Origin: Gimesia chilikensis
GTDB taxonomy: Bacteria > Planctomycetota > Planctomycetia > Planctomycetales > Planctomycetaceae
NCBI RefSeq assembly: GCF_007744075.1
Contig: NZ_CP036266.1
Location: forward strand, 5,255,748-5,319,747
Length of the DNA: 64,000 nt
Direction: 5' to 3'
In this document: one piece after another, positions 1-64,000 of the stretch
How the letters are laid out: the number at the start of each line of letters is the position of its first letter
How positions within the stretch are numbered: position 1 is the first letter of the stretch
The notes under the pieces: generated by a model
What the model saw: the letters and a program-made list of their open reading frames with translations, nothing else
Told to the model about the DNA's origin: nothing
Database searches by the model: none
Position numbers and translations under genes: made by a program

Positions 1-1
1 G

Positions 2-646
2 CTCCCCGCATACGTGGCCCGGCGGCGGATGATGAAAATGAGTCCGCCCACGATCTATATGCCCGAAGAAGTTGTCGATCCCGTCTGGAAAATGCTCCGC
101 AGCTGGCACAAACTGGACCGGGGCCGCATGGACTGTGAACTCATCGGCATGAAAGACGGCGAAGACATTCAGCTGACCCGCGAACATGCAGTCACTGCAT
201 TTCAGACCAAGCACACGGTCCCTTCGATCGGATTCCAGGTCTGGGACTGTCGTAAAAAGCTCAAGCCGGAATTCATGGGTAAACCGGAAACCGAAATTCG
301 CGATGCGCGGATGGCGGGAGTCGAAGTCAGTGAAGAAATCCGGGTACCCCTGGTCTGCTACACGGGCGATACCGCTCCCGCGGGACTGGACCACTTCGAA
401 ACCGCTTATGAATCAAAAGTCCTGATCACCGAGATGACGTTCCACCGTCCGGAACATCGGCGGGAACGAATTCATAAGTTCGGGCACATGCACCTGGATG
501 ATATCATCGAACGCGCCGACCGTTTTAAGAACGAGTTACTGATTCTCGCGCATTTCAGTACGCGCTACCACGATAATCAGGTGCTCAACGCGGTCAAAAA
601 ACGGGTTCCCGAGGATTTACTCGAGCGCATCCATCTCTGGCTGTAA
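2..646 (+). CDS. MBL-fold metallo-hydrolase, ribonuclease Z-like (5' truncated)
   Basis: The reading frame is open to the left edge of the window, so this is the C-terminal part of a larger gene; the GTG at 14 is probably internal. The visible 214 residues carry the late part of a metallo-beta-lactamase fold of the RNase Z/ElaC type. There is a TEMTF stretch followed by a GHMHLDD metal-ligand motif (about residues 139-165), then [10 protein letters not shown] near the end, matching the final His and the HxSxRY motif of RNase Z-like proteins. RNase Z enzymes process tRNA 3' ends; planctomycete paralogues are often annotated only as MBL hydrolases, so the substrate is not certain. A strong terminator follows 45 bases after the stop. 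Confidence 0.75.
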
Positions 647-691
647 TTTACCCGGCCTCAATTGACTGTGAGACTCTGACAGCAGATCTGT

Positions 692-729
692 AAAAAAAGC
701 CTGGAAGGGATCGCCCCTCCAGGCTTTTT
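692..729. terminator. bidirectional intrinsic terminator
   Basis: The arms GCCTGGAAGGG and CCCCTCCAGGC form a GC-rich stem around a short loop. It is flanked by a run of A on the left and a run of T on the right, so it works for the RNase Z-like gene on the plus strand and for the oxidoreductase gene on the minus strand. Confidence 0.9.
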
Positions 730-744
730 CTGTGTAGTCAACGA

Positions 745-2118
745 TTATGCATTGATTTCGTAGCCTTTCCGCTGCTCACGGCTCTGCCACTGGTTGGCTT
801 CATCATCACCAATGATCTGTTCCGTCTGGGGATCCCATTTCAGAGATCGATTCAGGCGAATCGCAATATTGGCCAGGTGACAGGTGGTGATCGCGCGATG
901 GTGCGTCATCACATCTGAGATTGGCTGCTCACGGGCATCGACACATTCATAGAAGTTCCGCATATGGTCGCCGGGCTGGCGTCCTTTGTAGAGTTCCTTG
1001 ATGGTATCGCTGGAAAGTGGATTGTCTTTCAGGTCTTCCACCGGCTTTCCGGTCAGATCGCCGCGGCTGACAAACATCCGCCCCTTGGTTCCGCTAAACA
1101 GAATTCCGTTGCGGCCATCGCTTTTGATCGTCATCTTCACATCATTCGGGAAGGTCGCCTGCACTTCAAACTTGGAAGCCACATTGTATTCATCATCCTT
1201 GGTCGGCATACCGTCTTTGAGAGGAACCGGATGCACTGCGGAAATCGGCACGACCTGGGTCGGTCCGGAATGATCCATGCCGATCCCCCACTGGGCGATA
1301 TCCACATGATGCGCGCCCCAGTCGGTCATTTTTCCGCCGGAATACTCATACCACCAGCGGAATTCGTAATGGCAACGGGTTTTAGGACGTCCGTCGGCTG
1401 ATTTCCAGCGGTAATCGGTCATGGGTGCCTGGCCCAGCCATTTGTCCCAGTTCAGAGTTTTGGGAACCTCGGCCACGGGAATGGAACCGCTGGGGTCGAT
1501 GCCACCAATCACACATTCCACTTCGGTGATGTCACCCAGGCGCCCTTCCTTGATGATTGCCAGTGCATTCAGGAACCGCTGATTCATTTCGCTCCGCTGC
1601 TGGGTGCCGACCTGGAAGACCCGGCCTGTTTCCTTGAGCACTTTGATGATCTGCTTGCCTTCATCAATCGTCAGAGTCAGCGGCTTTTCACAATAAACGT
1701 CCTTGCCGGCTTTCATTGCTTCAATGGCAATTTTGGTGTGCCAGTGGTCGGTCGTTACGATCGTCACGATATCGATCTCGGGATTTTCCAGAACTTTCTG
1801 GTAGTCTTCGAAGACCGCGACTTCTTTGTTGTTGCCTTTTTTTCCCTGAATTTCTTTGACCTTGTCGTGTGCTTTACCAGCGTGTGCTGCATCCACGTCG
1901 CAGACGGCAATCACATCGCCGTACTTCATCGCATTCGGACCAACGGCGTTCCAGCGGCTTCCGGTACCGATACAGCCTACAACGGGGCGATCATTGGCCG
2001 CTTTGAATTTGTAGGCGCTGGCAGGATCAACACTGAACCAGAAGGGAACGCTGCTTCCCGCGACTGCGGCTGCTGAGGTTTTCAAAAAGTCGCGACGATT
2101 CTGCTTGGAATTACTCAC
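745..2118 (-). CDS. Gfo/Idh/MocA family oxidoreductase, Tat-exported
   Basis: The 457-residue protein opens with a twin-arginine signal ([16 protein letters not shown], residues 8-23). A Rossmann NAD(P)-binding domain follows ([10 protein letters not shown] near residue 47), with the conserved EKPLT motif near residue 144, then the C-terminal alpha/beta domain of the GFO_IDH_MocA family. Proteins of this kind act on sugars or polyols outside the cytoplasm and are heavily expanded in Planctomycetes, often next to sulfatases; the substrate cannot be read from sequence. The start codon is GTG, seven bases after a perfect AAGGAG, and no better start lies between it and the Tat motif. Confidence 0.93.
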
Positions 2119-2395
2119 TGAAGACTCCTTATCTACATGGAAGGGTGCGCGCCGATTTCAGGAATGGAATCACGCAGGTGCAGGATGATTGATCAATAGA
2201 TCCATTATAAGGAACTCGGAATCGGCAATGCAAAGATCAAGACTGCTTTATGTCTGTTTTCTTCATACGACTTGTCCGGGATTACTGATAGAATGAAAGT
2301 ATCAAAAAGTGCCGTCACCTCGCTTTTACTGATCGAACGTGGCGATCCCGGTTTTATAAAAGACCCTAACATATTTTCTTGCCTGAAACGGTAGC

Positions 2396-3589
2396 ATGCG
2401 CACCATTCTGCACGTGGATATGGACGCCTTTTACGCGTCCATCGAAGAACGGGACCACCCGGAACTCAAAGGGCAGCCGATCATTGTCGGCGGTCGGGCC
2501 GAGTCACGGGGTGTCGTTTCGGCTGCCAACTATGCCGCGCGCAAATTCGGCGTTCACAGTGCCATGCCGATGAAAACCGCCCGCTCACTCTGCCCCCACG
2601 CACACTATTTTCCGGTCCGGATGAAAGATTACGCAGCCGTCTCCCATACACTGCAGCAGATCTTCCAGCGTTTTACCCCCCTGGTCGAGCCGTTGTCCCT
2701 GGATGAAGCATTCCTGGATGTGACGGGAAGCGAACTGCTCTTCGGCACGGGTGCAGAAATAGCGCGCACGATCAAGCGCGAAGTTCAGGAAACGTTACAT
2801 CTGATCGCTTCCGTCGGGGTCGCGCCAAATAAATTCCTCGCGAAAATTGCCAGCGATGCGGACAAACCGGATGGTCTGGTGATTGTCGCGCCTGACCGCA
2901 TTCATGATTTTCTCGATCCACTGCCCATTTCGCGCATCTGGGGCATTGGGAAGGTCGCCACCCGCCGCTTTAACCAACTGGGAATTCAAACCGTCGCTCA
3001 ATTACGGGCCCTCGAACCGAAATTACTCACGGAACTGTTCGGCGAACAGGGTGCGCATCTCTGGAAGCTGGCACAGGGGCTCGATGAGCGACCCGTGGTG
3101 CCGGAACGCCAGGCCAAATCCATTTCGCGCGAAACCACTTTTTCCCGCGATGTGACCGATCTGGAAATCCTCAAGTCCGTTTTGATTGAACTGGTAGAAG
3201 ACGTGGCTCGTCGGCTCCGTAAAAACCAGTTGCGCGGAAAAACGATTCAGCTCAAAATCAGGTATGATGACTTCTCGACCTTTACGCGGGCATCGACCAT
3301 TGCGCAACCGACGGACATCACCCGCGATATCCAGGGTGCCGCTCTGCAGATGCTGGAACACCGGCTGCCGGCCCGCCGGTTGTCAATCCGACTGATCGGG
3401 GTCGGCGTTTCCGGTTTCGATCAGAGCGCCGTTCAGCAGCGCAGTCTGTTTGACGAAGAGGATCAACAGAAACACTCCCGACTGGACCAGATCAAAGATC
3501 AGATCGCCGACCGTTTCGGAATGGATTCGCTGAAACGCGGCAATCGCATTATAAATGATGCGCGAGATGAATCAGCGGAAGCAGACTGA
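2396..3589 (+). CDS. dinB: DNA polymerase IV (Y-family translesion polymerase)
   Basis: This 397-residue protein begins with the Y-family catalytic motif HVDMDAFYASIEERDHP (residues 6-22), where Asp8 and Asp10 bind metal. The second catalytic block, PLSLDEAFLDVT, lies near residue 100. The fingers motif SAANYAARKFGV is intact, as are the thumb helix-hairpin-helix (IWGIGKVATRRF, about 180-192) and the little-finger domain. The C-terminus holds QRSLFDEED, resembling the QxxLF beta-clamp binding motif of Pol IV. The enzyme copies damaged templates with low fidelity. I saw no convincing LexA-type operator in the 270-base upstream region, so SOS control is unproven. It converges on the sulfatase gene with only 20 bases between. 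Confidence 0.96.
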   Translation: MRTILHVDMDAFYASIEERDHPELKGQPIIVGGRAESRGVVSAANYAARKFGVHSAMPMKTARSLCPHAHYFPVRMKDYAAVSHTLQQIFQRFTPLVEPLSLDEAFLDVTGSELLFGTGAEIARTIKREVQETLHLIASVGVAPNKFLAKIASDADKPDGLVIVAPDRIHDFLDPLPISRIWGIGKVATRRFNQLGIQTVAQLRALEPKLLTELFGEQGAHLWKLAQGLDERPVVPERQAKSISRETTFSRDVTDLEILKSVLIELVEDVARRLRKNQLRGKTIQLKIRYDDFSTFTRASTIAQPTDITRDIQGAALQMLEHRLPARRLSIRLIGVGVSGFDQSAVQQRSLFDEEDQQKHSRLDQIKDQIADRFGMDSLKRGNRIINDARDESAEAD

Positions 3590-3609
3590 GCTCGAATTCC
3601 GTTTTTTCT

Positions 3610-5163
3610 TCAATCTTTGACTGGTGCCCAGCGCAACTTTTGAGTTGTCTTGAATTCGACTTGTCCGTCATTTTGACTTTGCTGGTCCGGGCGACTACTG
3701 CCACGGTCGATCAATGCCTGCAGGTCGGCTGTCATCTGTCTGACCCGTTCCGGATGTTTCTGTGACAGATCCTGCTCTTCCGCAATGTCAGACTGCAGGT
3801 GGTAGAGCTCTGCGATGGTCGGCTTGCCGCGCGATTTTTCCAGATTGCGTTCGCCCAGTTTATACACCAGTTTCCAGGGACCATCCCGGAAGGCAAATTC
3901 ACCAAAGTTCGAGTGATTGACCACTGACGTGCGTGAGCCGTCTGACGCTTTGCCCTGCAGTGCGGGGAAAAAGCTGAGGCTGTCTTCTGCGCCGGTTGCG
4001 GGTAACTTTGTTCCCAACAGATCGGCACTGGTTGCCAGCAGATCCGTCAGGCAGATCAGTTGGTCACTGCTGCTGCCCGCCTGTACTTTTCCGGGCCAGC
4101 GGACGACCAGCGGAACGCGGTGTCCCCCCTCCCAGACATCGCCTTTATGTCCGCGATAAGGACCGCTGGGGAGATGACCGGCTTTGATCAGATCCTTCCA
4201 GCCCGTGTAATGCGAATGGCCATTGTCTGCAGTGAAGATTACCACGGTATTCTCGCCCAGTCCCGCCTGGTCAATGGCCTGAATGACCTGACCTGCAGAC
4301 CAGTCGGTTTCCATCACAAAATCAGCCACGGGGGCGATGCCGCTTTTTCCGCGGAAAGGGGGCGAGGGAACCACCGGCTCGTGCGGAGAGGTCATCGAAA
4401 AATAAAGAAAGAATGGTTCCTGCTGTGCCGCTTGCTGTTCGATGTACTTGACTGCCCGTCGGGTTAATTCGGGAAGAATTTCCTGCATTTTCCAGTCGGG
4501 TGCCGCCGGAGCGCCCGTGAACGCTTTGGGCAGGACAATTCCCTCTGCGGGATCGGGTTGAAATTTGGCCGTGGGCTGTGGAAAGACCCGGCTGTTTTCA
4601 ATGAAGGTAAACGGAGGCAGATTCGGCAGATCGACTCCGAAGAAATAATCGAAGCCCCGGTCAACCGGTCCCCCTGAAATCGGTTTGGTAAAGTCCCAGT
4701 TCAGTTGCCACTGGCCGTTACGTTTCTCCGTCATCTGACTGGGCTGCGGTCCCGGCCAGTTCCAGCCCAGATGCCACTTTCCGATGCAGGCGGTGGTGTA
4801 ACCCTGCGACTTGAGAAACCCGGGAAATGTGAGTCGGTCGGCAGCGATCAGTGGAGGTTCGTAAGCGGCGATGACCCATTCCTGCAGGCGTGTCCGCCAT
4901 GCATAGCGGCCCGTGAGGAGTCCATAGCGGGTGGGAGTACAGACCGCCGAACCACTGTGGGCGTCGGTAAAGCTCATCCCCTGCTTTACCAGGCGGTCTA
5001 AATACGGCGTTGGAATTTTGTTCTCCGGATAGTGTGCCTGGATATCACCCACCCCGAAATCATCGGCCAGGATGACCACAATGTTCGGTTGCTGCTGTTC
5101 AGCCGCCGAAAGCAATCCGGGGCTCAGACACAACAAGAGACAACAGACAAGCGGGCGCAACAT
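3610..5163 (-). CDS. arylsulfatase-type sulfatase, secreted
   Basis: The 517-residue protein has a signal peptide (MLRPLVCCLLLCLSPGLLSA). Sulfatase hallmarks follow: the first metal site PNIVVILADDFGVGD, and the formylglycine signature SAVCTPTRYGLLTGR (about residues 80-94), whose Cys is oxidised by a formylglycine-generating enzyme. The later motifs GKWHLG and FTADNGHSHY are also present. It hydrolyses sulfate esters, probably on algal polysaccharides, outside the cytoplasm. The start at 5163 is preferred over an upstream in-frame start at 5217: it has GAGGAG 7 bases before it and begins the signal peptide directly. No formylglycine-generating enzyme gene is in this window. Confidence 0.95.
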   Translation of the reverse strand: MLRPLVCCLLLCLSPGLLSAAEQQQPNIVVILADDFGVGDIQAHYPENKIPTPYLDRLVKQGMSFTDAHSGSAVCTPTRYGLLTGRYAWRTRLQEWVIAAYEPPLIAADRLTFPGFLKSQGYTTACIGKWHLGWNWPGPQPSQMTEKRNGQWQLNWDFTKPISGGPVDRGFDYFFGVDLPNLPPFTFIENSRVFPQPTAKFQPDPAEGIVLPKAFTGAPAAPDWKMQEILPELTRRAVKYIEQQAAQQEPFFLYFSMTSPHEPVVPSPPFRGKSGIAPVADFVMETDWSAGQVIQAIDQAGLGENTVVIFTADNGHSHYTGWKDLIKAGHLPSGPYRGHKGDVWEGGHRVPLVVRWPGKVQAGSSSDQLICLTDLLATSADLLGTKLPATGAEDSLSFFPALQGKASDGSRTSVVNHSNFGEFAFRDGPWKLVYKLGERNLEKSRGKPTIAELYHLQSDIAEEQDLSQKHPERVRQMTADLQALIDRGSSRPDQQSQNDGQVEFKTTQKLRWAPVKD

Positions 5164-5299
5164 GTTAGACTCCTCAAGACGATCCAGGACAATGAAGCAG
5201 GAGATTGCCAACTGCAACTCGTTGTGAAGCTGACAGTATTTCTATCATCTATCCTACCGGTTCTAAAACGACAGTGAAAGCAGGACTGGCAGAAAAGCG

Positions 5300-7531
5300 T
5301 TAACCAGCTGTCGGGGGAGTGACGCCGACCAGTGACTCGTCTGTCTTCTGGCTCCGGCTACTGAAATGAACCAGCGCGAACCCAACCACGATGGAACAGA
5401 GGGAAACGATCAACCAGAAAAGGGGCAGATGCTTCTGGTCCTGCAGGTTCATGTCCCATTGTGAGAAGTAATGCTGATAGCTGGCGAAGGTGATCAACAA
5501 ACCGTTGTGTAGCATGTGCAGCACGATCCCGGGAATCACACTCCGCGAGAGGATGTTGACATATCCCAGTGAGAGGCCCATGAAGAAGCTGGGAAAAAAC
5601 CGCTCGATAAACAGGGAATCACGCACGATGACGTGGAACAGTGCGAACAAAAACGCCGAAATGAAGATCGATTTGGTACTCGAAAAGCGGTTCAACAGCC
5701 CGCTCAACAGGTAACCGCGGAAGAAGAGCTCTTCGCAGATCGCGGGGAGTACCGCGAGGCTGATCAACTTGATCCAGAGTGGTACCAGCTCCAGTTCCAG
5801 CTTCATCGAATCAAATAGTTTCGTCAGAACTTCAATGCGATAGTCGGTCAGGGCGAAGATCTCAATCTCGTAAGCCATCGGCCAGAGCGTGACCCCCAGC
5901 AGGACCGCGCCCACGCAGGCCAGCGGTCGGGGGCGATTCCAGCGAAAGCCGGACTTCAGATTCACACCTCCCAGCCAGGCAAACAACAGCGGGATCAGCA
6001 GGAACAGACAGAAGGTGAGCGTGCCTGATGCCAGCAGCCGCATTGCCATGGAAAGTTCCTGCAGCCGACTGATAAATGCAGCCGACAGGATGAACACCGG
6101 AAATAAGACCGCCAGACAGAGCACCGCATTATTCAGCGCGGGAGCAGCATGGGTTTTGGTGGCACGCTTGAAAAAATCGCTCCAGGAAGCTTCGCTCTGA
6201 TACAGAATCGTATCGGTTCCGAAAATCCGGGCGGCCAGACTCAGGGCAACCACACCGTAGAAGACCGTGGAAAAGACCGAAACAAAAAACAGGGAGGGCT
6301 GCGCCTGGTGCAGTAAAAAATCGCGACTGAGCAGCACGATATTCGCCAGGGGAATCACCGCCCAGAAAAGCGTCATTTTGAGGTCGGGCACCAGGCCGAT
6401 GACTCCGGGGGCCATCGAGATCAGCATCAGCGGAATCAGGTAGGCCTGTGCTTCTTTGAAGCTGCGGGCAAAGCTGGTGATACAGAGCAGGACCGCAGAG
6501 AAGAAGGCGGCGAAGATCAACAGAAGTAACAGAATCTGCATTAAGACGACTGGCGTCAGCCCCTCGCCGAACAGCATCCCCTCTAGACCGTTTGCGTATG
6601 CGGTCGCGAGCATCGCCACCATATTCACGATGGCAGTCAGCGTCGCCACCGCCAGGACGGCAAAAAACTTGGAACACAGAATCCACATGCGGGGTAACGG
6701 CGCGGCCATTAAGGTTTCCAGTGTTCCGCGTTCGCGTTCGCCGGCTGTCAGATCGATTGCGGGATAGACGGCGCCGGTCATCGTCATCAGCAGCAGAATC
6801 ATGGGGACGAACGTCACCAGGGAAGCCCCCTGTCGCATCTCGGACTTTACCGGTTCAAACGTCGCGATGAACGGAACGGTGTCGCTTTTTCCCATTTCTG
6901 TCAGCAGCTGGTCGCGGTAATTCCAACGTACGGCCTGCAGACGTTTCTCGACATATTCCGCGGCCCGTCGACTGTGGGGAGACTGTGCGCCGTAGGTAAT
7001 CTGAAAACGGCCACTATGTCTTTCGCGGGTCTGATCTGCCTGCGCCGTGTCGATGGGAATATAGCGTACTCCCACGTCAACCTGACCATCGCGGACCAGT
7101 TTCGAAATGTTTTGATTTTCACCGGAACTGTCGGCGATCAGAAACTTGATGACCGGGTCGACCTTTTGAAAGCGGGCCAGGGGCTGCTCGTCGTCAGCTG
7201 ATTTCTGTTGGACAGGCGACATGCCGGGATTGGTTGCCAGCAGACGGTTCCCCTTGGTGAGCAGGGCGCGAAACAGCTGCCCCTCTGATTCGTTGGAGAG
7301 AATAATCCGGTATTCCACTTTGCCGAGCTGGCTCATCTGGCTCAAAAAGAACTTCTGCAACAGCAATCCGAGCAGCGGATAGACCAGCAGGGGCATCAGG
7401 ATCAGGGTGATCACAGTGCGACGGTCGCGGAGAATTTCGCGCAGTTCTTTCTTCAAGAGACCCGAAAAGCGAAAACCGGTCGTGGGAGTGTAGATCCGGT
7501 GATCCGAGTCCTGATCGTAGGGTGACACCAT
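5300..7531 (-). CDS. ABC-2 type permease fused to CPBP intramembrane protease
   Basis: The 743-residue protein is a fusion. The first half (about residues 25-440) is a NatB/ABC-2 type exporter subunit: one N-terminal membrane helix, a large extracytoplasmic domain, then several helices, including the GERERGTLETLMAAPL block typical of ABC-2 permeases. The second half (about 470-730) is a CPBP/Abi membrane protease with the EELFFRGYL motif, FALFHVIVRD and a later HNGLL motif, which supply the glutamate and histidine ligands. The start at 7531 overlaps the stop of the ATPase gene as TAATG, implying translational coupling. The pair probably exports an ion or a small molecule or peptide; the protease half may process a substrate. 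Confidence 0.9.
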   Translation of the reverse strand: MVSPYDQDSDHRIYTPTTGFRFSGLLKKELREILRDRRTVITLILMPLLVYPLLGLLLQKFFLSQMSQLGKVEYRIILSNESEGQLFRALLTKGNRLLATNPGMSPVQQKSADDEQPLARFQKVDPVIKFLIADSSGENQNISKLVRDGQVDVGVRYIPIDTAQADQTRERHSGRFQITYGAQSPHSRRAAEYVEKRLQAVRWNYRDQLLTEMGKSDTVPFIATFEPVKSEMRQGASLVTFVPMILLLMTMTGAVYPAIDLTAGERERGTLETLMAAPLPRMWILCSKFFAVLAVATLTAIVNMVAMLATAYANGLEGMLFGEGLTPVVLMQILLLLLIFAAFFSAVLLCITSFARSFKEAQAYLIPLMLISMAPGVIGLVPDLKMTLFWAVIPLANIVLLSRDFLLHQAQPSLFFVSVFSTVFYGVVALSLAARIFGTDTILYQSEASWSDFFKRATKTHAAPALNNAVLCLAVLFPVFILSAAFISRLQELSMAMRLLASGTLTFCLFLLIPLLFAWLGGVNLKSGFRWNRPRPLACVGAVLLGVTLWPMAYEIEIFALTDYRIEVLTKLFDSMKLELELVPLWIKLISLAVLPAICEELFFRGYLLSGLLNRFSSTKSIFISAFLFALFHVIVRDSLFIERFFPSFFMGLSLGYVNILSRSVIPGIVLHMLHNGLLITFASYQHYFSQWDMNLQDQKHLPLFWLIVSLCSIVVGFALVHFSSRSQKTDESLVGVTPPTAG

Positions 7532-8307
7532 TAAAGCAGTTCCCCCTGTGCCGCGGCGACTGTTTCTGTTTTTGTCACAGGCGCATCCAGCAGTTGCAGG
7601 AAGATCTGGGTTAATGTCTGACACGAAGTGCATTGCTGCAGCTCTTCCAGTGTGCCCTCATAGCTTTTCTTACCCTGGTACAGGAGCCCGAACCGATCGC
7701 AGAGCTGCTCGGCTTCATCCAGGCGGTGTGTGCAGACGATGACGGCCTTGCCTTCATCGCGGAGATGATCGATGTAATCGAAGATGACCTTGCTGCCGAC
7801 CACATCCAGTCCGCGGGTTGGTTCATCCATCAGCATCACAGGAGGATCGTGGATCAGGGAACGGGCCAGATTCACGCGTTGCTTCTGACCGGTACTTAAA
7901 GTGGCAGAACGACGATCGAGGAATTCAGAGAGCCGAAACAAATCCGACAGTCGCTGGATGCGGTCTTCCGCCTGCGCTGCGGAGACGCCATAGACGTCGG
8001 CGAAAAAAGAGAGGATCTCGCGGGGTGTCAACCACTGGTACAGCCCGGCACTGGTTGAGACGAGGCCGACCCGCCGTTTGATTTCGTCGGGATGCGTCGA
8101 GACGCGAAAGCCTTCGACTTCAGCATCGCCACTGGTCGGTTTGAGCAGGCCGAGAATCATGCGGAGCGTCGTAGTTTTACCGGCACCATTGGGTCCCAGC
8201 AAACCATAGACTTCGCCTGTTTCGACTGCGAACGAAATATGATCGACGGCCAGAACATCCTGTTTTCCGGCTTCGAAAATACGTGTGAGGTTTTGAACGC
8301 GGATCAT
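7531..8307 (-). CDS. ABC transporter ATP-binding protein (NatA-like)
   Basis: This 258-residue ATPase shows all ABC motifs in order: Walker [10 protein letters not shown] (about residues 38-46), a Q-loop region, the signature LSTGQKQRV (about 137-145), Walker [13 protein letters not shown] (about 156-167) and the switch His in CTHRLDEAE. It energises the permease-protease fusion encoded immediately downstream, with which it shares a TAATG stop-start overlap. NatA-type ATPases serve two-component exporters for sodium, drugs or peptides. The start ATG has AAGGG seven bases upstream. No separate membrane partner is seen nearby, so the pair is probably self-sufficient. Confidence 0.95.
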
Positions 8308-8761
8308 AACGGCCCTTAGTCCTGATTCTAAAAGAACCCCGGGAGCGCACCAGAGGTATCAATGAGAATTCAAAGGCGGATCATCGCTTGAATTCATTAG
8401 AACCAGAAACACTTGAAACTTCAGATTGGAAGAGCTGGCCTGCCTGAATCATGTTGAATTCACTGGAAGTGCGAATAGAAATGCTGGCGCATAAATAACC
8501 TGATTCGGAACTGATTCATCTTAACAAACCAAAAGCGAATCTGTCACCTGTGAAAACAGGTTTCCTGAACGGAAGACGGGAATGCATCCTCTTCTATGAA
8601 TATTTGAATATCTACCACCGGGTATTTTAGTAAACAAAACTTTGAAGCCAGACTCTGCTTGCAGAGCGTTCCCATCAAACACACAATAGAACCGAAATAC
8701 TTACTTCAAGCTGCTCAGATTATCCGTATCATTCCATTCCCGTTTGAAAGCCGTTTCCGTA
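8308..8761. other. intergenic region, divergent promoters expected
   Basis: This 454-base AT-rich gap separates two divergently transcribed units, so both promoters should lie here. I see no gene. Two small hairpins stand out: ACCTGT/ACAGGT closed by a GAAA tetraloop at 8546-8561, and CTCTGC/GCAGAG near 8655-8668. Confidence 0.6.
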
Positions 8762-10012
8762 ATGAGATGCTTCCCCCGCCAGATCGTGCTGACACTTCTG
8801 TTCTGCCTGTTTGCGTCCAGCCTGTTTGCCGCTGATGACTGGCGCGTGTGGCGCGGGCCCACGGGAAACGGGGTGGCTGCTGCCGGACAAACACCACCGG
8901 TCAAATGGTCGGAAACGGAAAACATTCACTGGAAAACCCCACTCCCCGGACGGGGCCATGCCTCGCCGATTGTGGTCAACGATCGAGTACTGATCGCGAC
9001 CGCTGATGAGTCACAGGAAATTCAGTCGGTGGTTTGTCTCGCCCGGGACTCGGGAAAAATACTCTGGAAGACCGACGTCAACCGGGGTGGCTTCGCTCCC
9101 AAAATTCACCAGAAGAATACACACGCTTCTCCCACACTCGCTTCCAATGGCGAACTGGTTTTCGCGGCCTTTCCGCATCATGAAAGTATTCAGCTCACGG
9201 CGCTCGATCTGGACGGGAAACAGCGCTGGCAGATCCGGGCGGGGGGCTTTCTGCCCAGGGCGTATCAGTTCGGCTATGGTCCTTCTCCCATTTTGTATGA
9301 GAATACGGTGATCGTGGCAGCCGAATATGAGAAGAACGGTTACCTGGCTGCCTTCGATCAACAGACGGGCAAAGAGGTCTGGCGTCTCGATCGCCCCGAT
9401 AAAATCAATTTCTCGACGCCCATTGTTGCTCGCATCGCTGGTCGGGACCAGCTGCTGCACAGCGGCAATTCGCGGGTTGCGAGTTTCGATCCGCGAACTG
9501 GTCGCGAAATCTGGTCGGTCCCTGCTCCCTGGATTGTCAGCTGTGGCACCATGGTCTGGGATCAGGAACTCGTCTTCGCCAGTGGTGGTTTCCCAACCAA
9601 GGGAACTATTGCAGTGAAAGCAGATGGTTCGGACAAGGTCGCCTGGACGAACCGCGTTAAATGCTATGAGCAATCGATGCTGGCTGCGAATGGATATCTC
9701 TACGCGGTCGATGACAACGGCATCGCCTACTGCTGGGATGCACAGACCGGAAAAGAGATGTGGAAGCATCGCCTGGGCGGGAAAGTCTCTTCCTCACTGG
9801 TCCTCGCGAACGGCAATCTGTATTTGACGAACGAACGGGGGACTACGTTTGTCTTCCGTTCGAATCCTCAGAAATTTGAACTGCTGGCAGAAAACCAGCT
9901 CGGCGACGAAGGTTTTGCTTCGCCGGCAATCTGCGGCAGTCAGATCTTTCATCGCGCGGCCGGACGTGCCTCGGGAAAACGTCAGGACGTGCTTTACTGC
10001 ATCGGCAAATAG
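8762..10012 (+). CDS. secreted PQQ-binding-like beta-propeller protein
   Basis: The 416-residue protein begins with a signal peptide (hydrophobic core LTLLFCLFASSLFA) and the DWRVWRGPTGNG motif common at the front of planctomycete PQQ-like propellers. It then carries at least five blade motifs: RDSGKILWK, LDGKQRWQI, QQTGKEVWR, PRTGREIWS and AQTGKEMWK. The fold is that of BamB and quinoprotein dehydrogenases, but I see no clear cofactor-binding residues. A structural or carbohydrate-related role is as likely as an enzymatic one. ATG at 8762 is chosen over the in-frame TTG at 8744 because the signal peptide fits it better. Confidence 0.88.
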   Translation: MRCFPRQIVLTLLFCLFASSLFAADDWRVWRGPTGNGVAAAGQTPPVKWSETENIHWKTPLPGRGHASPIVVNDRVLIATADESQEIQSVVCLARDSGKILWKTDVNRGGFAPKIHQKNTHASPTLASNGELVFAAFPHHESIQLTALDLDGKQRWQIRAGGFLPRAYQFGYGPSPILYENTVIVAAEYEKNGYLAAFDQQTGKEVWRLDRPDKINFSTPIVARIAGRDQLLHSGNSRVASFDPRTGREIWSVPAPWIVSCGTMVWDQELVFASGGFPTKGTIAVKADGSDKVAWTNRVKCYEQSMLAANGYLYAVDDNGIAYCWDAQTGKEMWKHRLGGKVSSSLVLANGNLYLTNERGTTFVFRSNPQKFELLAENQLGDEGFASPAICGSQIFHRAAGRASGKRQDVLYCIGK

Positions 10013-10026
10013 TCTCCGGTCAGACT

Positions 10027-10956
10027 CTATTCTGCCTTGGCGGGCTCGGCTGCTTTCTGAGGTGGTGGCACCTGTTGATTTGCCGGAACCGGCTGACCAA
10101 AGGCTCGAAAGCCGCGCATCTCCTGGGGTACTCGAAAATAGAAACGGTTGGCGGTGTACGCGTTCGTCCATTGATAACGGACCTGCCCTTCTTTGGGACG
10201 GACGCTCATTTTGGGACTGGTCCAGACTTCTTGCTTGTCGAGTTGAACTGTCGTCGCTGCTGCAGACAACCGTGCGCAACCATAAGACCAGGTCTTGCCA
10301 TCGGTTTCCAGAATCAGGATGACCTCGGGATTGAACCCGCGTTCAAAATAGAATGCCGCAGCATCCGAATTCTCTGCATCGGTCGGTTGATACTGGTCGA
10401 AAGGAGTGGGATGCAGATTCAGAAAGATCTGCTCCCGTCCCAGCATCTCCTCGGCTGAAAATCGAATTGCCAGCTGCTGCATCTGGTCCAGTCGTTCTTC
10501 CGCGGTCGCCGCCGGTTCGGGTGCATCGGGCAGCGGTTTGAATTCGATCCCGACCTCCCAGGGTTGCCAGGTCACACTGGGCCCTTCAATGCGAAACGGT
10601 TTTTCGGTCAACGAGAGGAATTCATAAGTGGCGCGTCCTGCAGTTCCTTCCGGATGATCCATTTCCACAGCGATATATGCCCAGGGACGCCCCGTTGTTC
10701 CTAAACGCCAGATCGCACCTTTGGTCACTTTATATTTGGGATCATGATATTTCATGACCGGTTCCTGAACGAAAGCCAGCGGCGCACTGCGTTCTTCCCT
10801 GGTACGAATCGACCAGGCATTGAGCAACTCCCGCATCGTATCGATTTTGGAATCATTGGCCGCCTCCTCTTGTTCCCCGGCAACGATCTGCACAACGACA
10901 CAACAGAGTAAAACCGCTGCAAAACTACTGAGAAATGTGATTCTCCGGCGCATCAT
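10027..10956 (-). CDS. secreted protein of unknown function
   Basis: A 309-residue protein with a clear signal peptide (RRRITFLSSFAAVLLCCVVVQIVAG). The mature part is mixed alpha/beta without cysteines that suggest metal binding, and ends in a Pro/Ala/Lys-rich tail (residues about 288-309). I do not recognise a named domain; similar secreted proteins of this length appear to be common in Planctomycetes. The start has AAGGA seven bases upstream. It converges on the propeller gene with a 14-base gap, so the two are not co-transcribed. Confidence 0.8.
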   Translation of the reverse strand: MMRRRITFLSSFAAVLLCCVVVQIVAGEQEEAANDSKIDTMRELLNAWSIRTREERSAPLAFVQEPVMKYHDPKYKVTKGAIWRLGTTGRPWAYIAVEMDHPEGTAGRATYEFLSLTEKPFRIEGPSVTWQPWEVGIEFKPLPDAPEPAATAEERLDQMQQLAIRFSAEEMLGREQIFLNLHPTPFDQYQPTDAENSDAAAFYFERGFNPEVILILETDGKTWSYGCARLSAAATTVQLDKQEVWTSPKMSVRPKEGQVRYQWTNAYTANRFYFRVPQEMRGFRAFGQPVPANQQVPPPQKAAEPAKAE

Positions 10957-11106
10957 GACGAGTTCCTTATTCGAGACAGATTCAGTTCAACGTGAACTCA
11001 TTGTATGAACACACAATCAGTGATCAAATATAAAGTTTGCTAAACGGGCGATTATTTAAGAATGCCTATTATTACTGTCCCGGTTGGATACCGCTGTATT
11101 TCGCGC

Positions 11107-11145
11107 ATAAAAAAACGGCAGCCCTGTTTTCAGGACTGCCGTTTT
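11107..11145 (-). terminator. intrinsic terminator of the DUF1559-lipoprotein operon
   Basis: On the minus strand the stem CGGCAGtCCTG/CAGGgCTGCCG with an AAAA loop is followed by TTTTTTT. It sits 22 bases beyond the stop of the small lipoprotein gene. Confidence 0.9.
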
Positions 11146-11167
11146 CCATTCCATTGAAAGGAAATCG

Positions 11168-11620
11168 CTACTTTGCTTTTTTGATATTGGGATTCAGCAG
11201 ACTGTCAGCTGCGGCATCCCCTTTGGCAGACTTCAAAATGATTTTGATTGAGTCTCCGCCCCCTTCCGGAATCATTACCTGAGTATCCTGTACTGCAGGT
11301 GGAGGATCCATCAGGTTTTCTCCCATGTTGCCGAGAACCACGCGGTAACTGCCGGGGGCAGCCCCATCTTCTTCTTCATAGGTTCCCAGCACAAAGGTAC
11401 CGTCTTCATTCACATTCGCCCGGGCGGTCCGCACATTTTCTCCACTCGTGAGTGGTAAGAGATCAATGTGAATCGGTCCGAACGGTTGATCATCCAGTGT
11501 TAATGTTCCCGCAGCCGGCACGGTCTGAACTGTCCGTTTACTCCCTGCTGCATCCCCGCCTCCACAGCCTGTCAGACAGATCATCAGGGTTGCCAACAGT
11601 ACGTTCGCTGAGCGCATCAT
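11168..11620 (-). CDS. small lipoprotein with transthyretin/carboxypeptidase-regulatory-like domain
   Basis: The 150-residue protein has a lipoprotein signal ending in LTGCGGGDA, with Cys19 as the lipidation site. The mature part is a single predicted beta-sandwich, with GTLTLDDQPF, NVNEDGTFVLGTY and APGSYRVVL as strand-rich signatures of carboxypeptidase-regulatory-like domains. Small proteins of this kind are habitually encoded next to DUF1559 pseudopilins in Planctomycetes, as here: the DUF1559 gene lies 99 bases upstream on the same strand. Function is unknown; a surface or periplasmic partner of the pseudopilin is an inference. Confidence 0.85.
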   Translation of the reverse strand: MMRSANVLLATLMICLTGCGGGDAAGSKRTVQTVPAAGTLTLDDQPFGPIHIDLLPLTSGENVRTARANVNEDGTFVLGTYEEEDGAAPGSYRVVLGNMGENLMDPPPAVQDTQVMIPEGGGDSIKIILKSAKGDAAADSLLNPNIKKAK

Positions 11621-11675
11621 CGTATGCTTGTTTCCTATTCCAAAATGACAAATGAACTTCAGGTCATCAGCACGA

Positions 11676-11705
11676 TTTCCTCTCCCGGATCTCCGGGAGA
11701 GGAAA
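11676..11705. repeat. 30-base near-perfect palindrome between operon genes
   Basis: The arms TTTCCTCTCCCGGA and TCCGGGAGAGGAAA (14 bp) are separated by only two bases. It lies between the stop of the DUF1559 gene and the start of the lipoprotein gene. No T-run follows on the minus strand, so it looks like an mRNA stabilising or partial-termination hairpin. Confidence 0.85.
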
Positions 11706-11719
11706 CTGAAAATGGCTGA

Positions 11720-12733
<1,014 letters not shown>

Positions 12734-13298
12734 ACTGACTCTCCTTTAAGAATAAGAATAGTGATTATTGAGATGATAAAATCAGTCTCTCTCACAACAC
12801 GCAGTATCGTTTCTCTCTCAGATGGAAATGAAAGGACATCTGATTGAATGAGAGTATAAATCGTTGCTCAGTACGCTCGGTTAACATCAGTTCAAAACTG
12901 ATGTCGCTCGTAGTTAGAATTGAGTTAGATTCCGTTACCGGAAATTTAAATGAATGGAACCCCTGAAAACGGGGAGGAGATGCGAAAATCCAAACGGATT
13001 ATTAATGGAAATTAAATAAATCAACACTCTCCGATCCGATTTTAATCGTAGTTTTATAAAATTGTCAAACAAGATATTTCGATGTTACGACATTTCGAAA
13101 TAAGTAAGAATCCTTAATAATAAACAGGATTTCTAAGGTAAATTGACAAGGCCCTACGCAGTTGTGGCGATACAGATGTGAGACTGAGACCTGTAGAATT
13201 CCTGCATCGTTAGAAATACCCGCTGCATAACATTATGAATGACATTACTTCCGAACTCTTTACTGTTTTAACAGTAACTCACCAACGAATCGCGCTTC
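12734..13298. other. AT-rich intergenic region
   Basis: This 565-base gap lies between divergently transcribed genes. It contains no credible coding frame. The section around 13020-13140 is strikingly AT-rich. A TTGACA at about 13143 has no convincing -10 element at normal spacing, so I assign no promoter. Confidence 0.6.
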
Positions 13299-14372
13299 AT
13301 GTCACCACTCAATCATTATGACTTCATCATCGTTGGCCAGGGGCTCGCAGGCACAGCGCTCGGCTGGACGCTGCAGCAACGCGGCTATCAAACCTTGATC
13401 ATTGATCGTGGTGAAGAGATCACGTCCTCGAAAATTGCAGCCGGTTTGATCACGCCCATAACGGGACTGCGACTGGTGGTCTCCTGGCGACTGGAAGAAT
13501 TCCTGCCTTGCGCAATCCGCTTCTATCGAGAGATTGAATCACTCACCGATTCCCGTTTTCTCGAACTGAAACCGATGCTGAGACTATTCGCTTCTGAACA
13601 GGAGCAGGAACAGTACCAGCAACGATCCCAGACACATTTTCCGGAACTGGTTTCCATTCCCGAGCCCCTGGCGAACGAAGCTGAATTCGATGTGTCACAG
13701 GGGGGATTTGAAATGCAGAGTGGAGGAAAACTGGATGTCCCCACTTACCTGGAAGCTTCACGAGAGTGGTTTCAAAAACAAAACTGTTTTTTGAAAGCAG
13801 ACATCGATCCTCGCCAGGATCTGGAATGGGAAGCAGACCAGCTCCAGATCAACCGTCTGGGAGTGAGTGCCGACAAAATCATTTTCTGCCAGGGGATCCA
13901 GGCGCGGCGCAATCCCTGGTTTGAAAAAGTGCCTTTTGAGGGCGTCAAAGGAGAAATCCTGACTTTGAAAATTCCAGGCCTGACAGAGCGACGCGTGGTC
14001 AACCGGGGAGTCTGGCTCGCGCACTGGCAGGACGACCTGTATCGTGCCGGCTCAACTTATGATCGGGAACACCTCGACTGCGAACCCACGGTTGCCGGCC
14101 GAAAAGAAATCATGCAGCGTCTGACCGAATTTCTGAAAGTTCCGTTTGAAGTTGTCGAGCATCGGGCCGCGGTCCGTCCGGTCATTCACGGACGACTGCC
14201 TGTCTTGGGACTGCATCCGGAAAACCCGTGCGTCGGATTCTTCAACGGTTTTGCCTCGAAAGGGAGTCTGCAAACCCCCTGGATGGCAGCCCATTTTGCC
14301 GATGTACTGGAAGACAAAGCGACTCTGGAAAAACAACTGGACCTCAGCCGTAAGCTCAAACCAAAATCATGA
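13299..14372 (+). CDS. FAD-dependent oxidoreductase of the DAO family, MnmC(o)-like
   Basis: The 357-residue protein begins with a Rossmann FAD-binding motif (DFIIVGQGLAGTALG, residues 8-22) and the acidic end of beta-2 (LIIDRG). It continues as a D-amino-acid-oxidase fold with AAGLITPITGLR (about 48-59), a region like the substrate site of glycine oxidase and the MnmC oxidase domain. The C-terminal FAD motif is GRLPVLGLHPEN...FFNGFASKGSLQTPW. The stop overlaps the next start as ATGA, so it is translationally coupled to an MnmM-type methyltransferase gene. That pairing suggests it oxidises carboxymethylaminomethyl-uridine in tRNA to aminomethyl-uridine. The family is certain, the tRNA role is inference. 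Confidence 0.85.
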   Translation: MSPLNHYDFIIVGQGLAGTALGWTLQQRGYQTLIIDRGEEITSSKIAAGLITPITGLRLVVSWRLEEFLPCAIRFYREIESLTDSRFLELKPMLRLFASEQEQEQYQQRSQTHFPELVSIPEPLANEAEFDVSQGGFEMQSGGKLDVPTYLEASREWFQKQNCFLKADIDPRQDLEWEADQLQINRLGVSADKIIFCQGIQARRNPWFEKVPFEGVKGEILTLKIPGLTERRVVNRGVWLAHWQDDLYRAGSTYDREHLDCEPTVAGRKEIMQRLTEFLKVPFEVVEHRAAVRPVIHGRLPVLGLHPENPCVGFFNGFASKGSLQTPWMAAHFADVLEDKATLEKQLDLSRKLKPKS

Positions 14373-14938
14373 CACGTTTAACCGACCAGGCACACGCACG
14401 CATCTCTGATATTCTCCGCGCCGGTGAAACCGCCATCGACGCCACTGCGGGGAACGGGCACGACACCTGTTTTCTCTGTCAGACCGTTGGTCCCACGGGG
14501 CACGTGTATGCAATCGACATTCAAGAGTCGGCACTGGAGCAGACAGCCGCACAACTCGCGGAGGCGGACTGCTTTCATTGTGAGCTGATCTGCTGTGATC
14601 ACAGTCTACTGGCAGAGATCGTTCCGGCTGAACACCAGGGCGCAACGGGGGCGATCATGTTTAACCTGGGCTACCTGCCCGGGGGTGATCACAGCCTGAT
14701 TACGCAGGAGGCGACTACAGTAAAAGCGCTGGACGCGGCGATCGATTACCTGCGTCCCGGAGGAATTCTGACGATCCTCGCGTATCCGGGACATCCTGGC
14801 GGGGAAGCAGAAACCGGTGCCATTGTAGAATGGATGAACCAGCTACCTGCCAGCGAATTCAAAACGGAAACGATCCTGGCGCGTTCGTCTGCGCCCACCG
14901 CACCGCGTCTGTTGATTGTCACCAGGCAGGAATCCTGA
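14369..14938 (+). CDS. mnmM: MnmM/YtqB-type SAM methyltransferase (putative tRNA U34 modification)
   Basis: The 189-residue protein is a class I SAM methyltransferase of the rRNA_methylase (YtqB) family. It shows the SAM motif AIDATAGNGHDTCFL (residues 22-36), an acidic loop in AIDIQESAL, and the hallmark FNLGYLPGGDHSLIT (about 98-112). Members of this family, named MnmM, were shown in Bacillus subtilis and plants to methylate nm5s2U34 of tRNA to mnm5s2U. It follows the FAD oxidase gene with an ATGA overlap, fitting a two-step pathway. The length is normal for the family. Confidence 0.85.
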   Translation: MTRLTDQAHARISDILRAGETAIDATAGNGHDTCFLCQTVGPTGHVYAIDIQESALEQTAAQLAEADCFHCELICCDHSLLAEIVPAEHQGATGAIMFNLGYLPGGDHSLITQEATTVKALDAAIDYLRPGGILTILAYPGHPGGEAETGAIVEWMNQLPASEFKTETILARSSAPTAPRLLIVTRQES

Positions 14939-14945
14939 GACAGAA

Positions 14946-15188
14946 TTATTCCTCTTCAGAGGAATCCTCGTGCGATTGCGAAGACTCACGGATTTCGTCA
15001 ATGATCTGACGGGCCCGATCCACGTTCGAGGAGACCACATCGACCTTAATCTCAAAAATACCGGTCATCGCAGCCTGATTTTCATTCTCGAGCAGACAGC
15101 GAATGCCTTCCCCTTCCAGCGTCATCTTGATGAATTCCGCTTCCATCACATTCGTCGTTGAATAGACAGTTTCCAGACTATCACTCAT
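14946..15188 (-). CDS. DUF2007 domain protein
   Basis: An 80-residue protein of the DUF2007 (putative signal transducing protein) family. It has the typical opening ETVYSTTNVMEAEFIKMTLEGEG, read in two parts as ETVYSTTN and MEAEFIKMTLEGEGI, then a ferredoxin-like half-domain ending DRARQIIDEIRES and an acidic, Ser-rich tail. Such proteins are small and cytoplasmic, and their ligand is unknown. The start at 15188 has AAGGA ten bases before it; an upstream ATG at 15248 would add 20 residues without family support. It converges on the methyltransferase gene with a gap of seven bases. Confidence 0.8.
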   Translation of the reverse strand: MSDSLETVYSTTNVMEAEFIKMTLEGEGIRCLLENENQAAMTGIFEIKVDVVSSNVDRARQIIDEIRESSQSHEDSSEEE

Positions 15189-15455
15189 GGTATTGTGTTC
15201 CTTAGACAAACCGTCCCTGAAGAGTGAACTCATCATGGAGCGCTTCACAGTCAGTCAAATAATGGTCTCGTACCCTGTAAGGCTAACCTGATTCAGTGTT
15301 AACATCAATATTAAATACACAGGATACGCTTCAGATCGCCGATGGTCGGCTGGAATTCATCAGCAGGGTGAATGGAATTGAATCTCAGGGTCACCGCCTG
15401 CTATTCTGTAAGGGTGCTCTGATTATCATCGCCATCTAACAAGGGATCTCTCCCC

Positions 15456-16718
15456 ATGAACCGCCTGTCACTCCGAAGTCTTTGCCTGCATCTCCTGACT
15501 CCCCTGCTGATCACAGGCGGCCTGATTCCCTGCTCGACTCAAGCGGAGCCCTCTGCAAAGAAACCTGTGGTCCTGACGGACCGGGCCCGTGAGTTGCATC
15601 GGCAATGTCTGGTGGTCGATGGTCACAACGACCTTCCCTGGACGATGCGGGAAAAAGCGGCCTCTTCCTTTAAACAGGCTGACATCGCCCAACCACAACC
15701 GAAGTTCCATACCGATATTCCCCGGTTGCGTGAGGGAAATGTGGGAGCCCAGTTCTGGTCTGCTTATGTTCCTGCTGAGACCAGCCAGGAACGCAGGGCC
15801 GCTCATTACACCCTGGAACAGATCGACCTGATTCACCGGATGATCAAGCGTTATCCTGACGTATTCGAAATGGCATCCACGGCTGATGATATCGAACGGA
15901 TACACAAATCGGGGAAGATCGCCTCCATGATCGGTGTCGAAGGGGGGCACTCCATTGAAAACTCACTTTCATTGCTGCGGGTCTTCTACGGTCTGGGAGT
16001 CCGTTACATGACACTCACGCACTCCGACACACTAGACTGGGCTGACTCTGCAACCGATACAGCCAAACATGACGGCCTTTCCCCGTTCGGTGAGGAGGTT
16101 GTTCGCACCATGAACGAACTGGGGATGCTGGTCGATATTTCCCACGTCTCGCAGGCAACCATGGAGGATGTGCTGCGGGTCAGCCAGGCGCCCATCATCG
16201 CCTCGCATTCTTCAGCCCGGGCCGTTGCGGATCATGTGCGGAATGTACCCGATGAGATCCTGGTGAAAGTCAAAGAGAACGGAGGCGTGGTGATGGTGAA
16301 TTATTTCTCCGGATTCGTCGTACCGGAATCAGCCCGCCAGATGACAGAAATGTTCCATGTCCGTCGGGAGCTGAAAAAGAAATATCCCGATGAAACAGAG
16401 TTCAATCGGGAATACAATCGCTGGAAGAGCAGCCACAAAATGCAGCCCGGCACTATTCATGATGTGGTCGATCATATTGACCACATTGCTAAAGTCGCCG
16501 GAGTGGAACATGTGGGCATTGGTTCGGACTTTGACGGCGTCTCGACGCTTCCCAGTCAACTGGAAGATGTCTCAACCTATCCCCTGATCACTCAGGCTCT
16601 GCTCGACCGGGGTTATACCGATCAGCAGATCAAACAGATCATGGGACTGAACCTCCTGCGGGTCATGCGGGAAGCCGAGCAGGTCGCCCATCGTCTGCAA
16701 CAGCAGACAAAAGACTGA
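15456..16718 (+). CDS. membrane dipeptidase (renal dipeptidase, peptidase M19)
   Basis: The 420-residue protein has a signal peptide and the M19 metal motif VVDGHNDLPW (about residues 48-57). The bridging glutamate is in GVEGGHSIENS, ISHVSQATMEDVL and ASHSSARAV supply further ligands, and GVEHVGIGSDFDGV lies near residue 357. The family are zinc-dependent dipeptidases that can hydrolyse dipeptides with D-residues or dehydro-bonds. Here the enzyme should act in the periplasm or extracellularly. The RBS is AAGGGA. It stands alone between divergent and convergent neighbours. Confidence 0.95.
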   Translation: MNRLSLRSLCLHLLTPLLITGGLIPCSTQAEPSAKKPVVLTDRARELHRQCLVVDGHNDLPWTMREKAASSFKQADIAQPQPKFHTDIPRLREGNVGAQFWSAYVPAETSQERRAAHYTLEQIDLIHRMIKRYPDVFEMASTADDIERIHKSGKIASMIGVEGGHSIENSLSLLRVFYGLGVRYMTLTHSDTLDWADSATDTAKHDGLSPFGEEVVRTMNELGMLVDISHVSQATMEDVLRVSQAPIIASHSSARAVADHVRNVPDEILVKVKENGGVVMVNYFSGFVVPESARQMTEMFHVRRELKKKYPDETEFNREYNRWKSSHKMQPGTIHDVVDHIDHIAKVAGVEHVGIGSDFDGVSTLPSQLEDVSTYPLITQALLDRGYTDQQIKQIMGLNLLRVMREAEQVAHRLQQQTKD

Positions 16719-16775
16719 CAGTCAGCTTCCCGTTGTCCTCTGTCACCCGCAGAAGAATCAGTTTATACCAAAACC

Positions 16776-18695
16776 CTATTTTGAGTCCGGCAGCTTCGGC
16801 ATGACAGGACGCGGTGCTACCAGCTCCGGCTCTTCAGCCGGGGGTGGTGCCGGCAGCTTCACCTGGGCGGGCTGCTCCTTAGGTGCCGCCTGCTTGACCT
16901 GTTTTTCCAGACTCTGCTGCTGCTGAACCTCTTTGAGATAATCCTGCAGCAGACGATAGGTATTCTGAAACTCCTGACGATTCGTAATCATGTGATATTG
17001 TGAATCGACCTGAACCTGCTGATAGTTGGCAATCACTGCTTCCAGTTCAGCCGGATCGGGAGGGGTGGAACTGGATTCCAGTCCTTCAGGAAGTGCCAGG
17101 TAGTCTTTCCAGGCAGCATCCACGACATCGGTCAGTGACTGGTGTGCTCCCAGCAACTGATACTTCAGTTCGTCACTTTGAAGCTCCTGCTGTGCCAGAT
17201 GAGCGACATCCTGCTCGATGCGAACCATATCCCAGACTTCAGAAACTCCATCACTGAAAAACAGGATGACCGTCGATTTATCTTTGGTCAGACTGTCCAG
17301 GCCGGTCTCCATGGTGACGGCTTCTTCTTCCCCCACCTTCCAGACCGCACGTTGTTTGGTTTTATCAATCGCCCCCTGCAGAGGCAGAGTGATATTACCT
17401 TCTTTATTGAAGTAAGTCCCGGCGATCGCACCATTCTTACCGACCGCCAGCTGGACTGTGACATTCACATCCTGGGTTCCCTGAGGAACGATCGCGAATA
17501 ACCCGACCGGCATCCACTCTGCTGACTCTTCAGGAGGAGTCACGCTTTCGGCAATCTGATTGGCCTGGGATGCGTAATCGTTAACAGGTGCAATGGGCGT
17601 CCCATCATTGTAGATGTAGCCGTCATTGATGGAATAGTTATAGACGACGGGTGTCAGATTATTGTAACCGCACCAGGAAGCCAGACCACCGTAAGTAGCC
17701 CAGATCCAGGGACGGTAACCGTATCTGCGATAATGGTAGTAAGGATAGTATCCGTAACCGCGGCGATAACGACTATAGCCGGAACCGTATCCATAGCCGA
17801 TTCCGAATCCGTAGCCTGTCCGGTAACCGGACCAGTAACCGGGATTATAATGATAGGATCTGCTGGCATAGCCGGTATGACCTCGGCCACGATTGTAGTT
17901 TCGGCCTGATCTTAATCCGGTACCGCCACGTCCAGCATGATGATGTCCTCCGGAGCTTAAACCAGGATTACTGTGTCGATGCTGACTGCCAAAGCCAGAC
18001 TGAATTCCCCCGGGACGATAACCGGTGGCTCCCCGGTAATATTGATCGGTTCTGCCGTGACGACTTCCCCCCGAGCTTAATCCGCTGATGTTGCTTCCCC
18101 GGCGGGATCCGAAATCCTGAACTGACGAGCGGGAACGGTTGGAAGCGGAAGAACCGGATCGGTTACGACTGCCGGAATGCAGCCCCGGATTACCGGTCAC
18201 ACTACGCTGTCCCCGCGAAATGGAATTACGGGGAGAATTCTGCGATCTGCCGGAAGCAGAGGAACCGGAATGTCCGGGACGCATCGTGGTATGACTGGAG
18301 CGTCCCGAAGAACTGCCGAATGACTGATTGAACGATCGCGAAGGAGCACTCTGTCGACTGCTGCCTGAACCGCGAAAGGAACTTGAGTTCGGACGTGAGA
18401 ATGAACGCCCGGGAGACATTGAGCGGGACGATCCGCTACGCTGGCTACTCCCCCGAGAGATGCTGCCCCGGGAAATACTCCCTCGGGAAATGCTCCCTCG
18501 CGAACTACTACCGCGGGACATGCTGCCGCGCTGGCTTCCCCCTCCGGAGAATCCCCCCCGGTGTCCGCCACCGCCTCCGCCACTTCGACTGCCGCCGCCT
18601 CCGCCGCCGCGACCACCCCGTTGGGCGAAACTATCGACTTCGCTGACGCATAACATCGTCAGCAACACTAAGAACGTGATTGATATCTTTTTCAT
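16776..18695 (-). CDS. secreted SRG-repeat, Gly/Tyr-rich protein
   Basis: The 639-residue protein starts with a signal peptide (MKKISITFLVLLTMLCVSEV). Residues about 25-250 are almost only Gly, Ser and Arg, with runs of Gly and tandem GSISRG/GSSSRG units. A Gly/Tyr/Arg-rich stretch follows (GYGYGSGYSRYRRGYGYYP, about 300-320), then a short conserved WATYGGLASWCGYNN. Residues about 395-510 form a predicted beta-domain (GAIAGTYFNKEGNITLPLQG), and the end is helical and Pro-rich. The basic low-complexity part could bind polyanions or phase-separate; that is inference. AGGTGA precedes the chosen ATG; an in-frame ATG at 18734 adds a poor leader. Confidence 0.85.
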   Translation of the reverse strand: MKKISITFLVLLTMLCVSEVDSFAQRGGRGGGGGGSRSGGGGGGHRGGFSGGGSQRGSMSRGSSSRGSISRGSISRGSISRGSSQRSGSSRSMSPGRSFSRPNSSSFRGSGSSRQSAPSRSFNQSFGSSSGRSSHTTMRPGHSGSSASGRSQNSPRNSISRGQRSVTGNPGLHSGSRNRSGSSASNRSRSSVQDFGSRRGSNISGLSSGGSRHGRTDQYYRGATGYRPGGIQSGFGSQHRHSNPGLSSGGHHHAGRGGTGLRSGRNYNRGRGHTGYASRSYHYNPGYWSGYRTGYGFGIGYGYGSGYSRYRRGYGYYPYYHYRRYGYRPWIWATYGGLASWCGYNNLTPVVYNYSINDGYIYNDGTPIAPVNDYASQANQIAESVTPPEESAEWMPVGLFAIVPQGTQDVNVTVQLAVGKNGAIAGTYFNKEGNITLPLQGAIDKTKQRAVWKVGEEEAVTMETGLDSLTKDKSTVILFFSDGVSEVWDMVRIEQDVAHLAQQELQSDELKYQLLGAHQSLTDVVDAAWKDYLALPEGLESSSTPPDPAELEAVIANYQQVQVDSQYHMITNRQEFQNTYRLLQDYLKEVQQQQSLEKQVKQAAPKEQPAQVKLPAPPPAEEPELVAPRPVMPKLPDSK

Positions 18696-19367
18696 TGAGT
18701 TCACCTGACCGACCACGAAGGTGAGAGCCCCCATGCATCGTCCTGATAGTACTTCTATGCGAAAAAGCGGACAGGTTTCCTACCTGACATCCGAGCCCGT
18801 TAAGCATAAGAGAGAGAAAAAACTGATCAGGCAGATATCTCGCCGTCAGTATCCAGACAGACGTACTTAGACTGTAACCGTCTATGGTAATTATCTCTGG
18901 TGTTCAGGTGGGGTAGGAAGCAGAGATAAATTTTAATAGCAGCGCAGACAGCACAAATTACTGTTTTCAACTGACTCAGCGACTTCGCATCCTGCTGGAA
19001 TGCTGCCGAATCTCAATGGCCCGTATATCTGTCACAATAGGAATCGGGGTTCTAAAAGTCAATAACTGCCTGTCTGTAACAGATCTATCGTCAGGCATCA
19101 ACCAGAGTGCATGGGTCCGGAATCGCTCTTAATTTCATGCGTTCCAGGGCTGTTCCAGAAGCAAATATTCACGTTTTTAAAAAATTCATCATTTCTTTGG
19201 AATAAACGGGAAGCAACGGGCCTCTTACAGACAGCAGGGACCGATTGGGCCCTGTCTGACGCACGAGACACATTACCGGGTTTCTTTCCTATCATGGAAC
19301 TGGCCCCGGTCTGCAGGCCTCTCATCCCTGCGGATCTGTTATTGAATCGAGAATTTGGAGAACTGAG
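18696..19367. other. intergenic region without genes
   Basis: This 672-base gap lies between divergently oriented genes. No credible ORF is present. A hairpin CAGACAG-GGG/CCC-TGTCTG around 19227-19261 lies about 110 bases before the small lipoprotein start and may be in its leader. Confidence 0.55.
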
Positions 19368-19631
19368 ATGAAATCACTGTCGACACTTTTCACCATGCTG
19401 GCCCTGACCCTGTTCTTTGTTGGTTGTGGCAAAACTGAAACACCAGCTCCCAGCGAAACTCCTGCTCCCGCAGAAACACCTGCTGAAACTCCTGCTGCTC
19501 CTGAAGGGGAAGCTGCTGCACCAGAAGGGGAAGCCGCTAAGCCAGAAGAAGCTGCCGCTAAACCAGAGGAAGCTGCTGCTAAGCCAGAAGAAGCTAAACC
19601 AGAAGCCAAGCCAGAAGAAAAGAAACCCTAA
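19368..19631 (+). CDS. small lipoprotein with Ala/Pro/Glu/Lys repeats
   Basis: An 87-residue protein with a lipoprotein signal ending LFFVGCGKTE (lipidated Cys20). The whole mature chain is low complexity: ETPAP-type repeats (about 24-45), then EGEAAAPEGEAA, then tandem KPEEAAA units (about 58-74) and a KPEAKPEEKKP end. Such a chain would be an extended, charged spacer between membrane and cell wall or peptidoglycan; this is inference. GGAG lies eight bases before the ATG, and a strong terminator follows 30 bases after the stop, which supports expression as a single gene. Confidence 0.85.
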   Translation: MKSLSTLFTMLALTLFFVGCGKTETPAPSETPAPAETPAETPAAPEGEAAAPEGEAAKPEEAAAKPEEAAAKPEEAKPEAKPEEKKP

Positions 19632-19661
19632 GCTCTGGCATGTCATGCATGATGACGACAC

Positions 19662-19700
19662 AAAAAAAGCTCTCCTGATCTGTCAGGAGAGCTTTTTGTT
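19662..19700. terminator. bidirectional intrinsic terminator
   Basis: The arms AAAAAGCTCTCCTGA and TCAGGAGAGCTTTTT enclose a four-base loop. The A-run and T-run on both sides make it serve the lipoprotein gene (plus) and folD (minus). Confidence 0.93.
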
Positions 19701-19718
19701 TTGGTTGTTGAACTCAGT

Positions 19719-20597
19719 TTACTTTGCAGATGCGTTGCCACTCAGAATGCGGGCTGCGGTCAGCGTATTTTTCAGCAGCATGGCAATGGTCATCGGTCCG
19801 ACGCCCCCTGGAACCGGGGTAATCGCAGACGCGACCTCTTTGACACCTTCAAATTCCACATCGCCTACCAGTTTATCATCCACGCGGTTAATGCCCACAT
19901 CAATGACAATCGCCCCCGGCTTGACCATGTCGGCGGTTACGAATTCAGGCTGACCGATGGCGGCAATGATAATATCTGCCGACTTCACGATCTCTTTCAG
20001 ATTCTGTGTGCGGCTGTGACAGATCGTCACCGTGGCATCGGCGCCCATGCCCCGCTGAATCAACAGCATCGCCATCGGCTTCCCGACGATTTCACTCCGC
20101 CCCAGAATGACCGCATGTTTGCCTGCGGTCTCCATCTTCGTCGAGAGGATCATCTGCTGAATGCCGTAAGGCGTACAGGGCAGATAACGGGGACGCCCCT
20201 GCACGATCAGCCCCACATTTTCGGGGTGAAAGGCGTCCACATCCTTGAGCGGATCGACCACATCCAGAATGGCTGTCTCATTGATGTGCTTCGGCAACGG
20301 CAGCTGCACCAGGATGCCGTGTACTCCGGGATCAGCATTGAGCTCTTTAACCAGGGTCAGCAATTCTGCTTCGGTGGTTTCGGCATGCAGCCGTTTCAAG
20401 GTGCTTTCGATACCGGCTTTTTCACAGGCCCGCTGTTTATTACGGACATACACGGCGCTGGCCGGATCATCGCCTACCAGTACCGCTGTGAGGTGCGGGA
20501 CGACCTGCGTTGCTGATTTCAGCTCTGCGACTTCCTGTGCGATCTGTTCTCGAAATGTCGCCGCCAGTGCTTTGCCGTCAATAATTTCTGCTGACAC
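19719..20597 (-). CDS. folD: methylenetetrahydrofolate dehydrogenase/cyclohydrolase
   Basis: FolD interconverts 5,10-methylene-, methenyl- and 10-formyl-tetrahydrofolate in one-carbon metabolism. The protein shows the catalytic YVRNKQRACEKAGI segment with its Lys, GILVQLPLPKHI, the long FolD signature PCTPYGIQQMI and GKHAVILGRSEIVGKPMAMLL, and the final TPVPGGVGPMTIAMLL. I choose the GTG at 20597, giving SAEIIDGKALAATFREQI as N-terminus, because AAGGA lies nine bases before it and this is the normal FolD start. An ATG at 20633 would add 12 unusual residues and lacks a good RBS. The next gene upstream on this strand is pgpA, 67 bases before the upstream start. Confidence 0.95.
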   Translation of the reverse strand: MSAEIIDGKALAATFREQIAQEVAELKSATQVVPHLTAVLVGDDPASAVYVRNKQRACEKAGIESTLKRLHAETTEAELLTLVKELNADPGVHGILVQLPLPKHINETAILDVVDPLKDVDAFHPENVGLIVQGRPRYLPCTPYGIQQMILSTKMETAGKHAVILGRSEIVGKPMAMLLIQRGMGADATVTICHSRTQNLKEIVKSADIIIAAIGQPEFVTADMVKPGAIVIDVGINRVDDKLVGDVEFEGVKEVASAITPVPGGVGPMTIAMLLKNTLTAARILSGNASAK

Positions 20598-20664
20598 CCT
20601 GTCAATTCCTTGTTCAAGAGGGTTAATTTCCATCCGCTCACAACATAACGAATCGTCTGATAAT

Positions 20665-21156
20665 CTAAAACCACCCCAAAAGAATTAATGTGACGTAAAG
20701 GCAAATCGCGGCGTAGATGGCTGCGACATAGTCGTCCATCATGATTCCCCAGCCTCCGTGGATGCGGTCAAAATATCGAACCGGCCAGGGCTTCCAGATG
20801 TCAAACAGACGGAACCAGAGAAAGGCAAACAGGGAAACCCAGAGAAAGTCAGCAGATAACGGTCGGTGAAAGACGGGCAGCATGACGATTGTGAAGGCCC
20901 CGATCTCATCAATGACGATCTCTCCCGGATCATCCTTTCCCAGGAGTCGTGAACCCTGCTCACAGAGATAGACGCCGAGCAGGAAAATCAGCAGAGAGAC
21001 CACCAGATAGACGGGTAATGACAATTGCAGCCAGAACAGTCCCAGAACCAGAACCGGTCCCAGCAGACTTCCGAATGTTCCGGGAGCTTTGGGAGCGAGC
21101 CCTGTACCCAGTCCCCGTGCGAGGAGCAAAATCGTAACGTTTTTGAAATTTCTCAT
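20665..21156 (-). CDS. pgpA: phosphatidylglycerophosphatase A
   Basis: The 163-residue membrane protein contains the PgpA signatures LGTGLAPKAPGTFGSLLG (about residues 15-32) and KDDPGEIVIDEIGAF (about 74-88), separated by hydrophobic helices. PgpA dephosphorylates phosphatidylglycerophosphate to phosphatidylglycerol at the inner membrane. The length is typical. No strong RBS is seen ahead of the ATG. It is followed by folD on the same strand and may be co-transcribed with it. Confidence 0.92.
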   Translation of the reverse strand: MRNFKNVTILLLARGLGTGLAPKAPGTFGSLLGPVLVLGLFWLQLSLPVYLVVSLLIFLLGVYLCEQGSRLLGKDDPGEIVIDEIGAFTIVMLPVFHRPLSADFLWVSLFAFLWFRLFDIWKPWPVRYFDRIHGGWGIMMDDYVAAIYAAICLYVTLILLGWF

Positions 21157-21481
21157 TTATGGTAATTGACCAGGCAGCCGATTCTCTGTGTTGCGTAATC
21201 GGAAAAATGTCACTATTCAAGATAATCTAAAGCGTTTATACTTTAAACAGGAGTGATTTTCCCGGGGTACATATAGACAGTCAACACAAACCAATGCGTT
21301 GATTCCAAAGCGGGTGCATTTCGTAACTCGAAGGCAGCCCGTCATTTCCTATATTGATCGTACCCTGACAGCCGAAAATTTCCAGTAAGACTCAACGAAA
21401 CCTACCCTGCCATTTTGAGTCGCTTCTCGTGAAGAACGATTCGGGATGGCTCCTCGATTACATCAATCAGGATTGATCAAT
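21157..21481. other. intergenic region before sulfite reductase
   Basis: This 325-base gap between divergent genes has no ORF of its own. A hairpin with arms GACTCAA and TTGAGTC spans about 21391-21423 in the probable leader of the sulfite reductase gene. Confidence 0.5.
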
Positions 21482-23203
21482 ATGACATCCCCCGAAGGCC
21501 CCAAGCTTTCCAAGCTCGAATCTCTCAAAGAAGGCAGCCATCAGCTGCGCGGAACCATTGCTGAAGAACTGCTTAACGAAAGCGACCAGTTTTCCGGCGA
21601 TTCGCTGCAACTCCTGAAGCATCACGGTACCTACCAGCAGGACGATCGTGACCTGAGAAAAGCCAAAAATCCGGACGGGACTCCCAAAGGCAAGTCATAC
21701 AGCTGCATGATCCGAACCCGCGTGCCGGGTGGTAAAGTCACCTCAGATCAGTTCCTGGCCGAGCTGGACCTGTGTGACAAATACGGCGACGGAACCGTGC
21801 GTCTGACCACACGTCAGGGCTTCCAGCTGCACGGCGTGATCAAAGGCAACCTGCGGGCCGCCATCAAGGGGATCAACGAGACCAAACTGACGACCCTGGC
21901 CGCCTGTGGGGACGTGAACCGTAACGTGATGGCCTGCCCGGCTCCTTACAAGAACAACCAGGTCTTCGACGCGATGCAGAACATGGCGTATGCCATCGCC
22001 GAACATCTGCGTCCCAAAACAACGGCCTACTTCGATCTGTGGATTACCGACGAAGATGGCAACAAAACCAACGAAGCGGAATTCCAGCCGGTAGAAGAGC
22101 CGATTTACGGCAAGACCTACCTGCCCCGTAAGTTCAAGATCGGCATCGCTCTGCCGGAAGATAACTGCGTTGACATCTTCACCCAGGATATCGGCCTGCT
22201 GGGAATTGTCGAAAGTGACGAAATCGTCGGCTACAACTTCTACGTTGGCGGCGGAATGGGAGTCACTCCCAGTAAGAAAGACACCTATCCCGCGCTGGGC
22301 AAGCTGCTCGGCTTTGTGCCCAACGATCAGGTTCTGGCGGTCGCCGAAGCGGTCGTGAAAGTCCAGCGTGACTTCGGAAACCGGGAAGACCGGAAACGGG
22401 CCCGTATGAAGTATCTGGTGGACGATCTGGGAATTGAGAAATTCCGCGAAAAGGTTGCTGAGTACTTCGGTTCTGAAATAGCCGCTCCACGCGACGTGGA
22501 AGTGACCGGCATTGACGATCACATGGGCTGGCATGAGCAGGGGGATGGCAAGCTGTTCCTCGGCGTGAACATCGAAAACGGTCGTATCAAAGACGATGGC
22601 GACCTGCGGATTAAATCCGGCCTGCGGAAGATCCTCGAAACCTACAAACTGGATGCCCGGATCACTGCCAAGCAGAGTGTCATCTTCTGTGATATTGACC
22701 CCGCTGACAAGCAGGGAATCGAGCAGATCCTGGCCGATCACGGCATGAAGCGGGCTGAGGAACTGACCCTCATCCGTCGCTTCTCAATGGCCTGCCCGGC
22801 ACTGCCTATGTGTGGCCTTTCGATTACAGAATCCGAACGGGTCCTGCCCGATCTGATTACCGAATTCGAAGAAGAGCTGGCGCGCCTCGGCCTGCAGGAT
22901 GAGCGGATTTCGGTCAACATGACCGGCTGCCCGAATGGCTGTGCCCGTCCTTATGTTCCGGATATCGGACTGGTCGGTAAAGCCGTCGGCAAGTATACGG
23001 TTTTCCTGGGTGGAAACTCGCTGGGGAACCGGCTGGCCTTCATTTATGATGACCTCGTTCCACTGGAAGAAGTCACCAGCCGCCTGTCACCCGTGCTGGA
23101 ATTCTTCAAGGAAGAACGTCAGCCCGGCGAAGCCTTTGGTGATTTCTGCCATCGGATGGGTAAAGAAACCCTGCAGGAAAAAGCGGGCCTGGCAGCCAAA
23201 TAA
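21482..23203 (+). CDS. cysI: assimilatory sulfite (or nitrite) reductase hemoprotein
   Basis: The 573-residue protein has the two-fold nitrite/sulfite reductase architecture, with ferredoxin-like half domains and siroheme-binding domains. The 4Fe-4S/siroheme ligands are visible as ACPALPMCG (C-X5-C) and TGCPNGCARPY (C-X3-C) near residues 440-490. RLTTRQGFQLHGV and AACGDVNRNVMACPAP match sulfite reductase substrate motifs. It reduces sulfite to sulfide for cysteine synthesis. The start at 21482 is preferred to an ATG at 21446 because AGGA lies nine bases upstream. An APS reductase is encoded separately at 39283-40074. A ferredoxin-dependent electron source is possible since no flavoprotein gene is adjacent. 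Confidence 0.93.
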   Translation: MTSPEGPKLSKLESLKEGSHQLRGTIAEELLNESDQFSGDSLQLLKHHGTYQQDDRDLRKAKNPDGTPKGKSYSCMIRTRVPGGKVTSDQFLAELDLCDKYGDGTVRLTTRQGFQLHGVIKGNLRAAIKGINETKLTTLAACGDVNRNVMACPAPYKNNQVFDAMQNMAYAIAEHLRPKTTAYFDLWITDEDGNKTNEAEFQPVEEPIYGKTYLPRKFKIGIALPEDNCVDIFTQDIGLLGIVESDEIVGYNFYVGGGMGVTPSKKDTYPALGKLLGFVPNDQVLAVAEAVVKVQRDFGNREDRKRARMKYLVDDLGIEKFREKVAEYFGSEIAAPRDVEVTGIDDHMGWHEQGDGKLFLGVNIENGRIKDDGDLRIKSGLRKILETYKLDARITAKQSVIFCDIDPADKQGIEQILADHGMKRAEELTLIRRFSMACPALPMCGLSITESERVLPDLITEFEEELARLGLQDERISVNMTGCPNGCARPYVPDIGLVGKAVGKYTVFLGGNSLGNRLAFIYDDLVPLEEVTSRLSPVLEFFKEERQPGEAFGDFCHRMGKETLQEKAGLAAK

Positions 23204-23285
23204 TTCTGCCGGAATTGTCTGTTTGAATATGAACCTTCCGGCAGGCAGGCTGTCTTTCATTTTGACAAAATCAATCCGTAACGGG

Positions 23286-23314
23286 TTGACCCTGTCTGAT
23301 CGCGCGGGTAGATT
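23286..23314 (+). promoter_or_regulatory. sigma70-type promoter of the leuA leader
   Basis: TTGACC (23286-23291) and TAGATT (23309-23314) are separated by exactly 17 bases. Transcription would begin near 23321, about 55 bases before the leader peptide start. Confidence 0.65.
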
Positions 23315-23374
23315 ATCTGCAACAGACAGCCTCTAAGGCTGCTGAGAACCGGAAATTACGAGTATTAACGACCA

Positions 23375-23440
23375 ATGCGAAATTACAATCTCCTAAACCT
23401 GAACCTGCTACGAAGCCTGCTGCTACCAGCCAGGTCTTAG
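23375..23440 (+). CDS. leucine-rich leader peptide of leuA
   Basis: A 21-codon reading frame from ATG to TAG encodes a peptide with eight leucines, grouped as LL, L, LL and LLL. Codons are CTC, CTA, CTG, CTG, CTA, CTG, CTG, CTA. The peptide begins MRNYN and ends PARS. It lies between a promoter and an intrinsic terminator upstream of the leucine biosynthesis gene leuA. This is the hallmark of a ribosome-mediated attenuator, where stalling on Leu codons reports leucyl-tRNA shortage. The peptide itself is not expected to have any function. The SD signal is weak. Confidence 0.85.
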   Translation: MRNYNLLNLNLLRSLLLPARS

Positions 23441-23510
23441 GTTCTTTGTACGATTGTAAATCAAAATACAGTGAAACCCTGAGACCAGATCGGCCTCAGG
23501 GTTTTTTATT
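23392..23510 (+). promoter_or_regulatory. leucine attenuator (pause, antiterminator and terminator stems)
   Basis: Three mutually exclusive stems can be read. Pause stem: CCTAAACCTG (23392-23401) pairs with CAGGTCTTAGG (23431-23441), with one bulged base. Antiterminator: GGTCTTAGG (23433-23441) pairs with CCTGAGACC (23478-23486), nine pairs including one G-U. Terminator: ACCCTGAG (23476-23483) pairs with CTCAGGGT (23495-23502). The leader stop codon at 23438-23440 falls inside segment 2, so a ribosome that finishes translation blocks the antiterminator. A ribosome stalled at the Leu codons masks segment 1 and frees segment 2. Confidence 0.85.
23474..23510 (+). terminator. attenuator terminator upstream of leuA
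   Basis: The stem AAACCCTGAG/CTCAGGGTTT, with an additional inner CC/GG pair, is followed by a T-rich run (TTTTTTATTTT). It stands 75 bases before the leuA start codon and is the off state of the leader. Confidence 0.92.
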
Positions 23511-23584
23511 TTCCCCACTGGTACTATTCTGGTCTCTCAACAGCGTCCCTCAGCGGGGCGTCAACCGATTCATGGAGCAAACCA

Positions 23585-25108
23585 ATGTCCAATGACACAG
23601 TAAAAATCTTTGACACCACCTTGAGAGACGGTGAACAGTCGCCCGGTTGCAGTATGACAACCTCGGAAAAGTTGAAAGTGGCCAAAGAGCTGGTCGCGCT
23701 GGGCGTCGATATCATTGAAGCCGGTTTTCCCATCGCTTCACCCGGCGATTTCGACGCGGTCCGTAAGATTGCCACCCAGTTCGGCGATCAGACCACCATC
23801 TGCGGCCTCGCCCGCTGTCGTAAGGAAGACATTGACCGGGCCTGGGAAGCGTTGAAAGAAGCCAAAAACTCCCGGATCCACGTCTTTTTAGCCACCAGTT
23901 CGATTCATCGCGAACACAAGCTCAAGATGAGCAAGGAACAGATCATCGAAACCGCGGTGGAGATGGTCAAACGGGCCCGCGATTACTGTCCGGATATCGA
24001 ATTCTCTCCGGAAGATGCCGCCCGAACTGAGAAAGACTTCCTCTGCGAAGTGGTCGAGCGAGCCATCGAAGCGGGCGCATCGACGGTAAACATTCCCGAT
24101 ACGGTCGGCTATGCGACTCCCGCGCATTTCCATGATGTGATCACCACGTTGAAGAAGAATGTCTCCAACATCGACCAGGCGATTATCAGCACCCACTGTC
24201 ATAACGACCTGGGACTCGCCGTCGCCAACAGTCTGGCCGCAGTAGAAGCCGGCGCGCGACAGATCGAATGCACGATCAACGGCCTGGGTGAACGGGCCGG
24301 TAACTGTGCTCTCGAAGAAGTCGTCATGGCGTTGAAAACCCGTGCCGACTACTATGGCGTGAATACGAACATCAATACAAAACGCCTCTACCCCATCAGC
24401 CATCTCGTCTCTACCGTCACCGGCATGGCTGTCCAGCGGAACAAAGCGATTGTGGGCAAGAACGCATTCGCTCACGAAGCGGGAATCCACCAGCATGGCG
24501 TGCTGCAGGAACGGACCACCTACGAAATCATGTCTCCCGAAGACGTGGGTTACGTGGGAACGAACCTCGTGCTCGGCAAACACAGCGGCCGGCACGCTTT
24601 CCGGGATCGTGTGCAATCGCTGGGACATACCCTCGATGACGCGACGTTTGAGCGGATCTTCAATGAGTTCATTACCCTGGCCGATAAGAAGAAAGAGATC
24701 TACGACTCAGACATCGTCGCCCTGATCGAAAACCAGGTCTCCGATGCACCGGAAAAATGGTCGATTGCCCGTTTTCATACCTCAGCGGGCACCGGTACCA
24801 TCGCGACGGCGACGATCGAACTCGCTGACGAAGACGGTAAAATCCACTGTGATGCCGCTACCGGCGACGGCCCCGTCGATGCCGTGTTCCGTGCTTTGGA
24901 ACGCATTACCGGCATCTCGGCTGTACTGGAACAGTATCACGTCGGCAGTGTTTCCAGCGGTAAGGACGCACAGGGCGAGGTTCGTGTCGAAGTTCGCATT
25001 AACGGCGAGATGTTTAACGGGCGCAGCGTCAGCACTGATATCATCGAGTCCAGTGCGAAAGCATACCTGCAGGCGATCAACAAAGCCGTTGGTCGTGGGG
25101 AAAACTGA
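23585..25108 (+). CDS. leuA: 2-isopropylmalate synthase
   Basis: LeuA condenses acetyl-CoA with 2-oxoisovalerate, the first committed step of leucine synthesis. The 507-residue protein shows the catalytic [13 protein letters not shown] (residues 9-21), the metal-binding [23 protein letters not shown], the [14 protein letters not shown] motif and [11 protein letters not shown]. The C-terminal leucine-binding regulatory domain (about 385-507) contains [14 protein letters not shown] and [20 protein letters not shown] lies before the ATG. Expression appears to be controlled by the leucine attenuator directly upstream, in addition to feedback inhibition through the regulatory domain. Confidence 0.97.
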
Positions 25109-25138
25109 AAACCGACCTGAATTCGAACTGAGTCAGTA

Positions 25139-25579
25139 ATGACCATGCACGATCCTGAACCATCATCCCGTCGCATCAAAGGCAGAACGATTGTGATCAG
25201 CCTGTTGATCTTCGGGCTGGTGATGTCAGGATCTTTGTATGTGTTTCAGGCTATCAACACCTACCCCTTCGCTGAAACTCAGCAGGCACTGGCTCAGAAG
25301 TTCCCGAAGTCCCGTCCCCGCGTTGAAGGGGGACGGCTCAAGGGAAAAGAGATCAACCCGCTCACCTTCCGGGTGACGCTTGCGGTCGACTTCAATCCCA
25401 ATGAGAACCAGGGCCGCATCGACGAACTGGCGGATCAGGTGCTGCTGGTCGCCCGCGAGCATCTCAACCTCAACGAGTACGAAGTCGCCGAACTGCACTT
25501 CTATCAGCCGATCCCCGAACAGCAGATTCTGATGCGGGATCTCGAAATCGATCTGGCCGACTGGCAGAAACAGCATTGA
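25139..25579 (+). CDS. single-pass membrane protein of unknown function
   Basis: This 146-residue protein has a basic N-terminus, one membrane helix (TIVISLLIFGLVMSGSLYVF, about residues 18-37) and a soluble domain of about 100 residues with alternating charged strands and helices. I recognise no named family. It starts 31 bases after the leuA stop with the same orientation and no terminator between, so it is probably in the leuA transcript, but nothing in the sequence links it to leucine metabolism. Confidence 0.75.
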   Translation: MTMHDPEPSSRRIKGRTIVISLLIFGLVMSGSLYVFQAINTYPFAETQQALAQKFPKSRPRVEGGRLKGKEINPLTFRVTLAVDFNPNENQGRIDELADQVLLVAREHLNLNEYEVAELHFYQPIPEQQILMRDLEIDLADWQKQH

Positions 25580-25833
25580 CGCGTCCCTGAGACCAGCGCC
25601 CACGCAACAGACAGGCCTGTCGAACCAACCGACACGTCCCGGCTCCTGCCGAGTGATGGTTGTCCGTCACCGCTTACGAAAAACAGCCTGAATACCGCGG
25701 AAAAACGCTTTTCCAGGATTCCCCGAGAAATCCCGCGTATTGGCATAAACATTGCCTGTCTACCTGCTGCCTGCTAAGCATTTCCGTCGAGAAGTATGAG
25801 TCATCTCATTCACTTTTCCGGAAACACGAAAAT

Positions 25834-25894
25834 AATGGTTACCCTCCAGCCTGTGTGATGACGCCCGTCTTTATTGGCTGGAGGGTTAACCATT
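25834..25894. repeat. long hairpin in the gap before the glycosyltransferase
   Basis: The arms are AATGGTT-ACCCTCCAGCC (25834-25851) and GGCTGGAGGGT-T-AACCATT (25876-25894). They give 18 base pairs with one bulged T and a 24-base loop. No T-run follows on either strand. The surrounding 437-base gap (25580-26016) holds no credible gene. Confidence 0.9.
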
Positions 25895-26016
25895 TATGGC
25901 CTGCTCCATTGTGAATATCCCCGTTCGCATCGCTTCCCTTCCGAAAGATCCAGGCTCCGGCTATCATCGAACGTATCGTAAGTGACGAGGAAATTCCTGT
26001 TTCAACCTGAGCGGTC

Positions 26017-27777
26017 ATGACTTCACTGCAACAGCAACTCCAGAACTCCAGAAGCTTCTGGCTGGTCATCAGCATCCTCCTGCTGTTCCAATTCTGTCTC
26101 GGCCTGTACTCAGCCCAAAAGCTGAGTGTCACGCACGACGAATACTGGCATCTGCCGGTCGGCCTGCTCACCTGGAAAACGGGACGGACCGACTTTGATC
26201 GACTCAACCCGCCCCTGATTCGCAACTGGGCGACCCTGCCCCTGTTATTCACGTCGGCCCAGACCGGCGATCCGGAGCACTCCTCCGATCCTGCCGACTA
26301 CGGAGACGCGTTTCTCAAAGCGAATCCGGAAGATTATCACCACTATTACGTCCAGGGACGCGTGATGATTCTCATTCTGGCAGTGGCTTCGGGACTGCTA
26401 CTGGCAGTCTGGGCCCGCGAACTGTTCGGTCCCTCTGCAGCCTGTCTGGCAGTTTTTCTGTGGAGTATGAGCCCCAACGTTCTGGCGAATGCCGCTCTGG
26501 GAACGCAGGACCTGGCGATTGCGGGTTGCTTCCTGGCAACCTTGTATTGCGGTTGGAAATTCGCGTTAGCGGGATCGTGGAAGTGGGCGCTGATTACCGG
26601 CGCCGTACTGGGGCTGGCTCAAATCACGAAATACACGGCCATCCTGCTGGTGCCTCTGTTGATCATGCAGTGGTTCCTGCTGCGAGTCAAAAACCCGGAA
26701 ATCAAAACGGAGACTCCCGCGAAAGTCATACTCGGACGCTGGGTTGCCTTGCTGCTCATGTGCTGTCTGATCATGAACGCTGGCTACCTGTTTCAGGGTA
26801 GCTTTCAGTCCGCAAGTACGTATCAGTTTCAGAGTTCGGAATTGAAACTTCTGAACCAGCTGCCTGCCTTGTTGCAGAGCCTCCCCCTGCCGCTGCCGCG
26901 GGATTACCTTTTGGGGTTCGACCTGCAGCGGCACATCATGCAGCAGTCACATCCCACGTTTCTCGATCTGGAATGGCGGCTTACCGGCTTTCGCAGCTAT
27001 TACATTTTTACCCTGCTGTATAAACTTCCCCACGGCATTCAGTTGCTGTTGCTCCTGGCGGCCTGGCAGTGGTTTCAACAACGGCGCACGACGCTCATGT
27101 CTCCCCGGGTTCTGGGCATGCTGTTAAGCCCGGTTGTACTGCTGGTCGGCATTGCCAGTCTGTCGAATAATCAGCTCGGTCTGCGGTACATTCTGCCTGT
27201 GATTCCCTTTCTGTTTCTGTTGATCGCCCCCCTGGGAGAACTGATTGATCTGGAAAAACGGAAGACCCTGGCACTGGCTGTGATCGTCGCCTGCGTGAGC
27301 CTCCCCTTCTCGCTCCGTTATGCACCGGATCACCTGGCATACTTCAATGAGTTCTCCGGCGGTCCCGAAAACGGCAGCTATCATCTCATCGATTCCAACA
27401 TCGACTGGGGACAGGATTTCTATCGCCTCAAAGCGTATCTGGAACAGCATCCGACAGACAACCTGGGACTGGCGTATTTCGGTACGATTCCCCCTTCCAC
27501 TTTGGGGACTCCCTACCGCATCCCGCCGGAACTGCAGCCGCAACCGGGAACGTATGCGATCAGTGCCAGCCTGCTGCAGGGGCGCCCCTATTCGGTGCGT
27601 AAAGAGGATGGCAGCCGGCACAATCTCGGTACCGATGCCCTCGGCTATTTCCGCTTTTTTGAACCCAAGCAACGGCTGGGATACTCCATCAACGTGTATG
27701 AGTTGACACCCGAAGACGTTTACCGCTGGCAGAATGCGGTCAACCAGGCGCGCATGGGGCTCATGCCTTCTAATTAA
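26017..27777 (+). CDS. GT-C (ArnT/PMT-like, family 39 type) glycosyltransferase
   Basis: The 586-residue protein is polytopic, with about ten membrane helices. The first extracytoplasmic loop holds VTHDEYWHLPVG (about residues 40-51), whose Asp-Glu pair matches the catalytic DE motif of GT-C enzymes that use polyprenyl-phosphate sugars. A further PPLIRNW motif follows, as in the PMT family. The C-terminal loop (about 430-586) has SNIDWGQDFYRLKAYLEQ, common in bacterial PMT-like proteins. It probably transfers a sugar from a lipid carrier to a glycan or protein in the periplasm. The acceptor is unknown. Confidence 0.85.
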   Translation: MTSLQQQLQNSRSFWLVISILLLFQFCLGLYSAQKLSVTHDEYWHLPVGLLTWKTGRTDFDRLNPPLIRNWATLPLLFTSAQTGDPEHSSDPADYGDAFLKANPEDYHHYYVQGRVMILILAVASGLLLAVWARELFGPSAACLAVFLWSMSPNVLANAALGTQDLAIAGCFLATLYCGWKFALAGSWKWALITGAVLGLAQITKYTAILLVPLLIMQWFLLRVKNPEIKTETPAKVILGRWVALLLMCCLIMNAGYLFQGSFQSASTYQFQSSELKLLNQLPALLQSLPLPLPRDYLLGFDLQRHIMQQSHPTFLDLEWRLTGFRSYYIFTLLYKLPHGIQLLLLLAAWQWFQQRRTTLMSPRVLGMLLSPVVLLVGIASLSNNQLGLRYILPVIPFLFLLIAPLGELIDLEKRKTLALAVIVACVSLPFSLRYAPDHLAYFNEFSGGPENGSYHLIDSNIDWGQDFYRLKAYLEQHPTDNLGLAYFGTIPPSTLGTPYRIPPELQPQPGTYAISASLLQGRPYSVRKEDGSRHNLGTDALGYFRFFEPKQRLGYSINVYELTPEDVYRWQNAVNQARMGLMPSN

Positions 27778-27799
27778 AACCGACTGTCTGCCGGAATGC

Positions 27800-28450
27800 T
27801 CAGTCAGAAAACGGAAGTACTGTTGAATCCGTGATTTCCAGTTCGTTGAGCAGAGCCTGGTACTGAGCACGCGTATTGATATTTCGCAGGCTCCGCAGAC
27901 CCGGATCAATTTCCTGCAGTTCCGTCGTTTCCAGAAAGACTGAATCCACCTGCGCAACGAGGTCAATCGGGCGTCGTTTTCCCTGTGACAACAGTTGTTG
28001 AATTGTCTCGAGCAGCGAGACGCGATAGATGGCCGCCAGCGGGTGCAGGCGGTCTCCTTCGCGAACCATCGCCAGTTGGTTGTTTCCCAGACGGGAGCAG
28101 AGACATTCGATCATTGCAGTCTCTATCAGAGGCGTATCACAGCCCGATATAAACACGGCTTCGCATTTCCCGTGCAATGCTTCAAGTCCCTGCCCAATCG
28201 CCGCGAGAGGCCCTTCCAGCGGCTCTCGATCGAAATAAACGGGGACATCGGCAGGCAGTGTGGGAAGTTGTTGATCCGGGGAGGCCATCACCGCTAGCGG
28301 ACTGACACAGGAGCCAATAATTCTCACCACGCGCTGCAGCATCACCTCCTGGCCCAGAGGCAGCAGGGCTTTAGGATAATTCATCCGCGAACTGGCACCA
28401 CCACAGAGTACGATTCCGCCGACCTTCAATTCCGCGTTTGAGTTTGACAT
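27800..28450 (-). CDS. mobA: molybdenum cofactor guanylyltransferase-like NTP transferase
   Basis: The 216-residue protein has the MobA signature GGIVLCGGASSRMNYPKALLPL, read as GGIVLCGGASSRM then PKALLPLG (about residues 11-34). The metal-binding FISGCDTPLI lies near residue 101. MobA attaches GMP to molybdopterin to give the guanine dinucleotide cofactor used by DMSO-reductase-family enzymes. Related MobA-like proteins such as MocA use CTP, so the nucleotide is not fully certain. No other Mo-cofactor genes are nearby. It converges on the glycosyltransferase gene. Confidence 0.85.
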   Translation of the reverse strand: MSNSNAELKVGGIVLCGGASSRMNYPKALLPLGQEVMLQRVVRIIGSCVSPLAVMASPDQQLPTLPADVPVYFDREPLEGPLAAIGQGLEALHGKCEAVFISGCDTPLIETAMIECLCSRLGNNQLAMVREGDRLHPLAAIYRVSLLETIQQLLSQGKRRPIDLVAQVDSVFLETTELQEIDPGLRSLRNINTRAQYQALLNELEITDSTVLPFSD

Positions 28451-28527
28451 CTCAGCTCAAGTAATTTACAAACAAAAATGAAAGTCACAGTTTAACAACT
28501 TCTCCTCTCAAGAAGCGATCCGAAATC

Positions 28528-28959
28528 ATGAGTGATCAGAATTCTGAACAGGAACCATGGTATCGCGATGGCCTGAATTTCACCTGTACACAATGTGGAA
28601 ACTGTTGCACGGGTGCGCCGGGAGTGGTCTGGGTCGATGATGCAGAAATCAAAGCGATAGCAGACTTAACGGGAAAATCGACGGGAGAAATTATGTTAAT
28701 GCATACTCGGCTTTACGCAGGTCGACGCACCTTAACGGAATATGCAAACGGGGATTGCACTTTCTTTGATCCCGAAAAACGTGGCTGCACAATTTATGAA
28801 GCACGTCCGGTGCAATGTCGCACCTGGCCTTTCTGGAATTCGAATCTGAAAGACAAAGCAAGTTGGGACTCTCTCTCTCCCGACTGCCCTGGTGCAGGTA
28901 AAGGTGCCTTCGTCAGCTTCGAAGAAATTCAAAAACGGTCTGAGCAAATCGACTTGTGA
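28528..28959 (+). CDS. YkgJ-type cysteine cluster protein
   Basis: The 143-residue protein has the conserved cysteine set of the YkgJ/CxxCxxCC family (zinc or iron chelate family): FTCTQCGNCCTGAPG (about residues 13-27), then DCTFFDPEKRGCTIYEARPVQCRTWPFW with three more cysteines, and a later CPG. These residues probably bind one metal or an FeS cluster. The function is unknown; relatives include Fe-S oxidases and flagellin lysine methylases. It is divergently transcribed from mobA with a 77-base gap. Confidence 0.9.
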   Translation: MSDQNSEQEPWYRDGLNFTCTQCGNCCTGAPGVVWVDDAEIKAIADLTGKSTGEIMLMHTRLYAGRRTLTEYANGDCTFFDPEKRGCTIYEARPVQCRTWPFWNSNLKDKASWDSLSPDCPGAGKGAFVSFEEIQKRSEQIDL

Positions 28960-29566
28960 TTCAGCAGCGTGTTGTAAGTCTGTTGAGAACTTTCCGTTTG
29001 TTCTGCGCACTGTTTTCACAACGACAACGCTCTGACTTGTAATGCATTTCTATACCGTCTGACTCTCGATCGTCTGATGAATTCCAATTTTTATCGCTTC
29101 AATAAGTAACGGTTGAGCAAGACTTTGGAACGTCGAAAACGACTTGTTCTGCTCACAGAGGGCATTTTTTTTCATTTAACTTCGAAGTTTGTCAAAAAAT
29201 CTTACAGTCTGGATATAGGGACTATAACGAAGTTACGAATCCTGGTTGCGGGCTTCTGAGCTGAAAGCGACTCTACTCCTATCCTGTTTTCCAGATTACA
29301 CTTAAGACCGTCACCATAGCTCATTTTCCGTCAAAATCCCCTGCATATGCGGTTTTGGCTTTTGACATTTGAACAGTGTCTCCCTGTCCAAGAACCAGGC
29401 GCGAAACCCCTGCGCTGAAAGATCGGTCTTGACTTACTGTTCAATTGTGGGAAATAATCTATTGTGACACTAAGTCGTGTAACCCATTACAGTTGAGACG
29501 GCTCTCGAGTGCCCAGCGGAAGGGCGTAGCTGTCCGACGGCTTCTCAAAATTGGGAGAACCCAGTC
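28960..29566. other. long intergenic region with HU promoter
   Basis: This 607-base stretch holds no credible gene. It contains an A/T-rich part (about 29165-29225), the promoter listed separately, and a probable structured 5' leader. TTGAGA near 29493 can pair with TCTCAA near 29543, enclosing a GCCC/GGGC hairpin. Confidence 0.55.
29429..29458 (+). promoter_or_regulatory. sigma70-type promoter of the HU gene
   Basis: TTGACT (29429-29434) and AATAAT (29453-29458) are separated by 18 bases. The implied leader is about 100 bases long, consistent with regulation of a DNA-architectural gene. Confidence 0.55.
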
Positions 29567-30037
29567 GTGACGAAAAAAGAGATTGTCAAAGTGATTTCGG
29601 AAGAGATTGGTCTGACACAACTCAAGACAAAAGAGATTGTGCAAAAAACGTTCGATGCGATTGTCGATACACTCGTCACCGACAAACGAATCGAGCTCCG
29701 CAATTTTGGCGTTTTCGAAGTCAAAAAGCGGGCGGCCCGTAAAGCCAGAAATCCAAGAACAGGCGAACGCGTCGACGTGGAAGAGAAGTACGTCGTCACA
29801 TTCAAGCCTGGTAAGGAAATGGAAAAACGTGTACGCGACCTGGAAGAAGAAGCAGCCAAGCTCAAAGCGGCCGCTGCCTCCCAACCACCGGTAAGCAGTC
29901 CACCTGCGGCGTCAACACCACCGCAGCAGACTCATCCACCGTCGTCGGCACCACCCAGTCCCGGTACGACACCAGGGTCCCCTCAAGTAGGAAGCTACAA
30001 TAATTCCTACCCGTCGGGTACGCAGCATACACCTTAA
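29567..30037 (+). CDS. HU/IHF family DNA-binding protein with Pro/Ser-rich tail
   Basis: The first 90 residues are a canonical HU fold: [20 protein letters not shown] at the start, then [20 protein letters not shown], and the DNA-binding arm motif [13 protein letters not shown] (about residues 53-65). A short coiled-coil part follows ([17 protein letters not shown]), then a disordered tail (about 105-156) of Pro, Ser, Thr and Gly. HU compacts and bends DNA. The tail is unusual because typical HU ends near residue 90. The start codon is GTG in front of TKKEIVKV, the usual HU opening. Confidence 0.93.
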
Positions 30038-30089
30038 GCCTTTTTCTTAAAGACCTTATTGTGGAAAGTACTGGTATGAGTTTTCTCAT

Positions 30090-30131
30090 AACCGGTCTGA
30101 TTTGATGGTACATCAACAGACCGGTTTTTTT
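30090..30131 (+). terminator. intrinsic terminator of the HU gene
   Basis: AACCGGTCTG pairs with CAGACCGGTT; an inner GATG/CATC pair closes the loop; seven T residues follow. Confidence 0.93.
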
Positions 30132-30468
30132 ATGCCCTTTTCTACCTGATCTCACCTCTCTCAGCGTCTGATGAACGGTTATTCCGTATCAGAGGCCCTT
30201 TTCAGCCCTCAATGGCCCGATTACCAAAATAATTGGAATAATCCGCATTTTTTACCAAAGTCACCTGATCCGGTTGTCGATAAAACGATCTAGAGGAGAA
30301 TAAAAGCGGTATTTATAATCATATCTCTCCACTCTCCTCCCTTCACATTTCAGCACTTTAACCCCTTCGATATCGGTTTGATGCCTTGATTTCAATGGAT
30401 TGAATTAAGGGATCTCTGCCTGGGATCAATACCAGCAAATATGGCACGACCATATCATGGAGAAGAAA
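30132..30468. other. intergenic region before small lipoprotein
   Basis: This 337-base gap contains no ORF worth calling. A TATAAT at 30314-30319 lacks a recognisable -35 at normal spacing. No other structure stands out. Confidence 0.5.
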
Positions 30469-30687
30469 ATGCGTAAGTTCCTTTTGGCCAGCATGTTAAT
30501 TGCAGTATCGCTCACTCAGGTCGGATGTGTGGTTCCTATCTACTCATCTTCACGTGATGACCGTACTCGTCAATTAATCTTCCAGTCTGAAAGTATGCGG
30601 CACATCCCAAAGATCTGGGAACGTATCTGGGGACTGGATATGCCTGACGTAGCCACGCCATACCGAACACATGGTGGTGTCATTTAA
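30469..30687 (+). CDS. small lipoprotein of unknown function
   Basis: A 72-residue protein with a type II signal (MRKFLLASMLIAVSLTQVGC), lipidated at Cys20, followed by a short polar region with HIPKIWERIWGLDMPD near the middle. I recognise no domain. ATG at 30469 is chosen because GGAG lies seven bases upstream and the signal begins there; an in-frame ATG at 30457 would overlap that SD. It is flanked by terminator-like hairpins and is probably monocistronic. Confidence 0.75.
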   Translation: MRKFLLASMLIAVSLTQVGCVVPIYSSSRDDRTRQLIFQSESMRHIPKIWERIWGLDMPDVATPYRTHGGVI

Positions 30688-30762
30688 CGCATCCTCCCGG
30701 GGTCATTCCGCTTGCCCGGGCGCAAACGGATCCGTTGAACAGTTGACGCTTCAGACATAATT

Positions 30763-30793
30763 GCAGCTGCCGTAATTCTCATTTCGGCAGCTG
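30763..30793 (+). terminator. probable terminator after the small lipoprotein
   Basis: GCAGCTGCCG pairs with CGGCAGCTGT around a 12-base loop. The T-run that follows is interrupted (TTTCGCTTTT), so efficiency may be partial. Confidence 0.65.
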
Positions 30794-30870
30794 TTTCGCT
30801 TTTACCAGTTCGCTATTTACGCCTCGCTCTAACTGGTTCTCTCCCGTCGGTAACGCTAAGATGTGACTCA

Positions 30871-30995
30871 GCAGATCCACGTTGATCTGCGTCTCGAGTG
30901 CCCTGGTAATACCAGCCGACTTTCATGCCCGGCAATTGACGGGGCACGCTCTATTTCAATCCAGACTTCAATAGATGAGACAGCCCCCGGCTGTC
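30871..30995 (+). promoter_or_regulatory. three hairpins in the pyrD upstream region
   Basis: GCAGATC/GATCTGC with six-base loop (30871-30890), TGCCC/GGGCA (30926-30946) and GACAGCC/GGCTGTC with three-base loop (30979-30995) lie in series before the pyrD start. The last ends 15 bases before the ATG. No T-run follows any of them. Confidence 0.5.
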
Positions 30996-31010
30996 CCGGA
31001 TAACGACTCG

Positions 31011-31943
31011 ATGAACGCCCCGACCCAAACGGATCTGTTATCAGTTACGCTGAACCGTCTCCAGCTCAAAAACCCGATCCTGGTCGCCTCTGGTACATTC
31101 GGGTATGCACGTGAAATGCAACCCTTCCTTGATTTCTCCCGACTGGGAGGCATCATCCCCAAAACCATCACGACGGAGCCGCGGATTGGAAATGCTCCCC
31201 CCCGCACCGTTGAAACGAGTGCCGGCCTGCTGAACTCAATCGGGCTGGATAACGACGGCATCGATCTCTTCCTCGAGAAACATCTTAACTACCTTGCATC
31301 GCTGGAAACCGCGCTGATTGTGAACATCGCCGGTCGCTCGATCGACGAAATGGCCCGGATGGCAGAACGGCTGAATGCCTTTCCGGATCAGATCACGGCC
31401 CTGGAACTGAACATTTCCTGCCCCAACGTGAGTGGCGGTGTCGATTTCGGTACACAGCCCGAGCTGACCGAGCAGATGCTCAAACAGGTCACCGAGAGCT
31501 GTGAGTTACCCGTGATTGCCAAGCTGACCCCCAACGTTACCAGCGTGGTCGACATTGCCCAGGCGGCGAAAGCAGGGGGCGCTGATGCGGTCTCGCTGAT
31601 CAATACCGTCCAGGGAACCGCCATCGACTGGCGTCGCCGCAAACCGATTCTGGGGGGCGTCTTCGGGGGCTTAAGTGGCCCTGCCATCAAACCGGTGGCC
31701 TTACGCGTCGTCTGCCAGGTGGCCCGGGCCGTGGAGATCCCCATCATCGGCGTGGGTGGAATCTCTAATATCGACGATGTGATGGAGTTCATCGTCGCGG
31801 GTGCCTCTGCCGTCCAGATTGGAACCGCCAACTTCTACAATCCAGGGCTCGCAACTCAGCTGGTCACGGAACTGGAACAGAATCTGATCACGGAAAACTG
31901 CTCACAGGTCAGCGAACTCGTGGGCACGCTGGTGTATCCATAG
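31011..31943 (+). CDS. pyrD: dihydroorotate dehydrogenase, class 1B-like
   Basis: PyrD oxidises dihydroorotate to orotate in pyrimidine synthesis using FMN. The 310-residue protein shows [13 protein letters not shown] near the start, the [19 protein letters not shown] block (with conserved N), the catalytic-Cys loop LNISCPNV (class 1B uses Cys as base), KLTPNV, and the FMN phosphate site [10 protein letters not shown] and [12 protein letters not shown]. Class 1B enzymes normally work with PyrK, which is not in this window. The start at 31011 is chosen over 30975 because the family begins near there; the SD is weak in both cases. Confidence 0.93.
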
Positions 31944-32016
31944 TATTGGCACTGTCTCACACACCGTAGCCTGACCATCCACAATCGAATTTTAAAGCGA
32001 CAAAGAGAATAAACTC

Positions 32017-32997
32017 ATGCGAGTGTTATCGGGAATTCAACCCACGGGCCGCTTCCACTGGGGGAATTATTTCGGGGCCATCAAGCAGTATATTGACCTG
32101 CAGGACAACGACCAGGCATTCTACTTTATTGCCGACCTGCACGCCCTGACGACCATTCGCGACGCCGAACAACTGGGACAGAACACCCTTGATGCGGCCC
32201 TGGACCTGCTGGCATTAGGACTGGATCCCAAACAGGCGACTCTGTTCCGGCAGTCGGACATTCCTGAAGTGACCAGTCTGACCTGGATCCTGATGACCAT
32301 CACACAGATGAGTCTGCTGGAAAAATGTCACGCCTACAAAGACAAAAAGGCCAAGGGCATCGCTGCGGACGCCGGGCTGTTTACTTACCCGGTGCTGATG
32401 GCTGCGGATATTCTGCTGTATGACAGCGACCTGGTTCCGGTAGGCCAGGATCAGATTCAGCACATCGAAGTCACCCGCGACCTGGCCCAGCGATTCAACA
32501 TGCTGTTTGGCGAAACCCTGACACTGCCGAACTCCCGCACGCTGGACACCTCGGCCAAAGTGCCAGGTACGGACGGAGAGAAGATGTCCAAGAGTTACGG
32601 CAACGTGATCGAGATCTTCGAGACGCCCAAGAAACAGCGTAAGAAAGTCATGTCGATCAAAACGGACTCTGCAGCCCTGGAAGATCCCAAAGATCCGGAC
32701 AACTGTGCCGTGTTTGCCCTGTATCAGCTGTTTGCTGACGAAACTCAGCAGGCAGAGCTGGCAGCCCGCTATCGTGCCGGCGGCATGGGTTATGGCGAAG
32801 CCAAGCAGGCAGTCCACGATGCGGCCCTGGAATACTTCGGGGAAGCACGGGAACGCCGCGAGCAGCTGGCCGCCGACCTGGATACCGTCCACGATATTCT
32901 CGCGGATGGGGCCCGGAAAGCGCGGGAAAAAGGGAAAGAAGTTCTGGAGCGGGTACAGTCTGCCTGCGGCCTGGGAACCAGTCACCTGTCGAAATGA
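32017..32997 (+). CDS. trpS: tryptophanyl-tRNA synthetase
   Basis: A class I aminoacyl-tRNA synthetase of 326 residues. The HIGH-equivalent is in [17 protein letters not shown] (residues 6-22). The KMSKS loop is intact in [11 protein letters not shown] (about 191-201), and [17 protein letters not shown] is typical of TrpS. It charges tRNA-Trp. GAGA lies before the ATG. I see no T-box or trp leader in the 73-base gap after pyrD. A small membrane protein gene follows 10 bases after the stop. Confidence 0.97.
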
Positions 32998-33007
32998 AAA
33001 GAGTCGC

Positions 33008-33682
33008 ATGTCGGATCCAACTTCAGAAGTACAATCTGAATCGCCGGGGTCCAGATCGGGCTTCCTTTCCTGGTTGATCATCGGCCTGATTTTGATGACA
33101 GCACTTTCGCTGCTGGCCGTCCATCTGCCCGAACGGCTCAAACTGATTCTGGTCTACGCCGTCGTCTATGGACTGGTGGCGGGCGCGATGCTCTCGACCC
33201 TCGCCGTGAAAACGGGACTGACCGTGACACGCGGGATATTGCTGACGATCGTGATCCTGACCATCGCCGGACAGGGTCTGGTGCTCTATCTGTCTCATCA
33301 GCGATACCAGGCAGCGACTCTCCGACAGTTCAAACTGGACCAGACGACGCTGGTCATTGACCGGATGTTCGCGACGGGAGAACCTCCCGAAGATCCGCAG
33401 GCCCGTAAAGAGTATGACCAGGTCTTGGAACAGTTCCAGGCGGCGAAGAAGGAACGCCAGGAGAAGAAGGAGCATCTGCTCAAAATCTCCTCGTATCTCG
33501 AACATCGGATTTCCCCAGTGGCGCAACTGCATGCCCCCTGGCCCCTGCTCTTCTGGCTGGTGGAACTGACGCTGTGCTGTGTGGCTGCGGTCTGGGCCAG
33601 CCGTCAGGTCACCCAACCTGCAGCTCTTGACTCTGAGCCAATAGAGACCGCTCAGACAGACCACGAATCGACAGAGAGTTGA
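33008..33682 (+). CDS. membrane protein of unknown function
   Basis: A 224-residue protein with a short polar N-terminus, three closely spaced membrane helices (about residues 19-37, 46-65 and 74-93), a charged helical coiled-coil section rich in Lys/Glu (about 135-160), and a last membrane helix near 180-195. I do not recognise the family. The start follows the trpS stop by 10 bases, so it is in the same transcript; a longer frame reading back into trpS is a shadow. Confidence 0.75.
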   Translation: MSDPTSEVQSESPGSRSGFLSWLIIGLILMTALSLLAVHLPERLKLILVYAVVYGLVAGAMLSTLAVKTGLTVTRGILLTIVILTIAGQGLVLYLSHQRYQAATLRQFKLDQTTLVIDRMFATGEPPEDPQARKEYDQVLEQFQAAKKERQEKKEHLLKISSYLEHRISPVAQLHAPWPLLFWLVELTLCCVAAVWASRQVTQPAALDSEPIETAQTDHESTES

Positions 33683-33772
33683 ACCTCGTCCCGCGTCGTG
33701 CTACTTTGATAGAGAGAAAAACGACTGCCTTCCTGCGATCAGCTGTCCCCAACCTGACAAAGGTTCGACCCC

Positions 33773-36685
33773 ATGCTCCCATTACGCTTGCGTATTCTGG
33801 CCCTCTTCCTGTTCGTTCTGACTCTTGCCATGAATTCCGCTTCCGCAGCGGACTGGCCCATGTGGCGACACGATCCCCAACGCTCGGCCGAGACCGAACA
33901 ATCGCTGCCTGAGAGTCTGTTTGTCCAATGGGTTCACAAGCTGCCAGCGCTTGATCCCGCTTTCAATAATGAGCGACTGCAGTTCGACGCAGGCTATGAG
34001 CCGATCGTGAAAGATCAGCGGCTGTTTTACGGTTCCTCTCAAACGGATTCCGTTACCGCCATTGATGTGGCCACCGGTAAGGAACTCTGGCGTTTCACCA
34101 CCGATGGCCCGGTTCGTCTGGCTCCGGTCGCCTGGCAGGATCTGGTGATCTTCGGTTCGGATGACGGCTGCGTTTATGCGGTGGCAGCTGAGACCGGTGC
34201 ACTGCGTTGGAAATACCGGGCGGTCCCTTCCCAGCGACTGATTCTGGGTAACCGCCGTCTGATCTCCGTCTGGCCGGTTCGCGGTGGCCCGGTGGTCGAA
34301 GAGGATACACTCTACTTCGCCGCCGGTGTCTGGCCGTTTGAAGGTGTCTTCATCTATGCCCTGAATGCGGAAACGGGGGCAGTGAAATGGGTCAACGATC
34401 GGCTGGGTTACATTTACGGACAGCATCCGCATGCGGCGGAAGCCTTTGGTGGCATTACCCCCCAGGGTTACCTGGTCATCGCCGGGGAGGAACTGATTGT
34501 TCCCTGCGGCACCGCATTTCCGGCGCGGATCAATAAACAGACGGGCAAACTCATCGAATTCGAACTGCCTAAACCGGGACGCACCCCGGGTGGCTGGTTC
34601 GCGGCTGCGGGTAAAGCAGCCCGACGGGGTGAGACGAAACTTCCGCAGACGACAGCCGCTCAGCCGGAACTGCAGTTTGACCGGGATGTGAACTCCGCCC
34701 GGCACGAGAATGGACAGAATTATGGTCCGGACGGCAAACGGGGAATCCGACAGCAGATTCAGACTGCGGATCGCAAGCTGACATACAAAAACGGAATTCC
34801 CGGCGTTCCAGGAGTGATCCACAGCCTGGTAGCTGCCGCGGATCGCCTGTTTGTGGTGACGGAAGCAGGCAGCATTTACTGTCTGGGACCAGAAGAAACG
34901 ACACCGGTCACGTATGAGTCTCCCCTGCTGGCAAAGCAAACGAAGTCAACCGGTCAAACGTCTCAGGCTCCGTTACCGGCAATGTTTGGAGACGCACTGC
35001 AGGCGGGCGGTTATGTCTTCCTCGCAGGCGTTCCCGATGCGGAACTGCTCAACACACTCCTGACTCGGCATGACCTGCAGCTCATTTCTCTGATCAATGA
35101 TCCGGGACAGCTCACACAGTTGCGAACGTTGTTTCACGAGCGGGGATATGCCAGTTCCCAACTGGCTTTTCTCCCGGGACCACTCAATAAGTTCAGCTCC
35201 CCGGCTTACTTTGCACAGACAATAATCACAGCCGAACCCGTTTTTGCCGGCATGAAATCGTACGCAGAACAGGTTCGCCTGCTCTATCCTTCACTCAGAC
35301 CCTATGGCGGCCGATTGCTGGTAAAGACGTCGGACAGTGATCACAGTCGACTGGCGGCGGAGTTCAAATCGCTCTCACAAGTGAAAATCTCGCGTGTCGG
35401 TGACTACTCGGTCTTTGAAAAAGTAGGCCCCATTCCCGGTTCCTCCAATTACACGGGTGGCTGGTCGAGCCCTGACGAACTGGTCAAAGCACCGGTGGGC
35501 GTGCTCTGGTATGATGACAGTGTCGGGAACTTCAAACGGGCACCGCAGCCGCTGTTCGTTGATGGAGTGATGATCTCGCATTCAAAATTCTGGCAGGGAT
35601 ACCCGGCGGGAATCCGGCCCCCCTACAAATTACTCAACCCCCAGTTTTCCGATGTCTACACGGGCCGCAAACTGAATGCGACCCAGGCTGAAGTTTTGAC
35701 GACCGAGCTGCCCACACTCAACCAGGAAGAGAAGCAGCCGAACCAGTATCGGCCACCTTATCAGACGAACGCCTGGAGTCCCCCGCCCCCGGTAATTGGC
35801 GAGCGGACGAATCCACTGAATGGCAAAACCGAACCGCGGGCCTTTCCCAAAAGTTATGGCTGCGACGGCGGCGTTGATTACAGTTACGTCTATACGATGC
35901 GTTCCGGGACCGCCGCTTTTTATGATAAGCGAGTGGAGAGCGGTACGATTCACATCAGCGGCCCTCGTTCCGGCTGCACGAACAGCATTGTGCCTGCGAA
36001 TGGTCTGCTTAACGTGCCCTATTACTTCCAGGGATGTACCTGCAGCTATCCACTTCCGGTCGGGTTGTCGCTGATTTCCCTGCCTGAGACGCATGAGCAG
36101 TGGATGGTCTGGGGCAAAGGTCAGGTCCAGGACATTCAACGGGTCGGGCTTAACTTCGGTGCCCCCGGCGACCGAATGACCGATAAGGGCACACTCTGGC
36201 TGGACACGCCCAGCGTGGGAGGACCTTCGCCGGAACTCAAGCTTGAGATTCAGCCCGCGAGCGTCAAACCGTTCTACGAGCACTCCCTCTGGATCGAGGG
36301 TGGTCAGGGCTGGCCCTGGGTGGGTGCCTCCGGAATTACGGGCGTGGAACAGATCACTTTAAATGATCTGGAGCCGGGCGAATACACGCTGCGACTTTAT
36401 TTCAGGGATCCGGACTTTGCGACTGCTGGAAAACGGGTCTTCTCGGTTCAACTCAATGGACAGCCGCTGATCCAGAACCTCGACATCGCCGGGGAAACCG
36501 GATCGCGACAACGAATTCTGGTACGGGAATTCAAAGATGTTTCGCTGGCGGAGTCTGCCCGACTGGACTTCACGACTCAGACGGGAACAGCCCTGATCTG
36601 CGGTGTGGAACTGGTGCGGCAGGGGCTCCCCCTGGATGAGATTGTCACCCTGCCCGAACAGAAACAGGAACTGCTGACGAAATAG
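33773..36685 (+). CDS. large secreted PQQ-like protein with degenerate methyltransferase-like insert
   Basis: The 970-residue protein has a signal peptide and the opening DWPMWRHDPQRSAET. PQQ-type blade repeats include DVATGKELWRF, AAETGALRWKY, NAETGAVKWVN and NKQTGKLIEF. Residues about 400-560 look like a decayed Rossmann SAM-methyltransferase insert (GYVFLAGVPDAELL, SLINDPGQL, YFAQTIITAE, LRPYGGRLLVKT). The propeller resumes after GPIPGSSNYTGGWSSPDE, and the C-terminus (about 820-960) is a beta-sandwich like malectin or carbohydrate-binding modules. The role is unknown; an extracellular sugar-linked function is inference. It is a single gene with a 13-base gap to the convergent sulfatase. 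Confidence 0.82.
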   Translation: MLPLRLRILALFLFVLTLAMNSASAADWPMWRHDPQRSAETEQSLPESLFVQWVHKLPALDPAFNNERLQFDAGYEPIVKDQRLFYGSSQTDSVTAIDVATGKELWRFTTDGPVRLAPVAWQDLVIFGSDDGCVYAVAAETGALRWKYRAVPSQRLILGNRRLISVWPVRGGPVVEEDTLYFAAGVWPFEGVFIYALNAETGAVKWVNDRLGYIYGQHPHAAEAFGGITPQGYLVIAGEELIVPCGTAFPARINKQTGKLIEFELPKPGRTPGGWFAAAGKAARRGETKLPQTTAAQPELQFDRDVNSARHENGQNYGPDGKRGIRQQIQTADRKLTYKNGIPGVPGVIHSLVAAADRLFVVTEAGSIYCLGPEETTPVTYESPLLAKQTKSTGQTSQAPLPAMFGDALQAGGYVFLAGVPDAELLNTLLTRHDLQLISLINDPGQLTQLRTLFHERGYASSQLAFLPGPLNKFSSPAYFAQTIITAEPVFAGMKSYAEQVRLLYPSLRPYGGRLLVKTSDSDHSRLAAEFKSLSQVKISRVGDYSVFEKVGPIPGSSNYTGGWSSPDELVKAPVGVLWYDDSVGNFKRAPQPLFVDGVMISHSKFWQGYPAGIRPPYKLLNPQFSDVYTGRKLNATQAEVLTTELPTLNQEEKQPNQYRPPYQTNAWSPPPPVIGERTNPLNGKTEPRAFPKSYGCDGGVDYSYVYTMRSGTAAFYDKRVESGTIHISGPRSGCTNSIVPANGLLNVPYYFQGCTCSYPLPVGLSLISLPETHEQWMVWGKGQVQDIQRVGLNFGAPGDRMTDKGTLWLDTPSVGGPSPELKLEIQPASVKPFYEHSLWIEGGQGWPWVGASGITGVEQITLNDLEPGEYTLRLYFRDPDFATAGKRVFSVQLNGQPLIQNLDIAGETGSRQRILVREFKDVSLAESARLDFTTQTGTALICGVELVRQGLPLDEIVTLPEQKQELLTK

Positions 36686-36698
36686 TTTTCCCGATCTG

Positions 36699-38204
36699 TT
36701 AATAATCGCGGAAGGGTCCCCGGGGTTCGGCTTCGGCCATCTCTTTTTTCCAGTTGGCAAAGCGGGCTTGCAGCTGTTTGAGTTTTTCGGGATGCGTCTG
36801 GGAGAGATCGTGCTTTTCACCCACATCTGTGGAAAGATCAAACAGGCCGTTCCCTTTTTCGGATTCAACCCACTTCCAGTTTCCGACGCGAGCCGCTTTA
36901 TCCGCACGACGCTGCCAGAACATTTCTGAGCGAGGTGAATCGGCCTGCCCCATCAGCGTGGGCAGCATATCGTATCCATCGATGACAACCTCCTGCGGCT
37001 GGGGAATGCCTGCCTCTTTGAGGAACGTCGGGACGAGTTCTAACGATGTGAGCAGGCCTTCGTTGACCGTTCCCGGCTTGATTTTTTTCGGATAACGGAT
37101 CAGGCAGGGGACGCGAATCCCCCCTTCGAACATCATTCCCTTCTTGCCTTTCAGGGGACTGTTATCGGCACCACCGCCGCCCCCGTTGTCGGAGAAGAAG
37201 ACCACGATCGTGTTGTCGGCGATTTTGTATTCATCGAGCAGATCCAGCACTTCGCCGATGGCGGCGTCCATGCAGGTAATGGAAGCGACGTACTCCAGGC
37301 GACGCCTGTCGGCAGAAGGTTTCTGGTGAATGACGGGGCCTTTGGCGGTTTCCCGGTATTCATAGCGGCCGGTCTTTTTCTTCGTGTCGAAGTCATCCTT
37401 CAGTTCGGGATACATGGCTTTATATTTTTTCGGTGCCTGGGCAACGCCACGAATGCGGGGATCGAGGTTTGAGGCGCTGTGAGGAGCGTTAAAGGGGAGG
37501 TAGAGAAAGAACGGTTTGTCGTGATTCTCCTTCACGAACCGCACTGCTTCCCGCTGGAAGAGATACGTGCAATAGGTGCCCTTGTCTGCTTCGGTGGGCT
37601 GATTATTGCGATACATGGAAGGCACGCCGTACCGTTCGTGGGTGAAGTAATCGATGCCGGTGTTGGTGAAGCCGTAAAAGTCATCAAAGCCGCGGGCAAG
37701 CGGCAGGAAGCGACGATGCACGCCCAAGTCCCATTTTCCATAGATGCCACTCACGTAACCGGCCGGCTTCAGCAGGGCGGGCAAGAGTTGTTCGCGGACA
37801 TCCATCCCGCCGATGCGTTCGAAGGTGACGTCATACTCGGACGGCTTGTACTTGTGGCCGTAATCGGGGGCCTCGTTGCGGATCATGTCATAGATCCCGT
37901 TTCGCTGCGGATAGCGTCCAGTGAGCAGACTGCCTCGACTGGGGGTGCATGCCGGCCAGGTCACATAGAAATTGGTCAGTTTGACGCCTTCCTCTGCCAG
38001 GCGATCGAGGTTGGGGGCGATGACCTGCTGGCTGCCGAAACTTTTCAAGTCGTGATAGCCCTGGTCATCGCTGACAATCATGACGATGTTGGGTGGTGTG
38101 TCTGCGGCTTCTAGCGAAGCGATGTGCAGCGTTCCGATCAGACAGAGCAGGAGGACAAGAGCAGATGATTTCAGCACATGGGCTGTGAGCGGATGACGAG
38201 CCAT
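36699..38204 (-). CDS. sulfatase, secreted
   Basis: A 501-residue sulfatase with a signal peptide, the metal motif PNIVMIVSDDQGYHDL, and the formylglycine signature PACTPSRGSLLTGRYPQR (about residues 85-102), in which Cys is the modified catalytic residue. GIYGKWDLG, PFNAPHS and VVFFSDNGGGGG are further sulfatase motifs. It removes sulfate from an unknown sulfated glycan outside the cytoplasm. It shares only family-level similarity with the sulfatase at 3610-5163. It converges on the large PQQ-like gene. Confidence 0.95.
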   Translation of the reverse strand: MARHPLTAHVLKSSALVLLLCLIGTLHIASLEAADTPPNIVMIVSDDQGYHDLKSFGSQQVIAPNLDRLAEEGVKLTNFYVTWPACTPSRGSLLTGRYPQRNGIYDMIRNEAPDYGHKYKPSEYDVTFERIGGMDVREQLLPALLKPAGYVSGIYGKWDLGVHRRFLPLARGFDDFYGFTNTGIDYFTHERYGVPSMYRNNQPTEADKGTYCTYLFQREAVRFVKENHDKPFFLYLPFNAPHSASNLDPRIRGVAQAPKKYKAMYPELKDDFDTKKKTGRYEYRETAKGPVIHQKPSADRRRLEYVASITCMDAAIGEVLDLLDEYKIADNTIVVFFSDNGGGGGADNSPLKGKKGMMFEGGIRVPCLIRYPKKIKPGTVNEGLLTSLELVPTFLKEAGIPQPQEVVIDGYDMLPTLMGQADSPRSEMFWQRRADKAARVGNWKWVESEKGNGLFDLSTDVGEKHDLSQTHPEKLKQLQARFANWKKEMAEAEPRGPFRDY

Positions 38205-38316
38205 AGGTGGTTTTCACTTTACATCTAACGTTCGAGGTTCATAGCATAGGAGTAACCCGTTCAGGATAACAGATGCGCCCGGGAAAACTCAAACCCCTGC
38301 AACAGGAATCAAGACG

Positions 38317-39276
38317 ATGCACGTCCGCTGCTACTCGATTGTTTTACTGCTACTGTCCCTCCTGCTGACGGGAACGGCCCGCGTCGAAAGTGCGGACAAG
38401 CCTGCTTTTGTCCCGACCAGCTACCAGCTCTACTACGGGAGTGAGCCCCGCCTGTTGAAACAGTTGCGGGACCGGATCCGGCCGGGCCAGGTGATCGTGA
38501 TCGAACTGCGTGGTCTGCAGCCTGATCAAGTCGCTGACCTCGTGAATTTCGCGCATCAGAAGCAGGCGAAAGTCATCGCTTACCTGAGTATTGGCGAATT
38601 GGGACAACTGGAAAAAGCAAACTTTGAGAAGTACCTCAAACGGTCGCCCAACGGGTATCCTCTCAGCGAAATCGTGTTCGGCAAAAACCAGACGTTTGAA
38701 TCGTGGTATGTCGATGTGAGCTATGGCGAGTGGAGGGGCTTTCTGATGGAGCGGATCAAGCAGATGTATGCCCAGAAGATTGATGGTCTGTTTCTGGACA
38801 CTGTCGACACCGCCGACCTGTACTTCAACAGAAAGGAATGGTCGATACCGCGTCGCGCCAAGAGCGTGGCAGCGATGATCGGCCTGATTCGCGATATTAA
38901 GCGATTCGATCCTGAGAAGTTTATCATGCAGAATCGGGGCTTGAACCTGATTGGGAAAACGGCGATTGTGGGCGATAAGAGCCAGATCGTCGTGCTGGCT
39001 CTGGACCTGGCGCACCAGCATCCGGGCAATCCGGACGGGCTGCTCTGGGAGTCGGCCTTCGCGCATTCAGGCGACTGGATTGAAAGCAAAGAGCGGGAGA
39101 TGATCCGCATTCAGAAGAACGGATTCACAACGGTCTTCACACTGGGATACAGCGATACCAGCGTGAGTGAAGACACGTTTTTCCGTAAGAGCAAAGCAGA
39201 CGGATTCATTCCCGGCTGGGCCAGTTCCACGACGAAACTGCACCTGGAGCTGACACAACAACCGCCGGGCAAGTGA
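38317..39276 (+). CDS. GH114-like (endo-alpha-1,4-polygalactosaminidase type) secreted protein
   Basis: The 319-residue protein has a signal peptide and a TIM-barrel of the GH114/TM1410 family. VIVIELRGLQ, AKVIAYLSIGELG, WYVDVSYGEWRGFL and KIDGLFLDTVDTADLY carry the conserved Asp residues at strand ends. FIMQNRGLNL and a later strand follow. Characterised members cleave alpha-1,4-linked galactosamine polymers. The substrate here is unproven. AGGAA precedes the ATG, and the gene converges on cysH with a six-base gap. Confidence 0.8.
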   Translation: MHVRCYSIVLLLLSLLLTGTARVESADKPAFVPTSYQLYYGSEPRLLKQLRDRIRPGQVIVIELRGLQPDQVADLVNFAHQKQAKVIAYLSIGELGQLEKANFEKYLKRSPNGYPLSEIVFGKNQTFESWYVDVSYGEWRGFLMERIKQMYAQKIDGLFLDTVDTADLYFNRKEWSIPRRAKSVAAMIGLIRDIKRFDPEKFIMQNRGLNLIGKTAIVGDKSQIVVLALDLAHQHPGNPDGLLWESAFAHSGDWIESKEREMIRIQKNGFTTVFTLGYSDTSVSEDTFFRKSKADGFIPGWASSTTKLHLELTQQPPGK

Positions 39277-39282
39277 ACCGGC

Positions 39283-40074
39283 TCAGATCATGAAGTCGGT
39301 TTCGCGTCCCAGGATGCGGTCGACCAGATCCTGAGGCAGCTCGATCGACGGGGCGTGCTTACCGGCTACATCGGTGGGATTGATGCCGCAGTACTGCGAC
39401 CAGGGTCCGAGGTGCCGCCAACGTCCGGCTCGATTCGGTTCGCTTTCCATCACGGGGGTGGTGCAGCGATTACAGCCGATGGTCGGGTAGCCCTGCTGAT
39501 GCAGCGGATTGGTGATGACCTGGTTATCTTTGAGGTACGCCTGGAACTCGTCCTTGGTCAGGCTGGCCAGGATATTCACCCGCAGGCAGTTCATGGCGGG
39601 GTCAATCGCCAGGATAGGTACATTGGCGCGTTGACCGCCGTCGGCCCGGCGGAGACTGCCGATGAGGGCATCGTACTGATCGGCCACCTGAATGAGTGGT
39701 TCCGTCTTACGCAGATCGCAGCACTTTTCCTGACCTTCGACCGACAGATACAGAACGCCCAGTTCTTCGGTCTGCTCCTGCATCGTTTTGGCCGGCATCA
39801 GCGTGACGATGTTCAGGTTATACTCTTCAATCAGGCGGTCCCGGGTATCCAGGGTCTCCTGAAACAGCACGCCGGTATCGACGAACAGAATCGGGATGTC
39901 GGCCTTTAACTGGCTCAGCATGTGGGCTACCACGCAACCTGCACGCTGCATCGATGATAAAGCTGCCAGTCGTGTGCCAAACATTTCCTGTGCCCAATGA
40001 ATCAGCTCCAGGGGAGTTCGTTCTTCAAACGACTCGTTAAGATCTGATAAATCAGCCTGAGTCAGACGTGCCAT
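39283..40074 (-). CDS. cysH: adenylyl-sulfate (APS) reductase, 4Fe-4S type
   Basis: The 263-residue protein belongs to the PAPS/APS reductase family. The cysteine pairs KCCDLRK and GCNRCT supply the four ligands of the 4Fe-4S cluster, which marks the APS-using (plant/Pseudomonas-like) branch. [12 protein letters not shown] and [10 protein letters not shown] are substrate-site motifs. The catalytic C-terminal cysteine, usually in an ECGLH-type motif, is here in WSQYCGIN, about 30 residues before the end. It converts APS to sulfite with thioredoxin, and would feed the sulfite reductase encoded at 21482-23203. Confidence 0.9.
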
Positions 40075-40141
40075 TCAAGTATTCCTGCTGCGTTTTCCAC
40101 GTACTGACGCGAAAAGGCAGATAAGCGATGCCAGTAAAAAG

Positions 40142-40186
40142 TCCTGAAATAAGGGAAAAACCGCCTGTGAGCGGACAATTTCAGGA
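40142..40186. promoter_or_regulatory. hairpin in the cysH leader
   Basis: TCCTGAAAT (40142-40150) pairs perfectly with ATTTCAGGA (40178-40186); inside it CCGC (40161-40164) pairs with GCGG (40171-40174). It sits 68-112 bases before the cysH start codon, so it is an operator or leader RNA candidate. Confidence 0.6.
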
Positions 40187-40234
40187 ATTGTAGCGAACAG
40201 TCAGAAATACCTCAATGCGCTCCTGGACGGCTGC

Positions 40235-40268
40235 CCGCCAAACAGGGCGATTTTTCCCTGTTTGGCGG
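40235..40268. repeat. 13-bp inverted repeat downstream of the HAD gene
   Basis: CCGCCAAACAGGG and CCCTGTTTGGCGG flank an eight-base loop containing five T residues. It lies 27 bases after the HAD-IIA gene stop on the minus strand. No T-run follows it, so it is either an inefficient terminator or a 3' stabiliser. Confidence 0.8.
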
Positions 40269-40294
40269 CAAAACCGCGTTAGACAGTCAGAAAT

Positions 40295-41110
40295 TCAGGC
40301 CAGCAGGCGTTCCCGCTCGGGAATCCGGTGACTCTCGAGCTGAAAGAATTCTTCTTTGTTCAGATCGGCAATGCTGTCGACCACCAGATCGGGCTGATAC
40401 GCATACTGGCTCAGGTCCGAGAGGGCTGTTCCGCCGGAAAGTACCAGCACGGAACGATAGCCCATTTCGACTCCCCCGAGAATGTCGGTCTCCATTGTGT
40501 CACCGATCATGGTTGTCTGGGCAGAAGAGATCCCCAGTTCCTGACGGGCACTCCGCATCATGACGGGGCTGGGCTTACCCACGCTGAAGGCTTTCTTCTT
40601 GGTGGCTGCTTCCAGCATGGCGACGATCGCCCCGCAACCGGGACGCAGGCCATTCTGGGTCGGGCAGTTGGGATCCATATTGGTGGCAATCAGCTTGGCA
40701 CCGTTTTCGATCATGCGGACGGCAGCTTCAATCATTTCAAAGTTGACCATCCGACCTTCGCCGACGACGACATAGTCGGGATCGTGATCGACGATCGAGT
40801 ACCCGTTGCGATGCAATGCATGCAACAGGCCACCTTCGCCGATGACGAAGGCGGTGCCGTGGGGTTTACTTTGCGCCAGGAACCGTGCGGTGGCCATGGC
40901 ACAGGTAAAGATATGCTCTTCGCCGACGGTAATTCCCATCCGGCCGAGTTTGGTAACGACGTCGCGGCGGGTCCGCTGGCTGTTATTGGTCAGGAAAATG
41001 AACGGCAGATCGCGCTTCTTGAGTTCATTGATAAAATCGGTGGCACCGGGGATCAGCTCGGTCCCTCTGTAAACTACACCATCCATGTCAATCAAATATC
41101 CTGGTAACAT
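40295..41110 (-). CDS. HAD-IIA family sugar-phosphatase (NagD/UmpH-like)
   Basis: A 271-residue HAD hydrolase. Motif I is LIDMDGVVYRG (nucleophile Asp8, general acid Asp10). Motif II is FLTNNSQRT. Motifs III/IV lie in GKPSPVMM and MIGDTMETDILGG. The IIA cap domain is between them. Family members dephosphorylate nucleotide monophosphates, phosphoglycolate or sugar phosphates; the NagD/pyridoxal-phosphatase type matches best but the substrate is not determined. AAGGA lies nine bases before the ATG. Confidence 0.93.
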   Translation of the reverse strand: MLPGYLIDMDGVVYRGTELIPGATDFINELKKRDLPFIFLTNNSQRTRRDVVTKLGRMGITVGEEHIFTCAMATARFLAQSKPHGTAFVIGEGGLLHALHRNGYSIVDHDPDYVVVGEGRMVNFEMIEAAVRMIENGAKLIATNMDPNCPTQNGLRPGCGAIVAMLEAATKKKAFSVGKPSPVMMRSARQELGISSAQTTMIGDTMETDILGGVEMGYRSVLVLSGGTALSDLSQYAYQPDLVVDSIADLNKEEFFQLESHRIPERERLLA

Positions 41111-41609
41111 TGTGTTCGGTCCTTGAATTTAGAACTTGAGTGAGTCAAATCTCACGTGGGAAATCTTCAGATGCCGGGCGCGCGCTCACTGAAAAATGTC
41201 AGTGTGTGAATCGGGTCTTGGGGAAAGCTCTGTGATTTTACAGAACTAATTGAGTTCTATTTTTCGACTCCAATTTGACCATCAGAACAATTCATCTATG
41301 TGGCATCTGCTGAAGAGTAGTAGCGCATTTCGTAACAAACATGATTGACGAACTTCGCAATTGCTGTGCCGGTCAAGAGGGTGTCTCGATTGTCGACCTG
41401 CAGATCCATAGTCATAACCCCTTGTGAGATATCACCTTTTTCAGATAAGTCTTTCAGAGGATTGATTAGAAAACCGCTGAATCTTTACAAGGAACTCACA
41501 CAGACCGCGGACGAGCCACTTAGCAATTAAGCGGGTCTGCTCAGGAAATAGACAGTACGGGTGTGATCACAAAGCGTCGCCCACTGGTGAAAGAGTGGCT
41601 GCCATTAAC
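41111..41609. other. intergenic region without genes
   Basis: This roughly 500-base gap separates the HAD gene start from the hsp20 terminator. The short ORF inside it (41345-41530) has no SD and no domain, and is not called. No repeat or RNA structure stands out. Confidence 0.5.
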
Positions 41610-41645
41610 AAAAAACCCCGATCGACTTCGCAAAGCCAATCGGGG
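41610..41645 (-). terminator. intrinsic terminator of hsp20
   Basis: On the minus strand, CCCCGAT pairs with ATCGGGG around a 16-base loop and is followed by TTTTTT. Confidence 0.85.
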
Positions 41646-41690
41646 TGTCGCAACGAATCATTTTCTCAGGGAGATCTCCACTCCAGCCGG

Positions 41691-42134
41691 TTATTCAGAT
41701 TTGGAAATATCCTGAATCTCAATCCGGCGGGGCTGCATCTCGGCTTTTTTATCCATGACCACGGTCAGGACGCCTGCATCGAGAGTCGCGGAAACAGAGG
41801 CGGGATCGGCCCATTCCGGCAGGCGAACCAGTCGTTTGAATTTGCCGAAGCTCCGTTCGTTGTGGAGATGTTCCCGGTTTTCGACCGACTTGCGTTCGCC
41901 GGTAAGAACCAGGTTTCCATCCTGAATATCCAGAGACAGATCTTCTTTAGTCATACCGGGAACATCCAGGGCCACATGGAATTTGCTGTCTTCTTCCCAG
42001 ACGGAAAGCGGCGAATAAGCGCCTTCGAAGCCGTTAAATGACTTGCCGAAGAACTGGGTGAAGGCATCATCCAGATCGGAACGCAGGTTAGCAGAAAAAG
42101 GAAATCCGAGTTTGTGATTGCGTGTGCTTAACAT
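41691..42134 (-). CDS. Hsp20/alpha-crystallin small heat-shock protein
   Basis: The 147-residue protein has a short N-terminal arm, the alpha-crystallin domain starting at YSPLSVWEEDSKFHVALDVPG (read as YSPLSVWEED then FHVALDVPG, about residues 44-66), ending with the signature ASVSATLDAGVLTVVM (about 113-128), and a tail PRRIEIQDI that matches the IxI motif. It holds unfolding proteins in an ATP-independent way. AAGGAG lies eight bases before the ATG at 42134. I saw no CIRCE element; two operator-like direct repeats lie farther upstream. Confidence 0.95.
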   Translation of the reverse strand: MLSTRNHKLGFPFSANLRSDLDDAFTQFFGKSFNGFEGAYSPLSVWEEDSKFHVALDVPGMTKEDLSLDIQDGNLVLTGERKSVENREHLHNERSFGKFKRLVRLPEWADPASVSATLDAGVLTVVMDKKAEMQPRRIEIQDISKSE

Positions 42135-42352
42135 GGCATTGCTCCTTATCAAATAAGAAACGAAATTGTATTAACAGTAATCCCTGACAGGTGGGACTGA
42201 CCAGCTGATTGACAGTTCCCCAATATGCATCCAGCATGCCAATTAGTCACACAGAACAACTCATATCACCACAATTCATTTATTATCAAACACTTACAAT
42301 CATAAATTTTTCCATAAGAACCAAAATAGATTTACAGAAACACACACCAATC

Positions 42353-42403
42353 ATGCCATTACGGCACCATTAACACCCCTGAAGCAAATGCCATTTTGGC
42401 ACC
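42353..42403. promoter_or_regulatory. operator-like direct repeats upstream of hsp20
   Basis: ATGCCATTacGGCACC (42353-42368) and ATGCCATTttGGCACC (42388-42403) are identical except for the two central bases and start 35 bases apart. Each has a dyad (TGCC/GGCA). They lie 219-269 bases upstream of the hsp20 start and just past the glnA terminator. Confidence 0.55.
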
Positions 42404-42420
42404 GGAGTGTCTCAGCGCAT

Positions 42421-42457
42421 AAAAAAACTCGCAGCAAACCCGGGGGCCTGCTGCGAG
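42421..42457 (-). terminator. intrinsic terminator of glnA
   Basis: On the minus strand, CTCGCAGCA pairs with TGCTGCGAG around a GC-rich loop and is followed by seven T residues, 35 bases after the glnA stop. Confidence 0.92.
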
Positions 42458-42491
42458 AATATTACCGATTTCGGTACTCTGAACGAAACGC

Positions 42492-43904
<1,413 letters not shown>

Positions 43905-44535
43905 CGTAAATTTGCTCCTCTAAAATTCTGAGTGATACTGCAGGTGAAGAGGTCCGCCTTACCCTGTCCTGCGTAAAACCGATCATTTCCAAAAAATAGT
44001 TCAAGCAAAGACGACAGTTCACAGAAAACACTGCGGACTGATCCAAAAGCTACTCAAGCAAAACCAGAACGATTCAGATCTTAGAACGCTTTTATCTTTA
44101 CTCGTTTTCGCCGTGAGTCAGACGGTCTCCACTGCTCATCAACGGAGTGTCTGGCGACCCACTTTTTCGGGCTACTTCTTATCTTCCTGACATCAAAGTA
44201 GATCGGCTGGACAGATAGCGATTGCAGGAGCTCGCAACCATACCGAAACCCTCAGGCACAACCTGCGACCGGGTCTGATGTTGACGGAAACTTCAGTCGG
44301 CGCAGGTTGCCAGTTTGAAATTCACCTTAACGAATCAGGACCGAGAAATCTACTGTGTGACAAGACTTCTCTCATGAAATCCGGCTTGCCTGCAGGAGTG
44401 CTTAAATCATGACAATCAAATAAAATCAACAGCCTGTATCGATTAGCCAGACAGGCGAAAGACGGGCGCGCAATGGTCCCGCAGAGCAGCGGTATTCTTA
44501 AGGATCTTTAGATATTTAAGACGCCTGTATAACGA
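43905..44535. other. long intergenic region upstream of glnA
   Basis: This 631-base region between pdxJ and glnA (both minus strand) has no credible gene. It should contain the glnA promoter. I searched for a sigma54 -24/-12 pair on the minus strand and did not find one. One strong hairpin is listed separately. Confidence 0.55.
44259..44309. promoter_or_regulatory. structured element between pdxJ and glnA
   Basis: CAACCTGCG (44259-44267) and CGCAGGTTG (44301-44309) pair perfectly; inside, CTGA near 44275 can pair with TCAG near 44293. No T-run follows on the minus strand. It lies about 355-405 bases upstream of glnA and about 225 after pdxJ. Confidence 0.6.
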
Positions 44536-45252
44536 CTAAACGGTCACCAGTGCTTTCATCTCGCGAACCGCCTGTTCCATGCCGACCAGCACCGCCCGCG
44601 AGACGATACTGTGACCGATATTCAGCTCACAGACATCGGGAATGGCGGCGATCTTCGAAACATTACGATACGTCAATCCGTGCCCCATGTGCAGCTTCAG
44701 TCCCTGCGCGACAGTAAACTCGGAGGCCTTGACAATGACGTCATATTCTTTCTGCTGTTCGTCGGCGGAGGTCGCATCGGCATAGCGGCCGGTGTGCAAT
44801 TCGACAGCGTGTACTCCCACCTGTTTTGCAGCGGCGATCTGTTCGACATCGGGATCGATAAACAGGCTGACTTCGATCCCTGCCTGTTGCAGCTGGTGTA
44901 CACATTGCTCAACCCGCTCCAGATTGGCGACCACATCCAGGCCCCCTTCGGTCGTCAGCTCTTCCCGCTTTTCGGGGACCAGGGAAACCTGATCGGGGCG
45001 GACTTCCAGGGCGATTGCCGTCATTTCTTCTTCCGCCGCCATCTCGAGATTCAGTTTGACCTGAACCGTCTTTTTCATGGTGTAGAGATCGTGATCCTGA
45101 ATGTGCCGCCGATCCTCACGCAGGTGCAGAGTAATGCCATCCGCGCCTCCCAGTTCCGCCAGCACGGCCGCCCAGACGGGATCTGGTTCAAAGGTTAAAC
45201 GAGCCTGACGGACGGTGGCGACGTGGTCAATGTTTACACCTAAAGCGGGCAT
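44536..45252 (-). CDS. pdxJ: pyridoxine 5'-phosphate synthase
   Basis: PdxJ joins 1-deoxyxylulose 5-phosphate and aminoacetone-3-phosphate to make pyridoxine 5'-phosphate. The 238-residue TIM-barrel starts with [15 protein letters not shown], with the catalytic and binding residues of the family. [52 protein letters not shown] and the C-terminal [15 protein letters not shown] are all PdxJ signatures. The ATG at 45252 is preferred over an in-frame TTG at 45270. It belongs to the DXP-dependent vitamin B6 pathway; pdxA is not in this window. Confidence 0.97.
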
Positions 45253-45562
45253 TACATGCTTTCTGTTCAAATAAAGTCAGATTGGCGAGGTCGGGAAGAA
45301 ACTCTATCCCCGGAACGTTCCTTAAATCGACAATCGAGGCCGGAGAAAAGTTCTCGGCGTTCACTCAAGAATCTCCCTTATCTTATTGCTTTTTCCTCTC
45401 AGTTCCAGAATCGGCCCGGCAGAAACTTCGGCAATCAGGTCAATTTCAAAGAAAACCCTGATCTTTTGTCGCATTCCTGTTTTGTTGACGAATCTCTTCT
45501 GGAAGCAGGCACTGTTTCCCGCTGACGGCAGACTTTCGTCCCTACACAACAGGTCAGAACAT

Positions 45563-48502
45563 ATGTGGTTTCCAGAATACAAGCAGTTTTTTCCCCGCTG
45601 GCTCGTACACATTTTCGCGAATGCTACCCGACGATCCGTTCGCGGATCTCGACGACGGTGGAAAGTGAGGTCTGCTCCGATCCTGGCACAGACGGAGTGC
45701 CTGGAAACCCGACAAATGCTGGCCGCCGATGATCTGACGGCACTCAGTGATGATTTTGAGGATGCAGCCACTCAGTCCAACTGGCAGCGGTTGTATCAGA
45801 CCGAAGGTTGGGCTGGCGACCAGTTGCAGACCTGGGATGTGAATGGAACACAGTCGGGCCGGATGGTTATGATCCCGCACACGACCGTCTGGTACCAGGA
45901 TTATCGCGGCCCCATGGTTTACAAGGAAATCACCGGCGATTTTGTGATCACAACTCAGGTGCATATTACCGACCGCGACGATGTGGGCGACAGCGACCTG
46001 GATGATGTTCCCAACGGCTCCCAGTACTCACTGGGCGGACTGATGATCCGCACGCCCCGCGATATCACTGATCCGGCAGTCGACTGGAGCCCGGGTTCGC
46101 ATCAGAACGACGGGACCAATAACGGGGAAAACTATATCTTTCTCTCCCTGGGCTGGGGGAATGCCGGCAGTCAGTTCCAGATGGAGACCAAGACCACCCG
46201 CAACAGCAATTCATCACTCGTGCTGCAGAGCATGGGCAACAATGCGGTGATCCAGTTGCAGATTGCCCGCATCGGTGACTCGGCTTATACGCTGTACCAG
46301 ATTCCCGGCCAGGACTGGGTGTTAAACAGTCGCTATCATCGACCCGATCTGCCTGAAACGCTGCAGGTGGGTATGGTAACTTACACCGACTGGACGAAGG
46401 CCAACGACTATGACCCGTTCTACCAGAACAACAACACTCTGCAGCCGGGCGGCTACGATCCGACGCCTGCCGAAGCGTTTCAGCCCGACCTGGTTGCCGG
46501 TTATGAATTCGTGCAGTTTGATCGCCCTGAGATCCCCGTCGCCTTACAGGGACTTGATCTGCGAACGCAGGCCAGCGATCAGGAAATGCTGTCTTTCCTG
46601 GGAGAGAATGTCAATGGGCCGGATCTGCCCACCGTGACGCTGGAAGCGTCCGTGTTACCGGTTGAAGAACTCAGCAGCAGCCAGTTGGAATTCGTGTTCC
46701 AGCGGAGTGCAGCGCAGATCGATCAGCCTCTGACGGTGGCATATCAGATCTCAGGCAGTGCCACACCGGGGCTGGACTTTCAAAGTCTGAGTGGGGAAAT
46801 CACATTTGCTGCCGATACAGCAACGGCTACGCTGGTGGTTGACATACTCGAAGATTTCCTCGATGAACCGGATGAAAGCCTGGCCATCCAGTTGCTGGCA
46901 GGCAATGATTATCTGCTGGGAGAGACGACGTTTGCCAGCGGTACGATTCTGGATAACGATTATACGAATGTCGCGCCCGTAGCCAGTCCGATTGTCGACC
47001 AGGATCTGACGGAAGGGGACGCATTCAACCTGGATGTCAGTCCTTATTTGACGGATGCCAATGTGCCGGACGGCGATCAGCTCACGCTGACTGCAGCATT
47101 GTCAAACGGTGATCCGTTGCCGGGATGGCTGATTTTCAACGTGGTGACGGGTGTCTTTACGGGTGTTCCCGCATTCGCTGATGTTGGCAGTATTGAAATT
47201 GAAGTCACTGCTGCCGACCTGGGAGGCTTGACCGGCAGCGTGCTCTTCCAGTTGACGGTCGCACCGCTGCCGCGGACTCAGTTGCAGTTGCGTGTGGTGA
47301 AGTCAGCGACATCGGTCGCCGCCAATGGTGAAAGCCTGGCACTGCCTGCACACACGGAAGACCTGCAGGAGTGGGAATCGTTTCAGGTTGAAGTCTGGGG
47401 ACAGGTCAGTAATCTGACTGAAGTCGGCATCGTGTCGTTCAGTTTTGATCTGACCTATGCGACGGCGTACACCACTGCGTCAGTCGTGGAATTCGGTCCC
47501 GCGTTTACGCAGAATCAGTCGGCCCTGATCAATGATGCCAGCGGCCTGGTTCAGGGTATCAGTGCCAGCACGCTGGCGATCAATGTGGGCGATGATCAGA
47601 GTGTGCTGCTCGCCCGGATTCATTTTGCCCCGACCGTCGCCGACCGGGTTGATCTGGATTTGGGGTCGCAGTCCATTGGCCCTTTTGACTCAGGCCTCTC
47701 ACTGGAAAACGTGTCTCTCGAACTGGTCGAACAGGCGCCGCATCAGCTGGAAAACAGTGACATATCCGCGACGCAGTTCTGGGCGGTGCCTTATGACGTT
47801 AACGATGATGGTGCTATCAATTTCCAGGATCTGGTGCTGTTCGCGACTGCCTACCAGCATGATGTCGCCGATTCGCCGCTGCCTTACACTTGGGCTGTGG
47901 ACTTCAACCAGTCCGGCAGGGTTGACTTCCACGACCTGCTGCTGCTGGCGGCCAACTATGGTCGTACAAAGCTCGAAGATCCTGAGCTGTATTTGCCTGC
48001 CAGCTATCCCCACGCCTGGATCGCGGCTCCGCTGGTCAGTTCTTTCAGTGCAGCGGAAACGCAATCAGCGGTTCCACCGTTTTCCTATTCGACCGCAGTG
48101 ATGCAGGACTCTGCCGGGCTGCAGGGAGAAGAACCGGTCGACTCGATAGTTGAATCCCAGGAACAGAACCCAGTTCATGTTCAGACGGTTGAGGAACCGG
48201 TTCAGACTAGCCTGCCGATAATGATCGCCTCAATACAGTGGGAGGCTGCTACGCCTCGTAGTCTTTCTCCGTTTGCTGCTGCAGACATTGATCCGTTATT
48301 CATGCATGACCGCGGACTCACTCCAATTCTGGATCAGCAAAACAGGGAATCCGAACTGAGCGGAGCGGGTGTCTGGCAATCCACCCCTGGTCCCGCTGCG
48401 CCGTGGTGGGAAACCGAAGTGCGACAAGGGGAGAGGAAACTGCAGGAGATCGACGGGTATTTCAGTTCGCCGTTCGACGATGATCTTCTGACATGGGGAT
48501 GA
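45563..48502 (+). CDS. large surface protein with Calx-beta, Ig-like, cohesin-like and dockerin domains
   Basis: The 979-residue protein opens with a basic segment and the sorting-type motif ECLETRQMLAADD (about residues 46-58), the LExRxML signature seen on planctomycete exported giants. Next is a beta-jellyroll module (about 60-350), then a Calx-beta repeat (about 360-460), and a putative Ig/cadherin-like domain (LTEGDAFNLDVSPYLTD, about 475-570). A cohesin-like beta-sandwich (about 575-720) follows, then a type I dockerin pair (YDVNDDGAINFQDLVLFA and VDFNQSGRVDFHDLLLLA) with calcium-binding DxNxDG loops. The ATG at 45563 fits the motif; a longer frame from 45386 is unlikely. Confidence 0.85.
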   Translation: MWFPEYKQFFPRWLVHIFANATRRSVRGSRRRWKVRSAPILAQTECLETRQMLAADDLTALSDDFEDAATQSNWQRLYQTEGWAGDQLQTWDVNGTQSGRMVMIPHTTVWYQDYRGPMVYKEITGDFVITTQVHITDRDDVGDSDLDDVPNGSQYSLGGLMIRTPRDITDPAVDWSPGSHQNDGTNNGENYIFLSLGWGNAGSQFQMETKTTRNSNSSLVLQSMGNNAVIQLQIARIGDSAYTLYQIPGQDWVLNSRYHRPDLPETLQVGMVTYTDWTKANDYDPFYQNNNTLQPGGYDPTPAEAFQPDLVAGYEFVQFDRPEIPVALQGLDLRTQASDQEMLSFLGENVNGPDLPTVTLEASVLPVEELSSSQLEFVFQRSAAQIDQPLTVAYQISGSATPGLDFQSLSGEITFAADTATATLVVDILEDFLDEPDESLAIQLLAGNDYLLGETTFASGTILDNDYTNVAPVASPIVDQDLTEGDAFNLDVSPYLTDANVPDGDQLTLTAALSNGDPLPGWLIFNVVTGVFTGVPAFADVGSIEIEVTAADLGGLTGSVLFQLTVAPLPRTQLQLRVVKSATSVAANGESLALPAHTEDLQEWESFQVEVWGQVSNLTEVGIVSFSFDLTYATAYTTASVVEFGPAFTQNQSALINDASGLVQGISASTLAINVGDDQSVLLARIHFAPTVADRVDLDLGSQSIGPFDSGLSLENVSLELVEQAPHQLENSDISATQFWAVPYDVNDDGAINFQDLVLFATAYQHDVADSPLPYTWAVDFNQSGRVDFHDLLLLAANYGRTKLEDPELYLPASYPHAWIAAPLVSSFSAAETQSAVPPFSYSTAVMQDSAGLQGEEPVDSIVESQEQNPVHVQTVEEPVQTSLPIMIASIQWEAATPRSLSPFAAADIDPLFMHDRGLTPILDQQNRESELSGAGVWQSTPGPAAPWWETEVRQGERKLQEIDGYFSSPFDDDLLTWG

Positions 48503-49271
48503 GCCCTGCCTGCTCGTCGGGACGCGGGGCACCGAGATATTCGGTGTCTCCGAGTTCTGCCAGTTTCCACATCATGAGCGTGGTCACTTCTTCCAGGATT
48601 TCTTTCGTATGCTTAAGGTCATAGTACGCGGACAGATCGATCGGTTCGCCGTAAACGATTGACGTCTCTGCGGGAGAATAAAAGGGTTCCACCATATTTT
48701 TACCGCCAGGTGAATTGTTGATATACACCGGGTAGACGGGCGCCTGGGAACGGAGCGCCAGGAAAGCGATGCCGGAATTCGCATGTTTGATCGATCGCCC
48801 CTCCTGAATGCCCCCTTCGGGGAAGACGCCAATCAGATCGCCCTGTTTGAGCTTGCGCAAGGCCTCCCGGACGGGAGCCACATCCTTCCCATTACGTTCC
48901 ACGGGAATCGAATGCATGGCTCGTGAGATCCAGCCGACCAGGCCTGGTCGTTCGTAATACTCCCGCGCCATCAGGAAGCTGATGCAGCGCATTTTTTTCT
49001 GTGGATTCCCGAGGTGTGAATTGTACCAGAGAATGATCGGGTCGGCGGGACTGCGATGATTGGCTATGATGATGCCTGCGGAATCGCCGGGAAAGGGGCA
49101 GCGCTGATTGCGTTTAATCTTCCAGAGCCCTGGTGCATACACGCGGGTAATCGCGAATAGAATCCAGGCACGCCAGCCGTCGGGAAGGTTTACTGCCTGG
49201 TAGATGATCACCACCAGGAGAATCAACAGATAAATGACCAGTGTCAATACACCGGCTGCTTCTGGGCTCAT
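48462..49271 (-). CDS. plsC: PlsC-type 1-acylglycerol-3-phosphate acyltransferase
   Basis: The 269-residue protein has an N-terminal membrane helix (VLTLVIYLLILLVVIIY) and PlsC motifs. NHRSPADP (H-X4-D, about residues 72-79) is the catalytic block, FPEGGIQEG (about 150-158) the phosphate-binding block, and PVYPVYINNSP the third block. It transfers acyl chains to lysophosphatidate or a related acceptor at the inner membrane. Its last 41 bases overlap the end of the convergent dockerin-protein gene. Substrate assignment within the acyltransferase superfamily is not certain. Confidence 0.88.
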   Translation of the reverse strand: MSPEAAGVLTLVIYLLILLVVIIYQAVNLPDGWRAWILFAITRVYAPGLWKIKRNQRCPFPGDSAGIIIANHRSPADPIILWYNSHLGNPQKKMRCISFLMAREYYERPGLVGWISRAMHSIPVERNGKDVAPVREALRKLKQGDLIGVFPEGGIQEGRSIKHANSGIAFLALRSQAPVYPVYINNSPGGKNMVEPFYSPAETSIVYGEPIDLSAYYDLKHTKEILEEVTTLMMWKLAELGDTEYLGAPRPDEQAGLIPMSEDHRRTAN

Positions 49272-49554
49272 TGCGAATTAGAAATTGAAAAGGGGTGCAG
49301 GAAGTTCAGATACGTTATCAGCTTTGAGGAGCCTGATTATACCGCGAATAAAATCGGCAAATCAACAATAATACGGATGGAGTCGCATCAGCAAAGTCAT
49401 GTTCTTCAAAGATCAATAATCAACGGGGGTAATATTTGGACGTCAGAGCGAAACCGGAGTCAGGCAGTGTTTCTTAATTCGGATGTTATATACCAAACTC
49501 GTTTCAATCGGGGCTAATGCCACGGCTAATGAGCAACGTTACCAGGGCGAACAA

Positions 49555-50670
49555 CTACACTTCGATGGCGGCTACGATGGCGTTGCTCAAGCGGGCCAGG
49601 TACCGGCCGTGTGGTTCCTGGGGTTCGGTCGTCAGGATGATGGCGGCGGCATCGAGTTGGGGGTCGATCCAGAGGACTGTTCCCGTTGCGCCGCCGTGTC
49701 CATATGCCTGGTCAGAGAGGAGATCGCCGTAGTATTCGCTTTTGGCCCGGGTCACGATCTGCCAGCCCAGTCCCCAGCCTTTTCCCTGGCGGGCGGTTTC
49801 CGAGAGGCCGGGAATTTCAGGCAGCTGGTCGCGGGTTGCCTGGCGAATCGTCTGCGCGGAGAAGAGGCGCTGATCCAAAACCAGTCCCTGCTGCTGCAGC
49901 ATGCCGACCAGCTTCCCCAGGTCTGCGGGAGTAGTGAAGAGTCCGCCCCAGGGAGCACCAAAGCCGCGCCAGTAGGGACTGTTCCAGTCCCAGTGAGGCT
50001 CTACATTCAATTCCGGGGGCACGTGGATTTCGACGAGGCGCTCCAGGCGGGCCGCGCCTCCTTTAGACCATTCAGGGGGAACGCCCAGGGATGTGTCTTG
50101 CATCTCCAGCGGCTGGAAGAGTTCGTCCCGCAGATACTGGGGAGCCGACTTGCCTGTGATGCGCTGAATCAGTTCGCCGAGAATCGCGATGCCGGTGCTT
50201 TGATACTGCACGATCCGGCCGGGTGGTTCATCGGGCGTCAGTTCACAGATCTGTCTGACGAATTCGGACAGCGAGGCCTGCGCTGATCTCAGTTCCCGGT
50301 TATTGGGCAACATGTCGGGCAGGCCTGAAGTGTGTGTCATCAGATGACGGATCGTAATTCCGTGTTTGCCGGCACAACCAAATTCAGGAATGTATTGTTT
50401 CACGCGGTCGTTGAGCAGCAGTTCCCCCTGTTCGAGCAGCTTGAGCACGCCGAGCACGACGATGGGTTTGGTGATGGAGGCCACCAGGAAGATTGCATCG
50501 TCACGCAGGGTGCCGTTGTCATCTTCGACGGACTGCCGCCCCTGGCGATAGTGGCACGTGGTTTCACCGGTGATGACCTGTAAGGCGATTGCGGGAACCT
50601 GACCGGATTCACAATACTGGTCGACGAGTTGTTCGACGGTCTGCCAACGTGCGGGATGAATGCGGGACAT
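49555..50670 (-). CDS. beta-lactamase-family (class C/EstB-like) serine hydrolase
   Basis: The 371-residue protein has the S-x-x-K active site in FLVASITKPI (Ser65, Lys68), the Tyr motif in IVQYQSTGIAIL and a third motif YGHGGATGTVLW. Such proteins include esterases, D-aminopeptidases and carboxypeptidases; true beta-lactamase activity is not implied. No signal peptide is seen, so it is probably cytoplasmic. The start at 50670 has AGGA 11 bases upstream, and an in-frame ATG at 50736 gives no better N-terminus. Confidence 0.9.
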   Translation of the reverse strand: MSRIHPARWQTVEQLVDQYCESGQVPAIALQVITGETTCHYRQGRQSVEDDNGTLRDDAIFLVASITKPIVVLGVLKLLEQGELLLNDRVKQYIPEFGCAGKHGITIRHLMTHTSGLPDMLPNNRELRSAQASLSEFVRQICELTPDEPPGRIVQYQSTGIAILGELIQRITGKSAPQYLRDELFQPLEMQDTSLGVPPEWSKGGAARLERLVEIHVPPELNVEPHWDWNSPYWRGFGAPWGGLFTTPADLGKLVGMLQQQGLVLDQRLFSAQTIRQATRDQLPEIPGLSETARQGKGWGLGWQIVTRAKSEYYGDLLSDQAYGHGGATGTVLWIDPQLDAAAIILTTEPQEPHGRYLARLSNAIVAAIEV

Positions 50671-50926
50671 CTGGATTTTATTTCCTGCTGTATGGGTTGG
50701 TGCGGGAGTGTGTCTGAAACGGAGTTCGGGAGACACACAATGCCTAATATATCCGGTTTGTTACGAATTGTCCCTGATAAAGGGAGTTCGTGTGGTTGTG
50801 CACCATGTGTTCGGTTTTCAGGTCGCGTGGTGGGTGGCGATTCGTAAGATTGTTGGGGCAACTGCTCCGGGTAACCCGATCAGATGATGGCCATCAGATT
50901 CGGAACTGGATTCAGCATCGTCAGGC

Positions 50927-50948
50927 GGGAGGACACATGGGTCCTCCC
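50927..50948. repeat. palindromic element GGGAGGAC/GTCCTCCC
   Basis: Perfect 8-bp arms enclose ACATGG. It has the look of a dispersed REP-like element; only one copy is in this window. Confidence 0.6.
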
Positions 50949-51010
50949 CTACTTTTTGTGAGTGGATAAATAATGATACCTGATTCTATTACTCGTCAGC
51001 ACTGATTACC

Positions 51011-51042
51011 GGCGGCTAGCGCCTTGCCGCTCAGTTTTTTTT
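51011..51042 (+). terminator. orphan plus-strand terminator-like hairpin
   Basis: GCGGC (51012-51016) pairs with GCCGC (51026-51030) and eight T residues follow shortly after. No plus-strand gene ends upstream, so it may close a small RNA or be part of a repeat. Confidence 0.55.
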
Positions 51043-51472
51043 GTGGGACCGTTATGTTTGGATTGTATTTTGAGAAAGGGCGTCGCTGGGTCAAGCGGAG
51101 ATTGTGCTGTGGGGGGACTGTGAAATTGTGTGAGTTGCTGGCGAATGTGCTGCGAAATGCTCTGAAGTTGCTCCGAAATGATTTGAAATTTTACGAGACA
51201 TGGCGAACCGGTGATTTTTATTCCAGTGCAGATGAGGTGAAAATCGACGGTGATTCAGGTGCTGTTGTGTTATCAGTGCGTTGTGTTCCGGTGCACGCAT
51301 CGTCCGCCTCGCGCGCGAAGCACAATTGCACAAGAATACGATTCGGAGAGCGTCGATCAAGTCCAGTCCGTTCAGTTGCGTGCAGGTGATATTCAGGGAA
51401 GCAGATCGACAGGCGGGTCTGAATGTGTCGTCTGTGTCACGGGAGGGACGTTTCGCGTCAGTAGTGATGGTG

Positions 51473-51510
51473 ACAAAAAAAAGCGAAGGCCAACCGGAGT
51501 TGACCTTCGC
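51473..51510 (-). terminator. intrinsic terminator of the STAS gene
   Basis: On the minus strand GCGAAGGtCAAC pairs with GTTGgCCTTCGC (one mismatch) and is followed by eight T residues, 25 bases after the stop. Confidence 0.92.
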
Positions 51511-51535
51511 TAATGACTTCGAATGGTAGAAAAAA

Positions 51536-51871
51536 TCAGTAAGGGATTTCGACATCATGCAGATGCATGAACTGGTTCAGCCTGGTGATTTCCAGGACCT
51601 CGCGGATATCTTCCGAGGGGTTATACAAATGGATGTCGATGTTGAGATCTCGCATGGAAGCCAGCAGCCCGAGCATGCCGCTCGGAATCAATGTGACGCC
51701 GGTGAGGTCGAGAGCCAGTGTTTCACACTGATTATCTTTGACCAGTTCCAGCAATTCATCTCGAATATCTTTGACGCTGAACGTATCAAGGATATCCTTC
51801 CCGCCAAACCCTGCCACACAGAGTGGACCGGCATGGTAAACCTGGAGTATGCCTCCCTGTTGAACCGTCAT
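51536..51871 (-). CDS. STAS domain protein (anti-sigma factor antagonist-like)
   Basis: The 111-residue protein is a single STAS domain. TLALDLTGVTLIPSGMLGLLASM (read as LALDLTGVTLIPSGMLG, about residues 52-68) matches the SpoIIAA core strand and helix, with Ser in IPSG at the position that kinase-anti-sigma factors phosphorylate. It probably acts in a partner-switching pathway controlling a sigma factor or a phosphatase output. No kinase or phosphatase gene is adjacent, so the partners are elsewhere. AAGGA lies ten bases before the ATG. Confidence 0.88.
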   Translation of the reverse strand: MTVQQGGILQVYHAGPLCVAGFGGKDILDTFSVKDIRDELLELVKDNQCETLALDLTGVTLIPSGMLGLLASMRDLNIDIHLYNPSEDIREVLEITRLNQFMHLHDVEIPY

Positions 51872-52264
51872 CTTGTACTCATCCTTATGAAAGGGACAGG
51901 AAACGCAGCAGCAGAAGAAAAAAATATATAAGAGAACAACAAAGTCCCGGGTGCTGCATTACGTTTCAGATGCTTGACGCAAACATACTCTGGCAATTCA
52001 TGTGCCAATCAGCGAGCCCCGAAATCCCGGCGAAGTGATCGGATCGCCACATAAAGAGCACTGGCCATAAGATACTGACACAATGTCACTTAGCAACTTG
52101 TGAATCACTTATTTAAAGTAACTGTTAAATTCAGGAGTCGTAAAAAGGTGCAGTAAAATACCTCACCCTGTAGTAAATTGAAACACACGGCCGATGACAC
52201 TCTGCCCGTGGTGGGCGCACGCTCTGCCCTGATAAGCGGCAGCAGAGGGTTGTCGCTGAAACCA
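51872..52264. other. intergenic region without genes
   Basis: This gap of about 390 bases lies between two minus-strand genes. It should hold the STAS promoter. No convincing element or ORF is seen. Confidence 0.5.
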
Positions 52265-52301
52265 AAGAAAAAGCCCGCTCGACAATTTGCCTAGCGGGCT
52301 T
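52265..52301 (-). terminator. intrinsic terminator of the DUF11 envelope cluster
   Basis: On the minus strand AAGCCCGCT pairs with AGCGGGCTT, followed by TTTCTTT, 45 bases after the DUF11 gene stop. Confidence 0.88.
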
Positions 52302-52345
52302 TGGATTCGCGGGAATCCACTAAGGGTATTGTTACCGGTCCGGGT

Positions 52346-53644
52346 TTAGCGAACCCGAGCCTTGAAGGTGACGACACCTCCGGTATGTCCTTTGACGGTT
52401 TCATCGACTTCGAAGGTCAGGATCAGGCTGCCTTCCTGATTGTCTTCGACGATGAGTCGCCCTGCTCTGTCTGAGGTGGCACTGTCTTCGATGTATTCCA
52501 GACGCGGTGTCAGGTTGTCGACGATCTTGATGCCTTCGACATCGAAGTCACCCACGTTTTCATATTTGATGGTAAACAGGATCTCGTCACCCGGCTTGGC
52601 ATTTTTCTTGTCAGCCATTTTGATGAGTTGCAGATTACCTTCGGTTTTACGCTTGTCTTCGATGCCGACGTATTCTTCCGGTTTGACGGCACTCTTCGAA
52701 GAGTGAGCCGACTGGGAGCGAATCGCGATGACTGGAAACTGAGCTCGAGACCAGATGGCTGCGGCCTGAACCTGGTAAGCGATGCGTGCTTCGTCCGACT
52801 GTTCGAACTGTCCGGTGGTTTCGGTGCCGGTATCCTGGTAGAGGTTGGTCAGCTTGGTATGACCGCCCAAAAGAGCTGTCTGTCCCACGGCGCCCTGCTG
52901 TTGTTCGGTCTCGACGCCACTGGCGCGGGAACGCATGCGGATGCCTTCGAGCTGTTCACGCTGCTTGTGTTGAGAGATCACAGTTCGAGCATCGATGCCG
53001 ACGCCTTTAACGGTATCTTCCGTGGTGGCCAGAGCATCGATCGATGTTCCGGACAGAGGAGTGCTGGCGGTGCGGATCGCAGCGAAACGGGGTGCGTAGA
53101 CGGCGACCCGGTTTGATTTCTTGACTTCGTGATTGCCTTTGTGGGTCTGGTATTCCACGATGGTATCTTCGGTATCCAGTCCCAGGCGGCTGTAGTCATC
53201 ATAATGGACGGGGTTTTCGCGATCGCCGCCGTCGAACAGATATTCGTCGGGGTACATTCTGACCATTTCAGGATCGCTGCCGGCGGGCAGTGTGTAATCT
53301 CGCTGAACCGCAGGCGAAAACTCGCAGTATGCAGGACGCGGAGGACAGGCAGCCGGCATCGGTTGCTGATAAGCGACCTGTTGAATCGGTGAGGCAGCTG
53401 CAGGCTGTTTCGCAGGAGCGGAGAGACGAGCCGCCCCGACATTGGCATCAAAGTCGGCATGCTGAATAGCAGGAGGCTGCTGATCGACGGGTGAGGCGGT
53501 CTGTTTGCCCCAGGGAAGTGATCCTGTAACAGGCGACAGACTGGAACACCCGCTACTGACACTCAGCAGTATCATCGCAGCCGCAGAGCAGACACGCTGC
53601 ACTCGCGATGCTCCTCTCAATTTTCGGTACGACAGATTCAACAC
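52346..53644 (-). CDS. DUF11-type conserved repeat lipoprotein
   Basis: The 432-residue protein has a long basic leader and a lipobox LLSVSSGCSSL (lipidation at the Cys near residue 33). A middle region is low in structure and rich in Gln, Pro and Ala. A C-terminal DUF11 domain (about 345-432) shows KMADKKNAKPGDEILFTIKYENVG in two parts (KMADKKNAKPGDEI, FTIKYENVGDFDVEGI) and DNLTPRLEYIEDSAT. DUF11 is a beta-sandwich of bacterial surface proteins. The start codon is GTG with AAGGA six bases upstream. It follows two mutually related genes on the same strand. Confidence 0.85.
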   Translation of the reverse strand: MLNLSYRKLRGASRVQRVCSAAAMILLSVSSGCSSLSPVTGSLPWGKQTASPVDQQPPAIQHADFDANVGAARLSAPAKQPAAASPIQQVAYQQPMPAACPPRPAYCEFSPAVQRDYTLPAGSDPEMVRMYPDEYLFDGGDRENPVHYDDYSRLGLDTEDTIVEYQTHKGNHEVKKSNRVAVYAPRFAAIRTASTPLSGTSIDALATTEDTVKGVGIDARTVISQHKQREQLEGIRMRSRASGVETEQQQGAVGQTALLGGHTKLTNLYQDTGTETTGQFEQSDEARIAYQVQAAAIWSRAQFPVIAIRSQSAHSSKSAVKPEEYVGIEDKRKTEGNLQLIKMADKKNAKPGDEILFTIKYENVGDFDVEGIKIVDNLTPRLEYIEDSATSDRAGRLIVEDNQEGSLILTFEVDETVKGHTGGVVTFKARVR

Positions 53645-53669
53645 GGGATTTCCTTCACTTACACCATAC

Positions 53670-54413
53670 TCAGTTCTGGTCAGCCGGAGCCTGTAATTCG
53701 ACTACAGGAGCACCACCATAAAACGCGGGATCTTCGCCACGCGTTGAAGGCAGTCGGCCGCCAATTCGTAAGATCAACATCGGACGCCCTAACAGATCGG
53801 CCTCGGCGATCAGATTCTTCTGTGCTGAGATCGATTGTGTCGGCTGTTTCTGATAAGTCGCTGGAACCGCAGTCTGGGGACGTTCCAGGTACACAACCTT
53901 GGAAACCATTCTGCCAGACATGACCAGTTCGATATCTTCTTCGGTAATGCTCACCGGCACGGGATACTGTTCTGCCAGTCCCGCTGGTGGATGCAGGCGA
54001 TCGATGAGTTCAATCGACGGATACAGCTCGACACCCGGAAATTCAGGCATGTCGCTGATTTTGACGCGATAGACATAACCTACGGCAAAGCCGATCGGAG
54101 CAGGTGATGCTTTCTGAATCGTCTGCTCGGGACCATTCACATAGAAAGTGACGGTTCCCTTGGAGGGCAGCGAAACACGCATTGGCTGAATATAGCCTTC
54201 CTGAACCTGACCGGAGAGAGCGGCCCACTGGCCGGCGACTCCCGGAGGAGTCCGCTGATTGAGGGGATGGTAGAACCGGTTCCCCACATTGTATTGCCGT
54301 CCGCCAACCATCTGCTGCGACCAGGCGGTCTGCAGATCCATGACAAAAACGATCATGGTCATTAACAGCATGGCTAATAAGCGTGATCGGTTTTGTCGAA
54401 TGAAACTTGTCAT
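53670..54413 (-). CDS. secreted protein, paralogue of the 54.6-55.7 kb protein
   Basis: The 247-residue protein has a signal peptide (LLAMLLMTMIVFVMDLQTAWS). Its core (about residues 110-220) reads YRVKISDMPEFPGVELYPSIE, split as YRVKISDMPEF and GVELYPSIELID, then VPVSITEEDIELV and MVSKVVYLERPQ, then IAEADLLGRPMLILRIGGR. The same order of motifs occurs in the upstream gene (54576-55712). Function is unknown. No good SD precedes the ATG. It is 26 bases before the DUF11 gene and probably co-transcribed. Confidence 0.82.
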   Translation of the reverse strand: MTSFIRQNRSRLLAMLLMTMIVFVMDLQTAWSQQMVGGRQYNVGNRFYHPLNQRTPPGVAGQWAALSGQVQEGYIQPMRVSLPSKGTVTFYVNGPEQTIQKASPAPIGFAVGYVYRVKISDMPEFPGVELYPSIELIDRLHPPAGLAEQYPVPVSITEEDIELVMSGRMVSKVVYLERPQTAVPATYQKQPTQSISAQKNLIAEADLLGRPMLILRIGGRLPSTRGEDPAFYGGAPVVELQAPADQN

Positions 54414-54526
54414 AACAGAAATTTTCTACAATCAGTTGTCCGAAAGGATGACAGGAGAAAAATCAAGACGGTTGCGAAGCAGGAGAGGATACAGGTAGAG
54501 CAGAAGTGCAATCGAAAAGACAAGGG

Positions 54527-54559
54527 GCAGCACTCCCTGAAGGCGACAGGGAGTGCTGC
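54527..54559 (-). terminator. 13-bp hairpin after the first envelope-cluster gene
   Basis: GCAGCACTCCCTG and CAGGGAGTGCTGC pair perfectly around a seven-base loop, 17 bases after the stop at 54576. The following tract on the minus strand (CCCTTGTCTTTTCG) is only moderately T-rich, so partial termination or mRNA protection is likely. Confidence 0.7.
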
Positions 54560-54575
54560 GTGGGTCCTGAGTCTT

Positions 54576-55712
54576 TTAATATCCCGGGCCGGGAGCCATC
54601 GTACGAGGATACGATACCTGACCTGGAGAGTGTACCGGATGGCTTTCTGAGTACTGGATGTACTTGACAGGTTTCGGCAGGCTTGGAGCCGGATCCTGTT
54701 TGACATCGATCAGGAAGTGATCAACCGGTTTCGGAAGATTGGTCTTGGAGACGTTCCGAATGGTGTGTGATTTCAGACTGGCAGGTCCCCCCAGCGGAAT
54801 GTGAGGAGGTCCGGGCAATCCGATCGGTGTACCGGTCATCGGCATACCCCAGGCGGGAGTTGGTCCCATGCCTGCAATCGGGTTGTAAGCCGGCTGACCA
54901 GGTGCTCCCATTCCGCCGACCATGGTCGGAACCGGGACACCGGAAGTCACACCAATGGTATCTCCGGGGATCGGCATGGGAGCCATGTGAGCTCCTGCGT
55001 CACCATCGTAAGAGACCTGTGATACTGTTTCGTTTCCACCGTCACCGGAGGGCATCTCCAGATCCATGTTACCCATCCGCAGGACAGCCATGATCGTACC
55101 ACGACGATCTGCTTCTGCGACAGGGTCTACACCGGGATCAAGACGGGTAGAAACCAGAGTTTCGACACCGGCGATTGCCAGTTCCTGGAATTTTTCATCC
55201 GGCAGGTAGATGACCTTGGTAACAAAGTTGTTACTTTCAACCTGATCCAGGTCTTCCGGAGTGATTTCCAGAGGAATACTGTTGTGTGACAGGTAAGCAT
55301 CGGTCGTCGGATGCGACGGATAAACCTGCAGTGAAGGATACAGTGCCGGAATTGAGCGGCCCGGAATGTGTGACAGCTTTAACCGGTAGGTTGCCCCCTG
55401 GTTAAAGTTGTAACGTCCAGGAGCGGTGATCTGGTTTTCGGCATAACCTTCCGCAACCTGCCAGCCCACTTTCATGCCAGCGGGACCCACAAACCGAATC
55501 TGTGATGTCCGTGCAGCGAATGCACTGGCTGGTGGTGGTGCCAGCATCGACATTACGCCGGGACCGGGTCCATCCACCATTGGCCCCGGCCGCTGCATCA
55601 TGGCAGCGGGTGGAGCAACATACTCACCCTTTTTAATAACTTGCTGTCCGTCGGCTGCACAGCCAACACAGACAACAACCAATGTACCTAAAGCCAGGAA
55701 GTAGTACTTCAT
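54576..55712 (-). CDS. lipoprotein, paralogue of the 53.7-54.4 kb protein
   Basis: The 378-residue protein has a type II signal with lipobox VVCVGCAAD. Its N-terminal spacer is rich in Pro, Gly and Met. The central domain (about 75-215) carries [21 protein letters not shown], split as [11 protein letters not shown] and [11 protein letters not shown], then [24 protein letters not shown] and [18 protein letters not shown]. The same motifs in the same order occur in the neighbouring downstream gene. The C-terminal tail is Gly/Pro/Met-rich. The second ATG of a pair (55712) is better spaced from AAGGGG than the first (55715). Function unknown; probably an envelope component. Confidence 0.82.
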
Positions 55713-55715
55713 CAT

Positions 55716-56037
55716 GACCCCTTGTTCGAATACCCCACGACGAATAATGCGACTAGTTAAGTGAAGAACCGCCCATCACAAACACAGACGTCGATTCCTG
55801 GGAATTGGGAACAGTCGACGTACGGTTCAAAAAAGACTCAGTTTTCAGGTCGACCCCAAACCCAAATATCCGTTAAAATGCAAAGACCCTGAATTTCAAC
55901 GCAACACTCTGAGCTGTACGGCCTGCTGACTGCATACTCCAGCCAGCTAGAGGTACATGGATGACCTCATACATCTGTTTTCGGACCGAAGTGGTCTGAT
56001 TCTTTGATAAATTCGTTTTTTTCCGAACAATTAGAAC
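55716..56037. other. divergent intergenic region
   Basis: This 322-base gap separates the envelope cluster (minus) from the DUF1571 gene (plus) and should hold both promoters. No clear promoter pair, repeat or ORF is seen. Confidence 0.5.
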
Positions 56038-57003
56038 ATGTTACGCAATTTAACTTTTATGGTCGGCTTCCTGTTACTGGCAGGACTCTACAACTTTTTT
56101 CCCTGGGATCAGTTATCACAAGCTGCTGCTGCTAATAAGGATACAGCGACAGCTCCCCGGGCGAGTCTGGCCCTGGCTGATCCGGAAAGCAGTCCCGCGG
56201 AGGTCCCGGAAGGTGATTCTTCAGGCGAAAAGAATCTGAAAAAAAATCCGGGTTATGCAGAGGCACTCCTCAAAAAATCGAGGGAGAAACTGCTGGCTTA
56301 CAGCTCAATCCAGGCGGAAATCACGGAAACGGTGCAGATCGGTCCCAAACCGTTTCACATAAAAGGGAAGTATCTGCAGGGAAAGGATCTGAAACTCAGA
56401 CTGGAATTCGAAGTTCAAAGTCGTAAAGAGGACGGAAAACCGGTCGGAACCCTGCTCGAAATCTGTGATGGACAGGTTCTCTGGACCGAACACAATATAA
56501 AAGGGAATTCACGAGTCACCCGCCGTGATGTACAGGCGATCCTGAAACAGGCCCAGATGAATCCCAATTCCCAACCAAATCTGCTGGTGGCAGAACTCGG
56601 TCTGGGTGGTCTGCCTGGGCTGTTAGCGGCGATTCAGAAGAATATGCAGTTCGAAAGCGTCGCCGAACGAACCATCAGCGGTAAAACCCTGACCGTTCTG
56701 AATGGAAGCTGGAAAGAAGGCTTTCTCGCTCAGTTTAAAGGGGGAGATCCCAATGCCCCGGCCCAGTTACCCGCTTATGTCCCGGATGGAGTCAGAATTT
56801 ATCTCGATCCGGACACCCTGTTTCCACGCCGGATTGTCTATCTGAAAAAGAACCAGGAAACCATGGAGAGTATGGTGACCCTGAATTTCAGCAAGGTGAC
56901 CCTGAATGCACCTATTGCCGCGACGCAATTCGCGTATGAACCACCCGATGGTGTGTTTCCGGTGGATATCACTCATCAATACCTTAAACAGTTAAGCCAA
57001 TAA
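56038..57003 (+). CDS. DUF1571 family protein, LolA-like fold
   Basis: A 321-residue exported protein. The N-terminal hydrophobic segment is RNLTFMVGFLLLAGLYNFF. After a polar spacer, the domain from about residue 75 has KKSREKLLAYSSIQAEITET, KGKYLQGKDLKLRLEFEV, ICDGQVLWTEHNI and YVPDGVRIYLDPDTLFPRRI. This order resembles the LolA/LppX beta-barrel fold used by lipid-binding periplasmic proteins, and DUF1571 is a planctomycete-rich family of this kind. It probably binds a lipid or lipoprotein in the periplasm; this is inference. It may be read together with the downstream VWA gene, 168 bases away. Confidence 0.78.
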   Translation: MLRNLTFMVGFLLLAGLYNFFPWDQLSQAAAANKDTATAPRASLALADPESSPAEVPEGDSSGEKNLKKNPGYAEALLKKSREKLLAYSSIQAEITETVQIGPKPFHIKGKYLQGKDLKLRLEFEVQSRKEDGKPVGTLLEICDGQVLWTEHNIKGNSRVTRRDVQAILKQAQMNPNSQPNLLVAELGLGGLPGLLAAIQKNMQFESVAERTISGKTLTVLNGSWKEGFLAQFKGGDPNAPAQLPAYVPDGVRIYLDPDTLFPRRIVYLKKNQETMESMVTLNFSKVTLNAPIAATQFAYEPPDGVFPVDITHQYLKQLSQ

Positions 57004-57171
57004 ACACGTATGAAACGTAGCCGGGCTCCCGTTCTGTCACGCTTTCGGGTGGAATCGAGGGAGGCCTGGCAATCTGGTCTCACATTAAACTCTGAAATAT
57101 CATACACTTAATGAACTTGGACCTGCGTTTGATCCTTTCCGGAAGCCAGTTAGACCTGCGGACCACTCCTC

Positions 57172-58200
57172 ATGCCGGCAGCATTAACAAAACTTGAACA
57201 GCGAACCTCCCGCTGGCAGAAAAACTCGCCTCTGCTGGTGGTTCCGAGCTGGGCTGCCTCACTGGCCATTCATTCGCTGATTCTGCTGATTCTGATCTCC
57301 AGCCTCAACCGCTGTGACAGTGGCCAAACCGGCGGCGATGAAGGGGAACTCCGTAGTGTAGGCATCTACGTCAAACAGTCCCCCGATGCCGATCAACCGG
57401 AAGACGCGGATCAGGAACCACAGGAAACGCTTGAAAACCAGCCGACTCCGCTGGCGCAACCACAGGTCACGGAGGTCATGGACCAGAAACCGCCCGTGGA
57501 TCCACAATTACCCGAACTCAATACCAAGCTGCTGGGAGCAGGTCCGGTGCAGTCGCCGAATCTCCCGAACTCACCCAATTCAGACCCCACCAGTGATCTG
57601 GTGATGTCACCTGCAGCAGCCCTGGCCCCACCTGTGATGGGTTCCGGGAAAGTCAACTTTTTCGACGCCGTCGATTCCGGCAAACGGTTCGTGTTCGTCA
57701 TGGACTGCTCAGGCAGTATGGCTGCCCCCCAGGGCGCCCCGATCCGTAAGGCTCGTTCCGAGCTCATCGCCAGTCTGTCCGGGCTCAATCATCATCAGCA
57801 GTTCCAGATCATCTTCTACAATACAACCACCCGGGCGATGAAACATCGCGGAAACGACTCCGAAATGCCCTATGCTTCGGACATCAACCGCACGCTGGCG
57901 CGTCAGTTTATCCAGAGTGTCGAGCCCGATGGCGGCACTGATCACCTGCCCGCCTTAAAGAGAGCTTTAAGTTTTCATCCAGATGTCATATTCTTTCTCA
58001 CGGACGCGAAACATCCCCAGCTCTCCAGTGCAGATCTGAATGAAATTCGCCGTCTGAATGCTGGTAAAGCGAAGATTCACTGCATCGAATTCGGCGAGGG
58101 CTTTCCGGTAAAAGAGGGGAACTCCCTCGATAAGCTCGCGCGACAGAATCGAGGCAGTTACCGCTATTACAATGTCCGTAAATTTATTATCAAACGCTAG
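57172..58200 (+). CDS. membrane-anchored von Willebrand factor A domain protein
   Basis: The 342-residue protein has one N-terminal membrane helix (WAASLAIHSLILLILISSL) and an acidic, Pro/Gln-rich periplasmic spacer (about residues 60-150), similar in style to TonB/TolA linkers. A C-terminal VWA domain follows, with the MIDAS motif VMDCSGSMAAP (DxSxS) and further metal-site elements GGTDHLPALK and FFLTDAKHP. The VWA domain suggests metal-dependent protein binding at the envelope. The gene precedes lspA, a TPR gene and the ExbB/ExbD genes on the same strand, so a role near that energised complex is plausible but unproven. Confidence 0.88.
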   Translation: MPAALTKLEQRTSRWQKNSPLLVVPSWAASLAIHSLILLILISSLNRCDSGQTGGDEGELRSVGIYVKQSPDADQPEDADQEPQETLENQPTPLAQPQVTEVMDQKPPVDPQLPELNTKLLGAGPVQSPNLPNSPNSDPTSDLVMSPAAALAPPVMGSGKVNFFDAVDSGKRFVFVMDCSGSMAAPQGAPIRKARSELIASLSGLNHHQQFQIIFYNTTTRAMKHRGNDSEMPYASDINRTLARQFIQSVEPDGGTDHLPALKRALSFHPDVIFFLTDAKHPQLSSADLNEIRRLNAGKAKIHCIEFGEGFPVKEGNSLDKLARQNRGSYRYYNVRKFIIKR

Positions 58201-58268
58201 AAGGTCAGCACCACTGACTCTGCTGATCTTCTCTGGATTCATCTAACCTCTGAGAAAGTTGCTGCTGC

Positions 58269-58832
58269 ATGTCCGCCACGGTTTCTAAAGCGACCCGCTA
58301 TACCCTGCTGCTGATCTGTCTGATCTTCTGCGTAGGCTGTGATCAGTACACGAAGAAGATTGCGGTCGAGAATCTGCAGAACAAACGCCCCCTTACCTAT
58401 TTCAACAACACACTCCGCATGGAATATGCCGAGAACACCGGGGCCTTCCTGAGTGTCGGCAGTGGTCTCTCTAAACCGGTCCGCTTCTTCCTGCTGGTCG
58501 TAGCTAACGCCGCCTTTCTATTGATTGTCGCTGGTATGCTGATCTTCCGCTGGCAGATGCCCCTGGTTCAGTTTATTGCCCTCTCGCTGTTGCTGGCAGG
58601 AGGCATCGGCAACCTGATTGACCGAGTCTTTCTCAATGGAATCGTCATCGACTTCTTGAATATTGGTCTCGGTCCATTGCGCACTGGCATATTTAATGTA
58701 GCCGACATGGCAATTACCGGCGGTGCGATTCTGATGCTGATCTCCTGGCTCTTTACCAAGGAGCCGAAGCAGCAGAATTCCGATCCACAAACGACTCCCC
58801 CGGATCAGGCGGCCCCCACGGCTGCGGAGTAA
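58269..58832 (+). CDS. lspA: lipoprotein signal peptidase (signal peptidase II)
   Basis: The 187-residue protein has four membrane helices and both catalytic Asp motifs: GNLIDRVFLNGIVIDFL (about residues 117-133) and FNVADMAITGGAI (about 142-154), plus NTGAFLS in the first half. LspA cleaves prolipoproteins at the lipidated Cys, which fits the many lipoproteins encoded here. The C-terminal 25 residues are polar and Pro-rich. It is followed 30 bases later by a TPR protein gene. Confidence 0.95.
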   Translation: MSATVSKATRYTLLLICLIFCVGCDQYTKKIAVENLQNKRPLTYFNNTLRMEYAENTGAFLSVGSGLSKPVRFFLLVVANAAFLLIVAGMLIFRWQMPLVQFIALSLLLAGGIGNLIDRVFLNGIVIDFLNIGLGPLRTGIFNVADMAITGGAILMLISWLFTKEPKQQNSDPQTTPPDQAAPTAAE

Positions 58833-58862
58833 CCTGCCCCGAGATTTGGAAACCCGGAATTG

Positions 58863-59903
58863 ATGAAGTGTACTTTTTTGATCATGATCCTGACTGTGGC
58901 AACCTTGAGCGGGTTCACCAGCTCAGCCGCTGCGCAGGATAAGATCGAAGTCCGCCCCGATCATCATGTGGGCCAGGCAACACTCCCCTGCACGATTCTC
59001 GATTTCACCCAGTCAGAAATCAAAGTCAAGTTGCTGCCCAGCGGAACGGTCCGCACCTATCCCGGCTCGGAAATCGTCAAGGTGCATACGCCGCAGACGG
59101 AATCACACCAGCGCGGTCTGGAACAGATGCACCAGGGCAAATATGACAAAGCCACTCAGTCCTTCAGTGAAGCGTTGAATATCGAAAACCGCACCTGGGT
59201 CCGACGCGAGATTCTCGCTCAGCTGATTAAAGCAGCCCTGTTTCAGGGGGACATCCTGAAGGCGGCACTTCGCTTCCAGACAATGGTTGAGCATGAGCCG
59301 GACGCCCGCTACTTTGAACTGATTCCCCTCGACTGGTCGATCAGAGAAAGCCTCTCTCCAGCTCGCAGTGCAGCGCGAAGCTGGTTGACGGATCCCAACG
59401 AAGTCAGACAACTGCTCGGAGCCAGCATTCTGCTGACAGCCCCGGATTTTGCGGCCCAGTCGGAAGCAACCCTGCGGTCCCTGGCCACCAGCACCAATCG
59501 GAATATCCAGCAACTGGCACGCGCCCAACTCTGGAGACTCCGACTGCGAGCAGGCGACATCAGCCTGCTGGAATTACAGCGCTGGGAACGGAATCTGAAA
59601 CTGATCCCGGAACATCTCCGGGGAGGCCCCTGTTATCTGCTTGGTGCGGGCTACGCTCAACTCGACCGTCACGGCCAGGCAGCAGCCTGGTATCTCTGGG
59701 TCCCCCTGGGTTATGCTGCCAATCCGCAGCTGTCCGCCGACGCCAGCCTCAAGGCCGCCGATTCACTCAAGGCCATGGGACAGTCAGCCAATGCCCTGCG
59801 GCTCTACCAGGAAACCGTCGCTCGTTATCCAACAACCGCAGCGCGACAGATGGCCGAACAGATGATCAATCAACTGATGCAGGAAGCGGGTCAGAAAAAC
59901 TGA
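58863..59903 (+). CDS. secreted protein with SH3-like N-terminus and TPR repeats
   Basis: The 346-residue protein has a signal peptide (ILTVATLSGFTSSAAA). A small beta-rich region (about residues 25-75, with DFTQSEIKVKLLPSG) is followed by helical repeats: a clear TPR unit in QMHQGKYDKATQSFSEALN, a middle helical array, and another near the end (SADASLKAADSLKAMGQSAN). TPR proteins commonly serve as assembly scaffolds next to ExbB/ExbD or TolQ/TolR, and this gene directly precedes the ExbB-like gene. ATG at 58863 is used; an in-frame TTG at 58860 adds one residue. Confidence 0.85.
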   Translation: MKCTFLIMILTVATLSGFTSSAAAQDKIEVRPDHHVGQATLPCTILDFTQSEIKVKLLPSGTVRTYPGSEIVKVHTPQTESHQRGLEQMHQGKYDKATQSFSEALNIENRTWVRREILAQLIKAALFQGDILKAALRFQTMVEHEPDARYFELIPLDWSIRESLSPARSAARSWLTDPNEVRQLLGASILLTAPDFAAQSEATLRSLATSTNRNIQQLARAQLWRLRLRAGDISLLELQRWERNLKLIPEHLRGGPCYLLGAGYAQLDRHGQAAAWYLWVPLGYAANPQLSADASLKAADSLKAMGQSANALRLYQETVARYPTTAARQMAEQMINQLMQEAGQKN

Positions 59904-59956
59904 TCTCGGGAAAACAACTCTTTGAATTCACGAACACACTGGAAAAGAATATTTTG

Positions 59957-60820
59957 ATGGATCGCAGTAAATCACCACTGAAGAGATTCGCACTCTGTTG
60001 CCTGCTCTGCTGCCTGAGCCTGTTGACGCCAGCTCTCTGCCTGGCAGCTGATGATTCTGGGGACACTGGTGCTTCTGAAATTTCGAAAGTCGATCTGCGT
60101 CAACTGGTCGATGATGCGGGAACCATCGGTATCATTATCGCCGTACTCAGCATCGCGATGGTCGCACTGATTGTCGAGCATCTCATCAGCATTCGCAGCA
60201 ACGCCCTGATGCCCCCCGGACTCGCAGAAGAAGTCCACTCCCTGATCGCACAGCAGCAGTATCGCAGTGCCGACTCGGTCTGTAAATCGAACCCCAGCTT
60301 CCTGTCCTATATCCTTTCCGCCGGCCTCTCTGAAGTTCAGATGGGATACGGTGCGGTCGAGAAAGCGATGGAAGACGCCGCGATGCAGCAGTCTGCCCGT
60401 CTGAATCGTAAAATCGAATACCTGTCTGTAATTGGCACCCTCTCCCCGATGCTGGGTCTGCTGGGTACCGTCTGGGGGATGATCCTCGCGTTCTCAGAAT
60501 TCACAGCGAAAGCAAATCCTGATGTCGCTGAACTCGCACCCGGGATCTCCAAGGCACTGATTACAACCCTGTTCGGTCTGAGTGTCACGGTTCCCGCGCT
60601 GGCCAGTTTCGCCTTCTTCCGCAACCGGATCGACGAACTGGTCGCCCAGTCCTCACTGCTGGCCGAACATGTTTTCGCAGACTTCAAGCACGCTACGGTT
60701 CTCGGCAACCGACCGGTCCCCAAGCAACCCCGTAAGCGCGCGGAAGAAGAACTGGCACAACGGATGGCCAATCAACAGACGGCCCATCCGGCTCCCCCTC
60801 CCGGAGGCCAGGAAACGTGA
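59957..60820 (+). CDS. exbB: MotA/TolQ/ExbB proton channel protein
   Basis: The 287-residue protein has a cleavable-type N-terminal signal ([15 protein letters not shown]). TM1 is [21 protein letters not shown] (about residues 54-75). A cytoplasmic region follows, and the TM2-TM3 core contains [20 protein letters not shown] (about 155-174) and [20 protein letters not shown]. These are the ExbB/TolQ signatures, including the conserved Thr/Gly pore region. With ExbD it forms a proton-driven energiser of outer-membrane import or envelope integrity. The stop overlaps the next GTG start. Confidence 0.93.
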
Positions 60821-61233
60821 GAATTCCCACGCGTCCCCGCCAGGCCGGCATTCGATTCAATATCACTCCGCTGATTGACATCGTCTTTCTGCTGATAGTC
60901 TTCTTTCTGGCTGCGACGCACTTAACTCAAAATGAAAAGTTGGAAGCGGTTGAACTCCCGGAAGCGTCTCAGAATGAAACCGAACCGGAGGAAGCCCCGC
61001 GACGTATCATCATCACCATCACCCCAGATGAAAAACTGCATCTGAGGGGGAATGATATTTCACCGGAAGAACTGGACGCGCAGTTAATTTCACTCGATGA
61101 AGATAAACGGAAAGAGACAGAAATCCGAATTCGCGGCGATCGACATATTCCTTATCGCATTGTCGAACGGGTCTTAATCAGTTGTGCCCGCGCCGGGATC
61201 TCCAACGTACAGTTTGCCGTACTGAATGACTGA
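60817..61233 (+). CDS. exbD: ExbD/TolR biopolymer transport protein (first copy)
   Basis: The 138-residue protein has a short cytoplasmic N-terminus, then FNITPLIDIVFLLIVFFLAAT (read as FNITPLIDIV and FLLIVFFLAAT, about residues 14-33) with the essential membrane Asp in PLIDIVF, and a periplasmic domain ending ERVLISCARAGISNVQFAV. The start is GTG, overlapping the ExbB stop as GTGA, with GGAGG upstream. A second ExbD gene follows within 12 bases, so the energiser may use two different ExbD subunits. Confidence 0.92.
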   Translation: MRIPTRPRQAGIRFNITPLIDIVFLLIVFFLAATHLTQNEKLEAVELPEASQNETEPEEAPRRIIITITPDEKLHLRGNDISPEELDAQLISLDEDKRKETEIRIRGDRHIPYRIVERVLISCARAGISNVQFAVLND

Positions 61234-61244
61234 TTTACAGCATT

Positions 61245-61727
61245 ATGAAAATACCCTCACATCACCACAGTCGCTCTGATATCCAGGATCAGGCCACCAT
61301 GACGCCGATGATCGACGTGGTGTTTCTGCTGCTGATTTTCTTCATCAGCGCCTCGGCCAATCAGATCCGGGAATTCCTGCTGCCCACCGAACTGGCCACG
61401 GGCAGCATTGAATCCACGGAAACGGTGCCGCAGGAAAAACCATTGGGAGAAGTCTGGTTAAAACTCAAATACCGTGATGACCAGACCATTGTAGAATTAA
61501 ATGATCGCGAGTATGCTCAGTTCGACCAGTTGAAACAGACGTTGACCGAACTGGCAGAACTGGCTCCTGAAATTCCGGTGATCCTCGATATCAACGAAGA
61601 TGTCCCACTGGGTGAAATGATTCGCACTTACGACACCTGCCTGGCAGCCGGTTTTCAGTCAATCAATTTTGCCACGGACGCCAGCAAAGTCGCTCCCCCG
61701 AAGAAACCGATTACCGCTCCCAACTGA
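61245..61727 (+). CDS. exbD: ExbD/TolR biopolymer transport protein (second copy)
   Basis: The 160-residue protein has a His/Ser-rich cytoplasmic N-terminus, then ATMTPMIDVVFLLLIFFISA (about residues 18-37) with the conserved membrane Asp, and a periplasmic ExbD/TolR domain ending EMIRTYDTCLAAGFQSINFA. It is clearly paralogous to the preceding ExbD but diverged in the periplasmic part. tatD starts 15 bases after its stop. Confidence 0.92.
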   Translation: MKIPSHHHSRSDIQDQATMTPMIDVVFLLLIFFISASANQIREFLLPTELATGSIESTETVPQEKPLGEVWLKLKYRDDQTIVELNDREYAQFDQLKQTLTELAELAPEIPVILDINEDVPLGEMIRTYDTCLAAGFQSINFATDASKVAPPKKPITAPN

Positions 61728-61741
61728 ATTCCGAACCAGCC

Positions 61742-62515
61742 ATGATTCTGTTTGATACCCACGCCCACCTCGACGAGGAAGCCTTTCACCCTGACCGCAA
61801 TGAAACTGTGGAACGTGCCCTGGAGGCGGGCGTACAGACCATTCTCACCATCGGAACCACAGCTGACAGCAGTCAGCGGGCCGTCGATCTGGCAGCCACT
61901 TTTCCCCAGGTCTATGCGGTCGTAGGCATTCAACCCAATTATGTCGCACAGATGAAACCGGGTGACTGGGAGCGGATCCTGACTCTCTCCACCGCAGACA
62001 AAGTGGTCGGCATCGGAGAAACCGGTCTGGACCGTTACTGGGACTACGCTCCTATTGAACTGCAGCAGGACTACTTCAGCAAACACATTCAGCTCTCCCG
62101 CGAACGTGATCTCCCTTTCGTGGTGCACTGCCGGGAAGCGGAAGCCGATGTCGTCGATCTGCTGCAACGCGAAGCAGAACAGGCCCCATTCAAAGGTCTG
62201 ATGCATTCTTTCTGTGGGACTCCGGAAACAGCTGCTGCCTGTCTGGAACTGGGAATGTACATCTCCTTTGCCGGGATGCTGACCTTCAAGAAGAACGACG
62301 AACTCCGCGAAACCGCGCGGCTGATTCCCCTCGACCGCCTGCTCGTCGAAACCGATGCCCCCTATCTGGCACCGGTACCGCAACGGGGCAAACGGAACGA
62401 ACCCGCGTTCGTGAAACACACCTGTGCCTGCCTGGCAGAGCTTCACGATAAGACGCCCGAGGAGATGGCTGAGATCACCGCGCAGAATGCCAGAACACTC
62501 TTCCAGTTAAACTAG
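61742..62515 (+). CDS. tatD: TatD family metal-dependent hydrolase (DNase-like)
   Basis: The 257-residue TIM-barrel amidohydrolase shows FDTHAHLDEEAF (residues 4-15, two His ligands), VGIGETGLDRYWDYAP (Glu ligand), FVVHCREAEADV, MHSFCGTPETA and VETDAPYLAPVP with the final Asp. TatD proteins are metal-dependent 3'-5' exonucleases with a role in DNA repair or RNA turnover. It is the last gene of a compact plus-strand run with the ExbB/ExbD genes; this co-location is probably organisational only. Confidence 0.95.
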   Translation: MILFDTHAHLDEEAFHPDRNETVERALEAGVQTILTIGTTADSSQRAVDLAATFPQVYAVVGIQPNYVAQMKPGDWERILTLSTADKVVGIGETGLDRYWDYAPIELQQDYFSKHIQLSRERDLPFVVHCREAEADVVDLLQREAEQAPFKGLMHSFCGTPETAAACLELGMYISFAGMLTFKKNDELRETARLIPLDRLLVETDAPYLAPVPQRGKRNEPAFVKHTCACLAELHDKTPEEMAEITAQNARTLFQLN

Positions 62516-62776
62516 CGCTCGCAGCCCAGCGAATCTCATCTTCCGTTCTGAATCAGGATTCAGTCAGAATCCGTTTTTCTGACGAGAGAATATTTTCATT
62601 TGAGCTTCATCCTGCTATTGTTACACTTAGCTCAAATAGACAAATAACTTGCGTCAATCAATCACCACAACAGGTATCATAAGAACGCGTTCAAAGTCAC
62701 GGCAGCAACGGACTGCTCTTCCCTGAGCATCTCCGCCCGTCGTTTCGCTGAACCCGGGATTCGGGCTAGGATGGTC

Positions 62777-63169
62777 ATGATCAAACAGTGGCTCGCGAAC
62801 GCCTTCGCGATCGAACGACCGGAAGATTTCGCTCCGACTGCCGAGCAGCAGAAAGTCGCTGACCACATCTGCCGTGAGATTGTCCGCAGGGACATGGTCA
62901 CCCTCGCCATCCTCTCACTGGAAACCTGTCGCCCTCTTAATTACGTCGGCGCGCAGGCCCTGCATTTTTTCACTCCGTTTCTCTCCATCCTGATTGAGCC
63001 CCGCTCACAAAAACTCTTTGCAGAATTCCTGGAGAAACGCGGTTCGATTGAATGGATGTGCCAGCGGCTGGAAACCCTCAGTCAGGCGACGACCGAACCC
63101 ACAACTGCTGCAACTTCACAGAAACCGCCCCCCGTTGGTTCCACCCATAATCCCGAGGACGGTTCCTGA
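62777..63169 (+). CDS. small protein of unknown function
   Basis: A 130-residue protein, mostly helical. Residues about 20-95 hold a conserved-looking core with EQQKVADHICREIVRRDM and ETCRPLNYVGAQALHFF. The tail (about 100-130) is Thr/Pro-rich and disordered. No transmembrane segment or named domain is recognised. ATG at 62777 has AGGA seven bases before it; an in-frame ATG at 62771 overlaps that SD. It lies 66 bases before a MutL-type gene in the same orientation. Confidence 0.72.
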   Translation: MIKQWLANAFAIERPEDFAPTAEQQKVADHICREIVRRDMVTLAILSLETCRPLNYVGAQALHFFTPFLSILIEPRSQKLFAEFLEKRGSIEWMCQRLETLSQATTEPTTAATSQKPPPVGSTHNPEDGS

Positions 63170-63235
63170 CCGAGACAAATCAGCGCGATCACAGCGTCCC
63201 CTGCTTTCCCGCTTACATGGATGGTGAGTCACAGA

Positions 63236-64000
63236 ATGAACTCCGCAACAGAAAAAAAACTTGATCCTGATCAAATCAATGTGATTCTCGCCACAGACTG
63301 CGGCAGTACCACGACCAAAGCCATTCTGATCGAAAAAGTAAATGGCGAATATCGTCAGACCTATCGTGGTGAAGCACCGACTACGGTCGAAGAGCCGGCC
63401 GCGGATGTAACCGTAGGAGTCGTCAATGCTGTAACCGAAGTCGGGGAACTCGCGGGTCGCAAACTGATAGACGAAAACGGCGAAATCATTCGCCCTGCCC
63501 AGGGAGATGTCGGCTGTGACATCTATATCTCGACTTCCAGTGCAGGAGGCGGACTGCAGATGATGGTTGCTGGCGTCGTGCGGGAAATGTCAGCCGCCAG
63601 TGCCAAACGAGCCGCGTTGGGGGCGGGTGCCATTGTAATGGACACAATCTGTTCCAACGACAAACGGCTGCCCCACGAACAGATTCAGCGAATCCGGGAA
63701 CTGCGTCCCGATATGATTCTGCTCGCAGGAGGGACCGATGGCGGTACTCAGAAACATGTGGTACAGCTGGCAGAACTGATCGCACCCGCCAAGCCGCAGC
63801 CCCGCTTTGGTGGCACCTATAAGATGCCCATCATCTACGCCGGCAACCAGGAAGCAACCGAACTGGTCGAAGAGGCCTTTGACGAAGACGTCAAGCTGAC
63901 AACCGTCGCCAACGTGCGTCCGGTGCTGGAACTGGAAAATCTGGCCCCTGCCCGCGATGCGATTCACGATCTCTTCCTCGAACACGTGATGGCCCATGCC
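63236..64000 (+). CDS. MutL/GlmL-type ASKHA protein (glutamate mutase L family), 3' truncated
   Basis: The gene runs off the right edge; 255 codons are visible. LATDCGSTTTKAILIEK (about residues 18-34) is the phosphate-1 motif of the ASKHA fold. ISTSSAGGGLQMMVAGVVREM and MILLAGGTDGGTQKHV are further phosphate/adenosine elements typical of the MutL/GlmL family found next to B12-dependent glutamate mutases. The function of the family is thought to be a chaperone or reactivase for such mutases, but this is not settled. No mutase gene is in the window. GGTGAG lies seven bases before the ATG. Confidence 0.85.
   Translation, partial: MNSATEKKLDPDQINVILATDCGSTTTKAILIEKVNGEYRQTYRGEAPTTVEEPAADVTVGVVNAVTEVGELAGRKLIDENGEIIRPAQGDVGCDIYISTSSAGGGLQMMVAGVVREMSAASAKRAALGAGAIVMDTICSNDKRLPHEQIQRIRELRPDMILLAGGTDGGTQKHVVQLAELIAPAKPQPRFGGTYKMPIIYAGNQEATELVEEAFDEDVKLTTVANVRPVLELENLAPARDAIHDLFLEHVMAHA

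Follow-up and report, generated by a model that had tools for sequence, protein, structure and literature searches.

Two overlapping genes of the planctomycete Gimesia chilikensis, one for an FAD protein and the other for the methyltransferase MnmM, appear to form a single unit that carries out the final two steps of mnm5(s2)U34 synthesis, in effect a rebuilt MnmC. We give this reading, in which the activity of the oxidase is a predicted one, a probability of about 0.86. The original prediction, a dedicated two-step unit using a methyltransferase of another family, is upheld by the absence of the MnmC2 domain (PF05430), the presence of MnmM in 14/14 carriers of the oxidase, the recurrence of the pairing across phyla and the existence of fusions.

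In Escherichia coli, the MnmC1 oxidase and the MnmC2 methyltransferase (PF05430) are combined in one protein, MnmC, with the oxidase last, while Bacillus subtilis has MnmL (YtqA, a radical SAM enzyme) and MnmM (YtqB) in one operon. The pair described here resembles E. coli MnmC in the two reactions proposed for it, in an oxidase that belongs to the same superfamily and has certain local motifs in common with it, and in that its relatives are fused in several cases. It differs in using a methyltransferase of another family, in having an oxidase below the MnmC1 cut-off, and in consisting of two overlapping genes in G. chilikensis, the fusions among its relatives having the oxidase first and not last as in E. 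coli. With B. subtilis it shares the methyltransferase family, MnmM, that of the Gram-positive route, but for its first step an FAD oxidase is proposed where B. subtilis has a radical SAM enzyme, and no MnmL above the cut-off accompanies it.

The gene pair in Gimesia chilikensis

Both open reading frames and the ATGA overlap between them, as originally described, are present in the window (the whole stretch of 64,000 nucleotides that was analysed, part of a genome of one contig and 8.29 Mb):

13299-14372, + strand: FAD protein of the DAO superfamily, proposed cmnm5U34 to nm5U34 oxidase (ORF of 357 aa; Pfam DAO, 7.9e-25)
14369-14938, + strand: MnmM (YtqB family), proposed nm5U34 to mnm5U34 SAM methyltransferase (ORF of 189 aa; NF053511, 183.5 bits)
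14369-14372, + strand: ATGA overlap of the MnmM ATG start and the oxidase TGA stop (read from the sequence)

Translation of the two genes is probably coupled through this overlap. The likely neighbours in the ORF list (11720-12733 and 14946-15248) are both on the opposite strand, so that the pair looks like an isolated unit. A perfect 8-nt inverted repeat with a 2-nt spacer (TTACTGTT/AACAGTAA, window positions 13260-13277) lies ca. 20 bases 5' of the oxidase start codon and is a possible candidate operator.

The methyltransferase and the gene complement of the genome

By profile search the second protein is a member of the MnmM family (183.5 bits against a curated NF053511 cut-off of 135), it matches Pfam PF06962 at 1.4e-37, and 4pon and 8h0s are solved relatives (E ca. 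1e-35). Residues D32, N99, Y102, Y139, G141 and H142 were invariant in the alignment of 19/19 planctomycete sequences, and the gap-free alignment of the window protein with 8h0s, at a constant offset of 2, places them at Asp34, Asn101, Tyr104, Tyr141, Gly143 and His144 of B. subtilis MnmM. All six are connected with U33/U34 binding or catalysis by Cho et al. (2023; PMC9976899), and our check covers this set; K11, K110, Q163 and Q176 are further tRNA contacts. As the substrate demonstrated for the B. subtilis enzyme is nm5s2U34, which it methylates (PMC9976899), we propose that the window protein would likewise act as an nm5(s2)U34 tRNA methyltransferase.

PF05430 had no match in the whole genome and thus no chain combines it with an oxidase, as a bifunctional MnmC would; the predicted absence of mnmC was checked in this way and agrees. 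MnmL (TIGR01212) was also lacking above the cut-off genome-wide, the best score being 28.9 bits against 180. MnmG is present (857.8 bits), and a separate true ThiO is encoded elsewhere (G000:C1:2850609, 311.8 bits), which leaves no need for the FAD protein in that role.

The FAD protein: profiles, fold and phylogeny

The FAD protein scored nearly the same against the ThiO model TIGR02352 (78.8 bits, cut-off 250.8) and the MnmC1 model TIGR03197 (78.3 bits, cut-off 174.2). All 79 members of the wider family alignment matched both models, with best values of 4.6e-32 (ThiO) and 4.5e-26 (MnmC1). The label "MnmC(o)/glycine-oxidase-like" first given to this protein is accurate as a description and does not extend to membership, both scores lying under their cut-offs; formal MnmC1 membership is not claimed here. 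The AlphaFold2 model (pLDDT 96.4, pTM 0.94) likewise matched glycine oxidase (Z 36.7, Foldseek rank 1) and MnmC (Z 33.5, rank 20). The structural comparison with MnmC(o) that had been suggested thus yielded the match but did not discriminate, glycine oxidase being slightly higher, and with both enzymes matching strongly the fold cannot identify the substrate.

Among the positions of the E. coli MnmC oxidase domain listed as more than 98% conserved or bonding FAD (PMC3648344), G271, G273, G287, S304, G518, R567, G578 and G619 (E. coli MnmC numbering) are kept in the window protein. The same eight are also kept in the four ThiO rows shown, so that they speak for a working flavin site and not for kinship, and we dropped them as proof of relationship to MnmC1. 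At R653 of E. coli MnmC the alignment has a gap in all 10 family rows, in 1/3 MnmC1 rows and in 4/4 ThiO rows shown. Other positions side with MnmC1: A17 (35/35 family rows, 5/5 MnmC1 and 0/16 ThiO, which has I in 16/16), an aromatic residue at 254 (34/35, 5/5 and 0/16, respectively) and the motif at 320-322, where the family has [STA][KR]G and 5/5 MnmC1 have GSRG, as against a GHxR type in 16/16 ThiO. P294 sides with ThiO (35/35 family, 16/16 ThiO, 0/5 MnmC1). R293 is invariant in both family alignments; it aligns with R567 of E. coli MnmC and, in B. subtilis ThiO, with an arginine that we take to be the one binding the substrate carboxylate.

In a tree of 116 rows, the 94 members of the FAD family came out together (SH-aLRT 99), with the 16 ThiO and 5 MnmC1 sequences outside. 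An outgroup tree of 62 rows (35/94 family members, with other DAO enzymes as outgroups) joined the family to MnmC1 at 95/88, with long branches and with bootstraps that carried a warning of not having settled. The AU test rejected neither the grouping of the family with ThiO (p 0.188) nor that of ThiO with MnmC1 (p 0.257), and in both trees the family sits on a long branch (1.9-2.0 changes per column). The FAD protein belongs to a separate family, which we favour as the sister of MnmC1. The original idea of a non-homologous replacement for MnmC holds at most for the methyltransferase half, the oxidase being a homologue of MnmC(o) and its favoured sister (95/88, although the AU test rejects neither alternative).

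Several of these results could also be accommodated by a small-molecule oxidase acting on glycine, sarcosine or a D-amino acid (a second ThiO or a comparable enzyme) that has no more than its operon in common with MnmM. Glycine oxidases are the top fold matches, the two profiles, ThiO and MnmC1, give the window protein equal scores, ThiO has the proposed carboxylate arginine and P294 too, and a ThiO sister position was not rejected. However, the family is a clade apart from the 16 ThiO and without their GHxR motif, the genome already has a true ThiO, and such hitch-hiking would leave unexplained both the linkage in four phyla, by record label, with repeated fusion (among the best 80 loci, see below) and the presence of one or the other nm5U methyltransferase family (MnmM or PF05430) in the genomes, all of which makes this explanation unlikely. 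The narrower proposal that the protein is the glycine oxidase ThiO was rejected: it is like ThiO in fold (Z 36.7), flavin-site residues and the arginine aligned at the active site, but it is below the ThiO cut-off, lacks GHxR and is encoded in a genome with a separate ThiO. The outgroup tree leans towards this rejection as well, while the AU test does not settle it.

Proposed pathway

Our preferred reading is that the FAD protein acts on tRNA. MnmEG (of which MnmG was found in the genome) would produce cmnm5U34, and the FAD protein would oxidise the C-alpha-N bond of its glycine-derived arm, with R293 gripping the carboxylate. Hydrolysis of the imine would release the carboxymethyl arm and leave nm5U34, whose amine MnmM would methylate to give mnm5U34. 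For the oxidase reaction we rely on its homology to MnmC1, the company of MnmM (whose substrate in B. subtilis is nm5s2U34) and the fusions; the substrate, the role of R293 and the use of the pair on tRNA in G. chilikensis are what we infer from the comparisons above.

Linkage and fusion show functional coupling and not the exact substrate, and the long branch of the family (1.9-2.0 changes per column) would also agree with an enzyme that oxidises a different modified nucleoside, or the wobble base in a different form, with MnmM methylating the product. Against this, B. subtilis MnmM methylates nm5s2U34 (PMC9976899), which is the product of a cmnm5U oxidase, and MnmG is present to supply cmnm5U, and we find this version quite improbable. 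Under the cmnm5U34 oxidase reading, the FAD protein is not strictly required, because MnmEG with ammonium can make nm5U directly (PMC9976899), so that genomes with an orphan MnmM (G071 and G107, described below) do not contradict it.

Survey of Planctomycetota genomes

We surveyed 294 Planctomycetota genomes with the thresholds E<=1e-15 for the oxidase, the family cut-off for MnmM, E<=1e-30 for MnmL (TIGR01212) and E<=1e-6 for PF05430. MnmM was found in 19/294 and the oxidase in 14/294, all within these 19; TIGR01212 was found in 96/294 and PF05430 in 33/294. Among the 14 oxidase carriers TIGR01212 was present in 0/14 and PF05430 in 0/14. The co-occurrence of oxidase and MnmM that had been anticipated for the phylum is therefore complete (14/14) in the sampled family. 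NCBIfam names TIGR01212 as MnmL/YtqA, a tRNA modification radical SAM protein, and its presence says less for an MnmL function than its absence says against one, because the model also matches E. coli, an MnmC holder that served as control.

If genomes were independent, the overlap of the oxidase with MnmM would have a probability of 4e-20 and its lack of overlap with MnmL one of 0.003, figures that overstate the evidence because all 14 carriers belong to one family; the count amounts to little more than a single evolutionary event with some losses. This family has 17 sampled genomes, including that of the window, and three of them (G087, G105, G257) are without both genes. The two genes are linked in 12/14 carriers, with a -4 overlap in seven (the window genome included), -13 in three, -1 or -7 in one, and a single frame in G283; they are far apart in G024 and G274.

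The other five MnmM genomes, all of them without PF05430 (0/5), divide into three with TIGR01212 (G017, G058, G259) and two without it (G071, G107). The latter, both of family f56 (loci L011 and L006, respectively), have a true MnmM without oxidase (E<=1e-15), MnmL or PF05430. In them, either MnmEG makes nm5U directly or another oxidase exists.

In other families, a few Planctomycetota genomes (L058-L061, in G035, G079, G282 and G040) carry long ORFs in which an FAD domain comes after an MnmC2 domain, and by their domain content these are identified as ordinary bifunctional MnmC.

The pair in other phyla

When GTDB genomes were scanned with the family alignment, at least 594 stretches matched, at least 558 of them encoding relatives, of which the best 80 were kept. 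Among these best 80 of at least 558 loci, 35 have MnmM on the same strand no more than 400 bases downstream (one of them, L083, a partial match of 81 bits) and 7 have it fused with the oxidase in one frame (L071, L072, L074, L077, L078, L105, L146). It is further downstream in 4 and just upstream on the same strand in one (L136), and the remaining 33 have no MnmM in the flank examined, one of them being cut off by a contig edge. The 47 loci with MnmM comprise 20 from Planctomycetota, 13 from Verrucomicrobiota, 9 from Alphaproteobacteria, 4 from Gammaproteobacteria and one from Omnitrophota, by labels taken from database records, single ones of which may be wrong because most of the 47 loci are from MAGs; the 47 also include Persicirhabdus sediminis (L104) and a complete chromosome from Rhizobiales (L115). 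Beyond the host, the pairing turns up again in several phyla, and a number of lineages have it as a fusion.

In the fusions the oxidase domain comes first. On the oxidase tree the fusion label (G283 included) requires 6 changes, possibly gains as well as losses. Oxidase and MnmM distances in 57 same-locus pairs are correlated (r 0.68; 0/2000 permutations as high), which is expected of any two co-inherited genes. A structure model of one natural fusion (L105), built with 7 sequences in the alignment, reached a pTM of 0.57 and was left unused.

Taken together, the linkage in 12/14 family carriers and the 42/80 best loci with MnmM downstream or fused show that the pairing is beyond chance. That all sampled Planctomycetota carriers are in one family would suit a chance or lineage-inherited neighbourhood with no shared pathway, but adjacency or fusion in Planctomycetota, Verrucomicrobiota, Alpha- and Gammaproteobacteria (among the best 80 loci), the three members of the carrier family without both genes together (G087, G105, G257) and above all the fusions, which largely refute it, make this hardly credible.

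Genomes without an adjacent MnmM

Fifty genomes behind the best 80 loci were searched, namely those of the 33 loci without MnmM in the flank, that of L083 and 16 with MnmM. MnmM was over the cut-off in 24 of the 50 and PF05430 was found in 15, and in no case did both occur together (0/50). MnmL was over the cut-off in two, G332, which has the oxidase and MnmL with neither methyltransferase found, and G351, which has the oxidase-MnmM pair plus MnmL, so that the exclusion between MnmL and the pair is not absolute.

In the genomes of the 33 loci, MnmM is present elsewhere in 8, and G315 has two MnmM fragments below the cut-off. PF05430 was found in 15, 14 of them Bacteroidota and the other a bacterium that groups with them. 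In 9/33 (also 9/50 overall) neither MnmM nor PF05430 was detected at the thresholds used, genome completeness not being given. The pairing had been expected in Bacteroidetes too, and here the expectation failed: the 18 Bacteroidota-labelled loci among the best 80 have no MnmM in the flank examined. Their genomes have PF05430 in 14 cases, MnmM elsewhere in one (G314) and neither in three. In Bacteroidota no MnmC2 was found within the flanks examined around the oxidase, and the association of the two in this phylum is weaker evidence than the pairing with MnmM. In Cho et al. (2023) organisms with an orphan mnmC(m), e.g. Bacteroides and alpha-proteobacteria, are considered likely to encode an MnmC(o)-like enzyme too (PMC9976899).

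A probably modular ending of the mnm5U pathway

We think it rather probable that the FAD family supplies the MnmC(o)-like enzyme that has been missing from several Gram-negative phyla, serving whichever nm5U34 methyltransferase is present, i.e. MnmM in Planctomycetota, Verrucomicrobiota and some Proteobacteria and stand-alone MnmC2 in Bacteroidota, in a pathway whose ending is modular. Cho et al. (2023; PMC9976899) state that it was unknown which MnmC(o)-like enzyme serves organisms with MnmM, and a review table has since assigned such a role to MnmL (PMC12548931). The FAD family is a fitting candidate for this role wherever an MnmM genome lacks MnmL, and it may be one too for Bacteroidota whose MnmC2 is an orphan.

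If the modular reading is true, different first and second enzymes recombine via operon formation and gene fusion, and the oxidase-MnmM fusions are a second bifunctional MnmC that arose separately from that of E. coli; they also offer natural two-domain proteins for study. The assignment would give a precise and easily tested function to a family of oxidoreductases whose window member is below every NCBIfam cut-off shown. Wobble-uridine modification affects decoding, and for this reason the assignment would also correct tRNA-modification predictions in several phyla. A literature search, covering the titles and abstract openings listed, gave PMC9976899 as the one paper on MnmM itself and found no description of an oxidase-MnmM pair; priority is uncertain, since the 2024 paper of Jaroch et al. 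on MnmL/MnmM (J Bacteriol), whose abstract reportedly mentions fusion proteins and alternate arrangements, was outside its scope.

Four combinations are now exemplified: E. coli joins MnmC1 to MnmC2, B. subtilis has MnmL together with MnmM, the unit described here has the FAD oxidase and MnmM, and the planctomycete genome G036 has an MnmL-MnmC2 fusion. This fusion is a 661-aa ORF (L219, positions 613-2598 of the minus strand of G036:C33) with an MnmL/YtqA radical SAM domain and an MnmC2-type methyltransferase domain. It scores 259 bits with TIGR01212 and 40.1 bits with PF05430, both above cut-off, and 67.4 bits with the MnmC2 model NF033855, below its cut-off of 136. By eye, no second enzyme was recognised in the long open frames around the MnmL matches of G239 and G246. 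The MnmL match at G208:C87:10795-11658 is interrupted by one in-frame TGA, which may reflect a sequencing error, decay or recoding.
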